Positions 1 to 64,000 of a stretch of DNA of 64,000 nucleotides are shown in pieces. The position numbers and the translations under genes were made by a program. Numbering within the stretch: the stretch's first letter is position 1; every line of letters begins with the position of its first letter. The DNA comes from Parvibaculum indicum (GTDB lineage: Bacteria > Pseudomonadota > Alphaproteobacteria > Parvibaculales > Parvibaculaceae): NCBI RefSeq assembly GCF_011762095.1, contig NZ_JAASQO010000004.1:1-64000 (forward strand). Reading direction: 5' to 3'. The notes under the pieces were generated by a model that saw only the letters and a list, made by a program, of their open reading frames with translations, ran no database searches and was not told where the DNA came from.

Positions 1-95
1 CCGAAAACCCAAAACCCTTCGTCTGGAAGGCTGACCCCGATCAAATCATCGCCGCCAGAAACCGAGGGTTCCAAACGTTGGAATCAATCCACTAG
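1..95 (+). mobile_element. 3' end of an IS630-family transposase gene (rest lies left of the window)
   Basis: The frame starting at base 3 encodes 30 residues and ends in TAG at 93-95. The tail contains KPFVWKADPD, a basic stretch and a final ESIH. This resembles the extreme C-terminus that I associate with IS630/Tc1-mariner-type transposases (DDE enzymes that insert at TA dinucleotides and duplicate them). The stop codon itself contains a TA, and host-like coding sequence resumes straight after it. That suggests the right end of the element lies at about base 94. The DDE domain and left end are outside the window, so neither an intact element nor the exact terminal repeat can be confirmed. 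Confidence 0.72.
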
Positions 96-102
96 TCGAG
101 GC

Positions 103-1326
103 GTGTCTCTTCACGGCTCCGGTTTCATTGTGACTCCGGAGGAAGCCAAGAAACTCGGTCTTGGCACCGTTCCCGGCCTAGAGAAGCACGTCCGGCCCTA
201 TATGAACGGGCGCGATCTCACGCAGACGTCGCGTGGTGTCATGGTGATAGACCTCTACGATCTGTCTGAAAGAGAGGCGCGAGAGAAGTTTCCGCAGGCG
301 TATCAATGGGTATACGACCGGGTTCGTCCAGAGCGACTGCAAAATAGAGAAGATTTTCGTAAGAAATACTGGTGGTGGTTTGGAAGAAGGCACACAGACT
401 TTCGTTCGTTTGTTACTGGGTTGAATCGATTCATTTCTACCGTCGAAACATCAAAGCACCGGTTTTTTGTTTTTCTCAATGAGGAGATTCGACCGGACAA
501 TATGCTTGTGAATATCGGAATCGATGATGCGTGGTACTTGGCGGTTCTATCGTCGGGCATTCACGTTACTTGGGCGCTGGCTGCGGGTGGCCGCTTGGGT
601 GTCGGCAACGATCCCCGCTACAACAAGACACGTTGCTTCGACCCTTTTCCGTTCCCCGATCCTGACGAACCCACGAAGCAGCGCCTGCGCGAGCTGGGCG
701 AGCGGCTGGATGCGTTTCGGAAAGAGCGGCAGGCGGAGCATCCCGACCTCACCATGACGGGCATGTACAATGTGCTGGAGCGTCTGCGCGAGCTGGACGC
801 CGATCCGTCCGCCGAGCCGCTTTCCGACAAGGAAAAGGCGATCCACGAAAAGGGCCTCGTCTCCGTGCTCAGGCAGATTCACGACGAGATCGACGCCGCC
901 GTCTTCGAGGCCTATGGCTGGCCGCGCGATCTCGCCGAAGAGGAAATCCTCGAACGGCTCGTCGCGCTGAACCGCGAGCGCGCGGAAGAGGAGCGGCGCG
1001 GTCAGGTGCGCTGGCTGCGCCCCGACTACCAGATTCCGAAATTCGGCAAGGGGCTCGAAACCGGCGAGCAGGTGGAAGCGGAGATGGACGTGCCCGCCAT
1101 CGCCGCGCAGGCGCCGAAATGGCCGTCGAAGCTGCCCGATCAGATCCGTCTCGTGCGCGAGGAGCTGTCCCGCGCGCAGGGCCCCATGGCGGCGGACGAA
1201 ATTTCAAAGGCCTTCAAGGGCGGCCGCAAGCGTGCCGAAAAGGTCACCGAACTCCTCGAAAGCCTCGCCATGCTCGGCCAGGTCCGGAAAGACGAGGGAC
1301 GTTACTTCATGGTTGAGAGAGGGTAG
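103..1326 (+). pseudogene. 5'-truncated class I SAM-dependent DNA methyltransferase (MmeI/YeeA-like), C-terminal part
   Basis: The 407 residues from the GTG at 103 look like the target-recognition and C-terminal region of a large MmeI-like adenine methyltransferase. They include GSGFIVTPEEA, a PYMNGRDLT segment, a conserved KYWWWFGRR/ETSKHRFFVF block, and a GRLGVGNDPRYNKT-FPFPDP segment. A coiled region and a short winged-helix-like tail follow. The SAM-binding motif and the catalytic (N/D)PPY motif are absent; they should lie several hundred residues upstream, where the IS630 tail now sits. The frame stays open upstream of GTG into the stop codon of the transposase, as expected of an interrupted gene. 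The first 500 bases are AT-richer than the rest. Catalysis from this remnant is not expected, although a separate upstream half could persist beyond the element. Confidence 0.75.
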
Positions 1327-1329
1327 GGG

Positions 1330-2208
1330 ATGAGCAAGGCTGCGGGCGAGGGCGAACTGCCCAAATATGACGAGCTGATGGTGCCGGTGCTCCGGGCTCT
1401 GCGGACTCTTGGTGGTTCGGGATCGGTTGAAGAGATATTCGATGTCGTTCAGGAAGATCTCAGGATGCCGTCGGATGCTGTGGAGGCCGTTTATGAAAAA
1501 AGCCGGGCCTCGATATTTCCCGATCGATTGGCGTGGGCACGAAGCTATTTGAAGCTGGCCGGCTACGTCGAAAATCCGCAAAGGGGCCTCTGGGTTCTCA
1601 CTCAAAAGGGACAGGACGTCGATCTTGGTGATGAAGAGGCCATCAAGAAAGATGTGAGGAAATGCGCAAGCGCGACCTATCGGAAATCTGCCAAGAAAGC
1701 CAAGGCTCCAGCATCAGATGATCTGCCGGAAGAGGAAGGTCTGGATGAGGAGAACTGGACAGACCGACTTTTGGTGATCCTTCTGAAGATGCCGCCCGAC
1801 GCCTTCGAGCGCCTCTGTCAACGGATTTTGCGTGAAGCCGGGTTCACGCGCGTCGAAGTTACAGGGCGCTCGGGCGATGGCGGCATAGACGGTCACGGCG
1901 TGCTGCGCGTGAAGCTCGTTTCCTTTCAGGTGCTTTTCCAGTGCAAGCGCTACAAGGATACGGTCAGCTCTCCCGTCATCCGGGACTTTCGCGGCGCCAT
2001 GCAGGGGCGGGCCGACAAGGGGCTCATCATGACGACGGGCCGCTTCACCGCCGACGCCCGCAAGGAGGCGACGCGGGACGGTGCGCCCGCCATCGATCTC
2101 ATCGACGGCGACGATCTCTGCGATCTTCTGAAAGAACTCAAGATCGGCGTGAAGACGGAATTCGTCGAGCGCGTGGACATCGACGAAGCCGTCTTCGCCT
2201 CGATCTGA
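1330..2208 (+). CDS. mrr: Mrr-family restriction endonuclease
   Basis: 292 aa. Residues 1-100 match the Mrr N-terminal winged-helix type (PKYDELMVPVLRAL, RLAWARSYLKLAGY). A basic linker follows, then a PD-(D/E)xK nuclease fold at about 145-285. The active-site pattern is visible: a helix with FE at 159-160, GIDG with the acid at D187, and QCK at 204-206. E. coli Mrr is a type IV enzyme that cuts methylated DNA. Here the ATG lies 3 bases after the methyltransferase stop, with a GA-rich Shine-Dalgarno inside the preceding codons, so the two genes are translationally coupled and may have been one restriction system. If this enzyme cut unmethylated sites it should be harmful without its partner. 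Type IV specificity or a silent nuclease therefore fits better. Confidence 0.85.
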   Translation: MSKAAGEGELPKYDELMVPVLRALRTLGGSGSVEEIFDVVQEDLRMPSDAVEAVYEKSRASIFPDRLAWARSYLKLAGYVENPQRGLWVLTQKGQDVDLGDEEAIKKDVRKCASATYRKSAKKAKAPASDDLPEEEGLDEENWTDRLLVILLKMPPDAFERLCQRILREAGFTRVEVTGRSGDGGIDGHGVLRVKLVSFQVLFQCKRYKDTVSSPVIRDFRGAMQGRADKGLIMTTGRFTADARKEATRDGAPAIDLIDGDDLCDLLKELKIGVKTEFVERVDIDEAVFASI

Positions 2209-2221
2209 CGCTGCTTTCCGG

Positions 2222-2530
2222 CTATCTCCCGCCTTCCGTGCCGGATTGGGGGACGTTGTCGGCGGGGTTTTCGGTCGGCAGCGGTTCGGTGCCGGCTTCC
2301 GCGCCGGGCGTTGCCGGGTTTTCCTTCGTCAACCCGTAGGGCGGGGAAGTCGCGCTGCTTGGCGCGTCGCCTCCGATGGGGTTGCCGGCGAATATCCAGA
2401 CCACGCCGATCAGGATCGCGGCGGCGAGCGCGGTCGAGATGCCGAGGACGTAGCGCGTCCCCGTTCCCGTCACGCCCTGCCGGGCGTCGTCGGTTCGTTT
2501 CTGCGGGGCGTTTTGCGGGTCGTCCGTCAT
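2222..2530 (-). CDS. Small single-pass membrane protein with Pro-rich tail (paralogue of the next gene)
   Basis: 102 aa, function unknown. A polar N-terminus carries GTGTRYVLGISTAL, which runs into one hydrophobic helix (about residues 28-48). A long Pro/Ala/Glu-rich low-complexity tail follows. A good Shine-Dalgarno (AAGGAGA) precedes the ATG. The segment around the helix start is nearly identical to that of the 46-aa protein encoded immediately upstream on the same strand, so these are tandem paralogues that differ in having or lacking the tail. A subunit of a small membrane complex or a stress-response membrane peptide is possible, but no family is recognised. Confidence 0.7.
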   Translation of the reverse strand: MTDDPQNAPQKRTDDARQGVTGTGTRYVLGISTALAAAILIGVVWIFAGNPIGGDAPSSATSPPYGLTKENPATPGAEAGTEPLPTENPADNVPQSGTEGGR

Positions 2531-2603
2531 GTCGTCTCCTTCATTTTCATGCAGGTGACTTTTGGTGTCGGGTGAGGGGCGGCGGGCGCGGCGGGTCGCG
2601 CGC

Positions 2604-2744
2604 TCAGCCTATGCCGCCAAAGCCATAGGCCAGCGCGACGAGCGCGAGAATGGCCAGCGCGGTCGAGATGCCGAGCACATAGCGCAGGCCCGTGCCCGTT
2701 TCTCCGCCGCGAACTTCGTCGGTATCCTTTTCGATGCGCAGCAT
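2604..2744 (-). CDS. 46-aa single-pass membrane microprotein
   Basis: A short frame: ATG at 2744, TGA at 2604-2606, 46 residues. It starts MLRIEKDTDEVRGGETGTG and then has RYVLGISTALA, with a hydrophobic helix to the end (…ALAYGFGGIG). A strong Shine-Dalgarno (AAGGAGGT at about 2751-2758) is spaced well for this start. It shares GTG-x-RYVLGISTALA with the 102-aa protein downstream, which independently supports translation of both. The gap of 73 bases and shared orientation suggest one transcript. Function unknown. Confidence 0.72.
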   Translation of the reverse strand: MLRIEKDTDEVRGGETGTGLRYVLGISTALAILALVALAYGFGGIG

Positions 2745-2986
2745 GGCGTACCTCCTTTACCCGTTTACCGGGTGTCCCCCCTGCCGGGCGGCGGGTGTCG
2801 CCGTGCGGTCTTTCCCCACATCTCAAAACGTAAGCCTTCAGGACGCGAACGCAAGGTGCGCGGGGCGGATCGGGCCATGCGGAATGCGTGCTTTCGCAGC
2901 GCAGCGGGGCTGCCGCGCCGGGGAATTTTCCCGCGCTTTCCGCCGGATCGGGCCTATCGGCCTTCCGGTTTCCGGGGGCATCTGCG

Positions 2987-3526
2987 ATGCTACGCAACAT
3001 GAACGATAACGACAGCGAAAAGGCGGGCCGGCCGGCGGGGGTTGTCGCCCGCGCGCATTGGTCCATCTTCCTGCCCGCGCTGGCCGCCGCGCTGCTCTGG
3101 GCGCTGGTTTATTTGTGGGCGGATCATTGGACGCCGCGGCTCTCCGCGATCGCCTCGCTGGCGCTCGCCGTCGAGGCGCTGGTCGTGCCGGTCCTCATTC
3201 TTCATGCCTGGGGGCGGAGCCGTGTGATGGGCCTGCGCGTCGGCGCGCGAGGGCTGGAGGCGCGGACGGGCTTTCCCCGCCGCAAGGTCATCGAGGTGGG
3301 CGCGCGCGAGATTGCCGAGCTGGACTTCGCGCAGTCGCCGCTGCAGCGCCGTTTCGGCGCCGGGCGGCTCGACATCCGCACCGAGAGCGGCACGCGCATC
3401 CGGCTGGACGATCTGGCCGATGCGGTGGCCGCCGCGGCGGCGGTGCGTGCGCTCATGGCGGCGGCTCATCCCTCCCGCGCGGAGACGGACAGGAATATGC
3501 TCGCGCGCGGCGACGGGCTGCAATAA
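2987..3526 (+). CDS. Bacterial PH-domain membrane protein
   Basis: About 179 aa from ATG 2987 (a second ATG at 2999 is equally possible; neither has a strong Shine-Dalgarno). Two hydrophobic helices (HWSIFLPALAAALLWALVY and the following AIASLALAVEALVVPVLIL region) are followed by a beta-rich domain of the bacterial PH type. That domain contains MGLRVGARGLEARTGF, IPR-like strands and FGAGRLDIRTESGTR. Such proteins sit in the inner membrane with the PH-like domain in the cytoplasm; their role is poorly known. The gene ends 19 bases before the methyltransferase gene and runs in the same direction. Confidence 0.6.
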   Translation: MLRNMNDNDSEKAGRPAGVVARAHWSIFLPALAAALLWALVYLWADHWTPRLSAIASLALAVEALVVPVLILHAWGRSRVMGLRVGARGLEARTGFPRRKVIEVGAREIAELDFAQSPLQRRFGAGRLDIRTESGTRIRLDDLADAVAAAAAVRALMAAAHPSRAETDRNMLARGDGLQ

Positions 3527-3545
3527 TGCAATCGGGAGGACGTTT

Positions 3546-4337
3546 ATGAGTGCGATCATCGATTTCGACGAGAATGCCGCCAGGGCGCTGGAGGCGACCT
3601 ATCTGACGCCGGATGTCGTGGCGCAGCGCGCAAGGGTCATCGACATGCTGGCGCCGCGGGTCGGCGAGCATATTCTCGACCTCGGCGTCGGGCCGGGCCT
3701 TCTCGCCTATGATCTGGCGCGGCTCGTCGGCGAGACGGGCCGCATGGTGGGGCTCGACGTCTCGCCGGCCATGATCACCATGTCGAAGACGCGGCTCGCC
3801 GCGCTACCCCAGGCCGATTGCCTGGTGGGCGACGCGGTCGCGCCGGATTTTCCCGACGACCTCTTCGATGCGATCGTCTCCACGCAGGTCCATGAATATG
3901 TGACCGATGTGGACAAGTCGCTCGCCGCCATCAAGCGGCTGCTGAAGCCGGGCGGGCGCGCGCTCATCCTCGACACGGACTGGCGCAGCATCGTCTGGCA
4001 TTCCTCCGACGAGGCCCGCATGGCGCGCATGCTCTCCGTCTGGGACGACCATCTGGCCGACCCGTTTCTGCCCGCCACGCTGGGCGCGCGCCTTGGCCGG
4101 GCAGGGCTCGGCGTGGCGCGGGTGGAAGTCGTGCCCATGCTGGCGCCGCAATGGCAGCCGGTGTCCTATGCCGCGGGCATGTTCCGCATGATATCCGGTT
4201 TCGTGCGGGCGAATGCCGAGCGTCATGGCGTGGCGGCGGACGAGGTGCAGGCCTGGTACAACGACCAGCTCCGCCTCATCGAGCGCGGCGAGTTCTTCTT
4301 CAGCGTGAACCGTTACGCCTTCCTGGCCTATCGCTGA
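3546..4337 (+). CDS. Class I SAM-dependent methyltransferase
   Basis: 263 aa from ATG 3546, chosen because GGGAGGA stands 6 bases upstream. The Rossmann core is clear: motif I ILDLGVGPG (about 43-51), GLDVSPAMI with the acidic residue that binds the SAM ribose, VGDAV, and LLKPGGRALILDTDW. The fold resembles UbiE/COQ5 and small-molecule methyltransferases. The C-terminal third carries aromatic residues (WQPVSYAAGMFRM) that could line a substrate pocket. It converges on a TetR gene only 6 bases away. The substrate cannot be deduced. Confidence 0.8.
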   Translation: MSAIIDFDENAARALEATYLTPDVVAQRARVIDMLAPRVGEHILDLGVGPGLLAYDLARLVGETGRMVGLDVSPAMITMSKTRLAALPQADCLVGDAVAPDFPDDLFDAIVSTQVHEYVTDVDKSLAAIKRLLKPGGRALILDTDWRSIVWHSSDEARMARMLSVWDDHLADPFLPATLGARLGRAGLGVARVEVVPMLAPQWQPVSYAAGMFRMISGFVRANAERHGVAADEVQAWYNDQLRLIERGEFFFSVNRYAFLAYR

Positions 4338-4343
4338 GGCGGC

Positions 4344-4979
4344 TCAGGCGCCGTAGCGGGCGAGGTAGAGGTCTATCGCGGCCTGGACGATCTTGTCGGC
4401 GTCCTCATGCGGCGACACGTCCTCGCCGAAAAGGGCCGGCCAGATGAAGAACTCCTTCACCATGCCCGAGAGCAGCCTCGTGCCCTGCGCCGTGTCATGC
4501 GGCTTCAGCTCGCCGGCCTCGACATATTTGTCGAGCAGTTCCTGAATGTGCCTGTAGCGCGTTCTGGTGCTGCGGTCGTAGACCGTCTGCGCCAGTTGGG
4601 GCGCGGAGGGAACTTCCGCGATCACCGCGCGAAGCAGGGCGTTGCCGTCATGCGAAAACTGCTGGTCGATGCAGCCGATCAGGAGCTGGCACAGCGCGTC
4701 GCGCACCGGCTTTCCCTGATAGTTGTTCGGGCCGATGGAGGTGCCGGAATAGGCATCCTCGACCACCGCGCCGAACAAGACGTCTTTCGATGAGAAGTGC
4801 TTGTAGAGCGTGGCCGTCGATACGTCCGCCTGCCGCGCGATTTCGGCCATTGCCGCGCGCGTATAGCCTTCGGCGAAGAAGTTCTGGCGTGCTGCTTGAA
4901 GAATGGCGGCGCGTTTGGCGTCGCTGACGGTGCGTCTATAGGTTTCCAGTCCCAACTTGCTTCTTTCCTTCGGTGCCAT
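4344..4979 (-). CDS. TetR/AcrR-family transcriptional regulator
   Basis: 211 aa from ATG 4979; an in-frame extension upstream to 5078 is less likely. The TetR helix-turn-helix spans about residues 15-65: RAAILQAARQNFFAEGYTRA, then EIARQADVSTATLYKHFSSKDVLF. The remainder is the all-helical ligand-binding and dimerisation domain (TetR C-terminal, AcrR-like). A plausible promoter lies upstream on the minus strand (TTGACC then TATAGG, spacing 19). No target operon is obvious. The neighbours are the convergent methyltransferase gene and the co-directional sortase locus. Confidence 0.87.
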   Translation of the reverse strand: MAPKERSKLGLETYRRTVSDAKRAAILQAARQNFFAEGYTRAAMAEIARQADVSTATLYKHFSSKDVLFGAVVEDAYSGTSIGPNNYQGKPVRDALCQLLIGCIDQQFSHDGNALLRAVIAEVPSAPQLAQTVYDRSTRTRYRHIQELLDKYVEAGELKPHDTAQGTRLLSGMVKEFFIWPALFGEDVSPHEDADKIVQAAIDLYLARYGA

Positions 4980-5137
4980 GTCTGGCAAAAGGGAGACCCC
5001 GCTTCCTATAGGACTGAAAAGACAAATCCGGTCAAGTGTTCCCGAACAAAAAATATTTCCCGGGCGAAGGTTCATCACCCGTAATGGAGCGGTAATACCT
5101 TTTTTGAAAGTAAGTTCTACTCCTTAATTATTCTTGC

Positions 5138-5746
5138 TTACGATATAACTTGCTTAGCAATCACCAGATAGCGCAATGAACCCCGTGCGACCGCGTCGAA
5201 GGGATAGCAGGTCACGAGCACGAGGCCGTTTCCGGCGGCCGGATCCAGCGTTGTCGTAGCGGCGTCAACGACTTGTGTTCCGGTTACTGAATAAACCGTC
5301 CGGCCTCCTTCCAGGGTTGTCAGCACGATCCGGTCGCCTGAACGCAGCTCTTTCAGGAAAGAGAAGTGCGTGTCCCTGTGACCCGCAATGGCACTAAGGC
5401 CTTTTCCGGACAGGTCCGTGGCCGACATATGGCCGGGGCCGAAGGCGAGGGCTTCGCCGCTCGCATTCGACAGCACAATTTCGGAAATTTCGAGACGCGG
5501 AACGGAAAGTTGCGCAACGGGCCATGCATCCGCCCATGCCCATGCCTTGTGGGGCGTGCCCGTGCGCAGGGAATCTTCCCAGGCGCTATCGAGAAGCATT
5601 TGCGCTAATTGCGCTTTCGCCTTGATGTAGAGGCCGTGACCGAGCTGCCAGCCGCCGAGCGCAATCAGCAAAGCCGTCAGGACGGCCCCCGCGGGGGCCG
5701 TCCAGTCCGGTCGTTTCCGTACGGATGATATCGGCATCTCCGTCAT
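5138..5746 (-). CDS. Class GN sortase
   Basis: 202 aa, with an N-terminal membrane anchor (residues 17-38). The sortase beta-barrel has the full catalytic set: H123 in AGHRDTHF, C180 in LVTCYPF and R192 in SLRYLV. Sortases are transpeptidases that cleave a C-terminal sorting signal and join the protein to an amino acceptor. The GN class is the Gram-negative form, normally encoded beside a single dedicated substrate. Here that substrate (VIT/VWA protein, LPQTA tail) ends 3 bases upstream, so the two are coupled. The acceptor in Gram-negative envelopes is not established as far as I know. Confidence 0.92.
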   Translation of the reverse strand: MTEMPISSVRKRPDWTAPAGAVLTALLIALGGWQLGHGLYIKAKAQLAQMLLDSAWEDSLRTGTPHKAWAWADAWPVAQLSVPRLEISEIVLSNASGEALAFGPGHMSATDLSGKGLSAIAGHRDTHFSFLKELRSGDRIVLTTLEGGRTVYSVTGTQVVDAATTTLDPAAGNGLVLVTCYPFDAVARGSLRYLVIAKQVIS

Positions 5747-5749
5747 GGC

Positions 5750-8026
5750 TCAGCCCCGCCGTGTGACCCGTCGCCAGAGCAGCATCAGCAGGAAAGCGGC
5801 CAGCAGGGTGAAGAGCCCGTTGCGGATGAGCCCCGGCGCGTCGCTTGCCGTCTGGGGCAGGGCGAGGCCGCGGTCCTGCGCGGTGTCCGCGATCGGGCCT
5901 TCCGCCGAGGCGAGCATGGCGGTGGGCGCGGCGCGCATCGCCTTGTGCATGACGGGTGCGGGTGCGCTCTCGCCGAACACCTTGTCGAACTCCCATCCTT
6001 CGGGAAGGTTCACCGGCATGTCGCGGCTTTCCAGCGGCTCGCCGTCCGGGCGCGTCGGGGTCACGTCCACCGCGACGAGGCTCGTGCGGCGGCTCACCAG
6101 ATGGTGTTCGAGTGCCACGTTCAGGATTTCCGCATCCGCCTTTTCATAGTCGCGGCTCATCAGCCGTTCGGCTTCCAGCGCGGCGATCTTGCGCCGGGCC
6201 CAGAGCTTGCCGATGCCCGACCGCGTTTCGCCGGCATCGAGCGGGACGCGCACCTGCCAGGCCTTGCCGTCCAGTTCGCCCGTGAGGGTGAGGTCGCCCT
6301 GCGCCTTGTCCATGCGCGCGGCCAGCATCACCGGCTCGCCCTTGTAAAGATCGGGGATCGGGTCGGGCCAGCTTTCTGTCCGCGCTTCGTCGGGCCATTG
6401 GGCGGTGACATCGGTGACGAGGGGGTGTTCGAGCTTGTTCGCGAGGTCGGCCATGCGGCTCTTCACCTGGGCGAGGTCGCCGATATGGGTGAAGCTGCCG
6501 CGGCCCGCTTCGGCGGCACGCCTCATGAAATAGGAGTTGGGCGCGGTGCCGATCCCCACCGTGAAAAGGCGCGAGCGGCCGCGATGGCGGGCGATTTCCT
6601 CGAACAGCGCCTTCTCGTTGGAGATGGCCCCGTCGGTGAGGAAGATCACCTGCCGCACATGCGCCGCGTCGCCGGGCGTGCGGTCGGCGAGGGCGGCCTT
6701 CAGCGCGGGCAGCATTTCCGTGCCGCCATCCGCCGACAGCCCGTTCACGAATTTCCGCGCGACGGCGATGTTCTCGCGGTCGGCGCGCACGGGCTGGGGA
6801 AAGAGCAATTCATGCGTGTCGTCGAAGCGGATGATGTTGAAGCTGTCTTCCGGCTTCAGCTTGTCGAGCGCGAAGAGGAGCCCGGCCTTGGCCTGCGGCA
6901 TGGACGCGCCCGCCATGGAGCCGGAATTGTCGATCACGAAGATCGCCTCGCGCGGCTTGGCCTTGGGCTGCGCGGCGCCGGAGGGCGGCATCAGCATCAC
7001 CAGCACATAATCCTCGCCGTCCACCGTCTCGCGGAAGAGTCCGGCAGTGGGGGCGGCGGTTTCGGCGGGCTCCCAGACCAGTTCGAAATCCTTGTCGGCG
7101 GGCACCACCTTTTCGGCCAGCGACAGCTTTGCGCCTTCCTTGCCGATCCGCTGAATATCCACCTTGTGGAAGGAACTCGTCACTTTGCCGAGGGGAAAGC
7201 CCGCTTCCAGCGAGACCTGCAGTGCGACCGGGTTCACCTTGCCCTCTTCGGGGTCGAGGACGGGCGGCTGCGTCAGGTCTTTCGCATTGTCGGGATGGGC
7301 GGTGCCGGGCGGAAGGTCGTCCCTGTCGGGTTGCGTCGTGCCCCAGCCGGAGCCGGGCGCGAAATCCACGACCTGCGGCGCGGCGGCTTCCTTCGGCACA
7401 TAGCGCGGCGCGACCACCATGGGAAAGCGCAGCGAGAAGCGGTCGCCGTCGCGATGCGCGGTCTGCTGATATTCGATCTGGATGGTGACGGATTCATGCG
7501 GGCCGATATTGGCCACTGCATTGGTGAAGACGTTGGGGCGCTGCTGTTCCAGCAATCCGGCCTTCTTGCCTTCCGCTTTCGCCTTTTCGTAGATCCGGCG
7601 GGCTTCTTCCTTTTCCTTGATCTGCCCTTCGATGATGCGCTCGCCGATGATCATCTTCATCGTGTCGACGGCGGCGTCCTCGGGCAGCGGGAAGACATAT
7701 TTGCCTTCCACCCAGCCATCGCCGGGATTGATGAAGCGTTGCGTCACCCGGGCCCGCGCCATGGGGCCGGTCACCTCGATCTTCGCATCGGTGGCGAGCA
7801 GGGGGGCGGGCACATATTTGCCCGGTTCCTTCGACTTCAGAAGCAGCGTACCGCTCTGAACGTCATTGAGCGTGACGAGACCGTTGCGCGCCGCCGCGCC
7901 GTCGGCCCGGGCCGCGACGGTCAGCAGGCCGGTCACCGCGACGAGAGTGGCAAACAGGGCGGCAATGAAAACGATCGCGTCGCGCGGACCCGTATCTTGC
8001 GCGGACCGGTGCGGCAGGCTCCTCAT
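5750..8026 (-). CDS. VIT and VWA domain protein, sortase substrate ('marine proteobacterial sortase target protein')
   Basis: 758 aa with an N-terminal signal or anchor (about residues 15-40). A VIT domain (about 55-190) includes KYVFPLPEDAAVD and a helix rich in EKEEARRIYEKAK. A VWA domain (about 358-530) has an intact MIDAS motif, DNSGS, at 366-370. The C-terminus is a sorting signal: LPQTA at 723-727, a hydrophobic helix, then RRVTRRG. This organisation matches inter-alpha-trypsin-inhibitor-like surface proteins that bind metal-dependent ligands. GAGGGGAT precedes the ATG. With the adjacent sortase it should form a surface-anchored adhesion or scaffold module; the ligand is unknown. Confidence 0.92.
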   Translation of the reverse strand: MRSLPHRSAQDTGPRDAIVFIAALFATLVAVTGLLTVAARADGAAARNGLVTLNDVQSGTLLLKSKEPGKYVPAPLLATDAKIEVTGPMARARVTQRFINPGDGWVEGKYVFPLPEDAAVDTMKMIIGERIIEGQIKEKEEARRIYEKAKAEGKKAGLLEQQRPNVFTNAVANIGPHESVTIQIEYQQTAHRDGDRFSLRFPMVVAPRYVPKEAAAPQVVDFAPGSGWGTTQPDRDDLPPGTAHPDNAKDLTQPPVLDPEEGKVNPVALQVSLEAGFPLGKVTSSFHKVDIQRIGKEGAKLSLAEKVVPADKDFELVWEPAETAAPTAGLFRETVDGEDYVLVMLMPPSGAAQPKAKPREAIFVIDNSGSMAGASMPQAKAGLLFALDKLKPEDSFNIIRFDDTHELLFPQPVRADRENIAVARKFVNGLSADGGTEMLPALKAALADRTPGDAAHVRQVIFLTDGAISNEKALFEEIARHRGRSRLFTVGIGTAPNSYFMRRAAEAGRGSFTHIGDLAQVKSRMADLANKLEHPLVTDVTAQWPDEARTESWPDPIPDLYKGEPVMLAARMDKAQGDLTLTGELDGKAWQVRVPLDAGETRSGIGKLWARRKIAALEAERLMSRDYEKADAEILNVALEHHLVSRRTSLVAVDVTPTRPDGEPLESRDMPVNLPEGWEFDKVFGESAPAPVMHKAMRAAPTAMLASAEGPIADTAQDRGLALPQTASDAPGLIRNGLFTLLAAFLLMLLWRRVTRRG

Positions 8027-8174
8027 GGTGACATCCCCTCATCCATGCGTTTCGGTATGAGTGAGCTTCACCGGGGAATGGGGCGGTGCCGGTCAGAAAA
8101 CCGGGCCGCGGTCTGAAGATTCTGGGGCGATATTATGGCGAGGTCGGATAAGGGGTTGATTCCCCTCGATCCGG

Positions 8175-8786
8175 TCAGGCGGGCCGCCAGCCCATCGGCA
8201 CATAAAGCGGCATCGCCTCGAGGCGGGCGATCCAGTCCCGAACCGCCGGATAGGCGTAGAGGCTGAAGCCGCCTTCATGCGCCACATGGCTATAGGCATA
8301 GAGCGCGATGTCGGCGACACTCATCCGTGTACTCACGAACCAGTTCCGCGCGGCCAGGTGCCGTTCCATCACGTCGAGCGCTTGGTAACCGCGTTCGTGC
8401 CATTCGGGGAAGCGGCTTTTCGCTTCCTCCGCGCCGCCCGGCCTGATCGAGCGCCAGTAGCGCGCCACGGCGATATAGGGCTCGTGGCTGTATTGCTCGA
8501 AGAACATCCATTGCAGGGTCTCGGCCTGTGTAAAGGCGTCGTCCGGCCAGAAGGGCGTGCCCTGCGCGAGGTGGAAGAGCATGGCGCCCGATTCCGCCAG
8601 CATCCGGCCGTCGTCCAGTTCCAGCACCGGCACCCGCCCATTGGGGTTCTTCGCCAGAAAATCCGGCGTGCGGCTCTCGCCTTTCAGGATGTCGATATCG
8701 ACGAGTTCCAGATCGCGCCCCGTCATATGGGCGAGAAGCCGCGGCTTGTAGCAATTGCCGGAATCCTGCATCTGGTAGAGCCGCAT
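8175..8786 (-). CDS. Glutathione S-transferase family protein
   Basis: 203 aa from ATG 8786 (AAGGAAG upstream). The N-terminal thioredoxin-like domain runs MRLYQMQDSGNCYKPRLLAH, with Ser9/Asn11 at the usual active-site position. It continues to NPNGRVPVLELDDGRMLAES, the cis-Pro and glutathione gamma-glutamyl binding segment. The C-terminal helical domain includes MSVADIALYAYSHVA, with the conserved Asp of the GST N-capping box. The role is probably detoxification or glutathione-dependent chemistry. No neighbouring gene indicates the substrate. Confidence 0.88.
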   Translation of the reverse strand: MRLYQMQDSGNCYKPRLLAHMTGRDLELVDIDILKGESRTPDFLAKNPNGRVPVLELDDGRMLAESGAMLFHLAQGTPFWPDDAFTQAETLQWMFFEQYSHEPYIAVARYWRSIRPGGAEEAKSRFPEWHERGYQALDVMERHLAARNWFVSTRMSVADIALYAYSHVAHEGGFSLYAYPAVRDWIARLEAMPLYVPMGWRPA

Positions 8787-8814
8787 GGTGGCGCTTCCTT
8801 TTTCGCGTGTGCGG

Positions 8815-8917
8815 CCTGCATCCTTCGAGACGGTCCTTCGGACCTCCTCGGGATGAGGCCCTTCTATTATGCTCCTCATCCTGGGGAGCGGCGAAGCCGC
8901 GTCTCGAAGGATGCAGG
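8815..8917. repeat. Palindromic intergenic repeat, family A copy 1
   Basis: A large imperfect inverted repeat. The left arm CCTGCATCCTTCGAGACG and right arm CGTCTCGAAGGATGCAGG are perfect complements. Inner hairpins lie around ..CCTTCGG.. and ..GGCGAAGCC.. The family core (TCCTTCGAGAC / CTCATCCTGAGGAG) recurs at 46024-46116 and, inside a coding sequence, at 63357-63450. Confidence 0.85.
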
Positions 8918-8928
8918 TCCGTAGCCTT

Positions 8929-10440
8929 TCAAAACCCGGTTATCTTCTCTTTCTCCAGCACCGCTGCAAGCGTCTTTGCGCCTTTGCGCAGCGCGTCGTC
9001 GGGCACGCCTGCATAGCCCATATGAAAGCCCGGTTCGCCGCCGGGCGTCAGCCGGTAGAAGGAGAGCGCCGTGACGTGAACGCCCGCCTGTCGCGCGGCG
9101 GCCGCGGCGCGCGCGTCGTCCGCGCCGGGAGGTAGCAAGGCGGCGAGCTGCAATCCGCCCTCGCCGGGCGCGGCGCGCAACCAGGGGGCGAGCGTGGTGT
9201 CGAGTTCTTCCAGCTGGATCGCCCGCCGTCTCGCATAGACCTGCCGCATGCGGCGCACATGCGCGCCGAAATGGCCTTCCCCGATGAAGTCGGCGAGCGC
9301 GGCCTGCACCGATACGGACGGGATGTGCCCGGTCAGCCGGATCGCCACGGAAAAGGGCTCGGCGAGGTCCGGCGGCACGATGAGATAGCCGATCCGGATG
9401 GCGGGAAAGAGCGTCTTGGCGAGCGTGCCCATATAGATCACTGCGCCGCCGCGATCGAGGCCCTGCAGCGAGGCGATGGGGCGTCCGGCAAAGCGGAACT
9501 CGGAATCGTAATCGTCCTCGAGGATGTAGCCGCCGCTCTGCGCGGCATGTTCGATCAGGGCGAGCCGGCGCGGCAGGGAGAGCGTCGCTCCCATGGGAAA
9601 CTGGTGCGAGGCCGTGACATAGGCAAGACGCGGCGGCGGCAGGGTGGACATGGCCGTTTCCACATCCATGCCGTTTGCGTCCACTTCGACGGGGCGAATA
9701 TCGGCGCCCGCGCTTATCAGCGCGCCGCGCGCGCCGAGATAGCCCGGTTCTTCCATCCACACCGTGTCGCCGGGGTCGATCAGCATGCGAACGGCCAGGT
9801 CCAGCGCGGCCTGCGCCCCGGCGGTGACGATCACCTGTTCGGGCGCGCAGACGACGCCCCGGTCGGCGGCGGCATAATCGGCAATCGCTTGGCGCAGCCC
9901 TTCATGGCCCTTGTCGACTTCATAGCCGAAGGGATCGTGGCGCGGGTCGCGGCTGTGTTTCGCCAGCAGGCGGCTCCACAGGAGGGCGGGAAAGTCTTCG
10001 ATATCCGGCAGGCCGTGCTGGAAGGGGCGGGTGACGCCGCGCCGGTAGGCCGCCGGGGCCCGCCTCACCCCCTGCATGGCCTCGCCGCGCCGGGAGAGGG
10101 GGCGTTTTTCCGGCCGGGCCGTTCCGGCTTGCGGCCGGGGCGGGGGCCTGTCGCCCGGTCCGGTCAGCCTGTCCGGCAGCAGGTTCGCCACGCGCGTCCC
10201 TGCGCCGATATGGCTGTCGAGATAACCTTCCGCCGTCAGTTGCTCATAGGCGGAGACCACGGTGTTGCGTCCCACGGCGAGGTCGGTCGCCAGCGCGCGG
10301 GAGGAGGGAAGCCGCGCCCCCGGCCTCAGCCGGCCGTCCAGAATGGCCGCGCGCAGCCCGTCATAGAGCTGGCGGTAAAGCGGCAGATCGCCCGCCGCGT
10401 CCAGCGACAGGGTGCCCAGCGGCAATGGCGTGTCCGGCAT
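8929..10440 (-). CDS. MocR/PdxR-type regulator (GntR DNA-binding domain fused to aminotransferase-like domain)
   Basis: 503 aa. The GntR winged helix is at about residues 18-85: PLYRQLYDGLRAAILDGRL, LPSSRALATDLAVGRNTVV, YEQLTAEGYL. After a Pro/Arg-rich linker (90-130) comes a fold type I aminotransferase domain. It has GAQAALDLAVRML, the DDYDSEF aspartate and the PLP-binding lysine K342 in TLAKTLFPAIRIGY. These regulators use PLP as a sensor and often control vitamin B6 genes. It is divergent from a PPOX-type flavoprotein gene, the split barrel that includes pyridoxamine-phosphate oxidases. The shared 112-base gap has two palindromes. Regulation of that neighbour is the natural inference. Confidence 0.9.
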   Translation of the reverse strand: MPDTPLPLGTLSLDAAGDLPLYRQLYDGLRAAILDGRLRPGARLPSSRALATDLAVGRNTVVSAYEQLTAEGYLDSHIGAGTRVANLLPDRLTGPGDRPPPRPQAGTARPEKRPLSRRGEAMQGVRRAPAAYRRGVTRPFQHGLPDIEDFPALLWSRLLAKHSRDPRHDPFGYEVDKGHEGLRQAIADYAAADRGVVCAPEQVIVTAGAQAALDLAVRMLIDPGDTVWMEEPGYLGARGALISAGADIRPVEVDANGMDVETAMSTLPPPRLAYVTASHQFPMGATLSLPRRLALIEHAAQSGGYILEDDYDSEFRFAGRPIASLQGLDRGGAVIYMGTLAKTLFPAIRIGYLIVPPDLAEPFSVAIRLTGHIPSVSVQAALADFIGEGHFGAHVRRMRQVYARRRAIQLEELDTTLAPWLRAAPGEGGLQLAALLPPGADDARAAAAARQAGVHVTALSFYRLTPGGEPGFHMGYAGVPDDALRKGAKTLAAVLEKEKITGF

Positions 10441-10453
10441 CCGGTCTCTCCCG

Positions 10454-10484
10454 ATAATGGTTCCATTATATTTCCATCAATGGA
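10454..10484. promoter_or_regulatory. Two palindromic candidate operators between the MocR and PPOX genes
   Basis: 10454-10469 is a perfect 7+2+7 inverted repeat (ATAATGGTTCCATTAT). At 10473-10484 a second palindrome (TCCATCAATGGA) uses the same ATGG/CCAT half-sites. Both lie just upstream of the MocR start and in the divergent promoter region. MocR proteins usually bind paired sites, so autoregulation and control of the neighbour is inferred. Confidence 0.6.
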
Positions 10485-10552
10485 CCTTCAGATAGGGCCA
10501 ATTTTAGCCGATAGGGGTGCCATTCCCGGTTGCAGCCAATGGAGCGAGCGAA

Positions 10553-12465
<1,913 letters not shown>

Positions 12466-12623
12466 GCCGGGACGTCCCCCGCCGGTCCTTGGGCGGCGGG
12501 GCCTGTCCATTTGCCGCAGGCCGGAGCATCGTTTCCTAGTGGAACTACGTATTCATCGCGGCGTCGTCTTTGTGCCAAATGCGGGGACGTCGGGAACAAG
12601 TCTGGCGGCGGCCGGCCCTATTT

Positions 12624-12640
12624 TTTAAAATCGTTCTAAA
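12624..12640. promoter_or_regulatory. Irr-box (iron control element)-like palindrome upstream of dps
   Basis: TTTAAAATCGTTCTAAA matches the ICE consensus as I recall it (TTTRGAAYNRTTCTAAA) at 16 of 17 positions. It lies about 80 bases before the dps start, beside a possible promoter (TTGCAG, then TACATA 16 bases on). Irr is a Fur-family, haem-responsive regulator of alphaproteobacteria. An iron-storage target fits that regulon. Confidence 0.7.
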
Positions 12641-12720
12641 TAGGGTTGCAGTGGGTTGTTTCCAACATACATATCAATTGTCCCATCTGCCGAGACGAAT
12701 GCAATAGAAGGAGCTCAGTC

Positions 12721-13194
12721 ATGGATACCAAAGTCGATACCGGCATCGCTCAGGGCGACCGCAATGCGATCGCGGAGGGTCTCGGCCGCGTGCTGGCCGA
12801 CACCTACACGCTCTATCTCAAGACGCATAATTACCACTGGAACGTGACCGGCCCGCAGTTCCGCGCGCTTCATCTCATGTTCGAGGAGCAGTATCGCGAA
12901 CTCTGGGCTGCGACCGACGAGATCGCCGAGCGCATCCGCGCGCTGGGCTATTACGCGCCGGGCACCTATGCGGAATACGCCAAGCTCACCTCCATTCAGG
13001 AAGACAATGGCGTGCCGAGCGCCGACCAGATGGTCGCCAATCTCGTGAAGGGCCATGAAACGGTGGTGAAGACGGCCCGCGATCTCTTCCAGCTCGCCGA
13101 CGAGGCCAAGGACGAAGTGAGCGCCGATCTCATGGTGCAGCGCATGGACGCCAGCGAGAAAACCGCCTGGATGCTCCGCAGCATGATCGAGTAA
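12721..13194 (+). CDS. dps: Dps-family ferritin-like DNA-protection protein
   Basis: 157 aa from ATG 12721 (AAGGAG upstream). It has the Dps/ferritin four-helix signature: YLKTHNYHWNVTGPQFRALHLMFEEQYRELWAATDEIAERIRALG in two parts around residues 32-76. This contains the inter-subunit ferroxidase ligands (H, H, D/E in HNYHW...FEEQY...DEIAER). A C-terminal MDASEKTAWMLRSM helix follows. Dps dodecamers oxidise and store iron with peroxide and shield DNA. The upstream Irr-like box suggests iron-dependent control. The protein lacks a long Lys-rich N-terminal tail, so direct DNA binding is less certain. Confidence 0.92.
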   Translation: MDTKVDTGIAQGDRNAIAEGLGRVLADTYTLYLKTHNYHWNVTGPQFRALHLMFEEQYRELWAATDEIAERIRALGYYAPGTYAEYAKLTSIQEDNGVPSADQMVANLVKGHETVVKTARDLFQLADEAKDEVSADLMVQRMDASEKTAWMLRSMIE

Positions 13195-13220
13195 GCCTCG
13201 ATCGCCGCAAGAACGCGCAA

Positions 13221-13250
13221 CGCCGCGGAGGAAACTCCGCGGCGTTTTTT
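13221..13250 (+). terminator. Intrinsic terminator of dps
   Basis: CGCCGCGGAG - GAAA - CTCCGCGGCG forms a 10-bp stem with a GNRA-like loop, followed directly by six T. Confidence 0.92.
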
Positions 13251-13253
13251 ATG

Positions 13254-14897
13254 TCAGGACGAGGAGAACGGGTCGCTTCCGCCGCGATCCGGCTTCACCC
13301 AACCGCGGTAGCGCACGATCAGGCCGCCACGCAGGGGTGCGCCGAGCGCGACATCGAAGTGGAATACGCCGTCCCGGGCATATTCGCGGCTCTCGCTTGC
13401 CGGCAGGAGGATGCCCGGCAAGGGAATGCCGAGAAACCAGCCGCGCCGGACCGGCAGGTGCATGGAACCGTTTTCCACCGGCAGTTCCTGCTCATAGTTG
13501 AAGAGCCAGAAGCGTTCCCGGTAGCGATAGGGGGCAGGCGCCGGCGTGCAATAGGACCGGAACACGCGGCCGCCGAAATTCCGCTCCCATATCTCTCCCT
13601 TTTCGGTGCGGGTCTTCGTAATCGTGAGGGGAACCTCATCTGCGGCTTTCGGAAATCCGAAGAACCATGCGGCGAACCGGGCGATGAGGGAGCTTCCGCG
13701 TATGACTTTTGCCGTGCCGGAAAAACTCTCCATGTCCTGAACGCTGTGCAGGGTTTGAGCTTCCGGCGGGAGAAGGTCCCATCGGTCGGCCAGAGCGGAT
13801 TGGAAAAGCGTGGGGCTCGGCGTTTCATTCGTTTGCGTGGAGACGGAAAGATCGGACATGGCTTCCTCGATTTCCCGGCGCGATGTTTCGGCGAGGCATG
13901 GCCGCGCGCCCGGCGGCACCTTGTCCAGTTTGCGGATCGCCGCCCGGGCGGTCACTGCGGGGATATAGGGCCCGTCGCCTGCTTCGGCGACGAGCCGCCA
14001 TTCGCGTCTGAGAACGCTCTTGCCCTTATAACCCACCACAGCGACCCGCATGCCGCCCCGATCCGTCCCAAAGGGGAGGAAGAGGTTTGCGAGCCACCGG
14101 AACAGGTTTGCCCGACGGGCGGTGACCTCGAACGGCCAGTATCGGCGAAGCGCGGCAACGGCGCTCATCGCCATGTTCAGGGTGTCGAGTTCCATGCCGG
14201 CGCGGAACATGACCGATCTGACTCTGAAGAACGCCGGAAAAAGGCGGATATCGGGAACTTCGATGAATTGCACGCGCCGGACCAGTGTCGGAGCAAGACG
14301 AATGCGCCGCGCATCGCTCCAGCATGGCTGGGCGCGCCAGATGCCGCCGCGCCAGACGCGGGAGGCCGTCCCGAGCTGACTGACGATGCTCGCAATGACC
14401 GATGTGCCGCGCGGCGCGCGATTGCCCGGCATGATGGCGCTGTCGACCAGGAGGATTTCGTCGAGACCCTCGACGAGGTCCGCCGCGACGGCGGAGGATA
14501 TGCCGGGGACGCTCGATGCGCCCGACAAGAGCCGCCTGCCGCTCTCCCGGGCCTGCGCGTCGAGAGCGGAAAGCCCGGCGGTGAAGTCTGCGCTGTCGGA
14601 AAGGTCGAGATAGTCGGCGCCATGGCGCAGACAAAGGCGGGGAATGACATAGGGGTCACTCCCATAGTCATGGAACGGGCCAACGGCATCGACCACCACA
14701 TCGGGACTGCTTTTGAAGATCGTGTCCGGTGCCTTACGGATATCCACCGCCACGGGCCGGCCGCCGATCCGTTCGGCAAGGGCGCGGGCGGACTCAAAAT
14801 GCCGCCCGACAATCAGGACATCATGTCCGTCTCTGAGGAGCAGTTCGCAGAGACGCGCTCCGAAGACGCCGTATCCGCCAAGGACGGCAACCTTCAT
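13254..14897 (-). CDS. Saccharopine dehydrogenase-like NAD-binding domain fused to DUF4166
   Basis: 547 aa from ATG 14897. The N-terminal Rossmann domain starts MKVAVLGGYGVFGARLCELL (GxGxxG-like at 8-13). It continues like saccharopine-dehydrogenase/trans-acting enoyl-reductase proteins: DVVVDAVGPF, YLDLSDSADF, GASSVPGISSAV. The C-terminal 190 residues (from about 370) contain RFAAWFFGFP, GEIWERNFGGRVF and FWLFNYEQ, typical of DUF4166. The start overlaps the stop of the upstream DCC gene by four bases (ATGA), so translation is coupled. A redox role on a lipid-like substrate is possible but not shown. The gene ends just after the dps terminator on the opposite strand. Confidence 0.8.
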   Translation of the reverse strand: MKVAVLGGYGVFGARLCELLLRDGHDVLIVGRHFESARALAERIGGRPVAVDIRKAPDTIFKSSPDVVVDAVGPFHDYGSDPYVIPRLCLRHGADYLDLSDSADFTAGLSALDAQARESGRRLLSGASSVPGISSAVAADLVEGLDEILLVDSAIMPGNRAPRGTSVIASIVSQLGTASRVWRGGIWRAQPCWSDARRIRLAPTLVRRVQFIEVPDIRLFPAFFRVRSVMFRAGMELDTLNMAMSAVAALRRYWPFEVTARRANLFRWLANLFLPFGTDRGGMRVAVVGYKGKSVLRREWRLVAEAGDGPYIPAVTARAAIRKLDKVPPGARPCLAETSRREIEEAMSDLSVSTQTNETPSPTLFQSALADRWDLLPPEAQTLHSVQDMESFSGTAKVIRGSSLIARFAAWFFGFPKAADEVPLTITKTRTEKGEIWERNFGGRVFRSYCTPAPAPYRYRERFWLFNYEQELPVENGSMHLPVRRGWFLGIPLPGILLPASESREYARDGVFHFDVALGAPLRGGLIVRYRGWVKPDRGGSDPFSSS

Positions 14898-15352
14898 TCC
14901 ATCAGCCTCGCCCGCACGCCGGGATCGGGAAGGGCGCAAATATCCGTCCGGCCGAATAGCCGATAGCGATTGTGTGCAAGCCGTCTGTAGAACCAGTCCT
15001 GCACAGGGCGCGGCAGGAGCCTCAAGGGTTGCAGCAGCAAGCCCGCTCCGCCGACCCGTGCGCCCACCCTGATCATTGCGTCGAACGAGGTGAACGCCCG
15101 GCCGTCCACGATGTAGAGCCAGCTTTCCGGATCGTCGGCGCTCATCCCGTAGTGGTTGAGCAGGGCCCGTCCCAGTTCTGTCTGGGCTCTGCAGATACGG
15201 AACTCGCCGGCCTTGTCCAGCCGTGCGATCAATCGCGCTCCTGTGGAGCAGAGCACGCATTCGCCGTCCATGACGGTGACCGGTCCGGTGTCGTCGAATT
15301 CCGGAACGGCTGTATCCTTGCGATAGGAGTATGTATCTCCGGCAATCTTCAT
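14894..15352 (-). CDS. DCC-family (DUF393) thiol-disulfide oxidoreductase-like protein
   Basis: 152 aa. The family motif DGECVLC (about 29-35) carries the CxxC pair, followed by RLIARLDKAGEFRICRAQTELG and YIVDGRAFTSFDAMIRV. These are the usual features of DCC proteins, which have a thioredoxin-like fold and are predicted to act on thiols. The last four bases are shared with the start of the dehydrogenase-DUF4166 gene, indicating a two-gene unit. The biochemical substrate is unknown. Confidence 0.85.
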   Translation of the reverse strand: MKIAGDTYSYRKDTAVPEFDDTGPVTVMDGECVLCSTGARLIARLDKAGEFRICRAQTELGRALLNHYGMSADDPESWLYIVDGRAFTSFDAMIRVGARVGGAGLLLQPLRLLPRPVQDWFYRRLAHNRYRLFGRTDICALPDPGVRARLME

Positions 15353-15500
15353 GCAGACGCTCTATACGGTGGACACGGCGTTCACGGATGGTGGCAGTGT
15401 GCGGCGAGGGCCGTCGTTAGGCAATGCGCACAGCCGGTCATTTCATGATTTTTGCCATCCCCGTTAAGCTCCCCCCATCGTTTGCGACGGGAGGGCTTCC

Positions 15501-16004
15501 ATGGGAGAGATTCGCGCGGGCCGCTACACGGTCGTTTCCGAGGAGCCGTTCGTCGTGTTCCTGATCGGCATGCGGGTGAACAAGCTGCTTCGGCCGGGCA
15601 AATGGCTGCCCGTGGCGCGCGCCATGCCGCGCATGCTGAAGGAGCTTCATGCCGACGCCTCGACCGGCTTTCTCGGCGCGACCGGTTTCGCCTATTGGCG
15701 CGGCGGCGGGCTGATGCAGTATTGGCGCAGCTTCGAGGATCTCGAAGCCTATGCGCGCCGGAAGGGCGGCACGCATGTCTCCGCCTGGGCGGAGTTCACG
15801 CGCAATGTCGGCGATGACGGCACGGTCGGCATCTGGCACGAGACCTATCCGGTCGATCCCCGCAATTATGAATGCATCTACGGCAACATGCCGCCTTTCG
15901 GGCTGGGCGGGGCGATGCCCGTGGTGGCGGCCAAGGGCGCCTATGCCAATGCGCGCGAGCGCATGCGGGCGCGGGGCGCCGACATGAACGCTCATACAAA
16001 GTGA
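15501..16004 (+). CDS. DUF4188 domain-containing protein (dimeric alpha/beta barrel type)
   Basis: 167 aa with a GGGAGGG Shine-Dalgarno. Recognisable family segments are FVVFLIGMRVNKLLRPGKWLP, GFLGATGFAYWRGGGLMQYWRSFEDLEAYAR and HVSAWAEF..GIWHETY. DUF4188 proteins resemble haem-containing dehydratases and antibiotic-biosynthesis monooxygenase-like barrels. The conserved histidine in GIWHETY could bind a ligand. No activity can be assigned. The next gene follows in the same direction after 36 bases. Confidence 0.78.
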   Translation: MGEIRAGRYTVVSEEPFVVFLIGMRVNKLLRPGKWLPVARAMPRMLKELHADASTGFLGATGFAYWRGGGLMQYWRSFEDLEAYARRKGGTHVSAWAEFTRNVGDDGTVGIWHETYPVDPRNYECIYGNMPPFGLGGAMPVVAAKGAYANARERMRARGADMNAHTK

Positions 16005-16040
16005 CTTGAGCTTGCCGCCGTGGCGGACAATAACTCTGCC

Positions 16041-16709
16041 ATGGCTGCTCTGTTCTCTCCCTCTCTGGTGATTTTCGATTGCGACGGCGTGCTGGTGGAT
16101 ACCGAGCCGGTCGCGAACCGGCTTCTCGTTCGTCTGCTGGGGGATGTGGGCTATGAAGTGACCTATGAGGAATGCCGCCGCCTTTTCGTCGGGCGGAGCC
16201 TGGAAGCCGTGGTCGCGCATGTGGAGGCGGCGCTGGGCCGCTCTCTCGGCGCGCACTGGCCGGACATGATCCGCGAGGAATCGCTCAAGGCGTTTGCGCA
16301 GGGCGAGGTGCAAGCGGTGCCGGGCGTGGAAGGCCTGGTGCGGAGCTTGCGCATAGCGCAGCTTCCCTATTGCGTCGCCTCGTCGGGCCGGCTGGAAAAG
16401 ATGCGCTTCACGCTGGGCGCGAGCGGCCTTTTGCCGCTCATGGCGGATGCGCTGTTCAGCGCGCAGATGGTGGGGCGTGGCAAGCCCGCGCCCGATCTCT
16501 TTCTCCATGCCGCGCGGGAGATGGGGCACGAGCCCGCATCCTGCCTCGTGATCGAGGACAGCGTGCCGGGTGTGCAGGCCGCCGTGGCGGCGGGCATGCC
16601 CGTCATCGGCTATGCGGGCGATCCGCATACGGATGCGGCAGGGCTCGAAAGCGAAGGCGCCCATGTCGTCTCCGACATGAGCGCCCTTGCTCGTCTGATC
16701 GGGGTCTGA
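16041..16709 (+). CDS. HAD-superfamily hydrolase (subfamily IA phosphatase-like)
   Basis: 222 aa from ATG 16041; a GTG at 16020 would add seven residues. All four HAD motifs are present: DCDGVLVDTEP (motif I, nucleophile and acid Asp), SSGR (motif II), K in GRGKPAPDLFL (motif III) and IEDSVPGVQAA (motif IV). The cap is a four-helix C1 type, like phosphoglycolate phosphatase and beta-phosphoglucomutase relatives. The likely role is hydrolysis of a small phosphorylated metabolite. It converges on trxB with only 5 bases between the stops. Confidence 0.88.
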   Translation: MAALFSPSLVIFDCDGVLVDTEPVANRLLVRLLGDVGYEVTYEECRRLFVGRSLEAVVAHVEAALGRSLGAHWPDMIREESLKAFAQGEVQAVPGVEGLVRSLRIAQLPYCVASSGRLEKMRFTLGASGLLPLMADALFSAQMVGRGKPAPDLFLHAAREMGHEPASCLVIEDSVPGVQAAVAAGMPVIGYAGDPHTDAAGLESEGAHVVSDMSALARLIGV

Positions 16710-16714
16710 AGGCG

Positions 16715-17698
16715 TTACGCCGTCGCGCTTTCCGGTATCTGCGTGGTGACGTCGCTTTCCTGCGTCGCGAGAAAGCGTTCGGCTTCGAGCGCCGCCTGGC
16801 AGCCCATGCCCGCGGCGGTCACTGCCTGGCGGTAGACATCGTCCGTCACGTCGCCCGCGGCGAAGACGCCTTCCACATTGGTGCGCGGTGTGCCGGGCAG
16901 CGTTTTCAGATAGCCGCCATCCTTGGTTTCGAGCTGGCCGGTGAAGAGTTCGGTCGCCGGCGCATGGCCGATGGCGATGAAGACGCCGTCGGCCGGAATG
17001 GTCGTCACGTCGCCGGTCTTGACGTTCTTCACCTTCGCGCCGGTCACGCCCAGCGGATCCTCGTCGCCGACGATTTCCTCGATCGTGCTGTCCCAGACCA
17101 CTTCGACCTTGGGGTTCTTGAAGAGGCGTTCCTGCATCACCTTTTCGGCGCGAAACTCGTCGCGGCGGTGAACCACCGTCACCTTGCTGGCGAAATTGGT
17201 CAGGAAGAGCGCTTCTTCCACGGCGGTGTTGCCGCCGCCGGCCACGATCACTTCCTTGCCGCGATAGAAAAAGCCGTCGCAGGTGGCGCAGGCCGAGACG
17301 CCGAAGCCCTGGAACTTGTCTTCCGAGGGCAGGCCCAGCCATTTCGCCTGCGCGCCGGTCGCGATGATGAGCGCGTCGCAGGTATAGGTGGTGCCGCTGT
17401 CGCCCTTCAGCGTGAACGGACGGGCGGAGAGATCGGCTTCGGTGATCGTGTCGCCGATCATTTCCGTGCCCATGTTCTTCGCCTGGGCTTCCATCTGTTC
17501 CATCAGCCAGGGGCCCTGGATGGGATCGGCGAAGCCGGGATAGTTCTCCACATCGGTGGTGATGGTGAGCTGGCCGCCGGGCTGGATGCCCTGGATGAGA
17601 ACGGGCTCGAGCATGGCGCGCGCGGCATAGATGGCGGCCGTATATCCGGCGGACCCGCCGCCGACGATCAGCACCTTGGCATGTTTGGTATCGGACAT
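16715..17698 (-). CDS. trxB: Thioredoxin-disulfide reductase
   Basis: 327 aa, standard length. The FAD-binding Rossmann motif is VLIVGGGSAGYTAA (9-22), the redox-active pair is C137-A-T-C140 followed by DGFFYRGKEV, and the NADPH site is VAGGGNTAVEEA (152-163). GVFAAGDVTD near the C-terminus completes the FAD site. The enzyme reduces thioredoxin with NADPH in the cytoplasm. A 2-Cys peroxiredoxin gene lies directly upstream on the same strand (167-base gap), a sensible functional pairing since thioredoxin can recycle such peroxidases. Confidence 0.97.
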   Translation of the reverse strand: MSDTKHAKVLIVGGGSAGYTAAIYAARAMLEPVLIQGIQPGGQLTITTDVENYPGFADPIQGPWLMEQMEAQAKNMGTEMIGDTITEADLSARPFTLKGDSGTTYTCDALIIATGAQAKWLGLPSEDKFQGFGVSACATCDGFFYRGKEVIVAGGGNTAVEEALFLTNFASKVTVVHRRDEFRAEKVMQERLFKNPKVEVVWDSTIEEIVGDEDPLGVTGAKVKNVKTGDVTTIPADGVFIAIGHAPATELFTGQLETKDGGYLKTLPGTPRTNVEGVFAAGDVTDDVYRQAVTAAGMGCQAALEAERFLATQESDVTTQIPESATA

Positions 17699-17865
17699 GG
17701 TCTTTCCGTTCGTTCTGCTATGCCCGTTCCAGCCAAAAGAGGAGGCCGGGCGGAAGGGGAGGGGAGCGCCCGCGCGCGCCGTTTATGCAAAATACAATAT
17801 AGGCGCGGCGCGGGGCTGCCGAAACCGGCGATATGTCGCCGGTTCCGCTTCGCTCGCAAAAAGCC

Positions 17866-18471
17866 TTAGAGCTTTTCGGAATGGCTGCCGAGATATTCGG
17901 CGACGCCCTTCTGGTCGGCGACCATGCCTTCCTCGCCCTTCTGCCAGCCGGCAGGGCAGACTTCGCCGTTTTCCTCATGGAACTGCAGCGCATCGACCAT
18001 GCGCAGCGCCTCGTCGGCGTTACGGCCGAGCGGCAGGTCGTTCACGAGCTGGTGGCGGACCACGCCGTCGCGGTCGATGAGGAAGGTGCCGCGCAGCGCC
18101 ACGCCGTCGTTCTCGATGAGCACGTCATAGTCGCGCGCGATCTGCTTGGTGATGTCGGCCACCATGGGGAACTTCACCGGGCCGAGGCCGCCATCCTTGG
18201 GTTCCGTGTTGCGCCAGGCGAAATGCGAGAACTGGCTGTCCACGCTCACCGCGACGACCTTCACGTTCTTTTCCTCGAACTGCGGCACGCGGTTCGAATA
18301 GGCGAGGATCTCGGAGGGGCAGACGAAAGTGAAGTCGAGCGGGTAGAAGAAGACGAGGCCGTAGCTGTCCTTCAGGTAGGATTTCAGGTTGAAATCCTCA
18401 ACGATGTCGCCATCCGCCATCACGGCGGCGGCGGTGAAGTCCGGTGCCTGTTTTCCGACGAGAACGCCCAT
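17866..18471 (-). CDS. Typical 2-Cys peroxiredoxin (AhpC/Prx1 type)
   Basis: 201 aa from ATG 18471. This start has GGAG 8 bases upstream, while the ATG four codons earlier has none. The peroxidatic cysteine C51 lies in DFTFVCPSE and the resolving cysteine C172 in GEVCPAGW. GGLG and the C-terminal helix typical of the sensitive Prx1 group are present. It reduces hydrogen and organic peroxides in the cytoplasm with thioredoxin or AhpF; trxB lies next downstream. A sigma-70-like promoter at 18532-18560 overlaps a weak Irr-like palindrome. Confidence 0.94.
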   Translation of the reverse strand: MGVLVGKQAPDFTAAAVMADGDIVEDFNLKSYLKDSYGLVFFYPLDFTFVCPSEILAYSNRVPQFEEKNVKVVAVSVDSQFSHFAWRNTEPKDGGLGPVKFPMVADITKQIARDYDVLIENDGVALRGTFLIDRDGVVRHQLVNDLPLGRNADEALRMVDALQFHEENGEVCPAGWQKGEEGMVADQKGVAEYLGSHSEKL

Positions 18472-18531
18472 TTCCAACTCCATTCATTCAAATTTCAAAA
18501 CTGGTAGCCGGGGAGGCCGGCCTTCCAATGC

Positions 18532-18560
18532 TAATTAGAATTACTCTAGGCTGTTTTCAA
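18532..18560 (-). promoter_or_regulatory. Candidate sigma-70 promoter of the peroxiredoxin gene
   Basis: On the minus strand, TTGAAA and TAATTA are separated by 17 bases. The spacer and -10 region contain TAGAGTAATTCTA, a palindrome related to iron-control elements but with about four mismatches. The rest of the gene-free stretch up to the cspA start (18561-18874) shows no further gene or structure that I can support. Confidence 0.6.
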
Positions 18561-18874
18561 GGGTGAAATGCTGCGGCGCGGCGAGAAAGCGGTGGATAAG
18601 TTGTCGCAGGCGTTCCCGGCGTGTGCGTCGGCTGTCGCCGTCGACCGGGAGATATGGAGCAGCACATAGATGCTGACCCGATTCCGTGCGGAATTCCACG
18701 AATTTCCTTGCTATTTGCCAGTGTATCCCCATTTAATGAGGCGTCATCCCGCTTGGTTCGGCATGCTCTCTTCGCTCGAGATCGAGCGCCGGGCTTTCCT
18801 GACTAATTCGATTGATTGACATGGCCCGTGCGCGGTTGCCCGGGCCTTACATAGACACGACTAAAGGAGACACC

Positions 18875-19081
18875 ATGTCCAGCAAGGGCGCGGTAAAGTG
18901 GTTTAACAGCCAAAAGGGCTATGGCTTCATCCAGCCGGACGATGGCGGCAAGGACGTTTTCGTCCACATTTCCGCTGTCGAGCGCGCGGGCCTTTCCGGT
19001 CTCGCCGACGGCCAGAAGATTGCCTATGAGCTCGTCACCGAGCGCGGCAAGACCTCGGCGGCCAATCTCGAGCTTCTCTAA
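18875..19081 (+). CDS. cspA: Cold-shock domain protein (CspA family)
   Basis: 68 aa from ATG 18875, selected for AAGGAG 7 bases upstream. The single OB-fold cold-shock domain carries RNP1 KGYGFIQPD (about 15-23) and RNP2 DVFVHIS (30-36), with VKWFNSQKG at the N-terminus. It binds single-stranded RNA/DNA and acts as an RNA chaperone; some copies in alphaproteobacteria are constitutive rather than cold-induced. An intrinsic terminator follows within 30 bases. Confidence 0.96.
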   Translation: MSSKGAVKWFNSQKGYGFIQPDDGGKDVFVHISAVERAGLSGLADGQKIAYELVTERGKTSAANLELL

Positions 19082-19110
19082 GCACGGGATCGGGCAAGCC
19101 CCGAAACACG

Positions 19111-19145
19111 AAACCCGGCCGGGACTTCCCCGCGCCGGGTTTTTG
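19111..19145 (+). terminator. Intrinsic terminator of cspA
   Basis: AAACCCGGC pairs with GCCGGGTTT, with a loop of 14 bases and a trailing T-run (TTTTTG). Confidence 0.85.
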
Positions 19146-19177
19146 TTGTCTGGGGATTTCCGAACCATCTTTCGGGG

Positions 19178-19263
19178 CGTCATGGCCCGGCTTGTCCGGG
19201 CCATCCACGTCTTCCTCTGAAGCCGCCAAGACGTGGATGCCCCGCCTAAAGCGGGGCATGACG
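19178..19263. repeat. Palindromic intergenic repeat, family D copy 1
   Basis: It begins CGTCATGGCCCGGCTTGTC and ends GCGGGGCATGACG, with an inner inverted repeat CCACGTCTT / AAGACGTGG. It ends 17 bases from the stop of the next gene. A second full copy lies at 36025-36105 and a half copy at 61781-61811. Confidence 0.85.
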
Positions 19264-19279
19264 CGAGCGGCGCTTGCGC

Positions 19280-21277
19280 TCAAAACCCGAACATATGATC
19301 GAGGCAGAAGCTCTTGGTCCCGTTCAGCAGGCCGTGGAAGCCGAAGAGGCGGCAGGTCGTGTCGCGCACGATCACATAGCCCGCGCCGCCGGTCTTTTCG
19401 CGTTCGGCGGCGGTGAACATTTCCGACAGGCGCCAGTGGAACGACCCGCCGCAGGCGATCTCCACCTTGCGCTCGGCGACGGGCTTGCCTTCCGCATCAT
19501 GCAGGATGAGCAGCGTCGAGCTTTTCTCGTGCCAGGGCGTGGAGGCCGGGTAGATCAGGTGGCACATCGTGTCGAGCCCGCCATCCTCGTCCGACATATC
19601 CGCCGACAGCGCGCCGACGCGCAGGAAGAGGCGCGTGGTCAGTCCCGGCGGCTTGTTGGTGTAGCTCTGCGGCTCGTCCTTGTAGATGGTCGCCGTGTTG
19701 TAGATATGCGCGCCGAAAATCGTTTCCGCGCGATGGCCGCTTGCCTTCTGCTCGAAGCGCCCCAGCGCATGCAGCCAGCCATCGGCCTCGCCGCCTTCGC
19801 GGAAGTCGTAGAGGAACTCCACATGGCCGTAGCCGGAGGGGAGTTTCGCGCCTTCCTCGGCGATCCAGCTTTCCACATCCACTTCCACGCTTTCGCGCCG
19901 GGGGATGCGGCCGAGAAACTTCACCGCCACGGTTTCGCCGCTGGCGTCGATCATTTCCGCGCGGATGGGCAGCTCGTGCTGTTCCGTCGCCATGGGCGTC
20001 GGCAGCATGACGGAGCGGAACTCGCCCAGCGGCAGCACGGGCAGCGGCATGATGTAGCCCTTGCCCATATGCTTTTCGAGATCGGGAATATGCGGATCCG
20101 GCTTGAGGTCGGTGCGCTCCACATTGGCATGCGCGATGCGGCGGTTGCCGTTCCGGCGCTTCACCTCGTAGCGCGGCCGCACGAAATAGCGTCCCGCCGC
20201 GATTTCCACCTGGTCCGGCCAGCGCGCCTGCGGCAGCAGCGCATCGACCGACATGGCGCGCGTGCCGAAGGGCGGGATTTCCTCCTCGAACCATGACACG
20301 TCCTGCGCGCCGACGATGTTGAGGCCGACGGAGCGGGGCGGAATGGGCATGGGATGCGAGTTCTGGATGAAGAGCGTGACCTCTTCATCCTCGTCGCCCG
20401 CGGGCATGCCCGCATAGAAGTCGGCGGGCCAGGCATTGGCGTCATGGCTGCACGAAAGCGCCAGCCCGTCCTCGCCATACATGTCGAGGGCGTATTTCAC
20501 CACGTCGTGTCCAGCGATGCGGATCGCATGGATGAAGAGCGAGCCGGTGAAATCGCCAAGGCCGAAGCGCTCGCGGATTTCGCCGCTGTCGATCGCGAAA
20601 GGCGCGCCGGCGCCGGGAAGTCCCTCGCGCCATTCGGCAATCTGCTCGCCTTTCTCGTCGAAAAGCGCAAGCCAGAGTTCCGGGGTCTCCGCGCCATGCA
20701 GCGCCCAGTAATTGGCGGTTGCAACGCGGGTGTGAATGCCGTGATCGGCGCCGTTCGCCTTGCCTTCCTTTTCGCGCATCAGCGCGAAATTTGTCGCGAA
20801 GTTGAGCGGGTCCAGATAGTTCTTCTTGTTGGTCAGCATGTCTTCGTCGATGCGGATGTCGTCGAGCGAGACGATGCGCGCATCTTCCGGGAAGAGATGC
20901 CTGATCGAGGCGAAGGTCTTGTCGGTGTCGAAGGTCAGGATAAGGACGGCTTTGGGCGCGCCCGCCTTTAGTGCGTTCAGGGGCTGCGCTTCATGGCCGA
21001 GAAAGGTGCCGCCCAGGTCTTCCATGCGCTGCACGAAATAACCGGCGAGATCGAGCTTCGACAAATCGTAATAGGCGTGGAAATTGCTCACATAGCCCAT
21101 CGGGTCGAAGAGCGCGACGGGGCCTTCGTCTTTCAGCTCGTCCATCAGCGCATGGGCGCGGGGCGCGGTCAGCGGATGGCCGAGCGCCTTGAAGAGCGTC
21201 GCGCCGCCCGCATTGTTGCCCGGCCGCCAGCCTTGCGAGAGGTCGGCATTCTTGAAGGTCTCGATCTGGAGCGTCAT
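19280..21277 (-). CDS. Hypothetical protein, 665 aa, family not recognised
   Basis: I do not recognise this protein. It is soluble-looking, acidic, and has no signal peptide or transmembrane helix. The N-terminal 80 residues contain ALFKALGHPLTAPRAHALMDEL and DPMGYVSNFHAYYDLSKLD. The central part (150-300) has several polar segments such as HTRVATANYWALHG and DVVKYALDMYGEDGLALSC. The C-terminal third is beta-rich, with repeated pairs such as GYGHVEFLYDFREGG and HDAEGKPVAERKVEIACGGSFHWRLSEMF that suggest beta-sandwich domains. It ends with a Cys-containing SFCLDHMFGF. Codon use matches the chromosome, so it is probably a native gene. The 2OG-Fe(II) oxygenase gene lies just upstream on the same strand after an 86-base gap; joint expression is possible. 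Confidence 0.8.
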   Translation of the reverse strand: MTLQIETFKNADLSQGWRPGNNAGGATLFKALGHPLTAPRAHALMDELKDEGPVALFDPMGYVSNFHAYYDLSKLDLAGYFVQRMEDLGGTFLGHEAQPLNALKAGAPKAVLILTFDTDKTFASIRHLFPEDARIVSLDDIRIDEDMLTNKKNYLDPLNFATNFALMREKEGKANGADHGIHTRVATANYWALHGAETPELWLALFDEKGEQIAEWREGLPGAGAPFAIDSGEIRERFGLGDFTGSLFIHAIRIAGHDVVKYALDMYGEDGLALSCSHDANAWPADFYAGMPAGDEDEEVTLFIQNSHPMPIPPRSVGLNIVGAQDVSWFEEEIPPFGTRAMSVDALLPQARWPDQVEIAAGRYFVRPRYEVKRRNGNRRIAHANVERTDLKPDPHIPDLEKHMGKGYIMPLPVLPLGEFRSVMLPTPMATEQHELPIRAEMIDASGETVAVKFLGRIPRRESVEVDVESWIAEEGAKLPSGYGHVEFLYDFREGGEADGWLHALGRFEQKASGHRAETIFGAHIYNTATIYKDEPQSYTNKPPGLTTRLFLRVGALSADMSDEDGGLDTMCHLIYPASTPWHEKSSTLLILHDAEGKPVAERKVEIACGGSFHWRLSEMFTAAEREKTGGAGYVIVRDTTCRLFGFHGLLNGTKSFCLDHMFGF

Positions 21278-21363
21278 CGGGCTCTTGCTCTTTTCCGTAG
21301 CTATGGGCGCGGGCGGGGGAAGGCCCAGCCTAACCCGTTTTGCGCTCCGCCTGTAGAGGGGCG

Positions 21364-22017
21364 TTACATCGCCTCGCGGGCGGCGGCGCGCGTCCCGCCG
21401 AAGGGATTGAGTTTCTTGAGGAAGGCGGTGAAGCGGTGGCGGCGCTGTTCATGCTCGACCACGGCCTCGTCGCGGACCCAGTTCATCTGGATGGCGCGGC
21501 GCTGGCCCTCGAAGGGCTCATGGCCGTGCCAGGAATTGTCCGACCGGCGGAAGACGAGCAGCGTGCCGCCATTGGGCGAAACTTCCTCGGCGGCGTCGTT
21601 GAGGTCGGTGCCCGAGCGCAGCACGCGCAGGCGGCCGCCGCCGGCTTCCCACTCTTCGTTGAGATAGAGCAGCACGGTGATGATCTTGGATTCCGTATCC
21701 GTATGGATCTTGCCGTTATTGCGCGCGCAATGGCCGCGCACGGTGAACATGGTCGGGCGCGAGGAGAGATCGAGGTCGAACTTCTCCTCGATGGCCTTCT
21801 GGAAGGCCGGGCCTTTCATCTCTTCCAGCAGTGCGTCGAAGCGGCCATGGATGTCGAGTTCGCTTGGCGGAATGGAGCCGGTGGACTGGATATCGGGAAA
21901 ATCCGCGATGACCTGCGTCAGCGCCTCGCCGGAGACGAAGCCCGGCACGACCAGATAGTCGTAAGGATCGGTTTTCAGCGGTGTCGCGCGCAGCGCGTCT
22001 ATGTCGATCAGGCCCAT
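21364..22017 (-). CDS. 2-oxoglutarate/Fe(II)-dependent oxygenase
   Basis: 217 aa. A double-stranded beta-helix core is visible. The HxD iron ligands are H105 and D107 in GKIHTDTESKIITVLLYLN. The distal histidine is H164 or H166 in WHGHEPFEGQRRAIQMNWV, with R173/R174 as the 2-oxoglutarate anchor. This layout matches the prolyl 4-hydroxylase-like group of 2OG-Fe(II) oxygenases, which hydroxylate proteins or small molecules. The neighbouring 665-aa protein of unknown function is a possible partner or substrate, an inference from position only. Confidence 0.82.
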   Translation of the reverse strand: MGLIDIDALRATPLKTDPYDYLVVPGFVSGEALTQVIADFPDIQSTGSIPPSELDIHGRFDALLEEMKGPAFQKAIEEKFDLDLSSRPTMFTVRGHCARNNGKIHTDTESKIITVLLYLNEEWEAGGGRLRVLRSGTDLNDAAEEVSPNGGTLLVFRRSDNSWHGHEPFEGQRRAIQMNWVRDEAVVEHEQRRHRFTAFLKKLNPFGGTRAAAREAM

Positions 22018-22152
22018 TGTCCCATTTCCGTGTCGCCGCCGCCCTTGTGGTTCACGGGCCGACGGTCATGTCCATATCGGTCTTTCCGCGCGCGGAACAA
22101 GCCCGCATCCGTAGACCTTAGGAAAATCGCGTTAAGGCGGCGTGATCGCGTG

Positions 22153-23154
22153 TCAGCGCGCGAGATGCCCTTCGAGACGCGACGCGATCGCCGCGGCGAT
22201 TTCCTCGGTAGCATTTAATGGCTCGTACTCCCAGCTTTCAAGGCGGCCGGCAAAAGGTCGCGCCGCGCCGCCCGCATAGAGGGCGTCCAGAAACCGGCGG
22301 AATTTGGCGGCCTTGCGGGTATTGGCCGCTTCCAACTCGATGACATAGACGGGTTTGCCGGTAAAGCAGGCCTCGCCGACCATATTGACCGAGTCGCAGG
22401 TGACGACGACCGCGTCGGCCGCGCCCAGATAGCCGAAATAGGGGTTGTGGCCGGTCCCGTCCCATATCGTCGCAGGGCGGCCGTCCAGATGTTCCCGCAG
22501 CAGGGCGACGGCCTTCTCGCCCGTGCGCCGCGAGGGCGTCACCATCAACCCGGCGCCGTAATGGTCGCACAGCCCGGCGAGCTGCGCGGCGATGCGGGCC
22601 GCTGTTTCCTCGGTCAGCGTATAGGCTGCGTTGGTGCCGCCGATCAGCGCCGCGATGCGCGGATGGGGAAGGTTTGCGATCTGCGGCTCGATCAGCGCGG
22701 CTTCCTCGGCGAGTTTTTCCTTCGTCAGGCGATGCGGCGAGGTCAGCGTTTTCAGCACGTTTCCGCCCTCGATCCGGTCATGCAGCGGCGCCCAGACGAA
22801 ATCGAACGCGCGGGGGGAGACGCGCGGGTCCTGCAGCACGGCGACGAATGTCCGGCCCTGCAATTGCCGGCGGATCATGCGGGCATAGGGGATGGACTGC
22901 CGCCCGGAGGCGATGAGGAGGTCCGGCCAGGGCGGGGCGACGCCGTCTGCCGGGCCGGCGGGGCCATGCGGCGCCATCCATTTCCAGGGCGCGGGTGGGT
23001 TTACCCGCTTCAGCGCCGGTTCCAGCCCCAGCGCATGGGCGATCCCGATTCCCTGCGCCTCGAAGCCGGCCATGCCGTTGGTCAGCACCCAGCAGGTGAG
23101 GTCGCGCGGGAGATTCTTGCGGATTTGAGCCATTTTATGAGCGGCTTCAGTCAT
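22153..23154 (-). CDS. Mitochondrial fission ELM1-like (DUF1022) protein
   Basis: 333 aa from ATG 23154. Family segments include CWVLTNGMAGFEAQGIGIAHALGL, LLIASGRQSIPYARMIRR, FVAVLQDPRV, AALIGGTNAAYTLTE and VVVTCDSVNMVGEA. The fold is predicted to be GT-B glycosyltransferase-like. The plant namesake acts in mitochondrial fission, whereas bacterial members are uncharacterised and often lie among lipopolysaccharide or envelope genes. The start is divergent from that of an Lrp-family regulator. Confidence 0.85.
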   Translation of the reverse strand: MTEAAHKMAQIRKNLPRDLTCWVLTNGMAGFEAQGIGIAHALGLEPALKRVNPPAPWKWMAPHGPAGPADGVAPPWPDLLIASGRQSIPYARMIRRQLQGRTFVAVLQDPRVSPRAFDFVWAPLHDRIEGGNVLKTLTSPHRLTKEKLAEEAALIEPQIANLPHPRIAALIGGTNAAYTLTEETAARIAAQLAGLCDHYGAGLMVTPSRRTGEKAVALLREHLDGRPATIWDGTGHNPYFGYLGAADAVVVTCDSVNMVGEACFTGKPVYVIELEAANTRKAAKFRRFLDALYAGGAARPFAGRLESWEYEPLNATEEIAAAIASRLEGHLAR

Positions 23155-23317
23155 AATAATGCGCTGCAGCGTAATTTTATTGCTGAAAACGGGGTGGGGA
23201 ATCTGTATTTGTACCCGATTGCGTGAGGCGGACACCATCGAGCCACCGGCTGTTGTTACGGTGCCGGGCCTTATATGTCACGCCGGAAATCTTCCCCGGG
23301 AAACGCTCAGGAAATCC

Positions 23318-23806
23318 ATGAAGCGGCAGAAGCTCGACGAAACAGACCTCAAGATCCTGACCGAGCTGCAGGCGGACGGGCGTATCACCAATGTGGAGCT
23401 GGCGCAGCGCGTCGGCATTTCCGCGCCGCCCTGTCTGCGCCGTGTGCGCGCGCTGGAGGAGGCGGGGCTCATTCGCGGCTATCACGCCGATCTGGACGGC
23501 CGCGCGCTGGGCTTCGAGGTCACGGTCTTTGCCATGGTCGGGCTTCACAGCCAGGCCGAGGCCGATCTCAAATCCTTCGAGGAACTGGTCCGCACCTGGC
23601 CGCTCGTGCGCGAATGCCACATGCTGAACGGCGAGATCGACTTCATATTGAAGTGCGTCGCGCCGGATCTTTCCACCTTCCAGAGCTTCCTCACCGAGCA
23701 CCTCACGCCCGCGCCGAACGTGGCGAGCGTGCGCACCTCGCTCACCATCCGCCAGTCGAAATACGAGCCGGGCGTGCCCGTGCCGGTGCTGATGGAAGAG
23801 GAATAG
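23318..23806 (+). CDS. Lrp/AsnC-family transcriptional regulator
   Basis: 162 aa from ATG 23318 (AGGAAA upstream). The AsnC-type winged helix covers residues 5-65: LDETDLKILTELQADGRITNVELAQRVGISAPPCLRRVRALEEAGLIRGY in segments. The RAM effector-binding domain follows (VTVFAMVGL, HMLNGEIDFILKCVAPD). These proteins form octamers or hexadecamers and respond to amino acids. No operator is evident; targets may be neighbouring or distant amino-acid genes. Confidence 0.93.
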   Translation: MKRQKLDETDLKILTELQADGRITNVELAQRVGISAPPCLRRVRALEEAGLIRGYHADLDGRALGFEVTVFAMVGLHSQAEADLKSFEELVRTWPLVRECHMLNGEIDFILKCVAPDLSTFQSFLTEHLTPAPNVASVRTSLTIRQSKYEPGVPVPVLMEEE

Positions 23807-23814
23807 GGGGCGGC

Positions 23815-23898
23815 GTCATTGCGAAGCGCGAAAGCGACGAAGCAACCCAGCGCTGAGTATGCCGCATCTGGATTGCTTCGCTGACGCTCGCAATGACG
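23815..23898. repeat. Palindromic intergenic repeat, family B copy 1
   Basis: It starts GTCATTGCGAAGCGCGAAAG and ends GACGCTCGCAATGAC. The inner arms GAAGCAACCCAG and CTGGATTGCTTC are nearly complementary. It begins 8 bases after the Lrp stop. Other family B copies are at 35230-35316, 38333-38414 and 46005-46145. Confidence 0.85.
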
Positions 23899-23910
23899 GC
23901 CAAAAACCCG

Positions 23911-23995
23911 GTGTCATCCCGGCGAAAGCCGGGACCCATTGGCGCTTCGACAATTGGCTGTCGAGAGTGGGCCCCGGCTTTCGCCGGGGTGACAC
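23911..23995. repeat. Palindromic intergenic repeat, family C copy 1
   Basis: GTGTCATCCCGGCGAAAGCC on the left and GGCTTTCGCCGGGGTGACAC on the right form a near-perfect long inverted repeat. A central smaller hairpin (TTCGACAATTGGCTGTCGA) lies between them. It follows the family B copy after only 12 bases. Confidence 0.85.
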
Positions 23996-24026
23996 TGAAG
24001 GGGAACGCGGAGTAAGGCCGCTGTCC

Positions 24027-24509
24027 TTACTTGTGTTCCTTGAATTCAACTTTCAGGATTTCATAGGACTTGCCGCCGCCGGGCGTGTTCACTTCCACGC
24101 TGTCGCCTTCGGTCTTGCCGATCAGCGCGCGCGCGATGGGGGAGGTGATGGACACCTTGCCCTTTTTCACATCCGCTTCGATCTCGCCGACGATCTGGTA
24201 ATGGACTTCCTCGTCCGTATCCTCGTCGGCCAGCGTGACGGTCGCGCCGAATTTCACCGTGTCGCCCGACAGTTTGGACACGTCGATCACGTCGGCGCGC
24301 GAAATCTTGTCTTCAAGCTCCGCGACGCGGCTCTCGTTCAGGCCCTGCTGCTCCTTCGCCGCGTGGTATTCGGCGTTTTCCGACAGGTCGCCATGGGCGC
24401 GCGCTTCCGAGATCGCCTTGATGATACGGGGGCGCTCTACGGACTTCAGAAACTTGATCTCGTCTTCCAGGGCCTTGTAGCCCGCGGAAGTCATCGGAAC
24501 CTTTTCCAT
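24027..24509 (-). CDS. greA: Transcription elongation factor GreA
   Basis: 160 aa, normal length. The N-terminal coiled coil contains the acidic tip ([20 protein letters not shown], residues 38-57), where the D and E side chains stimulate RNA cleavage in backtracked RNA polymerase. The C-terminal FKBP-like domain includes [26 protein letters not shown]. The gene follows carB on the same strand but is separated by a terminator at 24583-24625, so it likely has its own promoter. Confidence 0.97.
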
Positions 24510-24582
24510 CTCGACAGACGTTCTCTTTTGGTTACGCGAGGCGCCGGAGCCCGGATGGCTCGGTAAACGGCCTCAGCCATAT

Positions 24583-24625
24583 AAAAAGCCCGCCGGAGCC
24601 CTTGAGGGGCCCGTTCCTGGCGGGA
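24583..24625 (-). terminator. Intrinsic terminator after carB
   Basis: On the minus strand CCCGCCAGG pairs with CCGGCGGG and an inner GGGCCCC...GGGCT hairpin, followed by CTTTTTAT. It lies about 110 bases past the carB stop, before greA. Confidence 0.75.
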
Positions 24626-24732
24626 TACGTCCGCTCATAGTGCTGGATTGGAGGGGCAAAGGTCAAATGCGATTTACAGGGGCGATCCGGGCCGGCCCGG
24701 ATCGCCTTGCCGAATGCCCCCGGCCCGGACGC

Positions 24733-27995
<3,263 letters not shown>

Positions 27996-27996
<1 letters not shown>

Positions 27997-28772
27997 TAGA
28001 GAGTAATTCCGAAGAGACTGGCTGCAAGGTGGAGAACGATATTGGCCGCTATGCCAACAGCGTTGTCGGCGAATTTGTTCGCGAGGTATTTAACGGTGTC
28101 ATTTAGTATGATTTCGATGAGGGGAACGCTTATCTGCGGCTGTGAGAGTTGTAGCTCTAAGGCTAGAAGCTCGCCCAAGCGACCTTCTTTGTCGTCAAAG
28201 TCGTTGTCACGATTTTCTTTCGTGGTTTCGATCAGATCGCTGACTGAACTTCGTAGTTTCGCAATTTCTGGTTCATTGTCAGAGTGAGAGACATAGCGAT
28301 TAGATGCGGGGATGCTCTTATCGCTTTCTGAGCTGTCTATTGAGTTAGCTGTAGATGCCGCTTGTTCAGAGGCTTGGGAACCGGCAGGCAATTTGTCGAT
28401 GCCGTCCTGGGTTTTTGTGGATCTGGAAACCTCTTTGGCTCTGGTGTCGAAGCGCTCGTCTGTCCATTTCTGGACTTCGTCAATTCCCGCTTTTGTGATT
28501 GCGTATCCGCTTACGGTTGCATCCACGCCAAGAACGCGCGAAACGCTGCCCGTTAATCTTCGAAATGAAGAGTCAATTTTGCCTTCTTCAATCAACTCTT
28601 CTTTAATTAGATCCCGTATTGTTATATCGATAGTGTTCCAGTTGTGTTTTTTTATTCGACGAACAATATCAATATCTTCTTTGAATCTACCATTTTCTGA
28701 ACTGAAAACTTCATAGAGAACTAGTAATACTAGGTCTCTAGCTTCGTTGAAGTCTATTTTGTTCCTGGGCAT
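27996..28772 (-). CDS. AT-rich hypothetical gene inserted between carA and carB; winged-helix N-terminus, hydrophobic C-terminus
   Basis: 258 aa, family not recognised. Residues 1-100 look like tandem helices with a winged-helix feel ([41 protein letters not shown], then [18 protein letters not shown]). Residues 104-170 are a Ser/Asp/Glu/Gln-rich linker. A charged helix (170-205) and an amphipathic-hydrophobic C-terminus ([19 protein letters not shown], then [18 protein letters not shown]) could associate with membrane. Base composition differs sharply from both neighbours: I count 18 G/C in the 60 bases from 28621. It starts 49 bases after the carA stop with no clear Shine-Dalgarno, and its TAA overlaps the carB ATG. 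It looks horizontally acquired yet neatly placed in the operon. A cargo or defence role is only speculation. Confidence 0.78.
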
Positions 28773-28821
28773 ATGGAGATCTTCAAGCGTGTGAGTTGAG
28801 CGCTTTTTTTTGCATGGGACC

Positions 28822-29982
28822 TTACTTCGCCTCCTCGATGAGCTTCACGAAGCGTTCGAAGAGGTAGTGACTGTCCATCGGGCCGGGGGAGGCCTCGGGG
28901 TGGTACTGGACGGAGAAGACGGGCTTGCCGGAAAGGCGCAGTCCGCAATTCGTGCCGTCGAAAAGGCTCTTGTGCGTTTCTTCCACGCCTTGCGGGAGCG
29001 TTGCCGCGTCCACCGCGAAGCCGTGGTTCATGGAGGTGATTTCCACCTTGTCGGTGGTGAAGTCCTTCACCGGGTGGTTCGCGCCGTGATGGCCCTGATG
29101 CATCTTCACGGTTTTCGCGCCGAGCGCGAGGCCGAGCATCTGGTGGCCGAGGCAGATGCCGAAAAGGGGCTTGCCGCTGTCCACGAGCTTTTTGATTTCC
29201 GGCACGGCATATTCGCCGGTCGCGGCCGGGTCGCCCGGGCCGTTCGACAGGAACACCCCGTCCGGGTTCATCGCCAGCACGTCTTCCGCCTTGGTCGAGG
29301 CGGGGACCACCGTCACGCGGCAGCCGGCATTCACCAGGCAGCGCAGGATGTTGCGCTTGGCGCCGAAATCGATGGCGACGACATGGTGGGGCGCGTCGGG
29401 CCGCTCGCTGAAGCCTTCGTCCCATTTCCACAGATCCTGGTCCCAGTCGTAGCGCTGGCCGCAGGTGACTTCCTTTGCGAGGTCCATGCCGACAAGGCCC
29501 GGCCATTCATTGGCTTTCGCCTGAAGCGCCTGGATGTCGAAATTGCCGCCCGGGTCATGCGCGATGACGCCGTCGATGAAGCCCTTTTCGCGGATGCGCC
29601 GCGTCAGCGCGCGCGTATCGACGCCGGAAAGCCCCACGATCCCGCGCGCCTTCAGCCATTGGTCGAGATGCTGCGCCGCGCGGTAGTTCGACGGGTTCGT
29701 GATGTCGGCGCGGATGACGGCGCCGCGCACGCCGGAAGAGGCGGCGAGGTTGGAGGTTTCGATGTCCTCGTCATTCGCGCCCACATTGCCGATATGCGGG
29801 AAGGTGAAGGTGATGATCTGCCCCACATAAGAGGGGTCGGTCAGGATTTCCTGATAGCCCGTCATCGCTGTGTTGAAGCAGACCTCGCCGACCGCTTCGC
29901 CGATAGCGCCAATACCTCGGCCTTTGAGGACGGTGCCGTCTTTCAGGACGAGAAGGGCGGTGGGCGTTTCGCTGGCGGTCAT
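28822..29982 (-). CDS. carA: Carbamoyl-phosphate synthase small (glutaminase) subunit
   Basis: 386 aa from ATG 29982; a longer in-frame extension to 30177 has no family similarity. The N-terminal CarA domain ([35 protein letters not shown]) precedes a class I glutamine amidotransferase. The nucleophile is in [15 protein letters not shown] and the His-Glu pair in [11 protein letters not shown]. It supplies ammonia to CarB. A good sigma-70 promoter at 30230-30258 implies a leader of roughly 240 bases. An unrelated AT-rich gene separates carA from carB, although all three should be co-transcribed. Confidence 0.97.
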
Positions 29983-30229
29983 GCGTGTCACTTCCGTTGG
30001 CTCATCGGGCGGTCGTGGAGCCGGGAGATCATCGCACATGCGCGTGGAGACTCCTCCCCGGAACTCCGGCTCGCATAAGGCGAGCGCCGTTCCGTGGCGG
30101 CTGTCGTCGACACCAACATGGCTGGTCTCCCGGGAGAGGAACTCTGCAAAGGCCGGGCGTCTGTCGTGATCCGTCACGCTGGCGGCGCGCCGGGCGGCAG
30201 ACTCGCGGAGATTCCGTCAAATCGCGCGG
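29983..30229 (-). other. Long 5' leader of carA
   Basis: Between the proposed promoter and the carA ATG lie about 245 bases. Several GC-rich inverted segments occur (for example GCATAAGGCGAGC near 30073 and CATGGCTGGTCTCCCGGGAG near 30118), but no recognised riboswitch, and no leader peptide I can defend. Pyrimidine- or arginine-responsive attenuation is conceivable but not demonstrated. Confidence 0.35.
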
Positions 30230-30258
30230 ACACTAAGCGAAGCCTCGAAAAGCGTCAA
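30230..30258 (-). promoter_or_regulatory. Sigma-70-type promoter of the carA operon
   Basis: On the minus strand TTGACG (30258-30253) and TAGTGT (30235-30230) are spaced by exactly 17 bases. This is the only such pair that I find upstream of carA. The remaining gene-free bases to 30447 show no other structure. Confidence 0.65.
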
Positions 30259-30447
30259 GCTGGCTTTCGTTTATTTTTCCCGAGCAAATTCAGCTAGTTA
30301 GCTCTTTCGCGCCGCGGCCGTAATCCGTTTGCGGTTGTCGCGCCTTTGCTTTAGCGTGTGCCGCCATTCCGGGGCGTGGCCAGGGGCCCCCCGGGCACAT
30401 CGTCGCTAGGGCGTATTATCTCATTCAAAGGCATTCGGAGACGGGTC

Positions 30448-30912
30448 ATGGGCCAATCCTTGCGCGAACGCATCAAGCAGGGTCTGAACGAGGCGACCAA
30501 GAGCCAGGACAAGACGCGCACGGGCACGCTGCGTCTCATCGTGGCCGCCATCAAGGACCGGGATATTGCGGGCCGCACCGACGGGCGCGACGGCGGCGTG
30601 GGCGAGGCGGAGATCATGGAAGTGCTCTCCAAGATGATCAAACAGCGCCGCGAATCCGCCGAAACCTATGAGCAGGCCGGCCGCATGGAGCTGGCCGGGC
30701 AGGAGCGCGACGAAATCGCCGTCATCGAGGAATTCCTGCCCAAACAGATGGACGACACGGAAATCCAGTCCGCCGTGGACAGCGTGGTGTCCGAACTTGG
30801 CGCCGACGGCCTCAAGGATATGGGCCGCGTCATGGGCGAGTTGAAAAGCCGCTATGCCGGGCAGATGGATTTCTCCAAGGCCGGCCCCCTGGTGAAGGCC
30901 CGGCTGGGGTAA
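30448..30912 (+). CDS. yqeY: GatB/YqeY domain-containing protein
   Basis: 154 aa from ATG 30448 (GGAGACGG upstream). It matches the YqeY family: LRERIKQGLNEATKSQDKTRTGTLRLIVAAIKDRDI in the helical N-half, RRESAETYEQAGRMELAGQE and EEFLPKQMDD in the middle. A C-terminal domain like the tail of GatB follows (MGRVMGELKSRYAGQMDFSKAGPLVK). It may bind tRNA, but its function is not established. The gene precedes dnaG and rpoD in the same direction, the position where rpsU stands in E. coli. Confidence 0.93.
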   Translation: MGQSLRERIKQGLNEATKSQDKTRTGTLRLIVAAIKDRDIAGRTDGRDGGVGEAEIMEVLSKMIKQRRESAETYEQAGRMELAGQERDEIAVIEEFLPKQMDDTEIQSAVDSVVSELGADGLKDMGRVMGELKSRYAGQMDFSKAGPLVKARLG

Positions 30913-31010
30913 GTCCTGCCTATGGCGGGCTGCCCCGCGCGGTGGCACAATAGAGGGCTCAGCCGGGTTTGAGACCCGGTCCCTGAAACTGAGCCGATTG
31001 CACGACAGCC

Positions 31011-32954
31011 ATGTCCTTCCCGAAGCATTTCCTCGACGAGTTGAAGGCGCGTATCCGCGTCTCCGAGGTCGTGGGCCGCAAGGTGAAGCTCACCCGCCGG
31101 GGCCGGGAATTCGTCGGGCTCTCGCCCTTCACCAATGAGAAGTCGCCGAGCTTCACGGTGAACGACGACAAGCAGTTCTATCACTGCTTCTCGAGCGGCG
31201 AGCATGGCGACGTCATCAAGTTCCTCGAAAAGACCGAGAACCTCTCCTTCATGGAGGCGGTGGAGCGGCTGGCGGGCGAAGCGGGGATGGAAGTCCCCAA
31301 GCAGGACCCCCGCGCCGCCGAACGCGAACGGAAATCCGCCTCCCTCATCGAAGTGATGGAGATGGCGCAGACCTTCTTCCGCCGCAAGCTGAAAGAGGGC
31401 GCGGGCGCGGAGGCGATGGCCTATCTCAAGCGCCGCGGCATGAAGGACGAGATCATCGAGCGCTTCGGCATGGGCTATGCGCCGGGCGACGATCGCGGCG
31501 ACCGCCACCAGCTCATGAATTATCTCAAGGGCAAGGGCGTTGAGATCGGCCAGATGATCGAGGCGGGCCTCGTCATCGGCGGCGAGGACATCAAGGAGCC
31601 TTACGACCGCTTCCGCAATCGCGTCATGTTTCCGATTGCCGACGGGCGGGGCCGAGTGATCGCTTTCGGCGGCCGCGCGCTGTCGCCGGACGCCAAGGCG
31701 AAATATCTCAACTCGCCGGAGACGCCGCTCTTTCACAAGGGGCATGTCCTCTACAATCTCGACAGGGCCCGCAAGCCCGCCTACGACAAGGCCACGGTGC
31801 TCGCCGTCGAGGGCTACATGGATGTGATCGGGCTGGCCCAGGGCGGCTTCGACTATGCGGTCGCGCCGCTCGGCACCGCGCTCACCGAAGACCAGATCGC
31901 GCTTTTGTGGCGGCTCGCGCCGGAACCGATCCTTTGTTTCGACGGCGACAAGGCCGGGCTCCGCGCCGCCTACAAGGCGGTGGAGCGCTCGCTGCCGCTG
32001 CTGAAGCCGGGCCATTCGCTGCGCTTTGCACTGCTGCCCGAGGGCAAGGACCCCGACGACCTCGTGCGCGAGGAGGGGCCGGAGGCCATGCAGAAGGTGC
32101 TCGACGATGCGAAGCCGCTTGCCGACATGCTGTGGGAAAAGGAAGTCAGCGCGGGCGAATGGACGACGCCGGAGCGCCGCGCCAAGCTCGAAGCCGATAT
32201 CGAGGCGGCGGTGAACGCCATTTCCGATCCCAAGGTCCGTTCCTATTACGGGCAGGACCTGCGCGCCCGGCTCAACAAGCTGTTCGGCGTTCAGGAGCGT
32301 CGGGGCGGGGCGCGCCAGGGCGGTTATGGGGGCGGCGGATACAGGAACCGCAATCAGGCGCCCTATCGGGGCGGGCGCTCGGGCGGTTTCGGGGGCGGCG
32401 TCTTCCGGCGGGACAATTTCATTCCGCCCGCATCGCCTCAATTGAAGCAATCGGCGCTTGGAAAAGGCACCGGAAACGGCGAGGGGCGCGAGGTCCTGCT
32501 GGTCTGGACCATGGCCAACCACCCGGACCTGCTGGAGGAATATTGCGAGACTTTCTCCGGCCTGCCGCTGGCAAGCGCCGAACTTGACAGATTACGCAAT
32601 GAAATCATAGATATAGCCGCCCTTCATGCGCCTCTTGAAAGGGATGGGCTGAAAAACCACTTAGAAGACAGGAACTTGGGTGACATGTTCCGCCGTCTTC
32701 AGGCCCGCGCCGTGCATATTGGCGCGCGGTTTGCAGGCCCGGAGGCCGGGACGGACGAGGCCGAAAGAGGGTTTGTGCACCTCATCCGGCGCCATGAGCG
32801 GGCCGTGAATCTGGAAGCGGAACTGAAAGCCGCCGAGCGCGCTCTGGCCGAAGAGATGACGGAGGCCAACTGGGCAAGGCTCAGGGAGATACATCTGCAG
32901 CTTGAACGGTCCGACCTCACGGACGGTCTGGACGGGACGAACGGTACGGATTGA
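31011..32954 (+). CDS. dnaG: DNA primase with degenerate zinc-ribbon ligands
   Basis: 647 aa. The order is: zinc-ribbon-like domain (1-100), catalytic core with TOPRIM motifs (AVEGYMDVIGLAQGG glutamate near 268; CFDGDKAG aspartates near 310), a Gly/Arg-rich linker (about 430-465), and the helical DnaB-interacting C-terminus. In the N-terminal domain the canonical CPFH reads S38-P-F-T41. The second half reads YHCFSSG (57-63), so only one of four usual ligands (C59) and a neighbouring His remain. Other alphaproteobacterial primases, as I recall, share this degeneration, so it is probably not a pseudogene. It makes RNA primers at the replication fork. Confidence 0.96.
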   Translation: MSFPKHFLDELKARIRVSEVVGRKVKLTRRGREFVGLSPFTNEKSPSFTVNDDKQFYHCFSSGEHGDVIKFLEKTENLSFMEAVERLAGEAGMEVPKQDPRAAERERKSASLIEVMEMAQTFFRRKLKEGAGAEAMAYLKRRGMKDEIIERFGMGYAPGDDRGDRHQLMNYLKGKGVEIGQMIEAGLVIGGEDIKEPYDRFRNRVMFPIADGRGRVIAFGGRALSPDAKAKYLNSPETPLFHKGHVLYNLDRARKPAYDKATVLAVEGYMDVIGLAQGGFDYAVAPLGTALTEDQIALLWRLAPEPILCFDGDKAGLRAAYKAVERSLPLLKPGHSLRFALLPEGKDPDDLVREEGPEAMQKVLDDAKPLADMLWEKEVSAGEWTTPERRAKLEADIEAAVNAISDPKVRSYYGQDLRARLNKLFGVQERRGGARQGGYGGGGYRNRNQAPYRGGRSGGFGGGVFRRDNFIPPASPQLKQSALGKGTGNGEGREVLLVWTMANHPDLLEEYCETFSGLPLASAELDRLRNEIIDIAALHAPLERDGLKNHLEDRNLGDMFRRLQARAVHIGARFAGPEAGTDEAERGFVHLIRRHERAVNLEAELKAAERALAEEMTEANWARLREIHLQLERSDLTDGLDGTNGTD

Positions 32955-33191
32955 GGCAGAACGGATTAAGGGGAACGCTCTGAAAGGCAAGGGCCGGAAG
33001 GGCCCGGGGGATGCCGGACAGGGACATCGAGAGAGACGAGTTTGACGACTGGCCGTCCGGCGCCCTTGCGGGCCGCGGGCGGGCATAATCCTTTTCACCC
33101 GTCTTGATTGGCGAGCGGGTCGAACGAAATGAACAGGCGTGAGATGCGCGCGGGCAGGCGGCGCATGATCGGGTCAGTGGAGAGCGATTGA

Positions 33192-35183
<1,992 letters not shown>

Positions 35184-35187
35184 TGCT

Positions 35188-35316
35188 GTCGTCCCGGGAT
35201 TTATTCCCGGGACCCACTCGCTTCTCGCCGTCATTGCGAGGAGCGGAACGCGACGAAGCAATCCAGCTTCGAGGCCGTTCCGGATTGCTTCGCCCCTTGC
35301 GGGGCTCGCAATGACG
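35188..35316. repeat. Half family C hairpin plus family B copy 2, after rpoD
   Basis: GTCCCGGGATTTATTCCCGGGAC at about 35190-35213 is a single-hairpin member of family C. At 35230-35316 lies a full family B palindrome: GTCATTGCGAGGAGCGG on the left and GGGGCTCGCAATGACG on the right. The inner arms are GAAGCAATCC and GGATTGCTTC. Confidence 0.82.
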
Positions 35317-35333
35317 ATTATGTGGAAACGAAC

Positions 35334-35366
35334 AAAGCCCGGATCGAAAGATCCGGGCTTTTGTTT
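35334..35366. terminator. Bidirectional intrinsic terminator between rpoD and a convergent small gene
   Basis: AAAGCCCGGATC - GAAA - GATCCGGGCTTT is a 12-bp stem with a GNRA-like loop and T-rich flanks (TTGTTTT on the plus strand; TTTGTTCG on the minus strand). Confidence 0.9.
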
Positions 35367-35392
35367 TGCGTATCGGCAGGTGGGACGTCCGG

Positions 35393-35752
35393 CTATTCCA
35401 CGGGTACGCCGGCCATCAGCAGGTAAGGCGCGAACAGCACCTTGAGATAGGGAATGTTCTTCGCACCCATCGACGATCCCGCATCGCCCCAATGGGCGAG
35501 CCCATAGGCTGCGCCGATCCAGAGGATCGTGCAGATCGTCCAGGCCTCGAAAAACCAGTCGAGTCGCGGGCTACGACCGAAAAGGCGCAGGCCCGCTAGG
35601 ACGGCGAGGACGAACGGCCCGAAATTCGTTACCGCCGCGCAGGCGAAACAGGCGAGCAGCGGAACGATCAACATGGCGGAAAAGAAGGAGACCAGCGGAA
35701 CGGCCAGAATGGCCGCGACGGCCATGGCCGCCGTCAGTCTGAATGTGTTCAC
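35393..35752 (-). CDS. Small polytopic membrane protein, unknown function
   Basis: 119 aa with three or four hydrophobic segments: residues 5-27, 28-58 (Cys/Ala-rich, LLACFACAAVTNFGPFVLAVLAGL), 68-87 and perhaps 103-117. No cleavable signal motif stands out and no family is recognised. It converges on rpoD, sharing the terminator region at 35334-35366. GC content is chromosomal. Confidence 0.6.
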   Translation of the reverse strand: MNTFRLTAAMAVAAILAVPLVSFFSAMLIVPLLACFACAAVTNFGPFVLAVLAGLRLFGRSPRLDWFFEAWTICTILWIGAAYGLAHWGDAGSSMGAKNIPYLKVLFAPYLLMAGVPVE

Positions 35753-36024
35753 GCCACCCTCCGGGATTGGTGAGAGGGGAATGGTAACGCCGTTGGCGTG
35801 AAACAGCGGTTAAGCCGTTTGGGGGCGCGCGCTTTCTTCAGGCGTCATCCCGACGAAAACCGGGCCTTCGCCGCGCCGAAGCGGGCTATGGCTGCGCAGG
35901 CGGGACCCATTGGCGGCTGCGGCGAGGGCCCCGCAAGGTCGGGAGCCCCCGCGCTACCCCCAACCCCGGACTGTCATCCCGGCTTTATGCCGGGACCCAG
36001 GGGCGGCATCCCGCATCCCTGTAT
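35753..36024. other. Gene-free stretch with degenerate palindromes
   Basis: No credible gene. It holds a degenerate family C pair (TCATCCCGACGAAAACCGGG near 35844, with GGCGGGACCCATTGGC near 35900). A single hairpin member (GTCATCCCGGCTTTATGCCG at about 35971) lies further along. Confidence 0.6.
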
Positions 36025-36105
36025 CGTCATGGCCCGGCTTGTCCGGGCCATCCACGTCTTTTCCGGAAAGAGGGCGTGGATACCCGCCTGAAGCGGGGCG
36101 TGACG
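36025..36105. repeat. Palindromic intergenic repeat, family D copy 2
   Basis: CGTCATGGCCCGGCTTGTCC on the left and GAAGCGGGGCGTGACG on the right; the inner pair is CCACGTCTTTTCC / GGAAAGAGGGCGTGG. It is closely related to the copy at 19178-19263. Confidence 0.85.
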
Positions 36106-36124
36106 CAGGAGGTCACCTCAAAAA

Positions 36125-36156
36125 CAAAAAGGCCGGGCAAAACCCGGCCTTTCCTT
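36125..36156. terminator. Intrinsic terminator downstream of the 83-aa gene
   Basis: AAAGGCCGGG - CAAAA - CCCGGCCTTTC hairpin; on the minus strand it ends in TTTTTGTTTTTG, which suits the basic small protein gene ending at 36178. Confidence 0.8.
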
Positions 36157-36177
36157 TCATCGCGCGGGGCGAAGCCC

Positions 36178-36429
36178 TTACGCCTCGGCCTCGTCCTTTT
36201 TCGCCGCGCTTTTGCGTTTCGGCTTTTCCGGCGCCGCTTCCTTGGCTGCGGCCTCGGCGGCTTCCTTTTCCAGGCGCAGCGCTCTCAGGCGTTCGGTCTT
36301 TTCAGTGCGGGCCTTGGCCTCGTCGGCGCGGATGCCGCGCACCGTCTCTGTGATCTGGTCGGCCTTGCTGGCGCGGCCGGCGGGCGAGGTCTGTTTGAAA
36401 AAACCGGTCTTCGCGTCGATTTTTGCCAT
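36178..36429 (-). CDS. 83-aa Lys/Ala/Glu-rich basic protein, unknown
   Basis: 83 aa from ATG 36429, strongly supported by AAGGAGGT 7 bases upstream. It starts MAKIDAKTGFFKQTSPAGRA and continues into a highly charged helix (about 25-65, likely coiled coil). It ends in a Lys-rich tail (EKPKRKSAAKKDEAEA) resembling histone-like or nucleic-acid-binding tails. No family is recognised. A terminator follows its stop. The candidate sRNA gene upstream has its own terminator, so the two are probably separate units. Confidence 0.72.
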   Translation of the reverse strand: MAKIDAKTGFFKQTSPAGRASKADQITETVRGIRADEAKARTEKTERLRALRLEKEAAEAAAKEAAPEKPKRKSAAKKDEAEA

Positions 36430-36570
36430 GGGGGAACCTCCTTCAGGCGTGGTGCGAGCGGGCGTGATGCGGGCAGGCATGTCGGGTATCGGGCGGGGCG
36501 GGAGAGTGGGGTGCCGCGCCGGGAAGTCGACGCCCATAGGCCCGCGTCGCTGCTGCGGGGGCGTCCCAAA

Positions 36571-36697
36571 CGAAAAAAGGCCGGGAAAACCCGGCCTTCC
36601 CACTCACCCCGTCGGCGGTGCCAGTACATCCGTGGTCACCGCTCCCGGGATGAGACCACCGCGCCAAGGCCCCCGAAGGCACCGCGCGGCGTGTTCA
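36571..36697 (-). ncRNA. Candidate stand-alone small RNA (about 125 nt)
   Basis: On the minus strand a transcript from about 36697 would contain GCGGTGCC (36685-36678). This pairs perfectly with GGCACCGC (36622-36615) to close a structured region. Inside is a hairpin GTGGTC...GACCAC with a TCCCGGGA loop. The RNA ends in an intrinsic terminator (AAGGCCGGG - TTTT - CCCGGCCTTTTTT). No coding frame fits. A sigma-70 promoter precedes it. I cannot match it to 4.5S, 6S, tmRNA, RNase P or a riboswitch that I know. Confidence 0.6.
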
Positions 36698-36703
36698 ACA
36701 GTG

Positions 36704-36733
36704 TGTATATGGGGTGCCGAAGGAGGGATTCAA
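36704..36733 (-). promoter_or_regulatory. Promoter of the candidate small RNA
   Basis: On the minus strand TTGAAT (36733-36728) and TATACA (36709-36704) lie 18 bases apart, with a start expected near 36697. Confidence 0.62.
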
Positions 36734-36820
36734 GGGGCGGAGTTCAGGAGTGTCAGATTGTTGTAGAGTTGGAAGTTCTTAATGAATTTCTCGAGGAAAA
36801 GCGTCAACTAGGCTTGTGAT

Positions 36821-37699
36821 ATGGCGAAACCTCCCAGGCGACATCATTTTGTTCCAAGGTTGATCCTAAAGGGATTCGTTAATTCAGAAGAAAATCTATA
36901 CTTTTTCAATAAAAATAATGTTGAAGGAGGGGTTGGTGAGGCTTCTCCTTTGAACTTGTTTGTAAAAAATCACCTCTATAGTGAGATTGAAGAGGACGGT
37001 TCTCGTAATGCACAGTTAGAGACGGATCTGTCGACATTTGAAGGGAGGGTGGACCGGATTGTCCAAAAGATTGTCGAGAATGTGCGGCGCGGAAGCAAGC
37101 CGTGTTTGACGCCTCAAGAGAAGGAGGAGTGGGATGCCTTCACTGCTCTTCAACTGAAGAGGCTGCCCCAAATTCTGGATAAGCACATAACTCAGGAGGC
37201 ATTTGATGAAACTCTTGACGAATTCATTGCCGATTTTGAAGCGAACGAAGGGCCCCTATCAGAGGCGGTACGACGAGACATAGACTCACCTGAAAAGAGG
37301 GCTCGTCTCCGTCAGAATGTGAAAGTTTCAACCATAAGACAGCCAATGCCGAAGGTTGTGAGTGCGCTTCAAAGGAAAGGGCTTGGGGTCGCGGTGATTG
37401 TGCGGGCAAATAAGAGCTACGTAATCGGCAGCAATCCGATTGTTAAGTTGAATTATGCTGGTCGGTCTAGCTTGCTTGATCCATCTACAGAGGTATGGTT
37501 CCCAATCAGCGCAGATGTGGCTGTATCCCCCGCATTTGAGGCGGGAAAAGAGGTAGTCGTGGAGATCAATTCGGATTCGGTCAGGTACATAAATTCTGCA
37601 GTTTATAGGCAGAGCGATCTTGTCGCCGGACGATCCAAAGAGCTAATTGAATCTCTTGTCCGTATGGACGTACGTCAATCGAAGCGCGCGGCTATGTAG
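36821..37699 (+). CDS. DUF4238 domain-containing protein (AT-rich, accessory)
   Basis: 292 aa. The N-terminus RRHHFVPRLILKGFVNSEENLYFFNK is the family signature of DUF4238 (HHxxPRxxLxxF). A middle helical segment (FTALQLKRLPQILDKHITQEAFDETL) and a beta-rich end (VIGSNPIVKLNY, TEVWFPISADVAVSP) follow, as usual for the family. Function is unknown. Base composition is far from the chromosome's (22 G/C in the 60 bases from 36901), which suggests recent transfer. It stands alone between the candidate sRNA promoter and panD. No Shine-Dalgarno of note precedes the ATG. Confidence 0.85.
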   Translation: MAKPPRRHHFVPRLILKGFVNSEENLYFFNKNNVEGGVGEASPLNLFVKNHLYSEIEEDGSRNAQLETDLSTFEGRVDRIVQKIVENVRRGSKPCLTPQEKEEWDAFTALQLKRLPQILDKHITQEAFDETLDEFIADFEANEGPLSEAVRRDIDSPEKRARLRQNVKVSTIRQPMPKVVSALQRKGLGVAVIVRANKSYVIGSNPIVKLNYAGRSSLLDPSTEVWFPISADVAVSPAFEAGKEVVVEINSDSVRYINSAVYRQSDLVAGRSKELIESLVRMDVRQSKRAAM

Positions 37700-37805
37700 A
37701 TGCTGGGTCGGACCGGTCCAACTCCACTTCACAACCTCATAGACACGCCTCCCCCCATCCGCTAAAACCCGCCGCCATCGGTCCATCGGGAGGGAGTAGG
37801 CCCCC

Positions 37806-38168
37806 ATGATCCTCACCATGCTCAAGGCGAAGCTGCATCGCGCCACGGTTACGCAGTGCGACCTGCACTATGTCGGCTCCATTTCCATCGACAAGGATCT
37901 GCTGACCGCCAGCGGTATCCTGCCGAACGAGCAGGTGGATGTGCTGAACATCACCAATGGCGAGCGGCTGACCACCTATGCGATCGAGGCGCCCGCCGGG
38001 TCCGGCATGATCGGCCTCAACGGCGCCGCCGCGCACAAGGCCGATGCGGGCGACCTGGTGATTATCGTGTCCTATGCGCAGATGTCGGATGAGGAAGCGC
38101 GGGCGTGGGAGCCGACCGTGATCCAGCTCGGCGAGGGCAACCGCATTCTGGAGATGGCCGAGGCCTGA
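37806..38168 (+). CDS. panD: Aspartate 1-decarboxylase
   Basis: 120 aa. The pyruvoyl precursor motif is intact: G24-S25 in [13 protein letters not shown], where autocleavage turns S25 into the pyruvoyl group. The conserved K9 region ([12 protein letters not shown]), the [14 protein letters not shown]-like segment and [21 protein letters not shown] are all present. It makes beta-alanine from aspartate for pantothenate and CoA. GGGAGGGAG lies upstream; an internal ATG four codons later is an alternative start. No other pan gene is in the window. Confidence 0.96.
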
Positions 38169-38195
38169 AGACCGGATTGCCGAAGCCCGCAGGGT

Positions 38196-38327
38196 CCTCT
38201 CCCTTGACGGGGGAGGGTTGGGAGGGGGTGGAGCGCCACTCGCTTGGCCTTTCGATATGTCGAGAGGCCGTTGCCCCCCACCCGTCGCTATCGCGCCGAC
38301 CTCCCCCGCAAGGGGGGAGGTGAAGGT
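38196..38327. repeat. Palindromic intergenic repeat, family F copy 1
   Basis: CTCTCCCTTGACGGGGGAGGG near the left, CACCTCCCCCCTTGCGGGG-like complement (CTCCCCCGCAAGGGGGGAGG) on the right, and GGGAGGGGGTGG with CCCCCCACCC between form a nested inverted repeat. A shorter relative lies at 52371-52456. Confidence 0.75.
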
Positions 38328-38332
38328 TGGCC

Positions 38333-38414
38333 GTCATTGCGAGCGAAGCGAAGCAATCCAGAAGCGGCAGCCTCTGCGCCGGATTGCGTCGTCGCTTCGC
38401 GCCTCGCAATGACG
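38333..38414. repeat. Palindromic intergenic repeat, family B copy 3
   Basis: GTCATTGCGAGCGAAGCGAA on the left and CGCGCCTCGCAATGACG on the right; the inner arms are GCAATCCAG and the shorter partner GGATTGCGTCG. It ends 5 bases before the arsM stop. Confidence 0.85.
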
Positions 38415-38418
38415 TCCT

Positions 38419-39477
38419 CTAGCAACACGCCCCCGAGGTCTCCCCGTCCCCGTCGGCCGCGCCGCCCGTAAACGGGATATTCGTGCCGCAGCCGGGGAAG
38501 ATGCCGTAATGCGTCTCAAAATCCCCGATGAAGTCGAAATGCGGCGCGAAGCGGCTCTCCTTCAGCATACGGAAGGTGTTGCCGCAGACCGGGAAGACGC
38601 GGCCCTTTTCGATCACGTGATGATTGTCCAGTGTGAAGCGGTGTTCGGCATGGGGCACGCCGCCCTTGTAGATCACCGCCTGGCCGTAATCCTCGCATGC
38701 GCCTTCCAGCCCCTCGATCTTGAACAGGCGATAGGTCGCGGAGTGGAATGATGCGCCGCCGAGCTTTTCCGCAATCGCCGGGTCGCCGATGGCAAGCGGG
38801 CGGTCGGTGACGAGGCGCGGATCGGCAAAGCCCGCCTGCTTGGCGAGTGTGAGGAAGTCGTTCCAGTAGAGCGCGCCGGCGAGGCATTCGCCCAGCAGCA
38901 CCGGGTCGTCCCGCAGGCCCGGGTCGAGCCGGCGGTCGGCATAGACGTCGGAGAAATAGATCTCGCCGCCGGGCTTCAGCAGGCGGTAGGCGCCTTTCAG
39001 TACGGCTTCCTTGTCCGGCGAGAGGTTGATCACGCAGTTCGACACGATGATGTCGAGCGAGCCGGGCGCGATGTCGAGCGCGTCCAGCCCTTCGATATAG
39101 CCGTCGAGGAAGCGTGTGTTCGGCGCGGCGTAGCCGAAGCGCGCCGCATGCCATTGCTCATGTTCGCGGGCGAGGCCGATCTGTTCCGCCGTCATGTCCA
39201 CGCCGGTTACCGATCCCGTCGGCCCGACGAGCTTTGCCAGCGCGAAGACGTCGCGCCCCGTGCCGCAGCCGAGATCGAGCACATGCGCGCCTTCGAGTTT
39301 TTCCGGCACGACAAGGCCGCAACCGTAATAGCGCGCCGTCACCTCGGGGTGGATTTCGCTCAGCACGGCGCGGATATGGGGCGGGATCGCGTCGAGATCG
39401 CAGCAGGCATCCGTCTTGAGGTCGTCGGACCCCTTCAGCGTCCGCCCGTAATATTCCTTCACCATCTCGATCGACAT
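38419..39477 (-). CDS. arsM: Arsenite S-adenosylmethionine methyltransferase
   Basis: 352 aa from ATG 39477 (GGAG upstream). The SAM-binding motif is VLDLGCGTGRD (66-76). The conserved arsenite-binding cysteines of ArsM proteins are present: C25/C26, C53 (YYGCG), C148 (VSNCVINLS) and C198 (GECLAGALYW). The long C-terminal domain (from about 230) ends with a Cys pair. ArsM methylates As(III) stepwise to volatile or less toxic forms in the cytoplasm. There is no arsR, arsB or arsC nearby, so it appears to be a solitary resistance gene, separated from upstream genes by a terminator. Confidence 0.92.
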   Translation of the reverse strand: MSIEMVKEYYGRTLKGSDDLKTDACCDLDAIPPHIRAVLSEIHPEVTARYYGCGLVVPEKLEGAHVLDLGCGTGRDVFALAKLVGPTGSVTGVDMTAEQIGLAREHEQWHAARFGYAAPNTRFLDGYIEGLDALDIAPGSLDIIVSNCVINLSPDKEAVLKGAYRLLKPGGEIYFSDVYADRRLDPGLRDDPVLLGECLAGALYWNDFLTLAKQAGFADPRLVTDRPLAIGDPAIAEKLGGASFHSATYRLFKIEGLEGACEDYGQAVIYKGGVPHAEHRFTLDNHHVIEKGRVFPVCGNTFRMLKESRFAPHFDFIGDFETHYGIFPGCGTNIPFTGGAADGDGETSGACC

Positions 39478-39490
39478 GCCACGACTCCGC

Positions 39491-39526
39491 AAAAGAAAAC
39501 CGGCCCCATGTTGAAACGGGGCCGGT
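39491..39526 (-). terminator. Intrinsic terminator between the SIMPL gene and arsM
   Basis: On the minus strand ACCGGCCCC / GGGGCCGGT form a 9-bp stem with a 10-base loop, followed by TTTTCTTTT. It lies 14 bases before the arsM ATG, so it could also act as an attenuator. Confidence 0.8.
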
Positions 39527-39574
39527 CATCCGTCCAATCACGCCTGCGTGTGCGGGATCGGATTTTTGTTTGTC

Positions 39575-39617
39575 GCGTTTTCGCCGGAAAACCGGCGTCC
39601 ACTTTTCCGGAAAACGC
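39575..39617. repeat. Palindromic repeat, family E copy 1
   Basis: GCGTTTTCGCCGGAAAACCG on the left and CTTTTCCGGAAAACGC on the right form a compact double hairpin. It abuts the SIMPL stop codon. The second copy lies in the metH junction at 57730-57777. Confidence 0.8.
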
Positions 39618-39618
39618 T

Positions 39619-40362
39619 CTAGTCTATCTCTATCGTCATCGAGACATTGGCCGAGACCGTCTGTTCGCCCGCGGCCACCGGCACGGAGGCGCCGCGCGCT
39701 TCCATCATGTTGGCCTTCATATAGACGGGCGAGGGCATGGAGCTGCCGCTTTCCTGAATGGTGAGGATGCGTCCCACCGACACGCCGGAGGCGCCCGCCA
39801 GGAGCTTTGCCTTGTGCAGCGCGTCCTTCACCGCGGCCTTGCGCGCCTCGTCCTCGAGCTTTGCCGTATCGTCGATGGAAAAGCTGATCCCGCTCATCCG
39901 GTTCGAGCCGAGAGAGACGGTCCGGTCGAGAATGTCGCCGAGTCTCGTCAGATCGCGGACGATCACCGCGAGCTGATTCGTCACCCGGTAGCCGATGACC
40001 TTCGGCGCATTATCCGTCGTCTTGTCGTTGCGATAGACGGGATAGATGGAAAACTGCGAGGTCTGCAGGTCCTTTTCCGCGATCCCCATTTCCTTCAGCC
40101 CGTCCAGCACCTGCTGCATGGCTTCGGTGTTGGCGTCCAGCGCCGCGCGGGCCGTGTCGGCCTCGGTGGTCACGCCGGTCTGGATGGAGGCCATGTCGGG
40201 TTCGGCCTGCACCTCGCCATGGCCGTTCACCGAGATGGTGCGCGGCGTCGCGTCGGTCTCGTCGGCGGCATGGGCGGCCAGCGGGAAGAGGGAAGCGGCG
40301 GCCAGCGCCGCGGCGAGGAAAAGAGGGTGGAAGCGGGTGGACCTTTTGCCATGGGCGGCCAT
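39619..40362 (-). CDS. SIMPL-domain (DUF541) periplasmic protein
   Basis: 247 aa with a clear signal peptide (positive N-terminus, hydrophobic FLAAALAAASLFPL, cleavage near AAHA, residue 32). The domain begins TISVNGHGEVQAEPDMASIQTGVTTEADTA and continues with VIGYRVTNQLAVIVRDLTRLG and AVKDALHKAKLLAGASGVSVG. These are typical of SIMPL/YggE proteins, which may counter oxidative stress and form large oligomers. Function in this organism is unknown. It is followed by a palindromic repeat and a terminator. Confidence 0.9.
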   Translation of the reverse strand: MAAHGKRSTRFHPLFLAAALAAASLFPLAAHAADETDATPRTISVNGHGEVQAEPDMASIQTGVTTEADTARAALDANTEAMQQVLDGLKEMGIAEKDLQTSQFSIYPVYRNDKTTDNAPKVIGYRVTNQLAVIVRDLTRLGDILDRTVSLGSNRMSGISFSIDDTAKLEDEARKAAVKDALHKAKLLAGASGVSVGRILTIQESGSSMPSPVYMKANMMEARGASVPVAAGEQTVSANVSMTIEID

Positions 40363-40443
40363 GACGTCTCCTTGTCGTTGATGTCTTCTGCGTACCCTTG
40401 AAAATAACGCTCTCTCGCAATCGGGGCAAAATTGCGGCGAAGC

Positions 40444-41361
40444 TCACGCCGCCGGGCGCCGTTTTTGCCGTTGCCGGGGCGGGGGCGTGCCCGCCGCCGC
40501 CATTTCGCGCGTGAGTGCAAGGAGTTCGCTCATGGAGCGGGTTTCGGGCATGTCGCGCCGCCGGATGAAGAAGGTGGGCGCATGCGCATAGCGCGGTCCC
40601 GGCGGCGTGATCGTGATGTCCGCCGCATAGACGGAGGCGCGCGCCGCCGCTTCCGGCACCAGGCTCCGGCCGAGCCCCGCCGCCACGCAGCCGACGATCG
40701 CGTCGAGCGAGCCGAATTCCATGATCTCCGGCGCGCCGCCTTCCGCTTCGGCGATCCAATCCTCCGCCATCTGACGATATGAACAGCCATGGCCGAAGAC
40801 GAGCAGCGTGTCGTCCTGCCGCGCGCCGCCGGCCGGTTCGATGAGCACCATGCTCTCCTCGAAGGCGGGGACGGCCTCGATCCCGTCGGGCCAGGGCGCG
40901 CCCTCGCGGGCGCTGGAGACGAAGGCGCCGTCGATCCGCCGTTCCAGCACGGCCTCGGCAAGCATCTGCGAATTGCCCGTCATCAGCGAGAGGGCGAGGC
41001 CGGGCAGCTTTTCCTTCAGCCGCGCGATGAGCCCCGGCATGCGGATCGCCGCCGCCGTTTCCATCGCGCCGAGCCGCAAGGGCGCGTTCATGCCGTCGGC
41101 TTCCTGCACGGCGTGGCGGGCCCGCGTCAGCAGATCGTCATTCTGTTCGGCAAAGGGCAGCAGCGCCTCGCCCGCCCGGGTCAGCTTCATGCCCCGGCTG
41201 TGGCGGAAGAAGAGCGGCGTCCCCAACCGCGCCTCCATCTGGCGGATGCGCGTCGTCACATTGGAGGGGACGCAGTTCAGCTCCGCCGCGGCGCCCGCGA
41301 TCGTGCCCGTCGCGGCCACGGCCCTGAAAAAGCGAAGGTCTGTGCTGTCCATATGGATCAT
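40444..41361 (-). CDS. LysR-family transcriptional regulator
   Basis: 305 aa; a second ATG three codons in (41352) may be the true start, giving MDSTDLRFFRAVAATG. The winged helix spans residues 5-65 (TIAGAAAELNCVPSNVTTRIRQMEARLG, LFFRHSRGMKLTRAGE). The periplasmic-binding-protein-like effector domain follows (NAPLRLGAMETAAAIRMP, DGAFVSS). It is divergent from the YbfB/YjiJ transporter gene with a 94-base gap, the usual layout for a LysR activator and its target. The inducer is unknown. Confidence 0.93.
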   Translation of the reverse strand: MIHMDSTDLRFFRAVAATGTIAGAAAELNCVPSNVTTRIRQMEARLGTPLFFRHSRGMKLTRAGEALLPFAEQNDDLLTRARHAVQEADGMNAPLRLGAMETAAAIRMPGLIARLKEKLPGLALSLMTGNSQMLAEAVLERRIDGAFVSSAREGAPWPDGIEAVPAFEESMVLIEPAGGARQDDTLLVFGHGCSYRQMAEDWIAEAEGGAPEIMEFGSLDAIVGCVAAGLGRSLVPEAAARASVYAADITITPPGPRYAHAPTFFIRRRDMPETRSMSELLALTREMAAAGTPPPRQRQKRRPAA

Positions 41362-41455
41362 TTTAAGAGAATGCTTTACTCAAAACAATTCAATTTTAAT
41401 GATGCCTCCCTTTCCCTATCTCTCCAGCCGAGACGAATGAAGAGGAGGCCGGCCA

Positions 41456-42709
41456 ATGGCGCGGACCGACATCATGGAAGAAAAGGCGCGCAGCCACTGG
41501 CCGGACCTGGCCGGGGCAGCGCTGCTGCTCGCAGTCGCCATGGGCATCGGGCGGTTCGCCTTCACGCCCATCCTGCCGGACATGACGGCGGCGGGCGTGC
41601 TCGATACCGGCGCGGCGGGGCTCGTCGCGGCGGCCAATTTCGTCGGCTATCTCGTCGGCGCGCTTTCCACCGGCCCGGTTGAGCGGCGGGTCGGCGCGGG
41701 GCCCGTGCTGGCGCTCTCCGTCGGGCTGACCGTCATTCTCTGCCTTGCCATGGGCTGGGCGCAGGCGCCGCTTTCCTGGTGGCTGGCAGTGCGTTTTCTC
41801 GCCGGCGTCGCCAGCGGCTGGGTTCTCGTCACCATCTCCGCCGTTCTTTTCGAGCGGCTGGCCGCGCGCGATGCCGGTCATCTCGCCGGGCTCGCTTTCG
41901 GCGGCGTCGGCATCGGCATGATGTTGTCGGCGGTCTATGTGCGCGAGGCCGGGCCGGGCGGGGTAGGATTGGGATGGATAGGGCAGGGATGGATAGGACA
42001 AGGCTGGGCCGGGGAGTGGATCGGCATGGGCGTTCTCGCCGCCATCCTCTCCCTGCCGGGCTTGCTGATGCTGGGCCGCGTGCCGCCCTTTCCGCCGCGC
42101 GGCGCTCATCCGCATGGCGATACGCATGAAACCGACCGGACGGGCTTCCGCCTGCTCGCCGCCGCCTATTTCCTGGAAGGGCTCGGCTATATCGTCACCG
42201 GCACCTTCATGGTCGCGGTCTTTCGGGCGTCCCCCGCGCTTTCCGCCTATGCCGACAATATCTGGCTCATCGCGGGCGCGGCGGCGGTGCCGTCCTGCCT
42301 CATCTGGACGCTTCTGGCCGCGCGGGCGGGGTTTGCCCGGGCGCTGATCGCGGCGCTTCTTCTGCAATCGCTCGGCATTCTGCTGCCCGTCGTGACGGGC
42401 AACGGCATCGCGGCCATCGCTTCCGCCATTCTCTTCGGCGGCACCTTCATGGGCATTGCCACGCTTGCCGTCGGCTTCGGGCGTCAATTGGCCCCGCATG
42501 ACGCCGCCCGCGCCATCGGCATGCTCACCGCCGCTTTCGGTGTCGGCCAGGTCGCAGGCCCGCTGGCGGGCGGCTGGCTGGCGCAGGCGAGCGGCGGCTT
42601 CGCCTTGCCCCTCATGGCCGCCTCCGGCACGGTCGCGTTCGCCGCTCTCCTGCTTCTGCCCCTTTGCGAATTCTGCTATATGCAGAATCGCGAAGGAGGG
42701 GGCCTGTAG
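41456..42709 (+). CDS. YbfB/YjiJ-family MFS transporter
   Basis: 417 aa, about 12 transmembrane helices. The family N-terminus AVAMGIGRFAFTPILPDM (26-43) and GLVAAANFVGYLVGAL (55-70) are diagnostic. GAGGAGG precedes the ATG. The loop at 172-188 contains a 15-bp tandem repeat (GWIGQ-GWIGQ-GWAGE). The stop codon TAG lies inside the 5' end of the following tRNA gene (overlap 42700-42709), and the protein's last residues (REGGGL) are encoded by tRNA and pre-tRNA sequence. The substrate is unknown. Probably controlled by the divergent LysR regulator. Confidence 0.9.
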   Translation: MARTDIMEEKARSHWPDLAGAALLLAVAMGIGRFAFTPILPDMTAAGVLDTGAAGLVAAANFVGYLVGALSTGPVERRVGAGPVLALSVGLTVILCLAMGWAQAPLSWWLAVRFLAGVASGWVLVTISAVLFERLAARDAGHLAGLAFGGVGIGMMLSAVYVREAGPGGVGLGWIGQGWIGQGWAGEWIGMGVLAAILSLPGLLMLGRVPPFPPRGAHPHGDTHETDRTGFRLLAAAYFLEGLGYIVTGTFMVAVFRASPALSAYADNIWLIAGAAAVPSCLIWTLLAARAGFARALIAALLLQSLGILLPVVTGNGIAAIASAILFGGTFMGIATLAVGFGRQLAPHDAARAIGMLTAAFGVGQVAGPLAGGWLAQASGGFALPLMAASGTVAFAALLLLPLCEFCYMQNREGGGL

Positions 42710-42776
42710 CTCAGTTGGTTAGAGCGAACCGCTCATAACGGTTTGGTCGCAGGTTCGAGTCCTGCCGGGCCCACCA
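42700..42776 (+). tRNA. tRNA with CAU anticodon, probably tRNA-Ile2 (lysidine type)
   Basis: A 77-nt cloverleaf: 7-bp acceptor (GGGCCTG / CGGGCCC with one G-U), D-arm GCTCAGTTGGTTAGAGC, anticodon stem AACCG / CGGTT around CTCATAA, T-arm GCAGGTTCGAGTCCTGC, and encoded CCA. CAU is read as Met by simple rules. However, C4-G69, C5-G68 and the TTGGTCGC region resemble isoleucine-2 tRNAs modified by TilS, so Ile2 is preferred. Its first ten bases overlap the end of the upstream transporter gene. Confidence 0.95.
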
Positions 42777-42867
42777 CCCTTCGCCCTGACGGGCTTCGGG
42801 TGGCTTACGCCACCCGGAGACGGAAGGGGGAGGGCCCCGCATTGTAGTTCTCGGAACTTCCCGGCCT

Positions 42868-43914
42868 TTAGAACTTCAGCGAAACCGTCGCCGAGATGCC
42901 ATAGGCGTCGTAGTCCTTGCGGAAGGCTTCCGTGGTGGCTTCGACGCGGAAGTTCACATTGCGGCCCGCGGCGCCGTCCACGCCTGCGCCGAAGGTGGTG
43001 CCGAAATCGTCTTGCGAGACGGTGGCGCCGCTGGTCAGCACCACATCCGAGCTCTTGTTCACGTCGAATTCCGCGCGCGCCGAAAGATAGGGCGTCACAT
43101 GGCCGAAGCTTGTCGGGATTTCATAGCCCGCCTTGCCGCCGACGCGGATCTGGCCGAGATGCCGCTTCGATTCAGCCACGGTCAGCGCGCCCACGCCGCT
43201 TTCGGTATAGGCGTCCTGCGTTTCCGATACGTAGAAATAGCCGAGCGTTTCCGACAGCCGCCATGCGTCGACATTCTGTTCGGCGACGAGGTTCGCCGCG
43301 CCGAACCAGCGCTTGCCGTCGGTGCTGCCGGTCGCGCTCACCGAATGGGCGACGTCGTAATCCGCCCAGCTCCGGCCGACCGTCGCGTTGAAACTCAGCA
43401 TGTCGTCGATGCGGTAGGAGAGATAGGGCGCGATCGTCCACACATTCCCCTTCAGCGTGCCGCTATTGTATTTCGTGTCGATGCGGATGCGCTCATAGCC
43501 GCCGGCAAGGCCCAGCGTCAGGCTGTCCGTCAGCGCAAGGTCATAGCCGAGCACGGCATTGTAGATGTCGCCGTCGTAATTCGCGCCCGCATGGCTGTCG
43601 TCGACACGCATCGCACCGGCGTTGAACCAGAGCGTGCCCACCGCCGCCGCGCCGCCGCCCGCCGCGACGCCCGTCATGGGGGCCGCGCTGGTCTGCGTGC
43701 CGGTGCCGCCCGTGCTGCCCGCCAGATGGTTGGCGATGAAGCCGGCAATCTGCCCGGCGGAGGCGAGGCCCGTGCCGTCCTGGACGACAGAGCTGGAGCT
43801 GTCCGTTTTCGTCGGTGCCGGGGTGGCATCGGCGCGGGCTGCGAAGCCGGTCACAAGCAGTCCCATCGCCGCGGACGCCATCAGCGCGCCGCGCGTTACA
43901 TGCACGTATTTCAT
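42868..43914 (-). CDS. Autotransporter-type outer-membrane beta-barrel protein
   Basis: 348 aa from ATG 43914. A signal peptide (to about residue 30, ending AARADA) is followed by a Ser/Thr/Gly/Ala-rich stretch. About 240 residues of alternating aromatic/polar beta strands follow, for example WTIAPYLSYRIDDMLSFNATVG and VTPYLSARAEFDV. The terminal residue is Phe (TVSLKF), the outer-membrane assembly signature. The barrel resembles autotransporter translocator domains, but the passenger is very short, so it may act simply as a small porin or adhesin-like barrel. Confidence 0.85.
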   Translation of the reverse strand: MKYVHVTRGALMASAAMGLLVTGFAARADATPAPTKTDSSSSVVQDGTGLASAGQIAGFIANHLAGSTGGTGTQTSAAPMTGVAAGGGAAAVGTLWFNAGAMRVDDSHAGANYDGDIYNAVLGYDLALTDSLTLGLAGGYERIRIDTKYNSGTLKGNVWTIAPYLSYRIDDMLSFNATVGRSWADYDVAHSVSATGSTDGKRWFGAANLVAEQNVDAWRLSETLGYFYVSETQDAYTESGVGALTVAESKRHLGQIRVGGKAGYEIPTSFGHVTPYLSARAEFDVNKSSDVVLTSGATVSQDDFGTTFGAGVDGAAGRNVNFRVEATTEAFRKDYDAYGISATVSLKF

Positions 43915-44130
43915 TGTTCTGGTTTCCCCCAAAAAGAACGTCAAGGTTCCGGCGCGCGCGCCGGAATCGTCATAATGCCGTACATTAACATGGTTCCCCC
44001 GGGCCTGGTGTTTCTTTGGCGGAATTCGGTGCCGGGAAATAGCGGTTTCAGCGGCCGCCGCCCGTGTCGCGCAGTTGATGCTCCATGCGGCAGGGCCCAT
44101 CATGTCCCTTCACACGTGTACCGGAGTTCC

Positions 44131-44907
44131 ATGATGACGGGTTTGCCCATTGCCGAGCGCTGGTTCGAGATCGAACGCATCGACGACGACATTACGCTTT
44201 TGTGGGAGCCGCATGTCGTGCCGCTCATGCGCTGCAATATCTGGCATGTGCGGGGCCGCGACCGCGACCTGATGATCGACACCGGCATGGGCGTCGCCAG
44301 CCTGCGCGACGCGGCGGTCCATCTCCTCGACAAGAAGGTCACCGCCGTCGCCACCCATACCCATATCGACCATGTCGGCGGGCATCACGAATTCGACGAC
44401 AATCTGGTGCATGAGCTGGAGGCGGACGAGCTCCGCTCGCCGCGCGATCGCGGCACGCTGCGCCTGGCGGAAATGAATCCCGCCTATGTCGAGAGCCTGC
44501 GCCGCGCGGGCTACGAGCTCGACAGCGATCTCATCACGGCGCTGCCATACGAAGGCTATGACATCGACGCTTATGAGCTGAAGGGCGCGGTCGTCACCGA
44601 GATCGTGGCCGAGGGCGACATCGTCGATCTCGGCGACCGGCATTTCGAGGTGCTGCACCTGCCGGGCCATTCGCCGGGCAGTATCGGCCTCTGGGAAGAG
44701 GCCACGGGCACGCTCTTTTCCGGCGATGCCGTTTATGACGGGCCGCTGCTCGACGAGATCGAGGGCGCCGATATCGGGCTCTATCTCCGCACCATGAAGC
44801 GCCTGCGCGAGCTGCCCGTGAATGTCGTCCATGCGGGCCACGACCCGAGTTTCGGCCGCGAGCGGATGGTCGAGCTGGCCGACGCCTATCTCGCGCGGCG
44901 GGGCTGA
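44131..44907 (+). CDS. Metallo-beta-lactamase-fold hydrolase
   Basis: 258 aa from ATG 44131 (CGGAG upstream). The metal-binding motif H76-x-H78-x-D80-H81 (THTHIDHVGG) is intact. The downstream histidine in LHLPGHSPGSIGL, the bridging Asp in LFSGDAVYD and the last histidine in VVHAGHDPSF are also present. The family covers thiolesterases, lactonases and other hydrolases with a binuclear zinc or iron site. No signal peptide, so cytoplasmic. The substrate is not deducible. Confidence 0.9.
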   Translation: MMTGLPIAERWFEIERIDDDITLLWEPHVVPLMRCNIWHVRGRDRDLMIDTGMGVASLRDAAVHLLDKKVTAVATHTHIDHVGGHHEFDDNLVHELEADELRSPRDRGTLRLAEMNPAYVESLRRAGYELDSDLITALPYEGYDIDAYELKGAVVTEIVAEGDIVDLGDRHFEVLHLPGHSPGSIGLWEEATGTLFSGDAVYDGPLLDEIEGADIGLYLRTMKRLRELPVNVVHAGHDPSFGRERMVELADAYLARRG

Positions 44908-44970
44908 GCTTCCCGTCGCCCTTGCCGCCAGCTAGGCTCGTTTTCCGATTCATCTGCGGAGAGGGACAGG

Positions 44971-45996
44971 ATGACGCTTCGTGTGGTCGAGGTGACGGCG
45001 CCGGAGGGCTATGCCGACACGCTGAAGGCGCTGGCCGAGCAGCAGGAGGCCGACGACATATTCGTCGGTCTGGACGGGAGCGTGGAGGACAAGCGCTGCC
45101 TCGTGCGGATCGTCTGCGAGACGAAACAGGTTCAGGCCTTCACCGACGCCGTGCAGCAGGCCGTGGGGCGGGGGGAGGACTGGCGCGCCACCGTGCTGCC
45201 GGTCGAGGCCATGGTGCCCCAGCCCGAGCGCGAAACGGCGGCGCGGCGCAGCGCCTTCACGGGCGGCACGGCCAGCCGCGAGGAAATTTATGACGAGGTG
45301 GCGCGCGGCGCGGAGCCCGACAGCACCTTCTTCATTCTCGTCATCCTGTCGGCCATCGTGGCCGCCATCGGGCTGCTCGACGACAATCTGGCCGTCGTCA
45401 TCGGCGCCATGGTGATCGCGCCGCTGCTCGGGCCCAATCTCGCCTTTGCGCTGGCCACCGCGCTGGGCGACCGCGATCTCATGATCCGCTCCATGGTGAG
45501 CAATCTGGCCGGCATTTCCGTCACGCTGATGGTGGGCGCGGCGACCGCCATGGTGTGGACGGGCGGGTTTACCGCGCATCAGCTCGTCAGCCGCACCATG
45601 ACCGGCTATGACGCCGTGGCGCTGGCGCTGGCTTCGGGCGCGGCGGCGGTGCTGTCGCTCATCACGGGGCTGTCGAGCGCGCTGGTCGGCGTCATGGTCG
45701 CCGTGGCGCTGATGCCGCCCGCGGTGACGGCGGGCATCATGCTGGGCGCGGGCGATCTCTCAGGCGCGCTCGGCGCCTTCGTGCTGCTCGGCGTCAATGT
45801 GGTTTGCGTCAATCTCGCCGCGCAGGCGGTCTTCGTCGCCAAGGGCATCAAGCCGCGCACCTGGTGGGAGCAAAGGGCGTCGCGCGCCTCCGTCGTTACC
45901 AATTTCGTCATGTGGGGCGTGCTGCTCGCCGCGCTTGTCGTGGCGATCTGGTGGCTCAAGCTGCCGCTCCCCAGCGTCGAGGCGCCCGGGTTCTGA
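44971..45996 (+). CDS. TIGR00341/DUF389 membrane protein
   Basis: 341 aa. An N-terminal soluble domain of about 100 residues (LRVVEVTAPEGYADTLKALAEQQ) is followed by six or so transmembrane helices. The hallmark DUF389 core is LDDNLAVVIGAMVIAPLLGPNLAFALATALGD in two parts, then GLSSALVGVMVAVALMPPAVTAGIMLG. Function is not established. It follows the MBL gene after 63 bases and may share its transcript. Confidence 0.9.
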   Translation: MTLRVVEVTAPEGYADTLKALAEQQEADDIFVGLDGSVEDKRCLVRIVCETKQVQAFTDAVQQAVGRGEDWRATVLPVEAMVPQPERETAARRSAFTGGTASREEIYDEVARGAEPDSTFFILVILSAIVAAIGLLDDNLAVVIGAMVIAPLLGPNLAFALATALGDRDLMIRSMVSNLAGISVTLMVGAATAMVWTGGFTAHQLVSRTMTGYDAVALALASGAAAVLSLITGLSSALVGVMVAVALMPPAVTAGIMLGAGDLSGALGAFVLLGVNVVCVNLAAQAVFVAKGIKPRTWWEQRASRASVVTNFVMWGVLLAALVVAIWWLKLPLPSVEAPGF

Positions 45997-46004
45997 GGTA
46001 AGCC

Positions 46005-46145
46005 GTCATTGCGAACGCAAGGCTGCTTCGAGACGCGGCTTTGCCGCTCCTCGGCATGAGGAAATCGGGAATACGGCCTCATCCTGAGGAGGGCCGCAAG
46101 GCCCGTCTCGAAGGATGGATTGCGTCGCTTTCGCTCGAAATGACG
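46005..46145. repeat. Nested palindromes: family A copy 2 inside family B copy 4
   Basis: The outer arms GTCATTGCGAACGCAA (46005-46020) and TTTCGCTCGAAATGACG (to 46145) belong to family B. Between them, 46024-46116 is a family A repeat (TGCTTCGAGACGCGGC ... GCCCGTCTCGAAGGA). The structure looks like one repeat inserted in the loop of another. Confidence 0.82.
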
Positions 46146-46156
46146 ATCCGACGTCT

Positions 46157-47008
46157 TTAATCCGCGGCTTGCGCGAAGGCCGCGCCCATGCCGCCGGGAT
46201 TGTTGGCCTTCGCCGCCTGCCGGGCGAGCACGATGCCCGCCACCGCCACGCCGACCGAGACCAGCGAGATGACGATGGTCGCCAGCGCGTTGATCTCCGG
46301 GTTGAGACCGAGGCGCACCTTGGAAAAGATCACCATGGGCAGGGTGGAGGAGGACGGGCCGCTCACGAAGCTCGCAATGACGAGATCGTCGAAGGACATG
46401 ATGAAGGACAGGAGCCAGCCCGCGATCACCGAGGGCATGATGAGCGGCAGCGTCACCGTGCGGAAGACCGTGACGGGCCCCGCGCCGAGGTCGATCGCGG
46501 CTTCCTCATAGGAGCGGTCGAGGCTCGACAGCCGCGCCTGCACGATGACGGAGACATAGGCGGCGGAGAAGGTGACATGCGCGATGATGATCGTCAGCAT
46601 GCCGCGTCCTTCCGGAAAGCCGATGACGGCGCTCATCGACACGAAGAGCAGCAGCAGCGACAGGCCGAGAATGACGTCCGGCATGACGAGCGGGGCCGCG
46701 ATCATCCAGGTCATCATGGTGCGGCCCAGAAACTTGCCGAAGCGCACCAGCGTGATCGCCGCGAGCGTGCCGATGACGATGGCGATGGTGGAGTTGATCG
46801 CGGCGATCTTCAGGCTCAGCCAGGCCGCGTCGAGGATCTGTTCGTCCCGCAGCAGCGCGGCATACCATTTGGTGGAAAAGCCCGCCCAGACCGTCACGAG
46901 TTTCGACTCGTTGAAGGAATAGAGCATGAGCAGCAGCACGGGCGCATAGAGGAAGACGAAGCCCAGCAACATCATGATCTTGACGAAGAGGGAGTTGCCC
47001 TTGGTCAT
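46157..47008 (-). CDS. potI: Putrescine/spermidine ABC transporter permease (PotI type)
   Basis: 283 aa, six predicted membrane helices. The EAA loop that contacts the ATPase is EEAAIDLGAGPVTVFRTVTLPLIMPSVIAG (about 158-187). FVYAPVLLLMLYSFNES near the N-terminus and SFDDLVIASFVSGPSSSTLPM are typical of PotI/PotC. It forms the inner-membrane channel with PotH, whose stop lies 4 bases upstream. The ATPase gene potG is not adjacent. Confidence 0.93.
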   Translation of the reverse strand: MTKGNSLFVKIMMLLGFVFLYAPVLLLMLYSFNESKLVTVWAGFSTKWYAALLRDEQILDAAWLSLKIAAINSTIAIVIGTLAAITLVRFGKFLGRTMMTWMIAAPLVMPDVILGLSLLLLFVSMSAVIGFPEGRGMLTIIIAHVTFSAAYVSVIVQARLSSLDRSYEEAAIDLGAGPVTVFRTVTLPLIMPSVIAGWLLSFIMSFDDLVIASFVSGPSSSTLPMVIFSKVRLGLNPEINALATIVISLVSVGVAVAGIVLARQAAKANNPGGMGAAFAQAAD

Positions 47009-47012
47009 GAGG

Positions 47013-47987
47013 TCAGTCCTCCCTCATCTGGAAGCGCTGGAACACCATGATCGGCACGACCAGGATGAGCAGCATCACGATGGCCACGGCGGATGCGACG
47101 GGCCATGCGGTGTTCTGGAAGAATTCGTCCCACAGCACGCGGCCGATCATCAGCGTGCTGGTGCCGCCCAGCAGCGAGGGGATGACGAATTCGCCGACGG
47201 CGGGAATGAAGACCAGCAGCGATCCGGCGATGACGCCCGGGATCGAGAGCGGGACCGTCACCGTGAAGAAGGCGCGCGTCTTGGAGGCGCCGAGATCGGC
47301 CGCGGCTTCCAGGAGCGATTTGTCCATCCGTTCCAGATTGGCGTAGAGCGGCAGCAGCATGAAGGGCAGGTAGGAATAGACGATGCCCAGATAGACCGAG
47401 AAGTCGTTATGCAGCATCGGCAGCGGGTCGCTGATGATGCCGGTCCAGATCAGGAAATTGTTCAGCAGCCCGTTATATTTCAGGATCCCCATCCAGCTAT
47501 AGACGCGCAGCAGGAACGAGGTCCAGAAGGGCAGGATGATCAGCAACAGGAAGATGTTGCGATAGCGCGGGGATGTGCGCGCGATGCCATAGGCCATCGG
47601 ATAGGCGACCAGCAGGCAGAGAAAGGTCGAGACGACCGCGATCTTCAGCGAGGTCAGATAGGCGACGGTGTAGAGCGAGTCGGACAGCAGGAATTCGTAG
47701 TTGTAGGTGTCGATATTGAAGGTCGGCCACCAGCCGCCGCCGCTCCAGTCCATCAGGTCGGTATAGGGCGGGATGCCGATGATCTGCGTGGCGAAGCTGA
47801 TCTTCAGCACGATGACGAAGGGCACCACGAAGAACAGCAGCAGCCAGGCGAAGGGAATGCCGATGACGAGCGAGCGGCCCGTCACGCCCAGCTTGCGCGC
47901 GGCGAGCGTCATGCGCCGGCCGTTCAATTGGAAAAAGCGGATAAGGCGAAGGCCGTTTGCGTCCGGCGGTGCGTTCGTGTCACTCAA
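47013..47987 (-). CDS. potH: Putrescine/spermidine ABC transporter permease (PotH type)
   Basis: 324 aa with a polar N-terminus of about 35 residues and six helices. Landmarks: WLLLFFVVPFVIVLKISFA, YPMAYGIARTSPRYRNIFLLL, VYSWMGILKYNGLLNNFLIW, and the EAA loop EAAADLGASKTRAFFTVTVPLSIPGVIAG. It pairs with PotI in the inner membrane. The gene follows potF after 93 bases that contain a hairpin, where potG would normally be. Confidence 0.94.
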   Translation of the reverse strand: MSDTNAPPDANGLRLIRFFQLNGRRMTLAARKLGVTGRSLVIGIPFAWLLLFFVVPFVIVLKISFATQIIGIPPYTDLMDWSGGGWWPTFNIDTYNYEFLLSDSLYTVAYLTSLKIAVVSTFLCLLVAYPMAYGIARTSPRYRNIFLLLIILPFWTSFLLRVYSWMGILKYNGLLNNFLIWTGIISDPLPMLHNDFSVYLGIVYSYLPFMLLPLYANLERMDKSLLEAAADLGASKTRAFFTVTVPLSIPGVIAGSLLVFIPAVGEFVIPSLLGGTSTLMIGRVLWDEFFQNTAWPVASAVAIVMLLILVVPIMVFQRFQMRED

Positions 47988-48039
47988 CGTCGATACCCGT
48001 GCTGTCGTGGCGAAAACTCATCCGGGGGGTGTGAATGTA

Positions 48040-48069
48040 AAAGGCCGGATGGGGGTCCATCCGGCCTTT
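48040..48069 (-). terminator. Hairpin between potF and potHI (weak terminator or attenuator)
   Basis: AAAGGCCGGATGG / CCATCCGGCCTTT form a 13-bp stem around four bases; on the minus strand it is followed by TTTTACATTC. Such a structure would reduce read-through and favour the periplasmic binding protein over the permeases, and could stabilise the potF mRNA end. Confidence 0.7.
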
Positions 48070-48080
48070 CATGTTTTCGG

Positions 48081-49196
48081 TTATTGACCCGTGCGGATCT
48101 TCGTCCAGGCGCGTGTCATAAGGCGCTGGAAGTTCGTGGGCGCCGTCCTTGCCACGAAGAGCTTTTCCTGCACCGCCTCGTCGGGATAGATCGAGGTGTC
48201 GTTCTTCACGTCCTCGTCGATGAACTCCTTGGAGGAGGGCACGCCGTTGGCATAGGCGACATAGTTGGTGTTGGCCGCCTCGACCTCCGGCGAAAGCATG
48301 AAGTTGATGAACTTCATCGCATTTTCCGGATGCGGCGCATCCTTCGGCACGGCGAGGTTGTCGAACCAGACCAGCGTGCCTTCCTTCGGGATCACATAGT
48401 TCACCTCGACGCCGTTCTCGGCTTCGTCGGCGCGGTCGCGGGCCTGCAGGATGTCGCCCGACCAGCCGACCACGAGGCAGGCATCGCCATTGGCGAGGTC
48501 GTTGATGTATTCCGAGGAGTTGAAGGTGCGGATATAGGGGCGGATCGCCATGAACAGATCCTGCGCCTTCTGCAGGTCCGCCTCGTCATGCGAGTTCGGA
48601 TCGAGGCCCAGATAGTTGAGCGCAATCGGGATCATGTCGCCCTGGGCGTCGAGCATTTCGACGCCGCACCCCTTGAACTGCTTCACGATTTCGGGATCGA
48701 ACACCATGTCCCAGCTGTCGGTCGGCGCGTCGGGCGCGATCTCTTCGATCTTCGCCTTGTTGTAGCCGATGCCCGTCGTGCCCCACATATAGATGGCGGC
48801 ATGTTCGTTGCCCGGGTCGGCCTGGGCGACGGTCTTCATCAGACCGGGGTCGAGAAGCTCGAAGTTCGGGATCATGCTCTTGTCGAGCTTCTGGTAAACC
48901 CCGCCCTTCACCTGGCGTTCCAGATAGGGGAACGCGGAGGGGACGACGACGTCGTAACCGGAATTGCCGGCGAGGAGTTTCGCCTCCAGCACGTCGTTGC
49001 TGTCATAGACGTCGTAGGTGACCTTGATGCCGGTCGCTTCCTCGAATTTCTGTATCGTGTCCTCGGCGATGTAGTCGGACCAGTTGTATACGTAGAGGAC
49101 CTCGTCCTCGGCGTGCACGGGGCTGGTCATCAGATTACCCGCCAAGGCGGCGGCCGCCAGCATCGGCAGCGTCTTGGTCCAGTGTCGGCCTGTCAT
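48081..49196 (-). CDS. potF: Putrescine/spermidine periplasmic binding protein (PotF/PotD type)
   Basis: 371 aa from ATG 49196 (GGAAGGAG upstream). The signal peptide ends near residue 29 (TSPVHA). The polyamine-binding protein core follows: LYVYNWSDYIAEDTIQKFEEATGIKVTYDVYDSN in segments, MWGTTGIGYN, EYINDLANGDACLVVGWSGD and a negative pocket (D, E residues) for diamine binding. NWSDYI is the classic tag of this family. It feeds PotH/PotI. potG is missing from the cluster. Confidence 0.95.
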   Translation of the reverse strand: MTGRHWTKTLPMLAAAALAGNLMTSPVHAEDEVLYVYNWSDYIAEDTIQKFEEATGIKVTYDVYDSNDVLEAKLLAGNSGYDVVVPSAFPYLERQVKGGVYQKLDKSMIPNFELLDPGLMKTVAQADPGNEHAAIYMWGTTGIGYNKAKIEEIAPDAPTDSWDMVFDPEIVKQFKGCGVEMLDAQGDMIPIALNYLGLDPNSHDEADLQKAQDLFMAIRPYIRTFNSSEYINDLANGDACLVVGWSGDILQARDRADEAENGVEVNYVIPKEGTLVWFDNLAVPKDAPHPENAMKFINFMLSPEVEAANTNYVAYANGVPSSKEFIDEDVKNDTSIYPDEAVQEKLFVARTAPTNFQRLMTRAWTKIRTGQ

Positions 49197-49378
49197 ATGG
49201 ACACTCCTTCCATTTTTAAACGAGCCTGAGAGGAAGCTGCCGCGACGGACACCCCCCTTTCGCGCCGCCATGCCGACGGCGCGAGCAAGCATTATGAGTA
49301 TGAAGGGGAATCCGTGTGTGCCAAGGGGGGAAATAGACCGCTCGGGCAGCAAATTTCGTTGCTGCACTGCGGAAGCCT

Positions 49379-49426
49379 GAAAAATGGGCAGCCTGCCCGC
49401 GCTCCGCGCTCGCGGATTGGGCAGGC
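49379..49426 (-). terminator. Intrinsic terminator of the DUF481 gene
   Basis: On the minus strand GCCTGCCC and GGGCAGGC close a GC-rich hairpin (inner CCGCGAGCGCGG), followed shortly by ATTTTTC. The potF upstream region (49197-49378) shows no other feature that I can support. Confidence 0.7.
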
Positions 49427-49449
49427 GCCCGTTGCGTTGCGAAAAACGC

Positions 49450-50460
49450 TCAGTTCAGAGAATAGACCAGCGACAGTTTGGAGATGGTGTCCAGTTCCTC
49501 GCTGCCGACGGGCGGGGCGGAGTTGTGGCGGACCTCCAGCGAGGCCCGCGCCGCCAGGGCGCCGATCAGCTTGGTGGTGAGCGCCAGCGTATCGGTGGAG
49601 ATCGTCTTGTCGGTCCCGATATTGACCGCCAGATCGTTGGTCAGCTTCGCATTGTCGCTGAGGTTCCAGGTCAGGCCGGAGGCCACGCGCGCCGTGGGTT
49701 CGGTCTCCACGCCGCCACTGCTCAGCTCGCTGTAGCGATAGCCGGGGCCGGCTTCGACATCGAGCTTGAAGCGCTTGCCCGTAAAGATGCGATAGCCGAA
49801 ACCGGCATTGCCGGCCGCCTCGTATTTATAGCCGGAGAACTGATCGTCCGTGTAGCTCGCAAATCCGAAGGCGTAGAGCCGTTCGGTCAGGTCGCGGCGT
49901 ACCGTGCTGTCGAGATAGTAGCGTTGCGCGGTCTTGGTGTCGCCGTCGGAGGCGTATTCGAGACTGCCGTTGGATTCGATTTCCCAGTCGGTGAAGTTCC
50001 ATTGCAGCGCCGCCGAGAGGCTGGCGGCGGTGGAATCGGTATTGCCCGAGGTCACATTGGCGCCGGCGGCCACCTCGCCGGTAAAGGGCGGTTCCTCGTC
50101 CGCCGCGCTTTCGGCGGCGGGTTCGGGCGCGGCGGCCGGGCTTGCCGGTGCGGCGGCGAAGTCGGTCTGCGGGAACGCGGCCGTGGCGGTGGCGCGCAAT
50201 ATGTCTTCGTCGGCGGGCGAGGCGGCGATGGCCGCGCCCAGAATGGCGGCGGCCTCGTCGGGTCGGGCGCCGATCTCGGAAATCATGCGCGAGAGCAGGG
50301 CGGCGCGGCCCTGGGCGCGGGTTTCGGCGAAGCTCGCCTGCATCTGCGGCGCGGTTGCGGCCTGCGCACCGGCCATGGCGGCGGGCGCGAGCGACGCGGC
50401 GACGAGGATCAGCGCGGCAAGCGCGCCGTTTCGGATGTGTGAGCGATATGGATGGATCAT
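49450..50460 (-). CDS. DUF481-family outer-membrane-type protein
   Basis: 336 aa from ATG 50460 (AGGGAGAACC upstream). A signal peptide of about 32 residues (ending AGAQA) is followed by a helical Ala-rich region (to about 120) and a beta-rich domain of the DUF481 type. The latter contains GEVAAGANVTSGNTDSTAASLSAAL, RRDLTERLYAFGFASYTDDQFSGY and a GYGYR-like repeat pattern. The C-terminus is SLVYSLN, not Phe. The family is predicted to form outer-membrane barrels. The function is unknown; position divergent from ettA carries no hint. Confidence 0.85.
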   Translation of the reverse strand: MIHPYRSHIRNGALAALILVAASLAPAAMAGAQAATAPQMQASFAETRAQGRAALLSRMISEIGARPDEAAAILGAAIAASPADEDILRATATAAFPQTDFAAAPASPAAAPEPAAESAADEEPPFTGEVAAGANVTSGNTDSTAASLSAALQWNFTDWEIESNGSLEYASDGDTKTAQRYYLDSTVRRDLTERLYAFGFASYTDDQFSGYKYEAAGNAGFGYRIFTGKRFKLDVEAGPGYRYSELSSGGVETEPTARVASGLTWNLSDNAKLTNDLAVNIGTDKTISTDTLALTTKLIGALAARASLEVRHNSAPPVGSEELDTISKLSLVYSLN

Positions 50461-50676
50461 CCGGTTCTCCCTTTGGGTCGGCAAGGCATGGGCGTGACAA
50501 CGGGTTTCAGGAGGGACTTAGCGCGATTCCCCTGCTTCTCAACCGCGCGCTCCACCCGAAAGGTGCCGGTGTGAGCGGCGTTGCCCGAAAAACGCCGATC
50601 CGATAGAAGAAGGGCCAAATCCAATTCCCGACAAAGCGGGCCGGGTTCACCGGCACTCAAACGAGGAAAGCGGCGC

Positions 50677-52332
<1,656 letters not shown>

Positions 52333-52370
52333 GGGCGAGGCTTCAGTTCTTCGAGGCATCGCCCGTTTTC

Positions 52371-52456
52371 ACCTCCCCCCATGGGGGGCGGCGGAAAATC
52401 CGACCGGATTTTACGGGTGGGGGCCTTCCCCGACGCTTCCCCTCGAAGGGAGGGAA
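52371..52456. repeat. Palindromic intergenic repeat, family F copy 2
   Basis: ACCTCCCCCCATGGGGGG, AAAATCCGACCGGATTTT and CCCCTCGAAGGGAGGG are three consecutive hairpins related to the copy at 38196-38327. Confidence 0.7.
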
Positions 52457-52518
52457 AGAAGCGCCAATTAAGAGCGCGTCGTTCCGTCCCGGCATAATTT
52501 CCATTACGGCGGCACACA

Positions 52519-52555
52519 CAAAAAACGGCGCGGGGAGTATCCCGCGCCGTTTTGC
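52519..52555 (-). terminator. Intrinsic terminator of mlaC
   Basis: AACGGCGCGGG / CCCGCGCCGTT, an 11-bp stem with a 6-base loop; six T follow on the minus strand. It lies between the convergent ettA and mlaC genes. Confidence 0.88.
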
Positions 52556-52575
52556 ATGCGAATCCGCCGGGCGGA

Positions 52576-53310
52576 TCAGTTCGTGGAGGTGTCGCCGCCC
52601 GTCATGGCCGCGTCGACATTGCCCTTTTCGGCCTGCCCGATCTTTTCCTTCAGATGGGAGAGCAGGGCGGAGAAGTCGCCATTATTGCTGTTCAGGATCG
52701 AGGTGAACTGGTCGCGCTGTTCCTGGGCGAGCCAGATGCCGGCGACGTTCACGTCGAAGACCTTGAAGCCGTCGCCTTCGCGCAGGACCCACCATTTCAC
52801 GTCCACGGGCGGGCGCCCGTTGGTGAACTTGATCTGGCTGGAGACGATCACTTCGCGGCCCTTGGAACCCTTCTCCTGCGCGCCCGTCACGTCGAACTTC
52901 TCGTCATTATAGTCGGAGAGGCGGGTCACATAGACCTTCACGATGAAGGTCTCGAAGAGATCCAGATATTCCGCCTTCTGCGCCTGGTCGGGCGTGCGGA
53001 CATAGCGGCCCAGCGAGAAGGCCGCGATCTTCTTCAGATCGGCATTTTCCCGCAGCAGCGTCTGGAAATTGTCTTCCATGGCCGACTTGCCCGCCGACTT
53101 GTCGGAAATGACGTCGATGGCCTCGGCGCCCAGATCCTCGACGAACTTGATGGCCTGCTGGTCGCTGGCGGCGCGGGCGGGCGTGCCCGCCAGAACGCCG
53201 GCCAGGCCGATCCCCAGCGCAAGCGCCGCGGTTGCCGCCGGCTTCGCCATGGTGGTCATGAAACTGTGGAAGAAGCCGCTATCCGCCGGCTTCGGGGAGG
53301 TGATCGTCAT
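52576..53310 (-). CDS. mlaC: Phospholipid-binding protein MlaC
   Basis: 244 aa (AAAGGAGA upstream). A signal-like segment (residues 18-47, ending ARAA) precedes the MlaC/Tgt2 domain: AIKFVEDLGAEAIDVISDK, FSLGRYVRTPDQAQKAEYLDLFETFIVKVYVTRLSDY in parts, VDVKWWVLREGDGFKVFDVNVAGIW. MlaC ferries phospholipids through the periplasm between the MlaA outer-membrane complex and the MlaFEDB transporter. mlaA lies upstream with an 83-base gap; mlaFED is not in the window. Confidence 0.92.
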   Translation of the reverse strand: MTITSPKPADSGFFHSFMTTMAKPAATAALALGIGLAGVLAGTPARAASDQQAIKFVEDLGAEAIDVISDKSAGKSAMEDNFQTLLRENADLKKIAAFSLGRYVRTPDQAQKAEYLDLFETFIVKVYVTRLSDYNDEKFDVTGAQEKGSKGREVIVSSQIKFTNGRPPVDVKWWVLREGDGFKVFDVNVAGIWLAQEQRDQFTSILNSNNGDFSALLSHLKEKIGQAEKGNVDAAMTGGDTSTN

Positions 53311-53393
53311 TCAATCGTCTCCTTTCGCGGGTTTTCACCGCGGATTGGGTACCCCGGCCCCGACGGATCGGTTACGCCGCAGGCGAACGATCC

Positions 53394-54260
53394 TTATTGA
53401 GTGTCGGGAGTGTTCGGTTCGTTTGTGTCGAAATTTAGGTTCTCGATATCGGGCAGGTCGTTCACATCGGTGCGGCCATTGGCGATTTCGTTGCGCCGGC
53501 TCTGCCGGTACAGGCTGCGAATCGTCACGTAATAGTCCACGGATGTGCGCTCGATCTGATCGAGAGCATTGAGGCCGCGCGAGCGCGCATCGATACCGTT
53601 CACCACGAAGCGCGTCATCGGCACGGTCTTGGGCTCGTTCCAGTAGATATAGGTGAGCGGATCGAAGAACTGGTCCACGCCGAAACCGACGAGGTCGCGG
53701 GGCGGGGCGGGCCCCAGCACCGGCAGGTAGAGATAGGGGCCTTCGTTCACGCCGTAGGTGCCGAGCGTCTGGCCGAAATCTTCGCTGTGCTGCTTGATGC
53801 CCCATTCGTCCGCTGGGTCGAAAAGGCCCAGCACGCCGACGGTGGAGTTGATGCCGAAGCGCTCGACGGTGGTGCCCGCGCGGTCCCATTCGCCCTGCAG
53901 CAGGTCGTTGGCCAGGATGACGGGGCTCTTCAGATTGTCGAGAAAGTTGCGGACCGCGTTCCGGCCCACGCCCGGCACCACGCCGCGATACCAGGTCGCC
54001 ATGGGCTTCAGGGCGATGGTGTCCAGAAAGCGGTTCAGCTCGAAGAAATATCGGTTGGCCGGCTCCAGCGGATCGTTGGAGTCGTCGGCGTCGGCCGGGT
54101 CCGAATCGGCATTCGCGGCCTCCATGGCCGCCGAATCGCCGCCCGCGGAGACCGCGAACGCGCTTTGCGAGGTCGTCGTCAGGGCTGCGATAGCCAGAAT
54201 GAGGGCCGCGCTATTTGCTGTCAGCCGCCTTTTCAGGGGCGTCGTTATTCTCTTCATCAT
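53394..54260 (-). CDS. mlaA: Outer-membrane lipid asymmetry protein MlaA (VacJ-like), no lipobox cysteine
   Basis: 288 aa. The VacJ/MlaA domain is clear: NDPLEPANRYFFELNRFLDTI, WYRGVVPGVGRNAVRNFLDNLKSPVILANDLLQG in parts, GPYLYLPVLGPAPPRDLVGFGVDQFFDPLTY in parts. The N-terminal signal peptide ends SAFAV and contains no cysteine. The protein therefore looks like a signal-peptidase-I product rather than the lipoprotein known in E. coli. It removes phospholipids from the outer leaflet and hands them to MlaC. Confidence 0.93.
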   Translation of the reverse strand: MMKRITTPLKRRLTANSAALILAIAALTTTSQSAFAVSAGGDSAAMEAANADSDPADADDSNDPLEPANRYFFELNRFLDTIALKPMATWYRGVVPGVGRNAVRNFLDNLKSPVILANDLLQGEWDRAGTTVERFGINSTVGVLGLFDPADEWGIKQHSEDFGQTLGTYGVNEGPYLYLPVLGPAPPRDLVGFGVDQFFDPLTYIYWNEPKTVPMTRFVVNGIDARSRGLNALDQIERTSVDYYVTIRSLYRQSRRNEIANGRTDVNDLPDIENLNFDTNEPNTPDTQ

Positions 54261-54625
54261 TCTTTCTGCCCGTCATCCCAGTGCCATTACGGCGTCGGAT
54301 ACAACAAAATGGGGTGTCGGAACCCCTTTGCCACCGGCATTCGTATGCCGGGCGGTCGCGGTCCGTAAACTTCGGCTATGTGCGCGGCGCGCCCGGCGCC
54401 CCTCACAACCAAAGTCGTTCAGATCGCTTAAATTCCAATGAATGCGCCGGAAAAATTGCATTCGGGGGGCGCAACTCAGCGGTCCAGCCTGATTTCTAGG
54501 TACCATAAGTGCGGGGGGGCTGCCAGATGCGCCGACGGCGGCATGTGGCCATTTTAACCATGGCTGTTGCCGAATTGCTGCGGCGAAAGCCGGTTTCGGC
54601 CGAGCGGGGCTTTGAAAACACATAA
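54261..54625. other. Gene-free region between mlaA and the methionine cluster
   Basis: About 365 bases upstream of two divergent units. No gene or repeat that I can support. Expected to hold the mlaA promoter; the right edge runs into the operator-like palindrome at 54626. Confidence 0.5.
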
Positions 54626-54641
54626 AGATATGTTTATATCT
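54626..54641. promoter_or_regulatory. Candidate SahR/ArsR-type operator
   Basis: AGATAT-GTTT-ATATCT is a perfect 6+4+6 inverted repeat, 27 bases before the regulator's GTG. It suits autoregulation and control of the downstream metF-metH genes. SahR-type sites are reported to be AT-rich palindromes with GATAT half-sites, as I recall. Confidence 0.65.
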
Positions 54642-54667
54642 GCGCATCGATTAACGGAGGACAGCGC

Positions 54668-55681
54668 GTGGAGCAGCTTCTTTCAGGTTTGAGGGCAGCG
54701 GGCGAGCCTACTCGTCTGCGGCTGATGGCGCTTCTGGCCAGAAGCGAACTGACGGTGACGGAACTGACGCAGATCCTGCGCCAGAGCCAGCCGCGGGTGA
54801 GCCGTCACCTCAAGCTTCTGTGCGAGGCCGGGCTTCTGGAGCGGTTTCGGGAGGGGAGCTGGGTGTTCTACCGGCTGGCGAGTTCGGGCCCCGTGGCCGA
54901 TCTCGCCGAGCAACTGGTGAGCCTGATCCCGTCGGAGGATCTCGTGATCGCACGGGATCTGGAGCGGCTGGAAGCGGTACGCGCGTCCCGGGCGGAAAAG
55001 GCGGCGGAATATTTCCGCGCCAACGCCGAAGAGTGGAACCGGATCAGGTCCCTTTATGTGCCCGAAGACAAGGTCGAAGCGGCGTTGCTGGACCTGTCGG
55101 GCCATGAGGACATGGATGTGGTGCTGGATCTGGGCACGGGCACCGGGCGGCTTCTGGAGCTGTTCGGGCCGCGCGCCAAGACGGGTTACGGCATCGACCT
55201 CAGTCCGGAAATGCTGGGCTTTGCGCGCGCGCATCTCGCCCAGCCGGAGCTTGAGCATTGTTCGGTACGGCAGGGCGATCTCTACGACCTGCCGGTACAG
55301 GACGACACGGTGGATCTGGTGACGCTGCACATGGTGCTGCATTACCTGGACGAGCCGGGGGCGGCCATCGCAGAGGCCGCCCGTGTGATGAAGCCGGGCG
55401 GACGCCTGCTGATCGCGGACTTTGCGCCGCACGATCTCGACTTTCTGCGCGAGAAGCATCAGCACCGGCGCCTCGGGTTCACAGAGGAGGAGGTGGCGGA
55501 CTGGCTGAAAGAAGCCGGGCTGTCCCTCAGGGAAGTCAGGCGTTTGCCGCCTGAAACAGACAACAAGAAGGATGACGACGCCAAGCTGACGGTCCTGATC
55601 TGGGTAGCGGACAAGGCGGAAACGCCGGACGCGAAAGGCACAGGGGCCAGGCAGGCGCGCCAACTCGAAGGAGCCAAGTAA
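54668..55681 (+). CDS. sahR: ArsR-family regulator fused to a SAM-dependent methyltransferase domain (SahR-like)
   Basis: 337 aa from GTG 54668 (GGAGG upstream). Residues 1-85 are an ArsR/SmtB winged helix (AAGEPTRLRLMALLARSELTV, LRQSQPRVSRHLKLLCEAGLL). It lacks the metal-binding ELCVCDL cysteines. From about 120 a class I methyltransferase follows (VVLDLGTGTGRLLELFG, GIDLSPEMLGFAR, VMKPGGRLLIADFAPHD). In proteobacteria, ArsR regulators next to metF/metH/ahcY respond to S-adenosylhomocysteine, and the fused domain is a plausible SAH/SAM sensor. The next gene, metF, begins 1 base after its stop. Confidence 0.88.
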   Translation: MEQLLSGLRAAGEPTRLRLMALLARSELTVTELTQILRQSQPRVSRHLKLLCEAGLLERFREGSWVFYRLASSGPVADLAEQLVSLIPSEDLVIARDLERLEAVRASRAEKAAEYFRANAEEWNRIRSLYVPEDKVEAALLDLSGHEDMDVVLDLGTGTGRLLELFGPRAKTGYGIDLSPEMLGFARAHLAQPELEHCSVRQGDLYDLPVQDDTVDLVTLHMVLHYLDEPGAAIAEAARVMKPGGRLLIADFAPHDLDFLREKHQHRRLGFTEEEVADWLKEAGLSLREVRRLPPETDNKKDDDAKLTVLIWVADKAETPDAKGTGARQARQLEGAK

Positions 55682-55682
55682 T

Positions 55683-56582
55683 ATGGGTTTTGACAGCCGC
55701 AAGACCGGCGACGAACGCACGCAGGTGTCGTTCGAGTTTTTTCCGCCCAAGGACGACAAGGCGGAAGAAGCGCTCTGGAAATCGATCAAGCGACTGGAAC
55801 CGCTTAACCCCCAATTCGTGTCCGTCACCTACGGGGCGGGCGGGTCCACGCGCGAGCGCACGCATGGGACCGTGAAGCGCATCCGCAACGAGACCGCGCT
55901 CGAGCCGGCCGCGCATCTGACCTGCGTCGGCGCCTCGAAGGCGGAGACGGACGAGATCATCCGCGCCTATTGGGATGCGGGGATCCGCCACATCGTGGCG
56001 CTTCGCGGCGACATGCCCGAGCTTGGCGCGCCCTATGAGCCGCATCCGGAGGGCTATCAGTCCACGCCGGACCTGATCGACGGCATCAAGAAGATCGCCG
56101 ATTTCGAGGTCTCGGTGAGCGCCTATCCGGAAAAGCATCCCGAATCGGCCTCGCTGGAAGCCGATATCGAGCTTTTGAAGCGCAAGATCGAGGCGGGCGC
56201 GGATCGGGCTATCACCCAGTTCGTTTTCGATACCGACCGGCATGCCGAATTCCTCGAAAAGGCGCGCGCGGCGGGCATCGATGCGCCCATCGTGCCGGGC
56301 ATCATGCCGACCACCAATTTCAAGGGCATCAAGCGCATGGCGGGCCGCTGCGGCGCGTCCGTGCCGGAATGGCTCGCGGACTATTATGTCGGCCTCGACG
56401 AGGATCTGCCGACGCGCAAGCTGATCTCGGCCTATGTGGCCACCGAGCAGGTGAACACGCTGCGCGGCTACGGTTTCGACCGTTTCCACTTCTACACGCT
56501 GAACCAGGCGGACCTGACCTTCGCGATCTGCCATGTGCTGGGCCTGCGCCCCAAGCATGCGACCGTCGCGGAACCGGCCTGA
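55683..56582 (+). CDS. metF: Methylenetetrahydrofolate reductase
   Basis: 299 aa, normal length. The MetF signatures are present: [15 protein letters not shown] (12-26, the catalytic Glu region), [42 protein letters not shown] and QFVFDTD. The enzyme (FAD, NADH) makes 5-methyltetrahydrofolate for MetH. It starts one base after the regulator's stop codon, with AAGGAG inside that gene's end, showing translational coupling. Confidence 0.97.
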
Positions 56583-56619
56583 GTTTCAAACGCTGAATTC
56601 GAATACAAGGAAGGCACTC

Positions 56620-57693
56620 ATGTCTCATCCCAAGACGCGCGAAGAGCGCATCGCCTATCTCCGCGAGGAAGTGAAGAAGCGCGTGCTCATTCTCGACGGC
56701 GCCATGGGCACCATGATCCAGCAGTACAAGCTGGGCGAAGAGGATTATCGCGGCGAGCGCTTCAAGGATCACGAAAGCGACGTGAAGGGTAACAACGAGC
56801 TGATCTCGCTCGTCCAGCCCGACATTCTGCGCGAGATCCATCTGCAATATTACCGCGCGGGCGCGGATTTCGCCGAGACCAACACCTTCGGCGCCACGCG
56901 CATCGCCCAGGCCGACTACCACATGGAAGATCTCGCCTATGAGATGAATGTGGAAAGCGCCCGCATCGCGCGCGAGGCCGCCGACCTTTGCGAAGAGGAA
57001 GAGCCGGGCCGCGTCTGCTATGTCGCGGGCACGCTCGGGCCGACCAACCGCACGGCATCCATCTCGCCGGATGTGAACGATCCGGGTTTCCGCAATATCG
57101 ACTTCGACATGCTCTACGAGGCCTATAAGGAAGCGACCAAGGGGCTCATCGAAGGCGGGGCGGACACGCTTCTCGTGGAGACGATCTTCGACACGCTGAA
57201 CGCCAAGGCCGCGCTCTATGCGGTGGAGGACGTGTTCGAGGAAACCGGCATCGAGCTGCCGGTCATGATTTCGGGCACGATTACGGATATGTCCGGCCGT
57301 CTCCTGTCGGGTCAGACGCCGGAAGCCTTCTGGAACTCCGTGCGCCATGTGAAGCCCTTCTCCATCGGGCTCAACTGCGCGCTGGGCGCCGCGGAAATGC
57401 GCCAGCATATCGACACGCTGTCGCGCATCGCCGACACGCATGTCTCCGCGCATCCCAATGCGGGCCTGCCCAACGAGATGGGCGAGTATGACGAGAGCCC
57501 GGAACAGATGTCGAAACTCGTCGGCGAGTTCTCCACCTCCGGCATCGTCAACATTCTGGGCGGCTGCTGCGGCACCACGCCGGATCACATCAGGGCGATT
57601 GCCGATGCGGTGAAATCGGGCAAGCCGCGCGAGATCCCGGAGATCGAGCGCAAGATGCGGCTGTCGGGCCTCGAGCCCTTCGCGGCGGATTGA
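56620..57693 (+). CDS. metH1: Methionine synthase, homocysteine-binding domain as a separate protein
   Basis: 357 aa from ATG 56620 (AAGGAAGG upstream). It is the homocysteine S-methyltransferase module of Met[14 protein letters not shown] (22-34), [14 protein letters not shown], and the zinc ligands C253 ([10 protein letters not shown]) and C316/C317 (GGCCGTTP). In E. coli this is the first domain of one 1227-aa chain; here the chain stops at GLEPFAAD and the rest is a second gene 111 bases on. The two proteins must meet to transfer the methyl group from cobalamin to homocysteine. Confidence 0.95.
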
Positions 57694-57729
57694 CCTCGGT
57701 CCGGCAAATTCGGACTTGATTGAACAACA

Positions 57730-57777
57730 GTGCAATTCCAGGAAAAGTGGAAACCGGTTTTCCGTCCGGAATTGCAC
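57730..57777. repeat. Palindromic repeat, family E copy 2, in the gap between the two metH genes
   Basis: GTGCAATTCC and GGAATTGCAC are perfect 10-base outer arms, with inner GGAAAAGTGG / CCGGTTTTCC hairpin parts. It occupies nearly half of the 111-base gap. Confidence 0.82.
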
Positions 57778-57804
57778 CACTGCAAATAGGTAGATCGGGG
57801 CGAG

Positions 57805-60486
<2,682 letters not shown>

Positions 60487-60510
60487 GCGCTACGACATTG
60501 AGGGGAAGAA

Positions 60511-60539
60511 AGGGCGCCGGATCACCGGCGCCCTTTTTG
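60511..60539 (+). terminator. Intrinsic terminator of metH
   Basis: AGGGCGCCGG - ATCA - CCGGCGCCCT, 10-bp stem, then TTTTG. Confidence 0.92.
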
Positions 60540-60566
60540 TATCTGGGCAGACAGTCAAAAAAATGA

Positions 60567-60653
60567 TGTCATCCCGGCGAAAGCCGGGACCCACTCTCAC
60601 ATCCGCTTGCCGCAGCGCTAGTGGATCCCGGGAATAAATCCCGGGATGACATT
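60567..60653. repeat. Palindromic intergenic repeat, family C copy 2
   Basis: ATGTCATCCCGGCGAAAGCC on the left, AATCCCGGGATGACAT on the right. Two local hairpins (CCCGGCGAAAGCCGGG and ATCCCGGGAATAAATCCCGG) lie inside. Confidence 0.85.
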
Positions 60654-60685
60654 TGTTGGTGAGACAATTCAGAAAACAGAACACA

Positions 60686-60790
60686 GATGTCGTCCCGGCA
60701 CTTGTTGCCGGGGCCTACTCTCGATAGTTCCGTATCGAAGCGCCAATGGGTCCCGGCCACCTTCACATGCAAGGAGGGCCGGGATGACAG
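60686..60790. repeat. Palindromic intergenic repeat, family C copy 3
   Basis: GATGTCGTCCCGGCACTTGT on the left and GAGGGCCGGGATGACA on the right. An inner hairpin TCCCGGC/GCCGGGG and a second unit follow the previous copy after 32 bases. It ends 7 bases before the HxlR stop. Confidence 0.8.
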
Positions 60791-60797
60791 CTATTTC

Positions 60798-61148
60798 TTA
60801 TTTCTCCAGCGACTGCGCCCAGCTCTCCGCCCAGCCGGTGAGCGGCATCAGCTTGTCGAGCAGTTCGCGGCCCATCGGGGTCAGCGCATAGCCTTCCTCG
60901 TCGCGATGTTCCGCGATCCCCGTCTCGCGCAGATCGGCAAGCCGGGCATTGAGCACGCTGGGCGAGACGCCGCCGCAGGCCTCCTGCAGGGCGCGGAAGG
61001 TGAGGGGCGTCTCGCCGCGCAGTTCCCAGAGGATGCGCAAGACCCATCGCCGCCCCAGCAACTCGATCAGCACCATGACGGGGCGGCCCGTGGACGACCC
61101 CCGGACGGGCGTGCCCGGTTTCGGGGCTTTTCTCTTTTTCTCGCTCAT
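60798..61148 (-). CDS. HxlR-family transcriptional regulator
   Basis: 116 aa. The HxlR winged helix is complete: LLGRRWVLRILWELRGETPLTFRALQEACGGVSPSVLNARLADLRETGIAEHRDEEGYALTPMGREL in segments from residue 30. A basic N-terminal extension precedes it (KKRKAPKPGTP). These small dimeric repressors or activators sense aldehydes or redox state in several bacteria. It is divergent from a carboxymuconolactone-decarboxylase-like gene, and the gap has a palindrome. Confidence 0.9.
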   Translation of the reverse strand: MSEKKRKAPKPGTPVRGSSTGRPVMVLIELLGRRWVLRILWELRGETPLTFRALQEACGGVSPSVLNARLADLRETGIAEHRDEEGYALTPMGRELLDKLMPLTGWAESWAQSLEK

Positions 61149-61168
61149 GGGGACAGAATAGGGCTTGC

Positions 61169-61213
61169 GCTACGAAAATAGAAGCATCATCTTTCTGCTA
61201 CTGAAAACGTAGC
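61169..61213. promoter_or_regulatory. Palindromic candidate operator between HxlR and CMD-like genes
   Basis: GCTACG at 61169-61174 and CGTAGC at 61208-61213 are perfect complements, with further symmetry inside (AGAAGCAT / TTCTGCT). HxlR regulators usually bind such inverted repeats in divergent promoters. Confidence 0.6.
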
Positions 61214-61226
61214 AATGAGGAGTGCC

Positions 61227-61772
61227 ATGACCGCCCGTATCGCGCCGGCCCCGAGGCCTTATGAAAAAGACATGGAAGAGACGCTGGAAAGGCTCATGCC
61301 GCCCGGTATCGAGCCGCTTTCGCTCTTCCGCACGCTGGCTTGCAATCCGCGTGTCTTCCGCCGCTTCATGGCGGGCGGCCTGCTCGACAAGGGATCGCTC
61401 GGCTTGCGCGACCGCGAGCTTGTCATCGACCGCGCCACGGGGCTCTGCGGCGCGGAATATGAGTGGGGCGTCCATATGGCGCTGTTCGGCGAGCGCGTCG
61501 GCTTCGGCGCGGCGGAGGCAAAGGCGCTCGTCGCGCCGGACGGGGCGGCGGCCAACTGCTGGAGCGCGCATGACCGGCTCCTCATCCGCATGGTCGACGA
61601 GTTGCACGCAACCGCGACGATCGGCGATGCGCTATGGGCGGAGCTGGCCGAAGAATTCGAGGCCGACCAGCTCATCGAGCTTCTGGTGCTGACCGGCTTC
61701 TATCACATGGTCTCCTTCACGGTGAACGCGCTGCGCCTCGCGCCGGAGGCCTATGCGCAGCGCTTTCCCTGA
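61227..61772 (+). CDS. Carboxymuconolactone decarboxylase family (AhpD-like) protein
   Basis: 181 aa from ATG 61227; the GAGGAG just upstream is better placed for it than for the ATG at 61215. The fold features are those of CMD/AhpD-like proteins: PLSLFRTLACNPRVFRRFMAGGLL, LGLRDRELVIDRATGLCGAEYEWGVHMALF. AhpD has CxxC plus His; here the motif is C-GAEYEW-GVH, with only one Cys, so a disulfide-type peroxidase is unlikely. It may act on a lactone or a quinone. Control by the divergent HxlR gene is inferred. Confidence 0.85.
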   Translation: MTARIAPAPRPYEKDMEETLERLMPPGIEPLSLFRTLACNPRVFRRFMAGGLLDKGSLGLRDRELVIDRATGLCGAEYEWGVHMALFGERVGFGAAEAKALVAPDGAAANCWSAHDRLLIRMVDELHATATIGDALWAELAEEFEADQLIELLVLTGFYHMVSFTVNALRLAPEAYAQRFP

Positions 61773-61780
61773 ACACCAAG

Positions 61781-61811
61781 TGTCATGCCCCGCTTTATGC
61801 GGGCCATGACG
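61781..61811. repeat. Half-size member of family D
   Basis: TGTCATGCCCCGCTTTATGC then GGGCCATGACGA: a single arm pair of the repeat seen at 19178 and 36025. Confidence 0.6.
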
Positions 61812-61841
61812 ATGGCAATGAATAACTGGCCGCAACAACCC

Positions 61842-61880
61842 AAAAAGAAAAAGGGCGCCGTCCGTACACGGCGCCCTTTC
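61842..61880 (-). terminator. Intrinsic terminator of the 29-aa gene
   Basis: On the minus strand AAAGGGCGCCGT and ACGGCGCCCTTT pair around a short loop, followed by TTCTTTTTG. Confidence 0.82.
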
Positions 61881-61904
61881 CAGTTCCTGTGGGGGGCTTT
61901 GCGG

Positions 61905-61994
61905 TCAGATCACACCGAAGGTGATCATCCCGACATAGATCAGTGCGAGCCCCGTGGCGAGATAGCCGATCTTTACTCCCAGAACATCGAGCAT
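61905..61994 (-). CDS. 29-aa hydrophobic microprotein
   Basis: ATG at 61994, TGA at 61905-61907, sequence MLDVLGVKIGYLATGLALIY then VGMITFGVI. It is one transmembrane helix almost from end to end. GGAGG lies at 62005-62009 with good spacing, and a strong terminator follows about 25 bases past the stop. These signals support a real small membrane-peptide gene. Function unknown; it is too short for family assignment. The 160 bases upstream to the hydantoinase gene hold no other feature. Confidence 0.68.
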   Translation of the reverse strand: MLDVLGVKIGYLATGLALIYVGMITFGVI

Positions 61995-62156
61995 GGTTGG
62001 CCTCCGCTTCAGGGTCAGGAAGACGATTGGAGCGGCGAATGGGGGAGGAGCGCAAGAAAATTCGTGGCTGCGCCGCAGCATGGAATCTCGAACTTTTTTA
62101 CGTTGGACCGCAAGCGTTTGATTCAGGCCCGAAAATCGCCTGTGGATGAAACTTTG

Positions 62157-64000
62157 TCAGCCGAAACCGCCGCCGCCCGGCGTGCGGATTATGATGCTTT
62201 CTCCCGGCGCCAGCTCCATCTGGTCGGACCCCTTGCATGACTCGAGTTGACCGTCGCGCCGCCGGACGAAATTCTCGCCGCATGCCGCTTCGCCGCCGCC
62301 CTCCAGTCCGAAGGGATGCACGATGCGGCGCGTGGAGAGGATCGACACGCTCATCCTTTCGCGGAAGGCGATCTCGCGCACAGTGCCGTCGCCGCCATGA
62401 TGGCGCCCGGCGCCGCCTGATCCCTTCCGTATGCTGAACTCTTTCAGCAGAACGGGGAAGCGCCATTCCAGCACTTCCGGGTCGGTCAGGCGCGAATTGG
62501 TCATATGCGTCTGCACCGCGTCCGCCCCGTCGAAATCGGGCCCTGCGCCCGCACCGCCGCATATGGTCTCGTAATACTGGTAGCGCTCGCTCCCGAAGGT
62601 GAGGTTGTTCATCGTGCCCTGCGCGGCGGCCATGGCGCCGAGCGCGGCGAAAAGCGCGTCCGTCACCGCCTGGCTCGTTTCCACATTGCCGCCCACCACG
62701 GCCGCCGGATAGCGCGGCGCCAGCATGGAGCCTTCCGGCACCACGATCTCGATGGGTTTCAGGCAGCCTTCATTGAGCGGGATGTCGTCATCCACCATGC
62801 AGCGGAAGACATAGAGCACGGCGGCGCGCGTCACGGCGGAGGGCGCGTTGAGGTTGGAGGGGCGCTGTGCGCTGGTGCCGGTGAAATCGACTTTCGCGCT
62901 GCGCGCCTCGCGGTCCACGCTCAGCCGGACCTCGATCTGCGATCCGTCGTCGAGCGGCAGGGTGAACGCGCTGTCGGTCAGCGCGCCGATCACGCGGCGC
63001 ACGCTTTCCTCCGCATTGTCCTGCACATGGCGCATATAGGCCTGCACCGTCTCGAGGCCGAACTGGCCGACCATCTTGCGCAATTCCTGCGCGCCTTTCT
63101 CGCAAGCCGCGATCTGCGCGCGCAAATCGGCGATGTTCTGGTCCGGATTGCGCGCGGGATATTTGCCGCCCGTCAGCACGTCGCGCATCTCCGCCTCGCG
63201 GAAGGTGCCCGCCGCCACCAGCCGGAAATTGTCGATGAGGACGCCTTCTTCTTCCACGGAGGTGGAATGCGCGGGCATGGAGCCCGGCGAAATGCCGCCG
63301 ATATCGGCATGGTGGCCCCGCGCGGCCACATAGAATGTGGGTTTGACGGTGTCGTCCATCCTTCGAGACGATGGTTCCACCGTCGTCTCGGGATGAGGTT
63401 CTGGGTTGTCCTCATGCTGAGGAGGGCCGGAGGCCCGTCTCGAAGCATCCTCGTCCAGATAGACCGGCGCGACCACCGTCACATCCGGCAGATGCGTGCC
63501 GCCATTATAGGGCGCGTTCAGCACGAAGACGTCGCCCGGGCGCATCTCCGGGTTCTGCTCGATGATGGCGCGCACCGTCGCGCCCATCGAGCCCAGATGC
63601 ACCGGCATATGCGGTGCATTGGCGACGAGCCCGCCCACGGTATCGAAGATCGCGCAGGAGAAATCGAGCCGTTCCTTGATGTTCACCGAATGCGCGGTCT
63701 TTTCCAGCGTGAAGCCCATCTGTTCGGCGATGGACATGAAGAGGTTGTTGAAGATTTCGAGCATCACCGGATCGGCCTCGGTGCCGATGGCGAAGCGCTG
63801 CGTTCGCGCTTCCGTCCGTGTCAGGACGATATGGTCGAGATCGGTCACGTCCGCCGACCAGCCGGGTTCGATGACGATGGTCTGTTGCGGCTCGATGATG
63901 ATGGCCGGGCCGGGCAGGGCGTCGCCGGGGGCGAGGCCTTCGCGCAGGTAGACCGGAGCCTCGTGCCATTCTCCTTGCGAGAAGAAGCGCGTCACCCGGT
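62157..64000 (-). CDS. 5-oxoprolinase / N-methylhydantoinase (HyuA-HyuB fusion), 3' part; start lies right of the window
   Basis: The frame is open to the window edge. The first 60 residues seen ([38 protein letters not shown] in parts) are the end of a HyuA domain. A complete HyuB domain of about 540 residues follows: [75 protein letters not shown] and [18 protein letters not shown]. The fused arrangement matches ATP-dependent 5-oxoprolinases. A palindromic repeat lies in frame at 63357-63450, adding about 32 residues between VYLDE and [17 protein letters not shown]. The final GGGG-like tail RTPGGGGFG is typical of the family. Confidence 0.9.
63357..63450. repeat. Family A copy 3, in frame inside the hydantoinase gene
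   Basis: CATCCTTCGAGACGATGG on the left and GGCCCGTCTCGAAGCATCC on the right, with inner CTCATGCTGAGGAGGGCC. The repeat carries no stop in the host frame and encodes a Pro/Glu/Arg-rich insert ([20 protein letters not shown] and onward) that has no counterpart in the family. Confidence 0.85.

Follow-up and report, generated by a model that had tools for sequence, protein, structure and literature searches.

A compositionally deviant gene between carA and carB of Parvibaculum indicum belongs to a recurrent and seemingly modular alphaproteobacterial family

The carAB operon of Parvibaculum indicum was analysed within a window of 64,000 nucleotides (contig NZ_JAASQO010000004.1, positions 1 to 64,000). 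In this operon an open reading frame (ORF) of 777 bases, stop codon included and starting with ATG, lies between carA and carB. The window's genome is referred to as G000, and compared genomes and loci carry G and L numbers. The features of the locus, in window coordinates, are listed in the order in which they are read on the minus strand:

28822 to 29982, minus strand: carA; the methionine of MTASETP in a longer ORF was chosen by hand as its upstream end.
28812 to 28815, minus strand: ATGC, upstream copy of a direct repeat.
28783 to 28815, minus strand: possible leader ORF of 10 codons (ATGCAA...TGA), read from the sequence and speculative.
27997 to 28815, minus strand: 819-bp segment absent from genome G015, its ends ambiguous by the 4-bp repeat.
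27996 to 28772, minus strand: accessory gene of 258 amino acids, supported by the ORF and by homologues at the same junction.
28443 to 28772, minus strand: N-terminal part (about residues 1–110) with a winged-helix-like signature, a weak DUF3780 resemblance and similarity to G019.
27999 to 28313, minus strand: C-terminal domain (residues 154–258, starting IPASNR), family-defining and predicted to be helical.
27993 to 27996, minus strand: ATGC, downstream repeat copy, which forms the first bases of carB.
24733 to 27996, minus strand: carB, whose ATG has one base in common with the stop codon of the accessory gene (TAATG).
24027 to 24509, minus strand: greA, downstream of carB.

The layout is thus carA-orf-carB on a single strand. 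The accessory gene fills 777 bases of the 825-bp gap, one of them within carB, and 49 nt are left beside carA. A preliminary description of this DNA had reported a gene of deviating composition at this place with a stop codon sharing one base with the carB start, and both observations were borne out: GC content in the gap is 0.45 compared to 0.63–0.64 in the flanks. The same holds for copies of the gene family at this junction in other genomes, with a GC of 0.44–0.51 against 0.57–0.66 around them, lower in all 13 measured. A transposable element, or a mobile element with its own machinery, was rejected since neither a transposase nor a second coding-strand ORF is present, and a toxin-antitoxin pair since beyond the 49 nt the gap has no room or partner for one (ORF list of at least 70 amino acids). 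An RNA element was ruled out on the account of Rfam, which had no match in 27000–31000. Inverted or direct repeats of 12 or more bases were absent from 27900–28900, the 4-bp direct repeat being the only one found. A pattern scan of 27900–30400 returned no promoter-like site and one terminator-like site, at 30330, outside of the accessory gene.

The closest carB relative (G015, 92% identical over 163 amino acids) has a carA-carB gap of 6 bp, GGTCCC. In the window the order is GGTCCC, ATGC, the accessory segment and then the ATGC with which carB starts; the ATG of the possible leader ORF occupies the position of the carB start in this empty site. The flanks of the two genomes are about 95% identical, with no divergence peak at the junction. 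As the gap in G015 is only 6 bp, the 819 bp were either gained in the window or cleanly lost in G015, and from two sequences alone an insertion and a deletion are equally possible.

In order to evaluate how widely the gene occurs, carB loci were collected from the taxonomic family, many of the genomes compared being draft assemblies. A carB match was obtained in 30 of 40 genomes, and the carA end was found in 28 of the 30 loci examined; among 27 Parvibaculum genomes searched, carB was found in 20. The resulting 28 gaps measured at most 6 nt in 15 cases, 63–202 nt in four and at least 481 nt in nine. Six of the nine large gaps hold a member of the family defined by the C-terminal domain, namely the window, G023, G001, G019 and the distant G006 and G036 (pairwise profile E 5.4e-9 and 5.6e-6), and in G019 and G036 a DUF559 ORF is present besides it. 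The other three comprise G011, with a gene of similar build to which the C-terminal profile does not align and which is counted tentatively, and G004 and G033, with only a DUF559 ORF. A further member, in G013, is located at a contig end. The contig of G029 begins inside the gap, and a DUF559-like ORF was seen there by eye. Within Parvibaculum, the C-terminal domain was detected by profile A4 in 6 of 27 genomes, in all six directly before carB, and the same profile reported no second copy in any of these carriers. Mapped on a carB tree of 30 genomes, with good support for 14 of its 27 inner branches, the presence of seven members requires at least six changes, or seven with G011.

The preliminary description had called the gene an orphan, which proved incorrect, as relatives exist and the C-terminal domain constitutes an unnamed alphaproteobacterial family. 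It had also proposed that the gene was spliced into the operon. Its predictions for sister strains, absence of the gene or other cargo in its stead, were borne out by the nearest relative, with its 6-bp gap, and by other species with a different gene at the same place. A single event is too simple given that the family recurs at the junction. Conservation across the whole family with adapted composition, named there as the sign of an old housekeeping role, was not what was found: six of 27 Parvibaculum genomes are carriers and GC is lower at the 13 of 13 junctions measured.

The junction was surveyed further across the class, where carB was found in 189 of 241 genomes. Of 129 further loci, taken from a ranking of the matches listed, 108 showed carA upstream, and in the other 21 no carA turned up within the stretch available. 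Gaps were at most 10 nt in 63 of the 108 and at least 344 nt in 21. The large gaps contained DUF559 ORFs (in four), a Fic ORF, a nucleotidyltransferase and NTase-binding pair, a polyketide-cyclase-like ORF and transporter-like ORFs (by eye) and, in one case (G154), the accessory C-terminal family. These varied contents indicate that the junction tolerates cargo widely and that the accessory family is one regular guest.

Several of these loci were inspected individually. The nucleotidyltransferase pair of L158 (G148) and the Fic ORF of L154 (G066), the latter on the opposite strand, both lie between carA and carB. DUF559 ORFs were seen in the gap on either strand, amid GC-rich repeats by eye, at L027, L035, L036, L103, L109, L135 and L157, the one at L036 being outside the domain scan. 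At L157 (G221) the first 26 nt of the gap, before the DUF559 ORF, are similar to the carB 5' end (77%, E 0.004). An ORF of about 210 amino acids at L104 (G047, 1851–2498) occupies a low-GC gap (0.52 vs 0.65) and is by eye unrelated to the accessory family. At L023 (G019) and L038 (G036) a DUF559 ORF separates carA from the accessory gene, and a second carA 3' end stands directly before the latter (55 nt at 80% and 59 nt at 97%, respectively), overlapped by it by one base in both. A duplicate carA end was absent from six other DUF559 junctions tested; the two positives out of eight imply that insertions do occur at the junction.

Stop and start codons at the junction are closely spaced. Among 15 junction copies (the G011 copy being tentative), 13 have a distance between −8 and +3 nt from the accessory stop codon to the carB ATG, the exceptions being G011 (19 nt) and G036 (60 nt); in G154 the sequence reads TAG directly before ATG. 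On the carA side, 10 of the 15 start −4 to +7 nt from the carA stop. Other arrangements there, besides the second carA end in G019 and G036, are the 49 nt of the window, a position behind an SRPBCC-like ORF (by eye) in G177 and the contig end in G013. Translational coupling to carB, as put forward in the preliminary description, is supported by this anatomy across species.

Compared pairwise, the C-terminal domains of G000, G013 and G023 have 66–74% identity at codon positions 1 and 2 and 29–32% at position 3; for third codon positions of carB the value is 0.69–0.75. Because dS was saturated in four of the five pairs run, no dN/dS ratio is given for these three; the fifth pair, G000 and G001, had a dN of 0.79 and a dS of 3.16. 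Judged by codon positions, the C-terminal domain is under constraint and the accessory ORF behaves as a real protein gene. Its alleles either predate the split of their hosts by far or evolve much faster.

The two halves of the protein have different affinities. In the window protein the C-terminal half matches G013 and G023 at 60–63% and the N-terminal half matches G019 (30% over 119 amino acids), whose own C-terminal half is of another flavour, nearer to that of G350 of another family (44%). In G001 and G013, CarB is 99% identical over the first 648 codons, with 0.89 identity at carB third codon positions. Their C-terminal halves are only 40% identical (third codon positions 0.28), and their N-terminal halves are similar at chance level only. 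Moreover, the G001 C-terminal half is 52% identical to a Bradyrhizobium conjugative-plasmid protein, compared to 40% with that of its sister G013. Given the near-identical CarB and the different halves of this pair, the accessory cassette seems to be exchanged at the carA-carB junction. Exchange via homologous recombination with import of long flanks was unsupported, as a divergence peak at the junction was lacking between G000 and G015 and was likewise lacking in carB between G001 and G013.

Faithfulness to the site was evaluated by position-blind searches with C-terminal profiles in class-level samples of 289 and 385 genomes, in 96 genomes from the order of G356 and in 398 from the phylum, these samples overlapping. 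The family is characterised by a match to the C-terminal profile and a PASDR-like or W.PLP.DR start, both found in the window protein; its score with profile A4 (E 4.6e-34) is by construction, since this protein sits in the profile. The window's own genome apart, 14 members were found in other genera. Six lie between carA and carB (G102, G177, G350, G039, G771 and G648) and eight elsewhere (G161, G356, G092, G763, G809, G807, G445 and G481). Some share a genus (G177 with G039; G356 with G445 and G481) or a family (G771 with G648), and the six junction copies therefore represent four families and the eight others six. By a rough estimate, only one in several thousand genes would be expected at a given junction; four junction copies went into the first profile, which may favour junction-like sequences. 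That 6 of 14 position-blind copies in other genera, standing for 4 of the 10 families, keep to this site is a puzzle open to direct testing. The G154 copy, at carAB, is outside this tally because it entered profile A4 via the junction survey, and so is a plasmid copy. Two matches were dropped as chance, G111 (E 7.4e-4, absent in a later profile search) and G618 (E 3.6e-4, a chemotaxis-like ORF by eye). Outside Alphaproteobacteria only the dropped G618 matched in the phylum sample of 398 genomes, and a narrow scan that also reached other phyla returned two loci, both of the window's genus.

The copies elsewhere have diverse surroundings. At L207 (G807, 4270–5064) the member is directly behind gyrB (by eye), one of its ATG codons overlapping the gyrB stop by 8 nt, and is followed by a DUF559 ORF. 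At L194 (G092, 5451–6707, minus strand) the C-terminal domain forms the tail of a 416-aa DapF-like ORF (DapF by eye). The member at L205 (G763, 7319–8131) lies on the opposite strand amid phage-like genes, with a major capsid gene at 10204–11163, about 2 kb off, and that of G356 is about 2 kb from a PIN-domain ORF. The sole plasmid relative found, at L190 (Bradyrhizobium elkanii plasmid pK03D-1, 5386–6321), is directly behind a dCTP deaminase gene, with a MazG_C ORF, a UDG-superfamily ORF and an IS630 transposase nearby. Known defence genes were not seen by eye near the members of G809, G092 and G807, except for the DUF559 ORF by G807. Plasmid cargo in general was rejected, as five plasmid queries, one being that record's own protein, gave one record of 72,556 and the window C-terminal domain matched none. 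A phage origin was likewise rejected: phage records held no homologue of the window or plasmid protein and viral contigs no match (close relatives only) for the C-terminal domains of three other members, though the G763 member is near a capsid gene.

Searches for function returned matches below threshold. Residues 18–102 of the window protein resemble Pfam DUF3780 (PF12635) at E 2e-4 and 21.6 bits, below the cut-off of 27, and the protein scored 15.1 bits against NCBIfam NF042961 (anti-phage-associated DUF3780), for which the cut-off is 200; of eight members scanned, only one had a DUF3780 resemblance. A winged-helix-like signature, defined after inspection, was present in 10 of 20 members compared to 0.87 expected in shuffles. 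The AlphaFold model of the window protein has a mean pLDDT of 50, with residues 1–157 below 50 and a block of 66–86 from residue 161, and its C-terminal half is modelled as helix pairs plus two short strands. The winged-helix-like N-terminus of the preliminary description accordingly stands as a signature but is weaker than stated, considering the sub-threshold DUF3780 score and the low pLDDT. A structure search, recommended there as a check, gave no match: Foldseek found nothing at E ≤0.001 in PDB or BFVD, the best BFVD row being an uncharacterised Ralstonia phage protein (E 0.027, rmsd 12.1). The hydrophobic C-terminus described there is present in the window protein (Kyte-Doolittle 1.94 over residues 238–256) but is not a family trait, as the highest 19-residue window ranges over 0.73–2.30 in 18 members and is sometimes away from the C-terminus. 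Being variable in strength and place, it does not indicate a membrane anchor shared by the family, and that candidate was rejected.

With PADLOC the window protein had no match below E 0.023, and none up to E 3 to PDC-M14B, a phage-defence candidate of that library. The N-terminal parts of two relatives did match PDC-M14B (G161, E 9.8e-7; G809, weak, 8.5e-4), and the C-terminal part of G036 matched another PDC-M14B model weakly and in register (0.018). When seven proteins encoded at the plasmid locus were scanned with PADLOC, neither the member nor the dCTP deaminase, the MazG-like or the UDG protein was matched, the sole match being an upstream I42-inhibitor-like ORF (capP, 6.5e-14). With no Pfam, NCBIfam, PADLOC or structural match for the window protein, a function can only be inferred, and this applies to the "defence or regulatory" role of the preliminary description, whose interpretation as a whole is partly supported.

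At the level of sequence, the comparisons establish presence and absence of the gene in close species, differing pairings of its halves, a differently built member in a sister species, constraint on its C-terminal domain and recurrence of the family at this junction in several alphaproteobacterial families. Our leading explanation, held tentatively, is that a modular accessory family is lodged in carAB, most likely as a single-gene system of phage-defence type that uses the essential operon as a platform. The window gene would be one allele of this family, which occupies the carA-carB gap in the orientation of the operon, and its protein would be translated from the car transcript through stop-start coupling at one or both ends. 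The winged-helix-like N-terminal part may recognise DNA or another signal, and the shared helical C-terminal domain could execute a response or multimerise. The essential, always expressed operon would serve as an expression platform for a defence-type gene. Such a function is put first on the account of the PDC-M14B match of G161, the neighbours on the plasmid, the capsid gene near the G763 member, the PIN-domain ORF near that of G356 and the DUF559, nucleotidyltransferase/NTase-binding and Fic ORFs in other large carA-carB gaps. Against it, roughly half of the copies are at carAB, a placement that a general defence gene does not need; the window protein fits no defence model, and only one plasmid record was found.

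An insert between two coupled essential genes might instead be hard to delete without harm to carB and persist as a selfish or neutral passenger free of benefit. The many unrelated inserts at the junction and the duplicated carA end at two of eight DUF559 junctions are in line with this, but a passenger is unlikely, as the C-terminal domain is constrained at its first two codon positions and the clean empty site means that removing the gene, or never carrying it, is tolerated. The gene could also stay at the junction as a local regulator or partner that tunes car expression or CarA-CarB assembly, an idea fitting the six of 14 position-blind and all six genus copies at carAB, the spacing of −8 to +3 nt to carB in 13 of 15 junction copies and the winged-helix-like signature. 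This is quite unlikely, since most relatives, having carA and carB close together (15 of 28 gaps ≤6 nt), lack the gene, sister species have unrelated N-terminal halves, and copies are also found downstream of gyrB, at the end of a DapF-like ORF, close to a capsid gene and on a plasmid; a defence-type function is more likely than that of a car regulator. An old, vertically inherited resident, very fast evolving and often lost, for which exchange is merely apparent, would account for the same site in several distant families, for an ATGC repeat from which insertion and deletion are indistinguishable in two sequences and for flanks free of any divergence peak marking recombination, but is improbable given the unrelated N-terminal halves of G001 and G013 at 99% CarB identity, the G001 C-terminal half nearer to a plasmid protein and a GC that remains below that of the flanks.

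The explanation as a lodged defence-type gene can be extended, as a conjecture of low probability: the carA-carB junction may be a docking site for a swappable immune family in Alphaproteobacteria, favoured because car transcription would rise at pyrimidine shortage, as in phage replication, and make the operon an infection sensor that serves any recognition domain occupying the site. In any event, an unnamed modular family lies stop-to-start within an essential operon and differs between sister species whose flanks are nearly identical. The usual places to look for accessory genes are islands and prophages. If this one serves defence, more such genes could be looked for at junctions within essential operons; should it be a regulator, control of the car operon includes a layer that swaps between species.

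In the literature searched no paper was found on a shuffled family faithful to the carA-carB junction, nor one that names PDC-M14. Among known systems, DUF3780 is weakly similar to residues 18–102 of the window protein, below the Pfam and NCBIfam cut-offs, and PDC-M14B is of similar length and is matched by the relatives in G161, G809 and G036 but not by the window protein. In Neisseria, restriction-modification genes are found between pheS and pheT, i.e. as cargo between coupled essential genes. Like the carAB junction, that site holds variable genes between two housekeeping genes; a restriction-modification gene was not seen at the carA-carB junctions surveyed here. The nearest parallels in position are in other car operons. 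In Pseudomonas syringae the order is P32-carA-carB-greA in the available text (PMC4997734). In Xanthomonas citri it is carA-orf-carB-greA-rpfE, where the ORF and carA share one base, RT-PCR indicates one operon and transcription is suppressed by glutamate, uracil and arginine; the same source cites carA-orf-carB-greA in P. aeruginosa, whose ORF has no similarity to that of X. citri (PMC4619228, available portion). The available portion reports neither exchange nor domain shuffling for these ORFs, and their likeness to the window is one of position. As in the window, an ORF lies between carA and carB and greA follows carB, and an ORF at this position is thus already a known kind.
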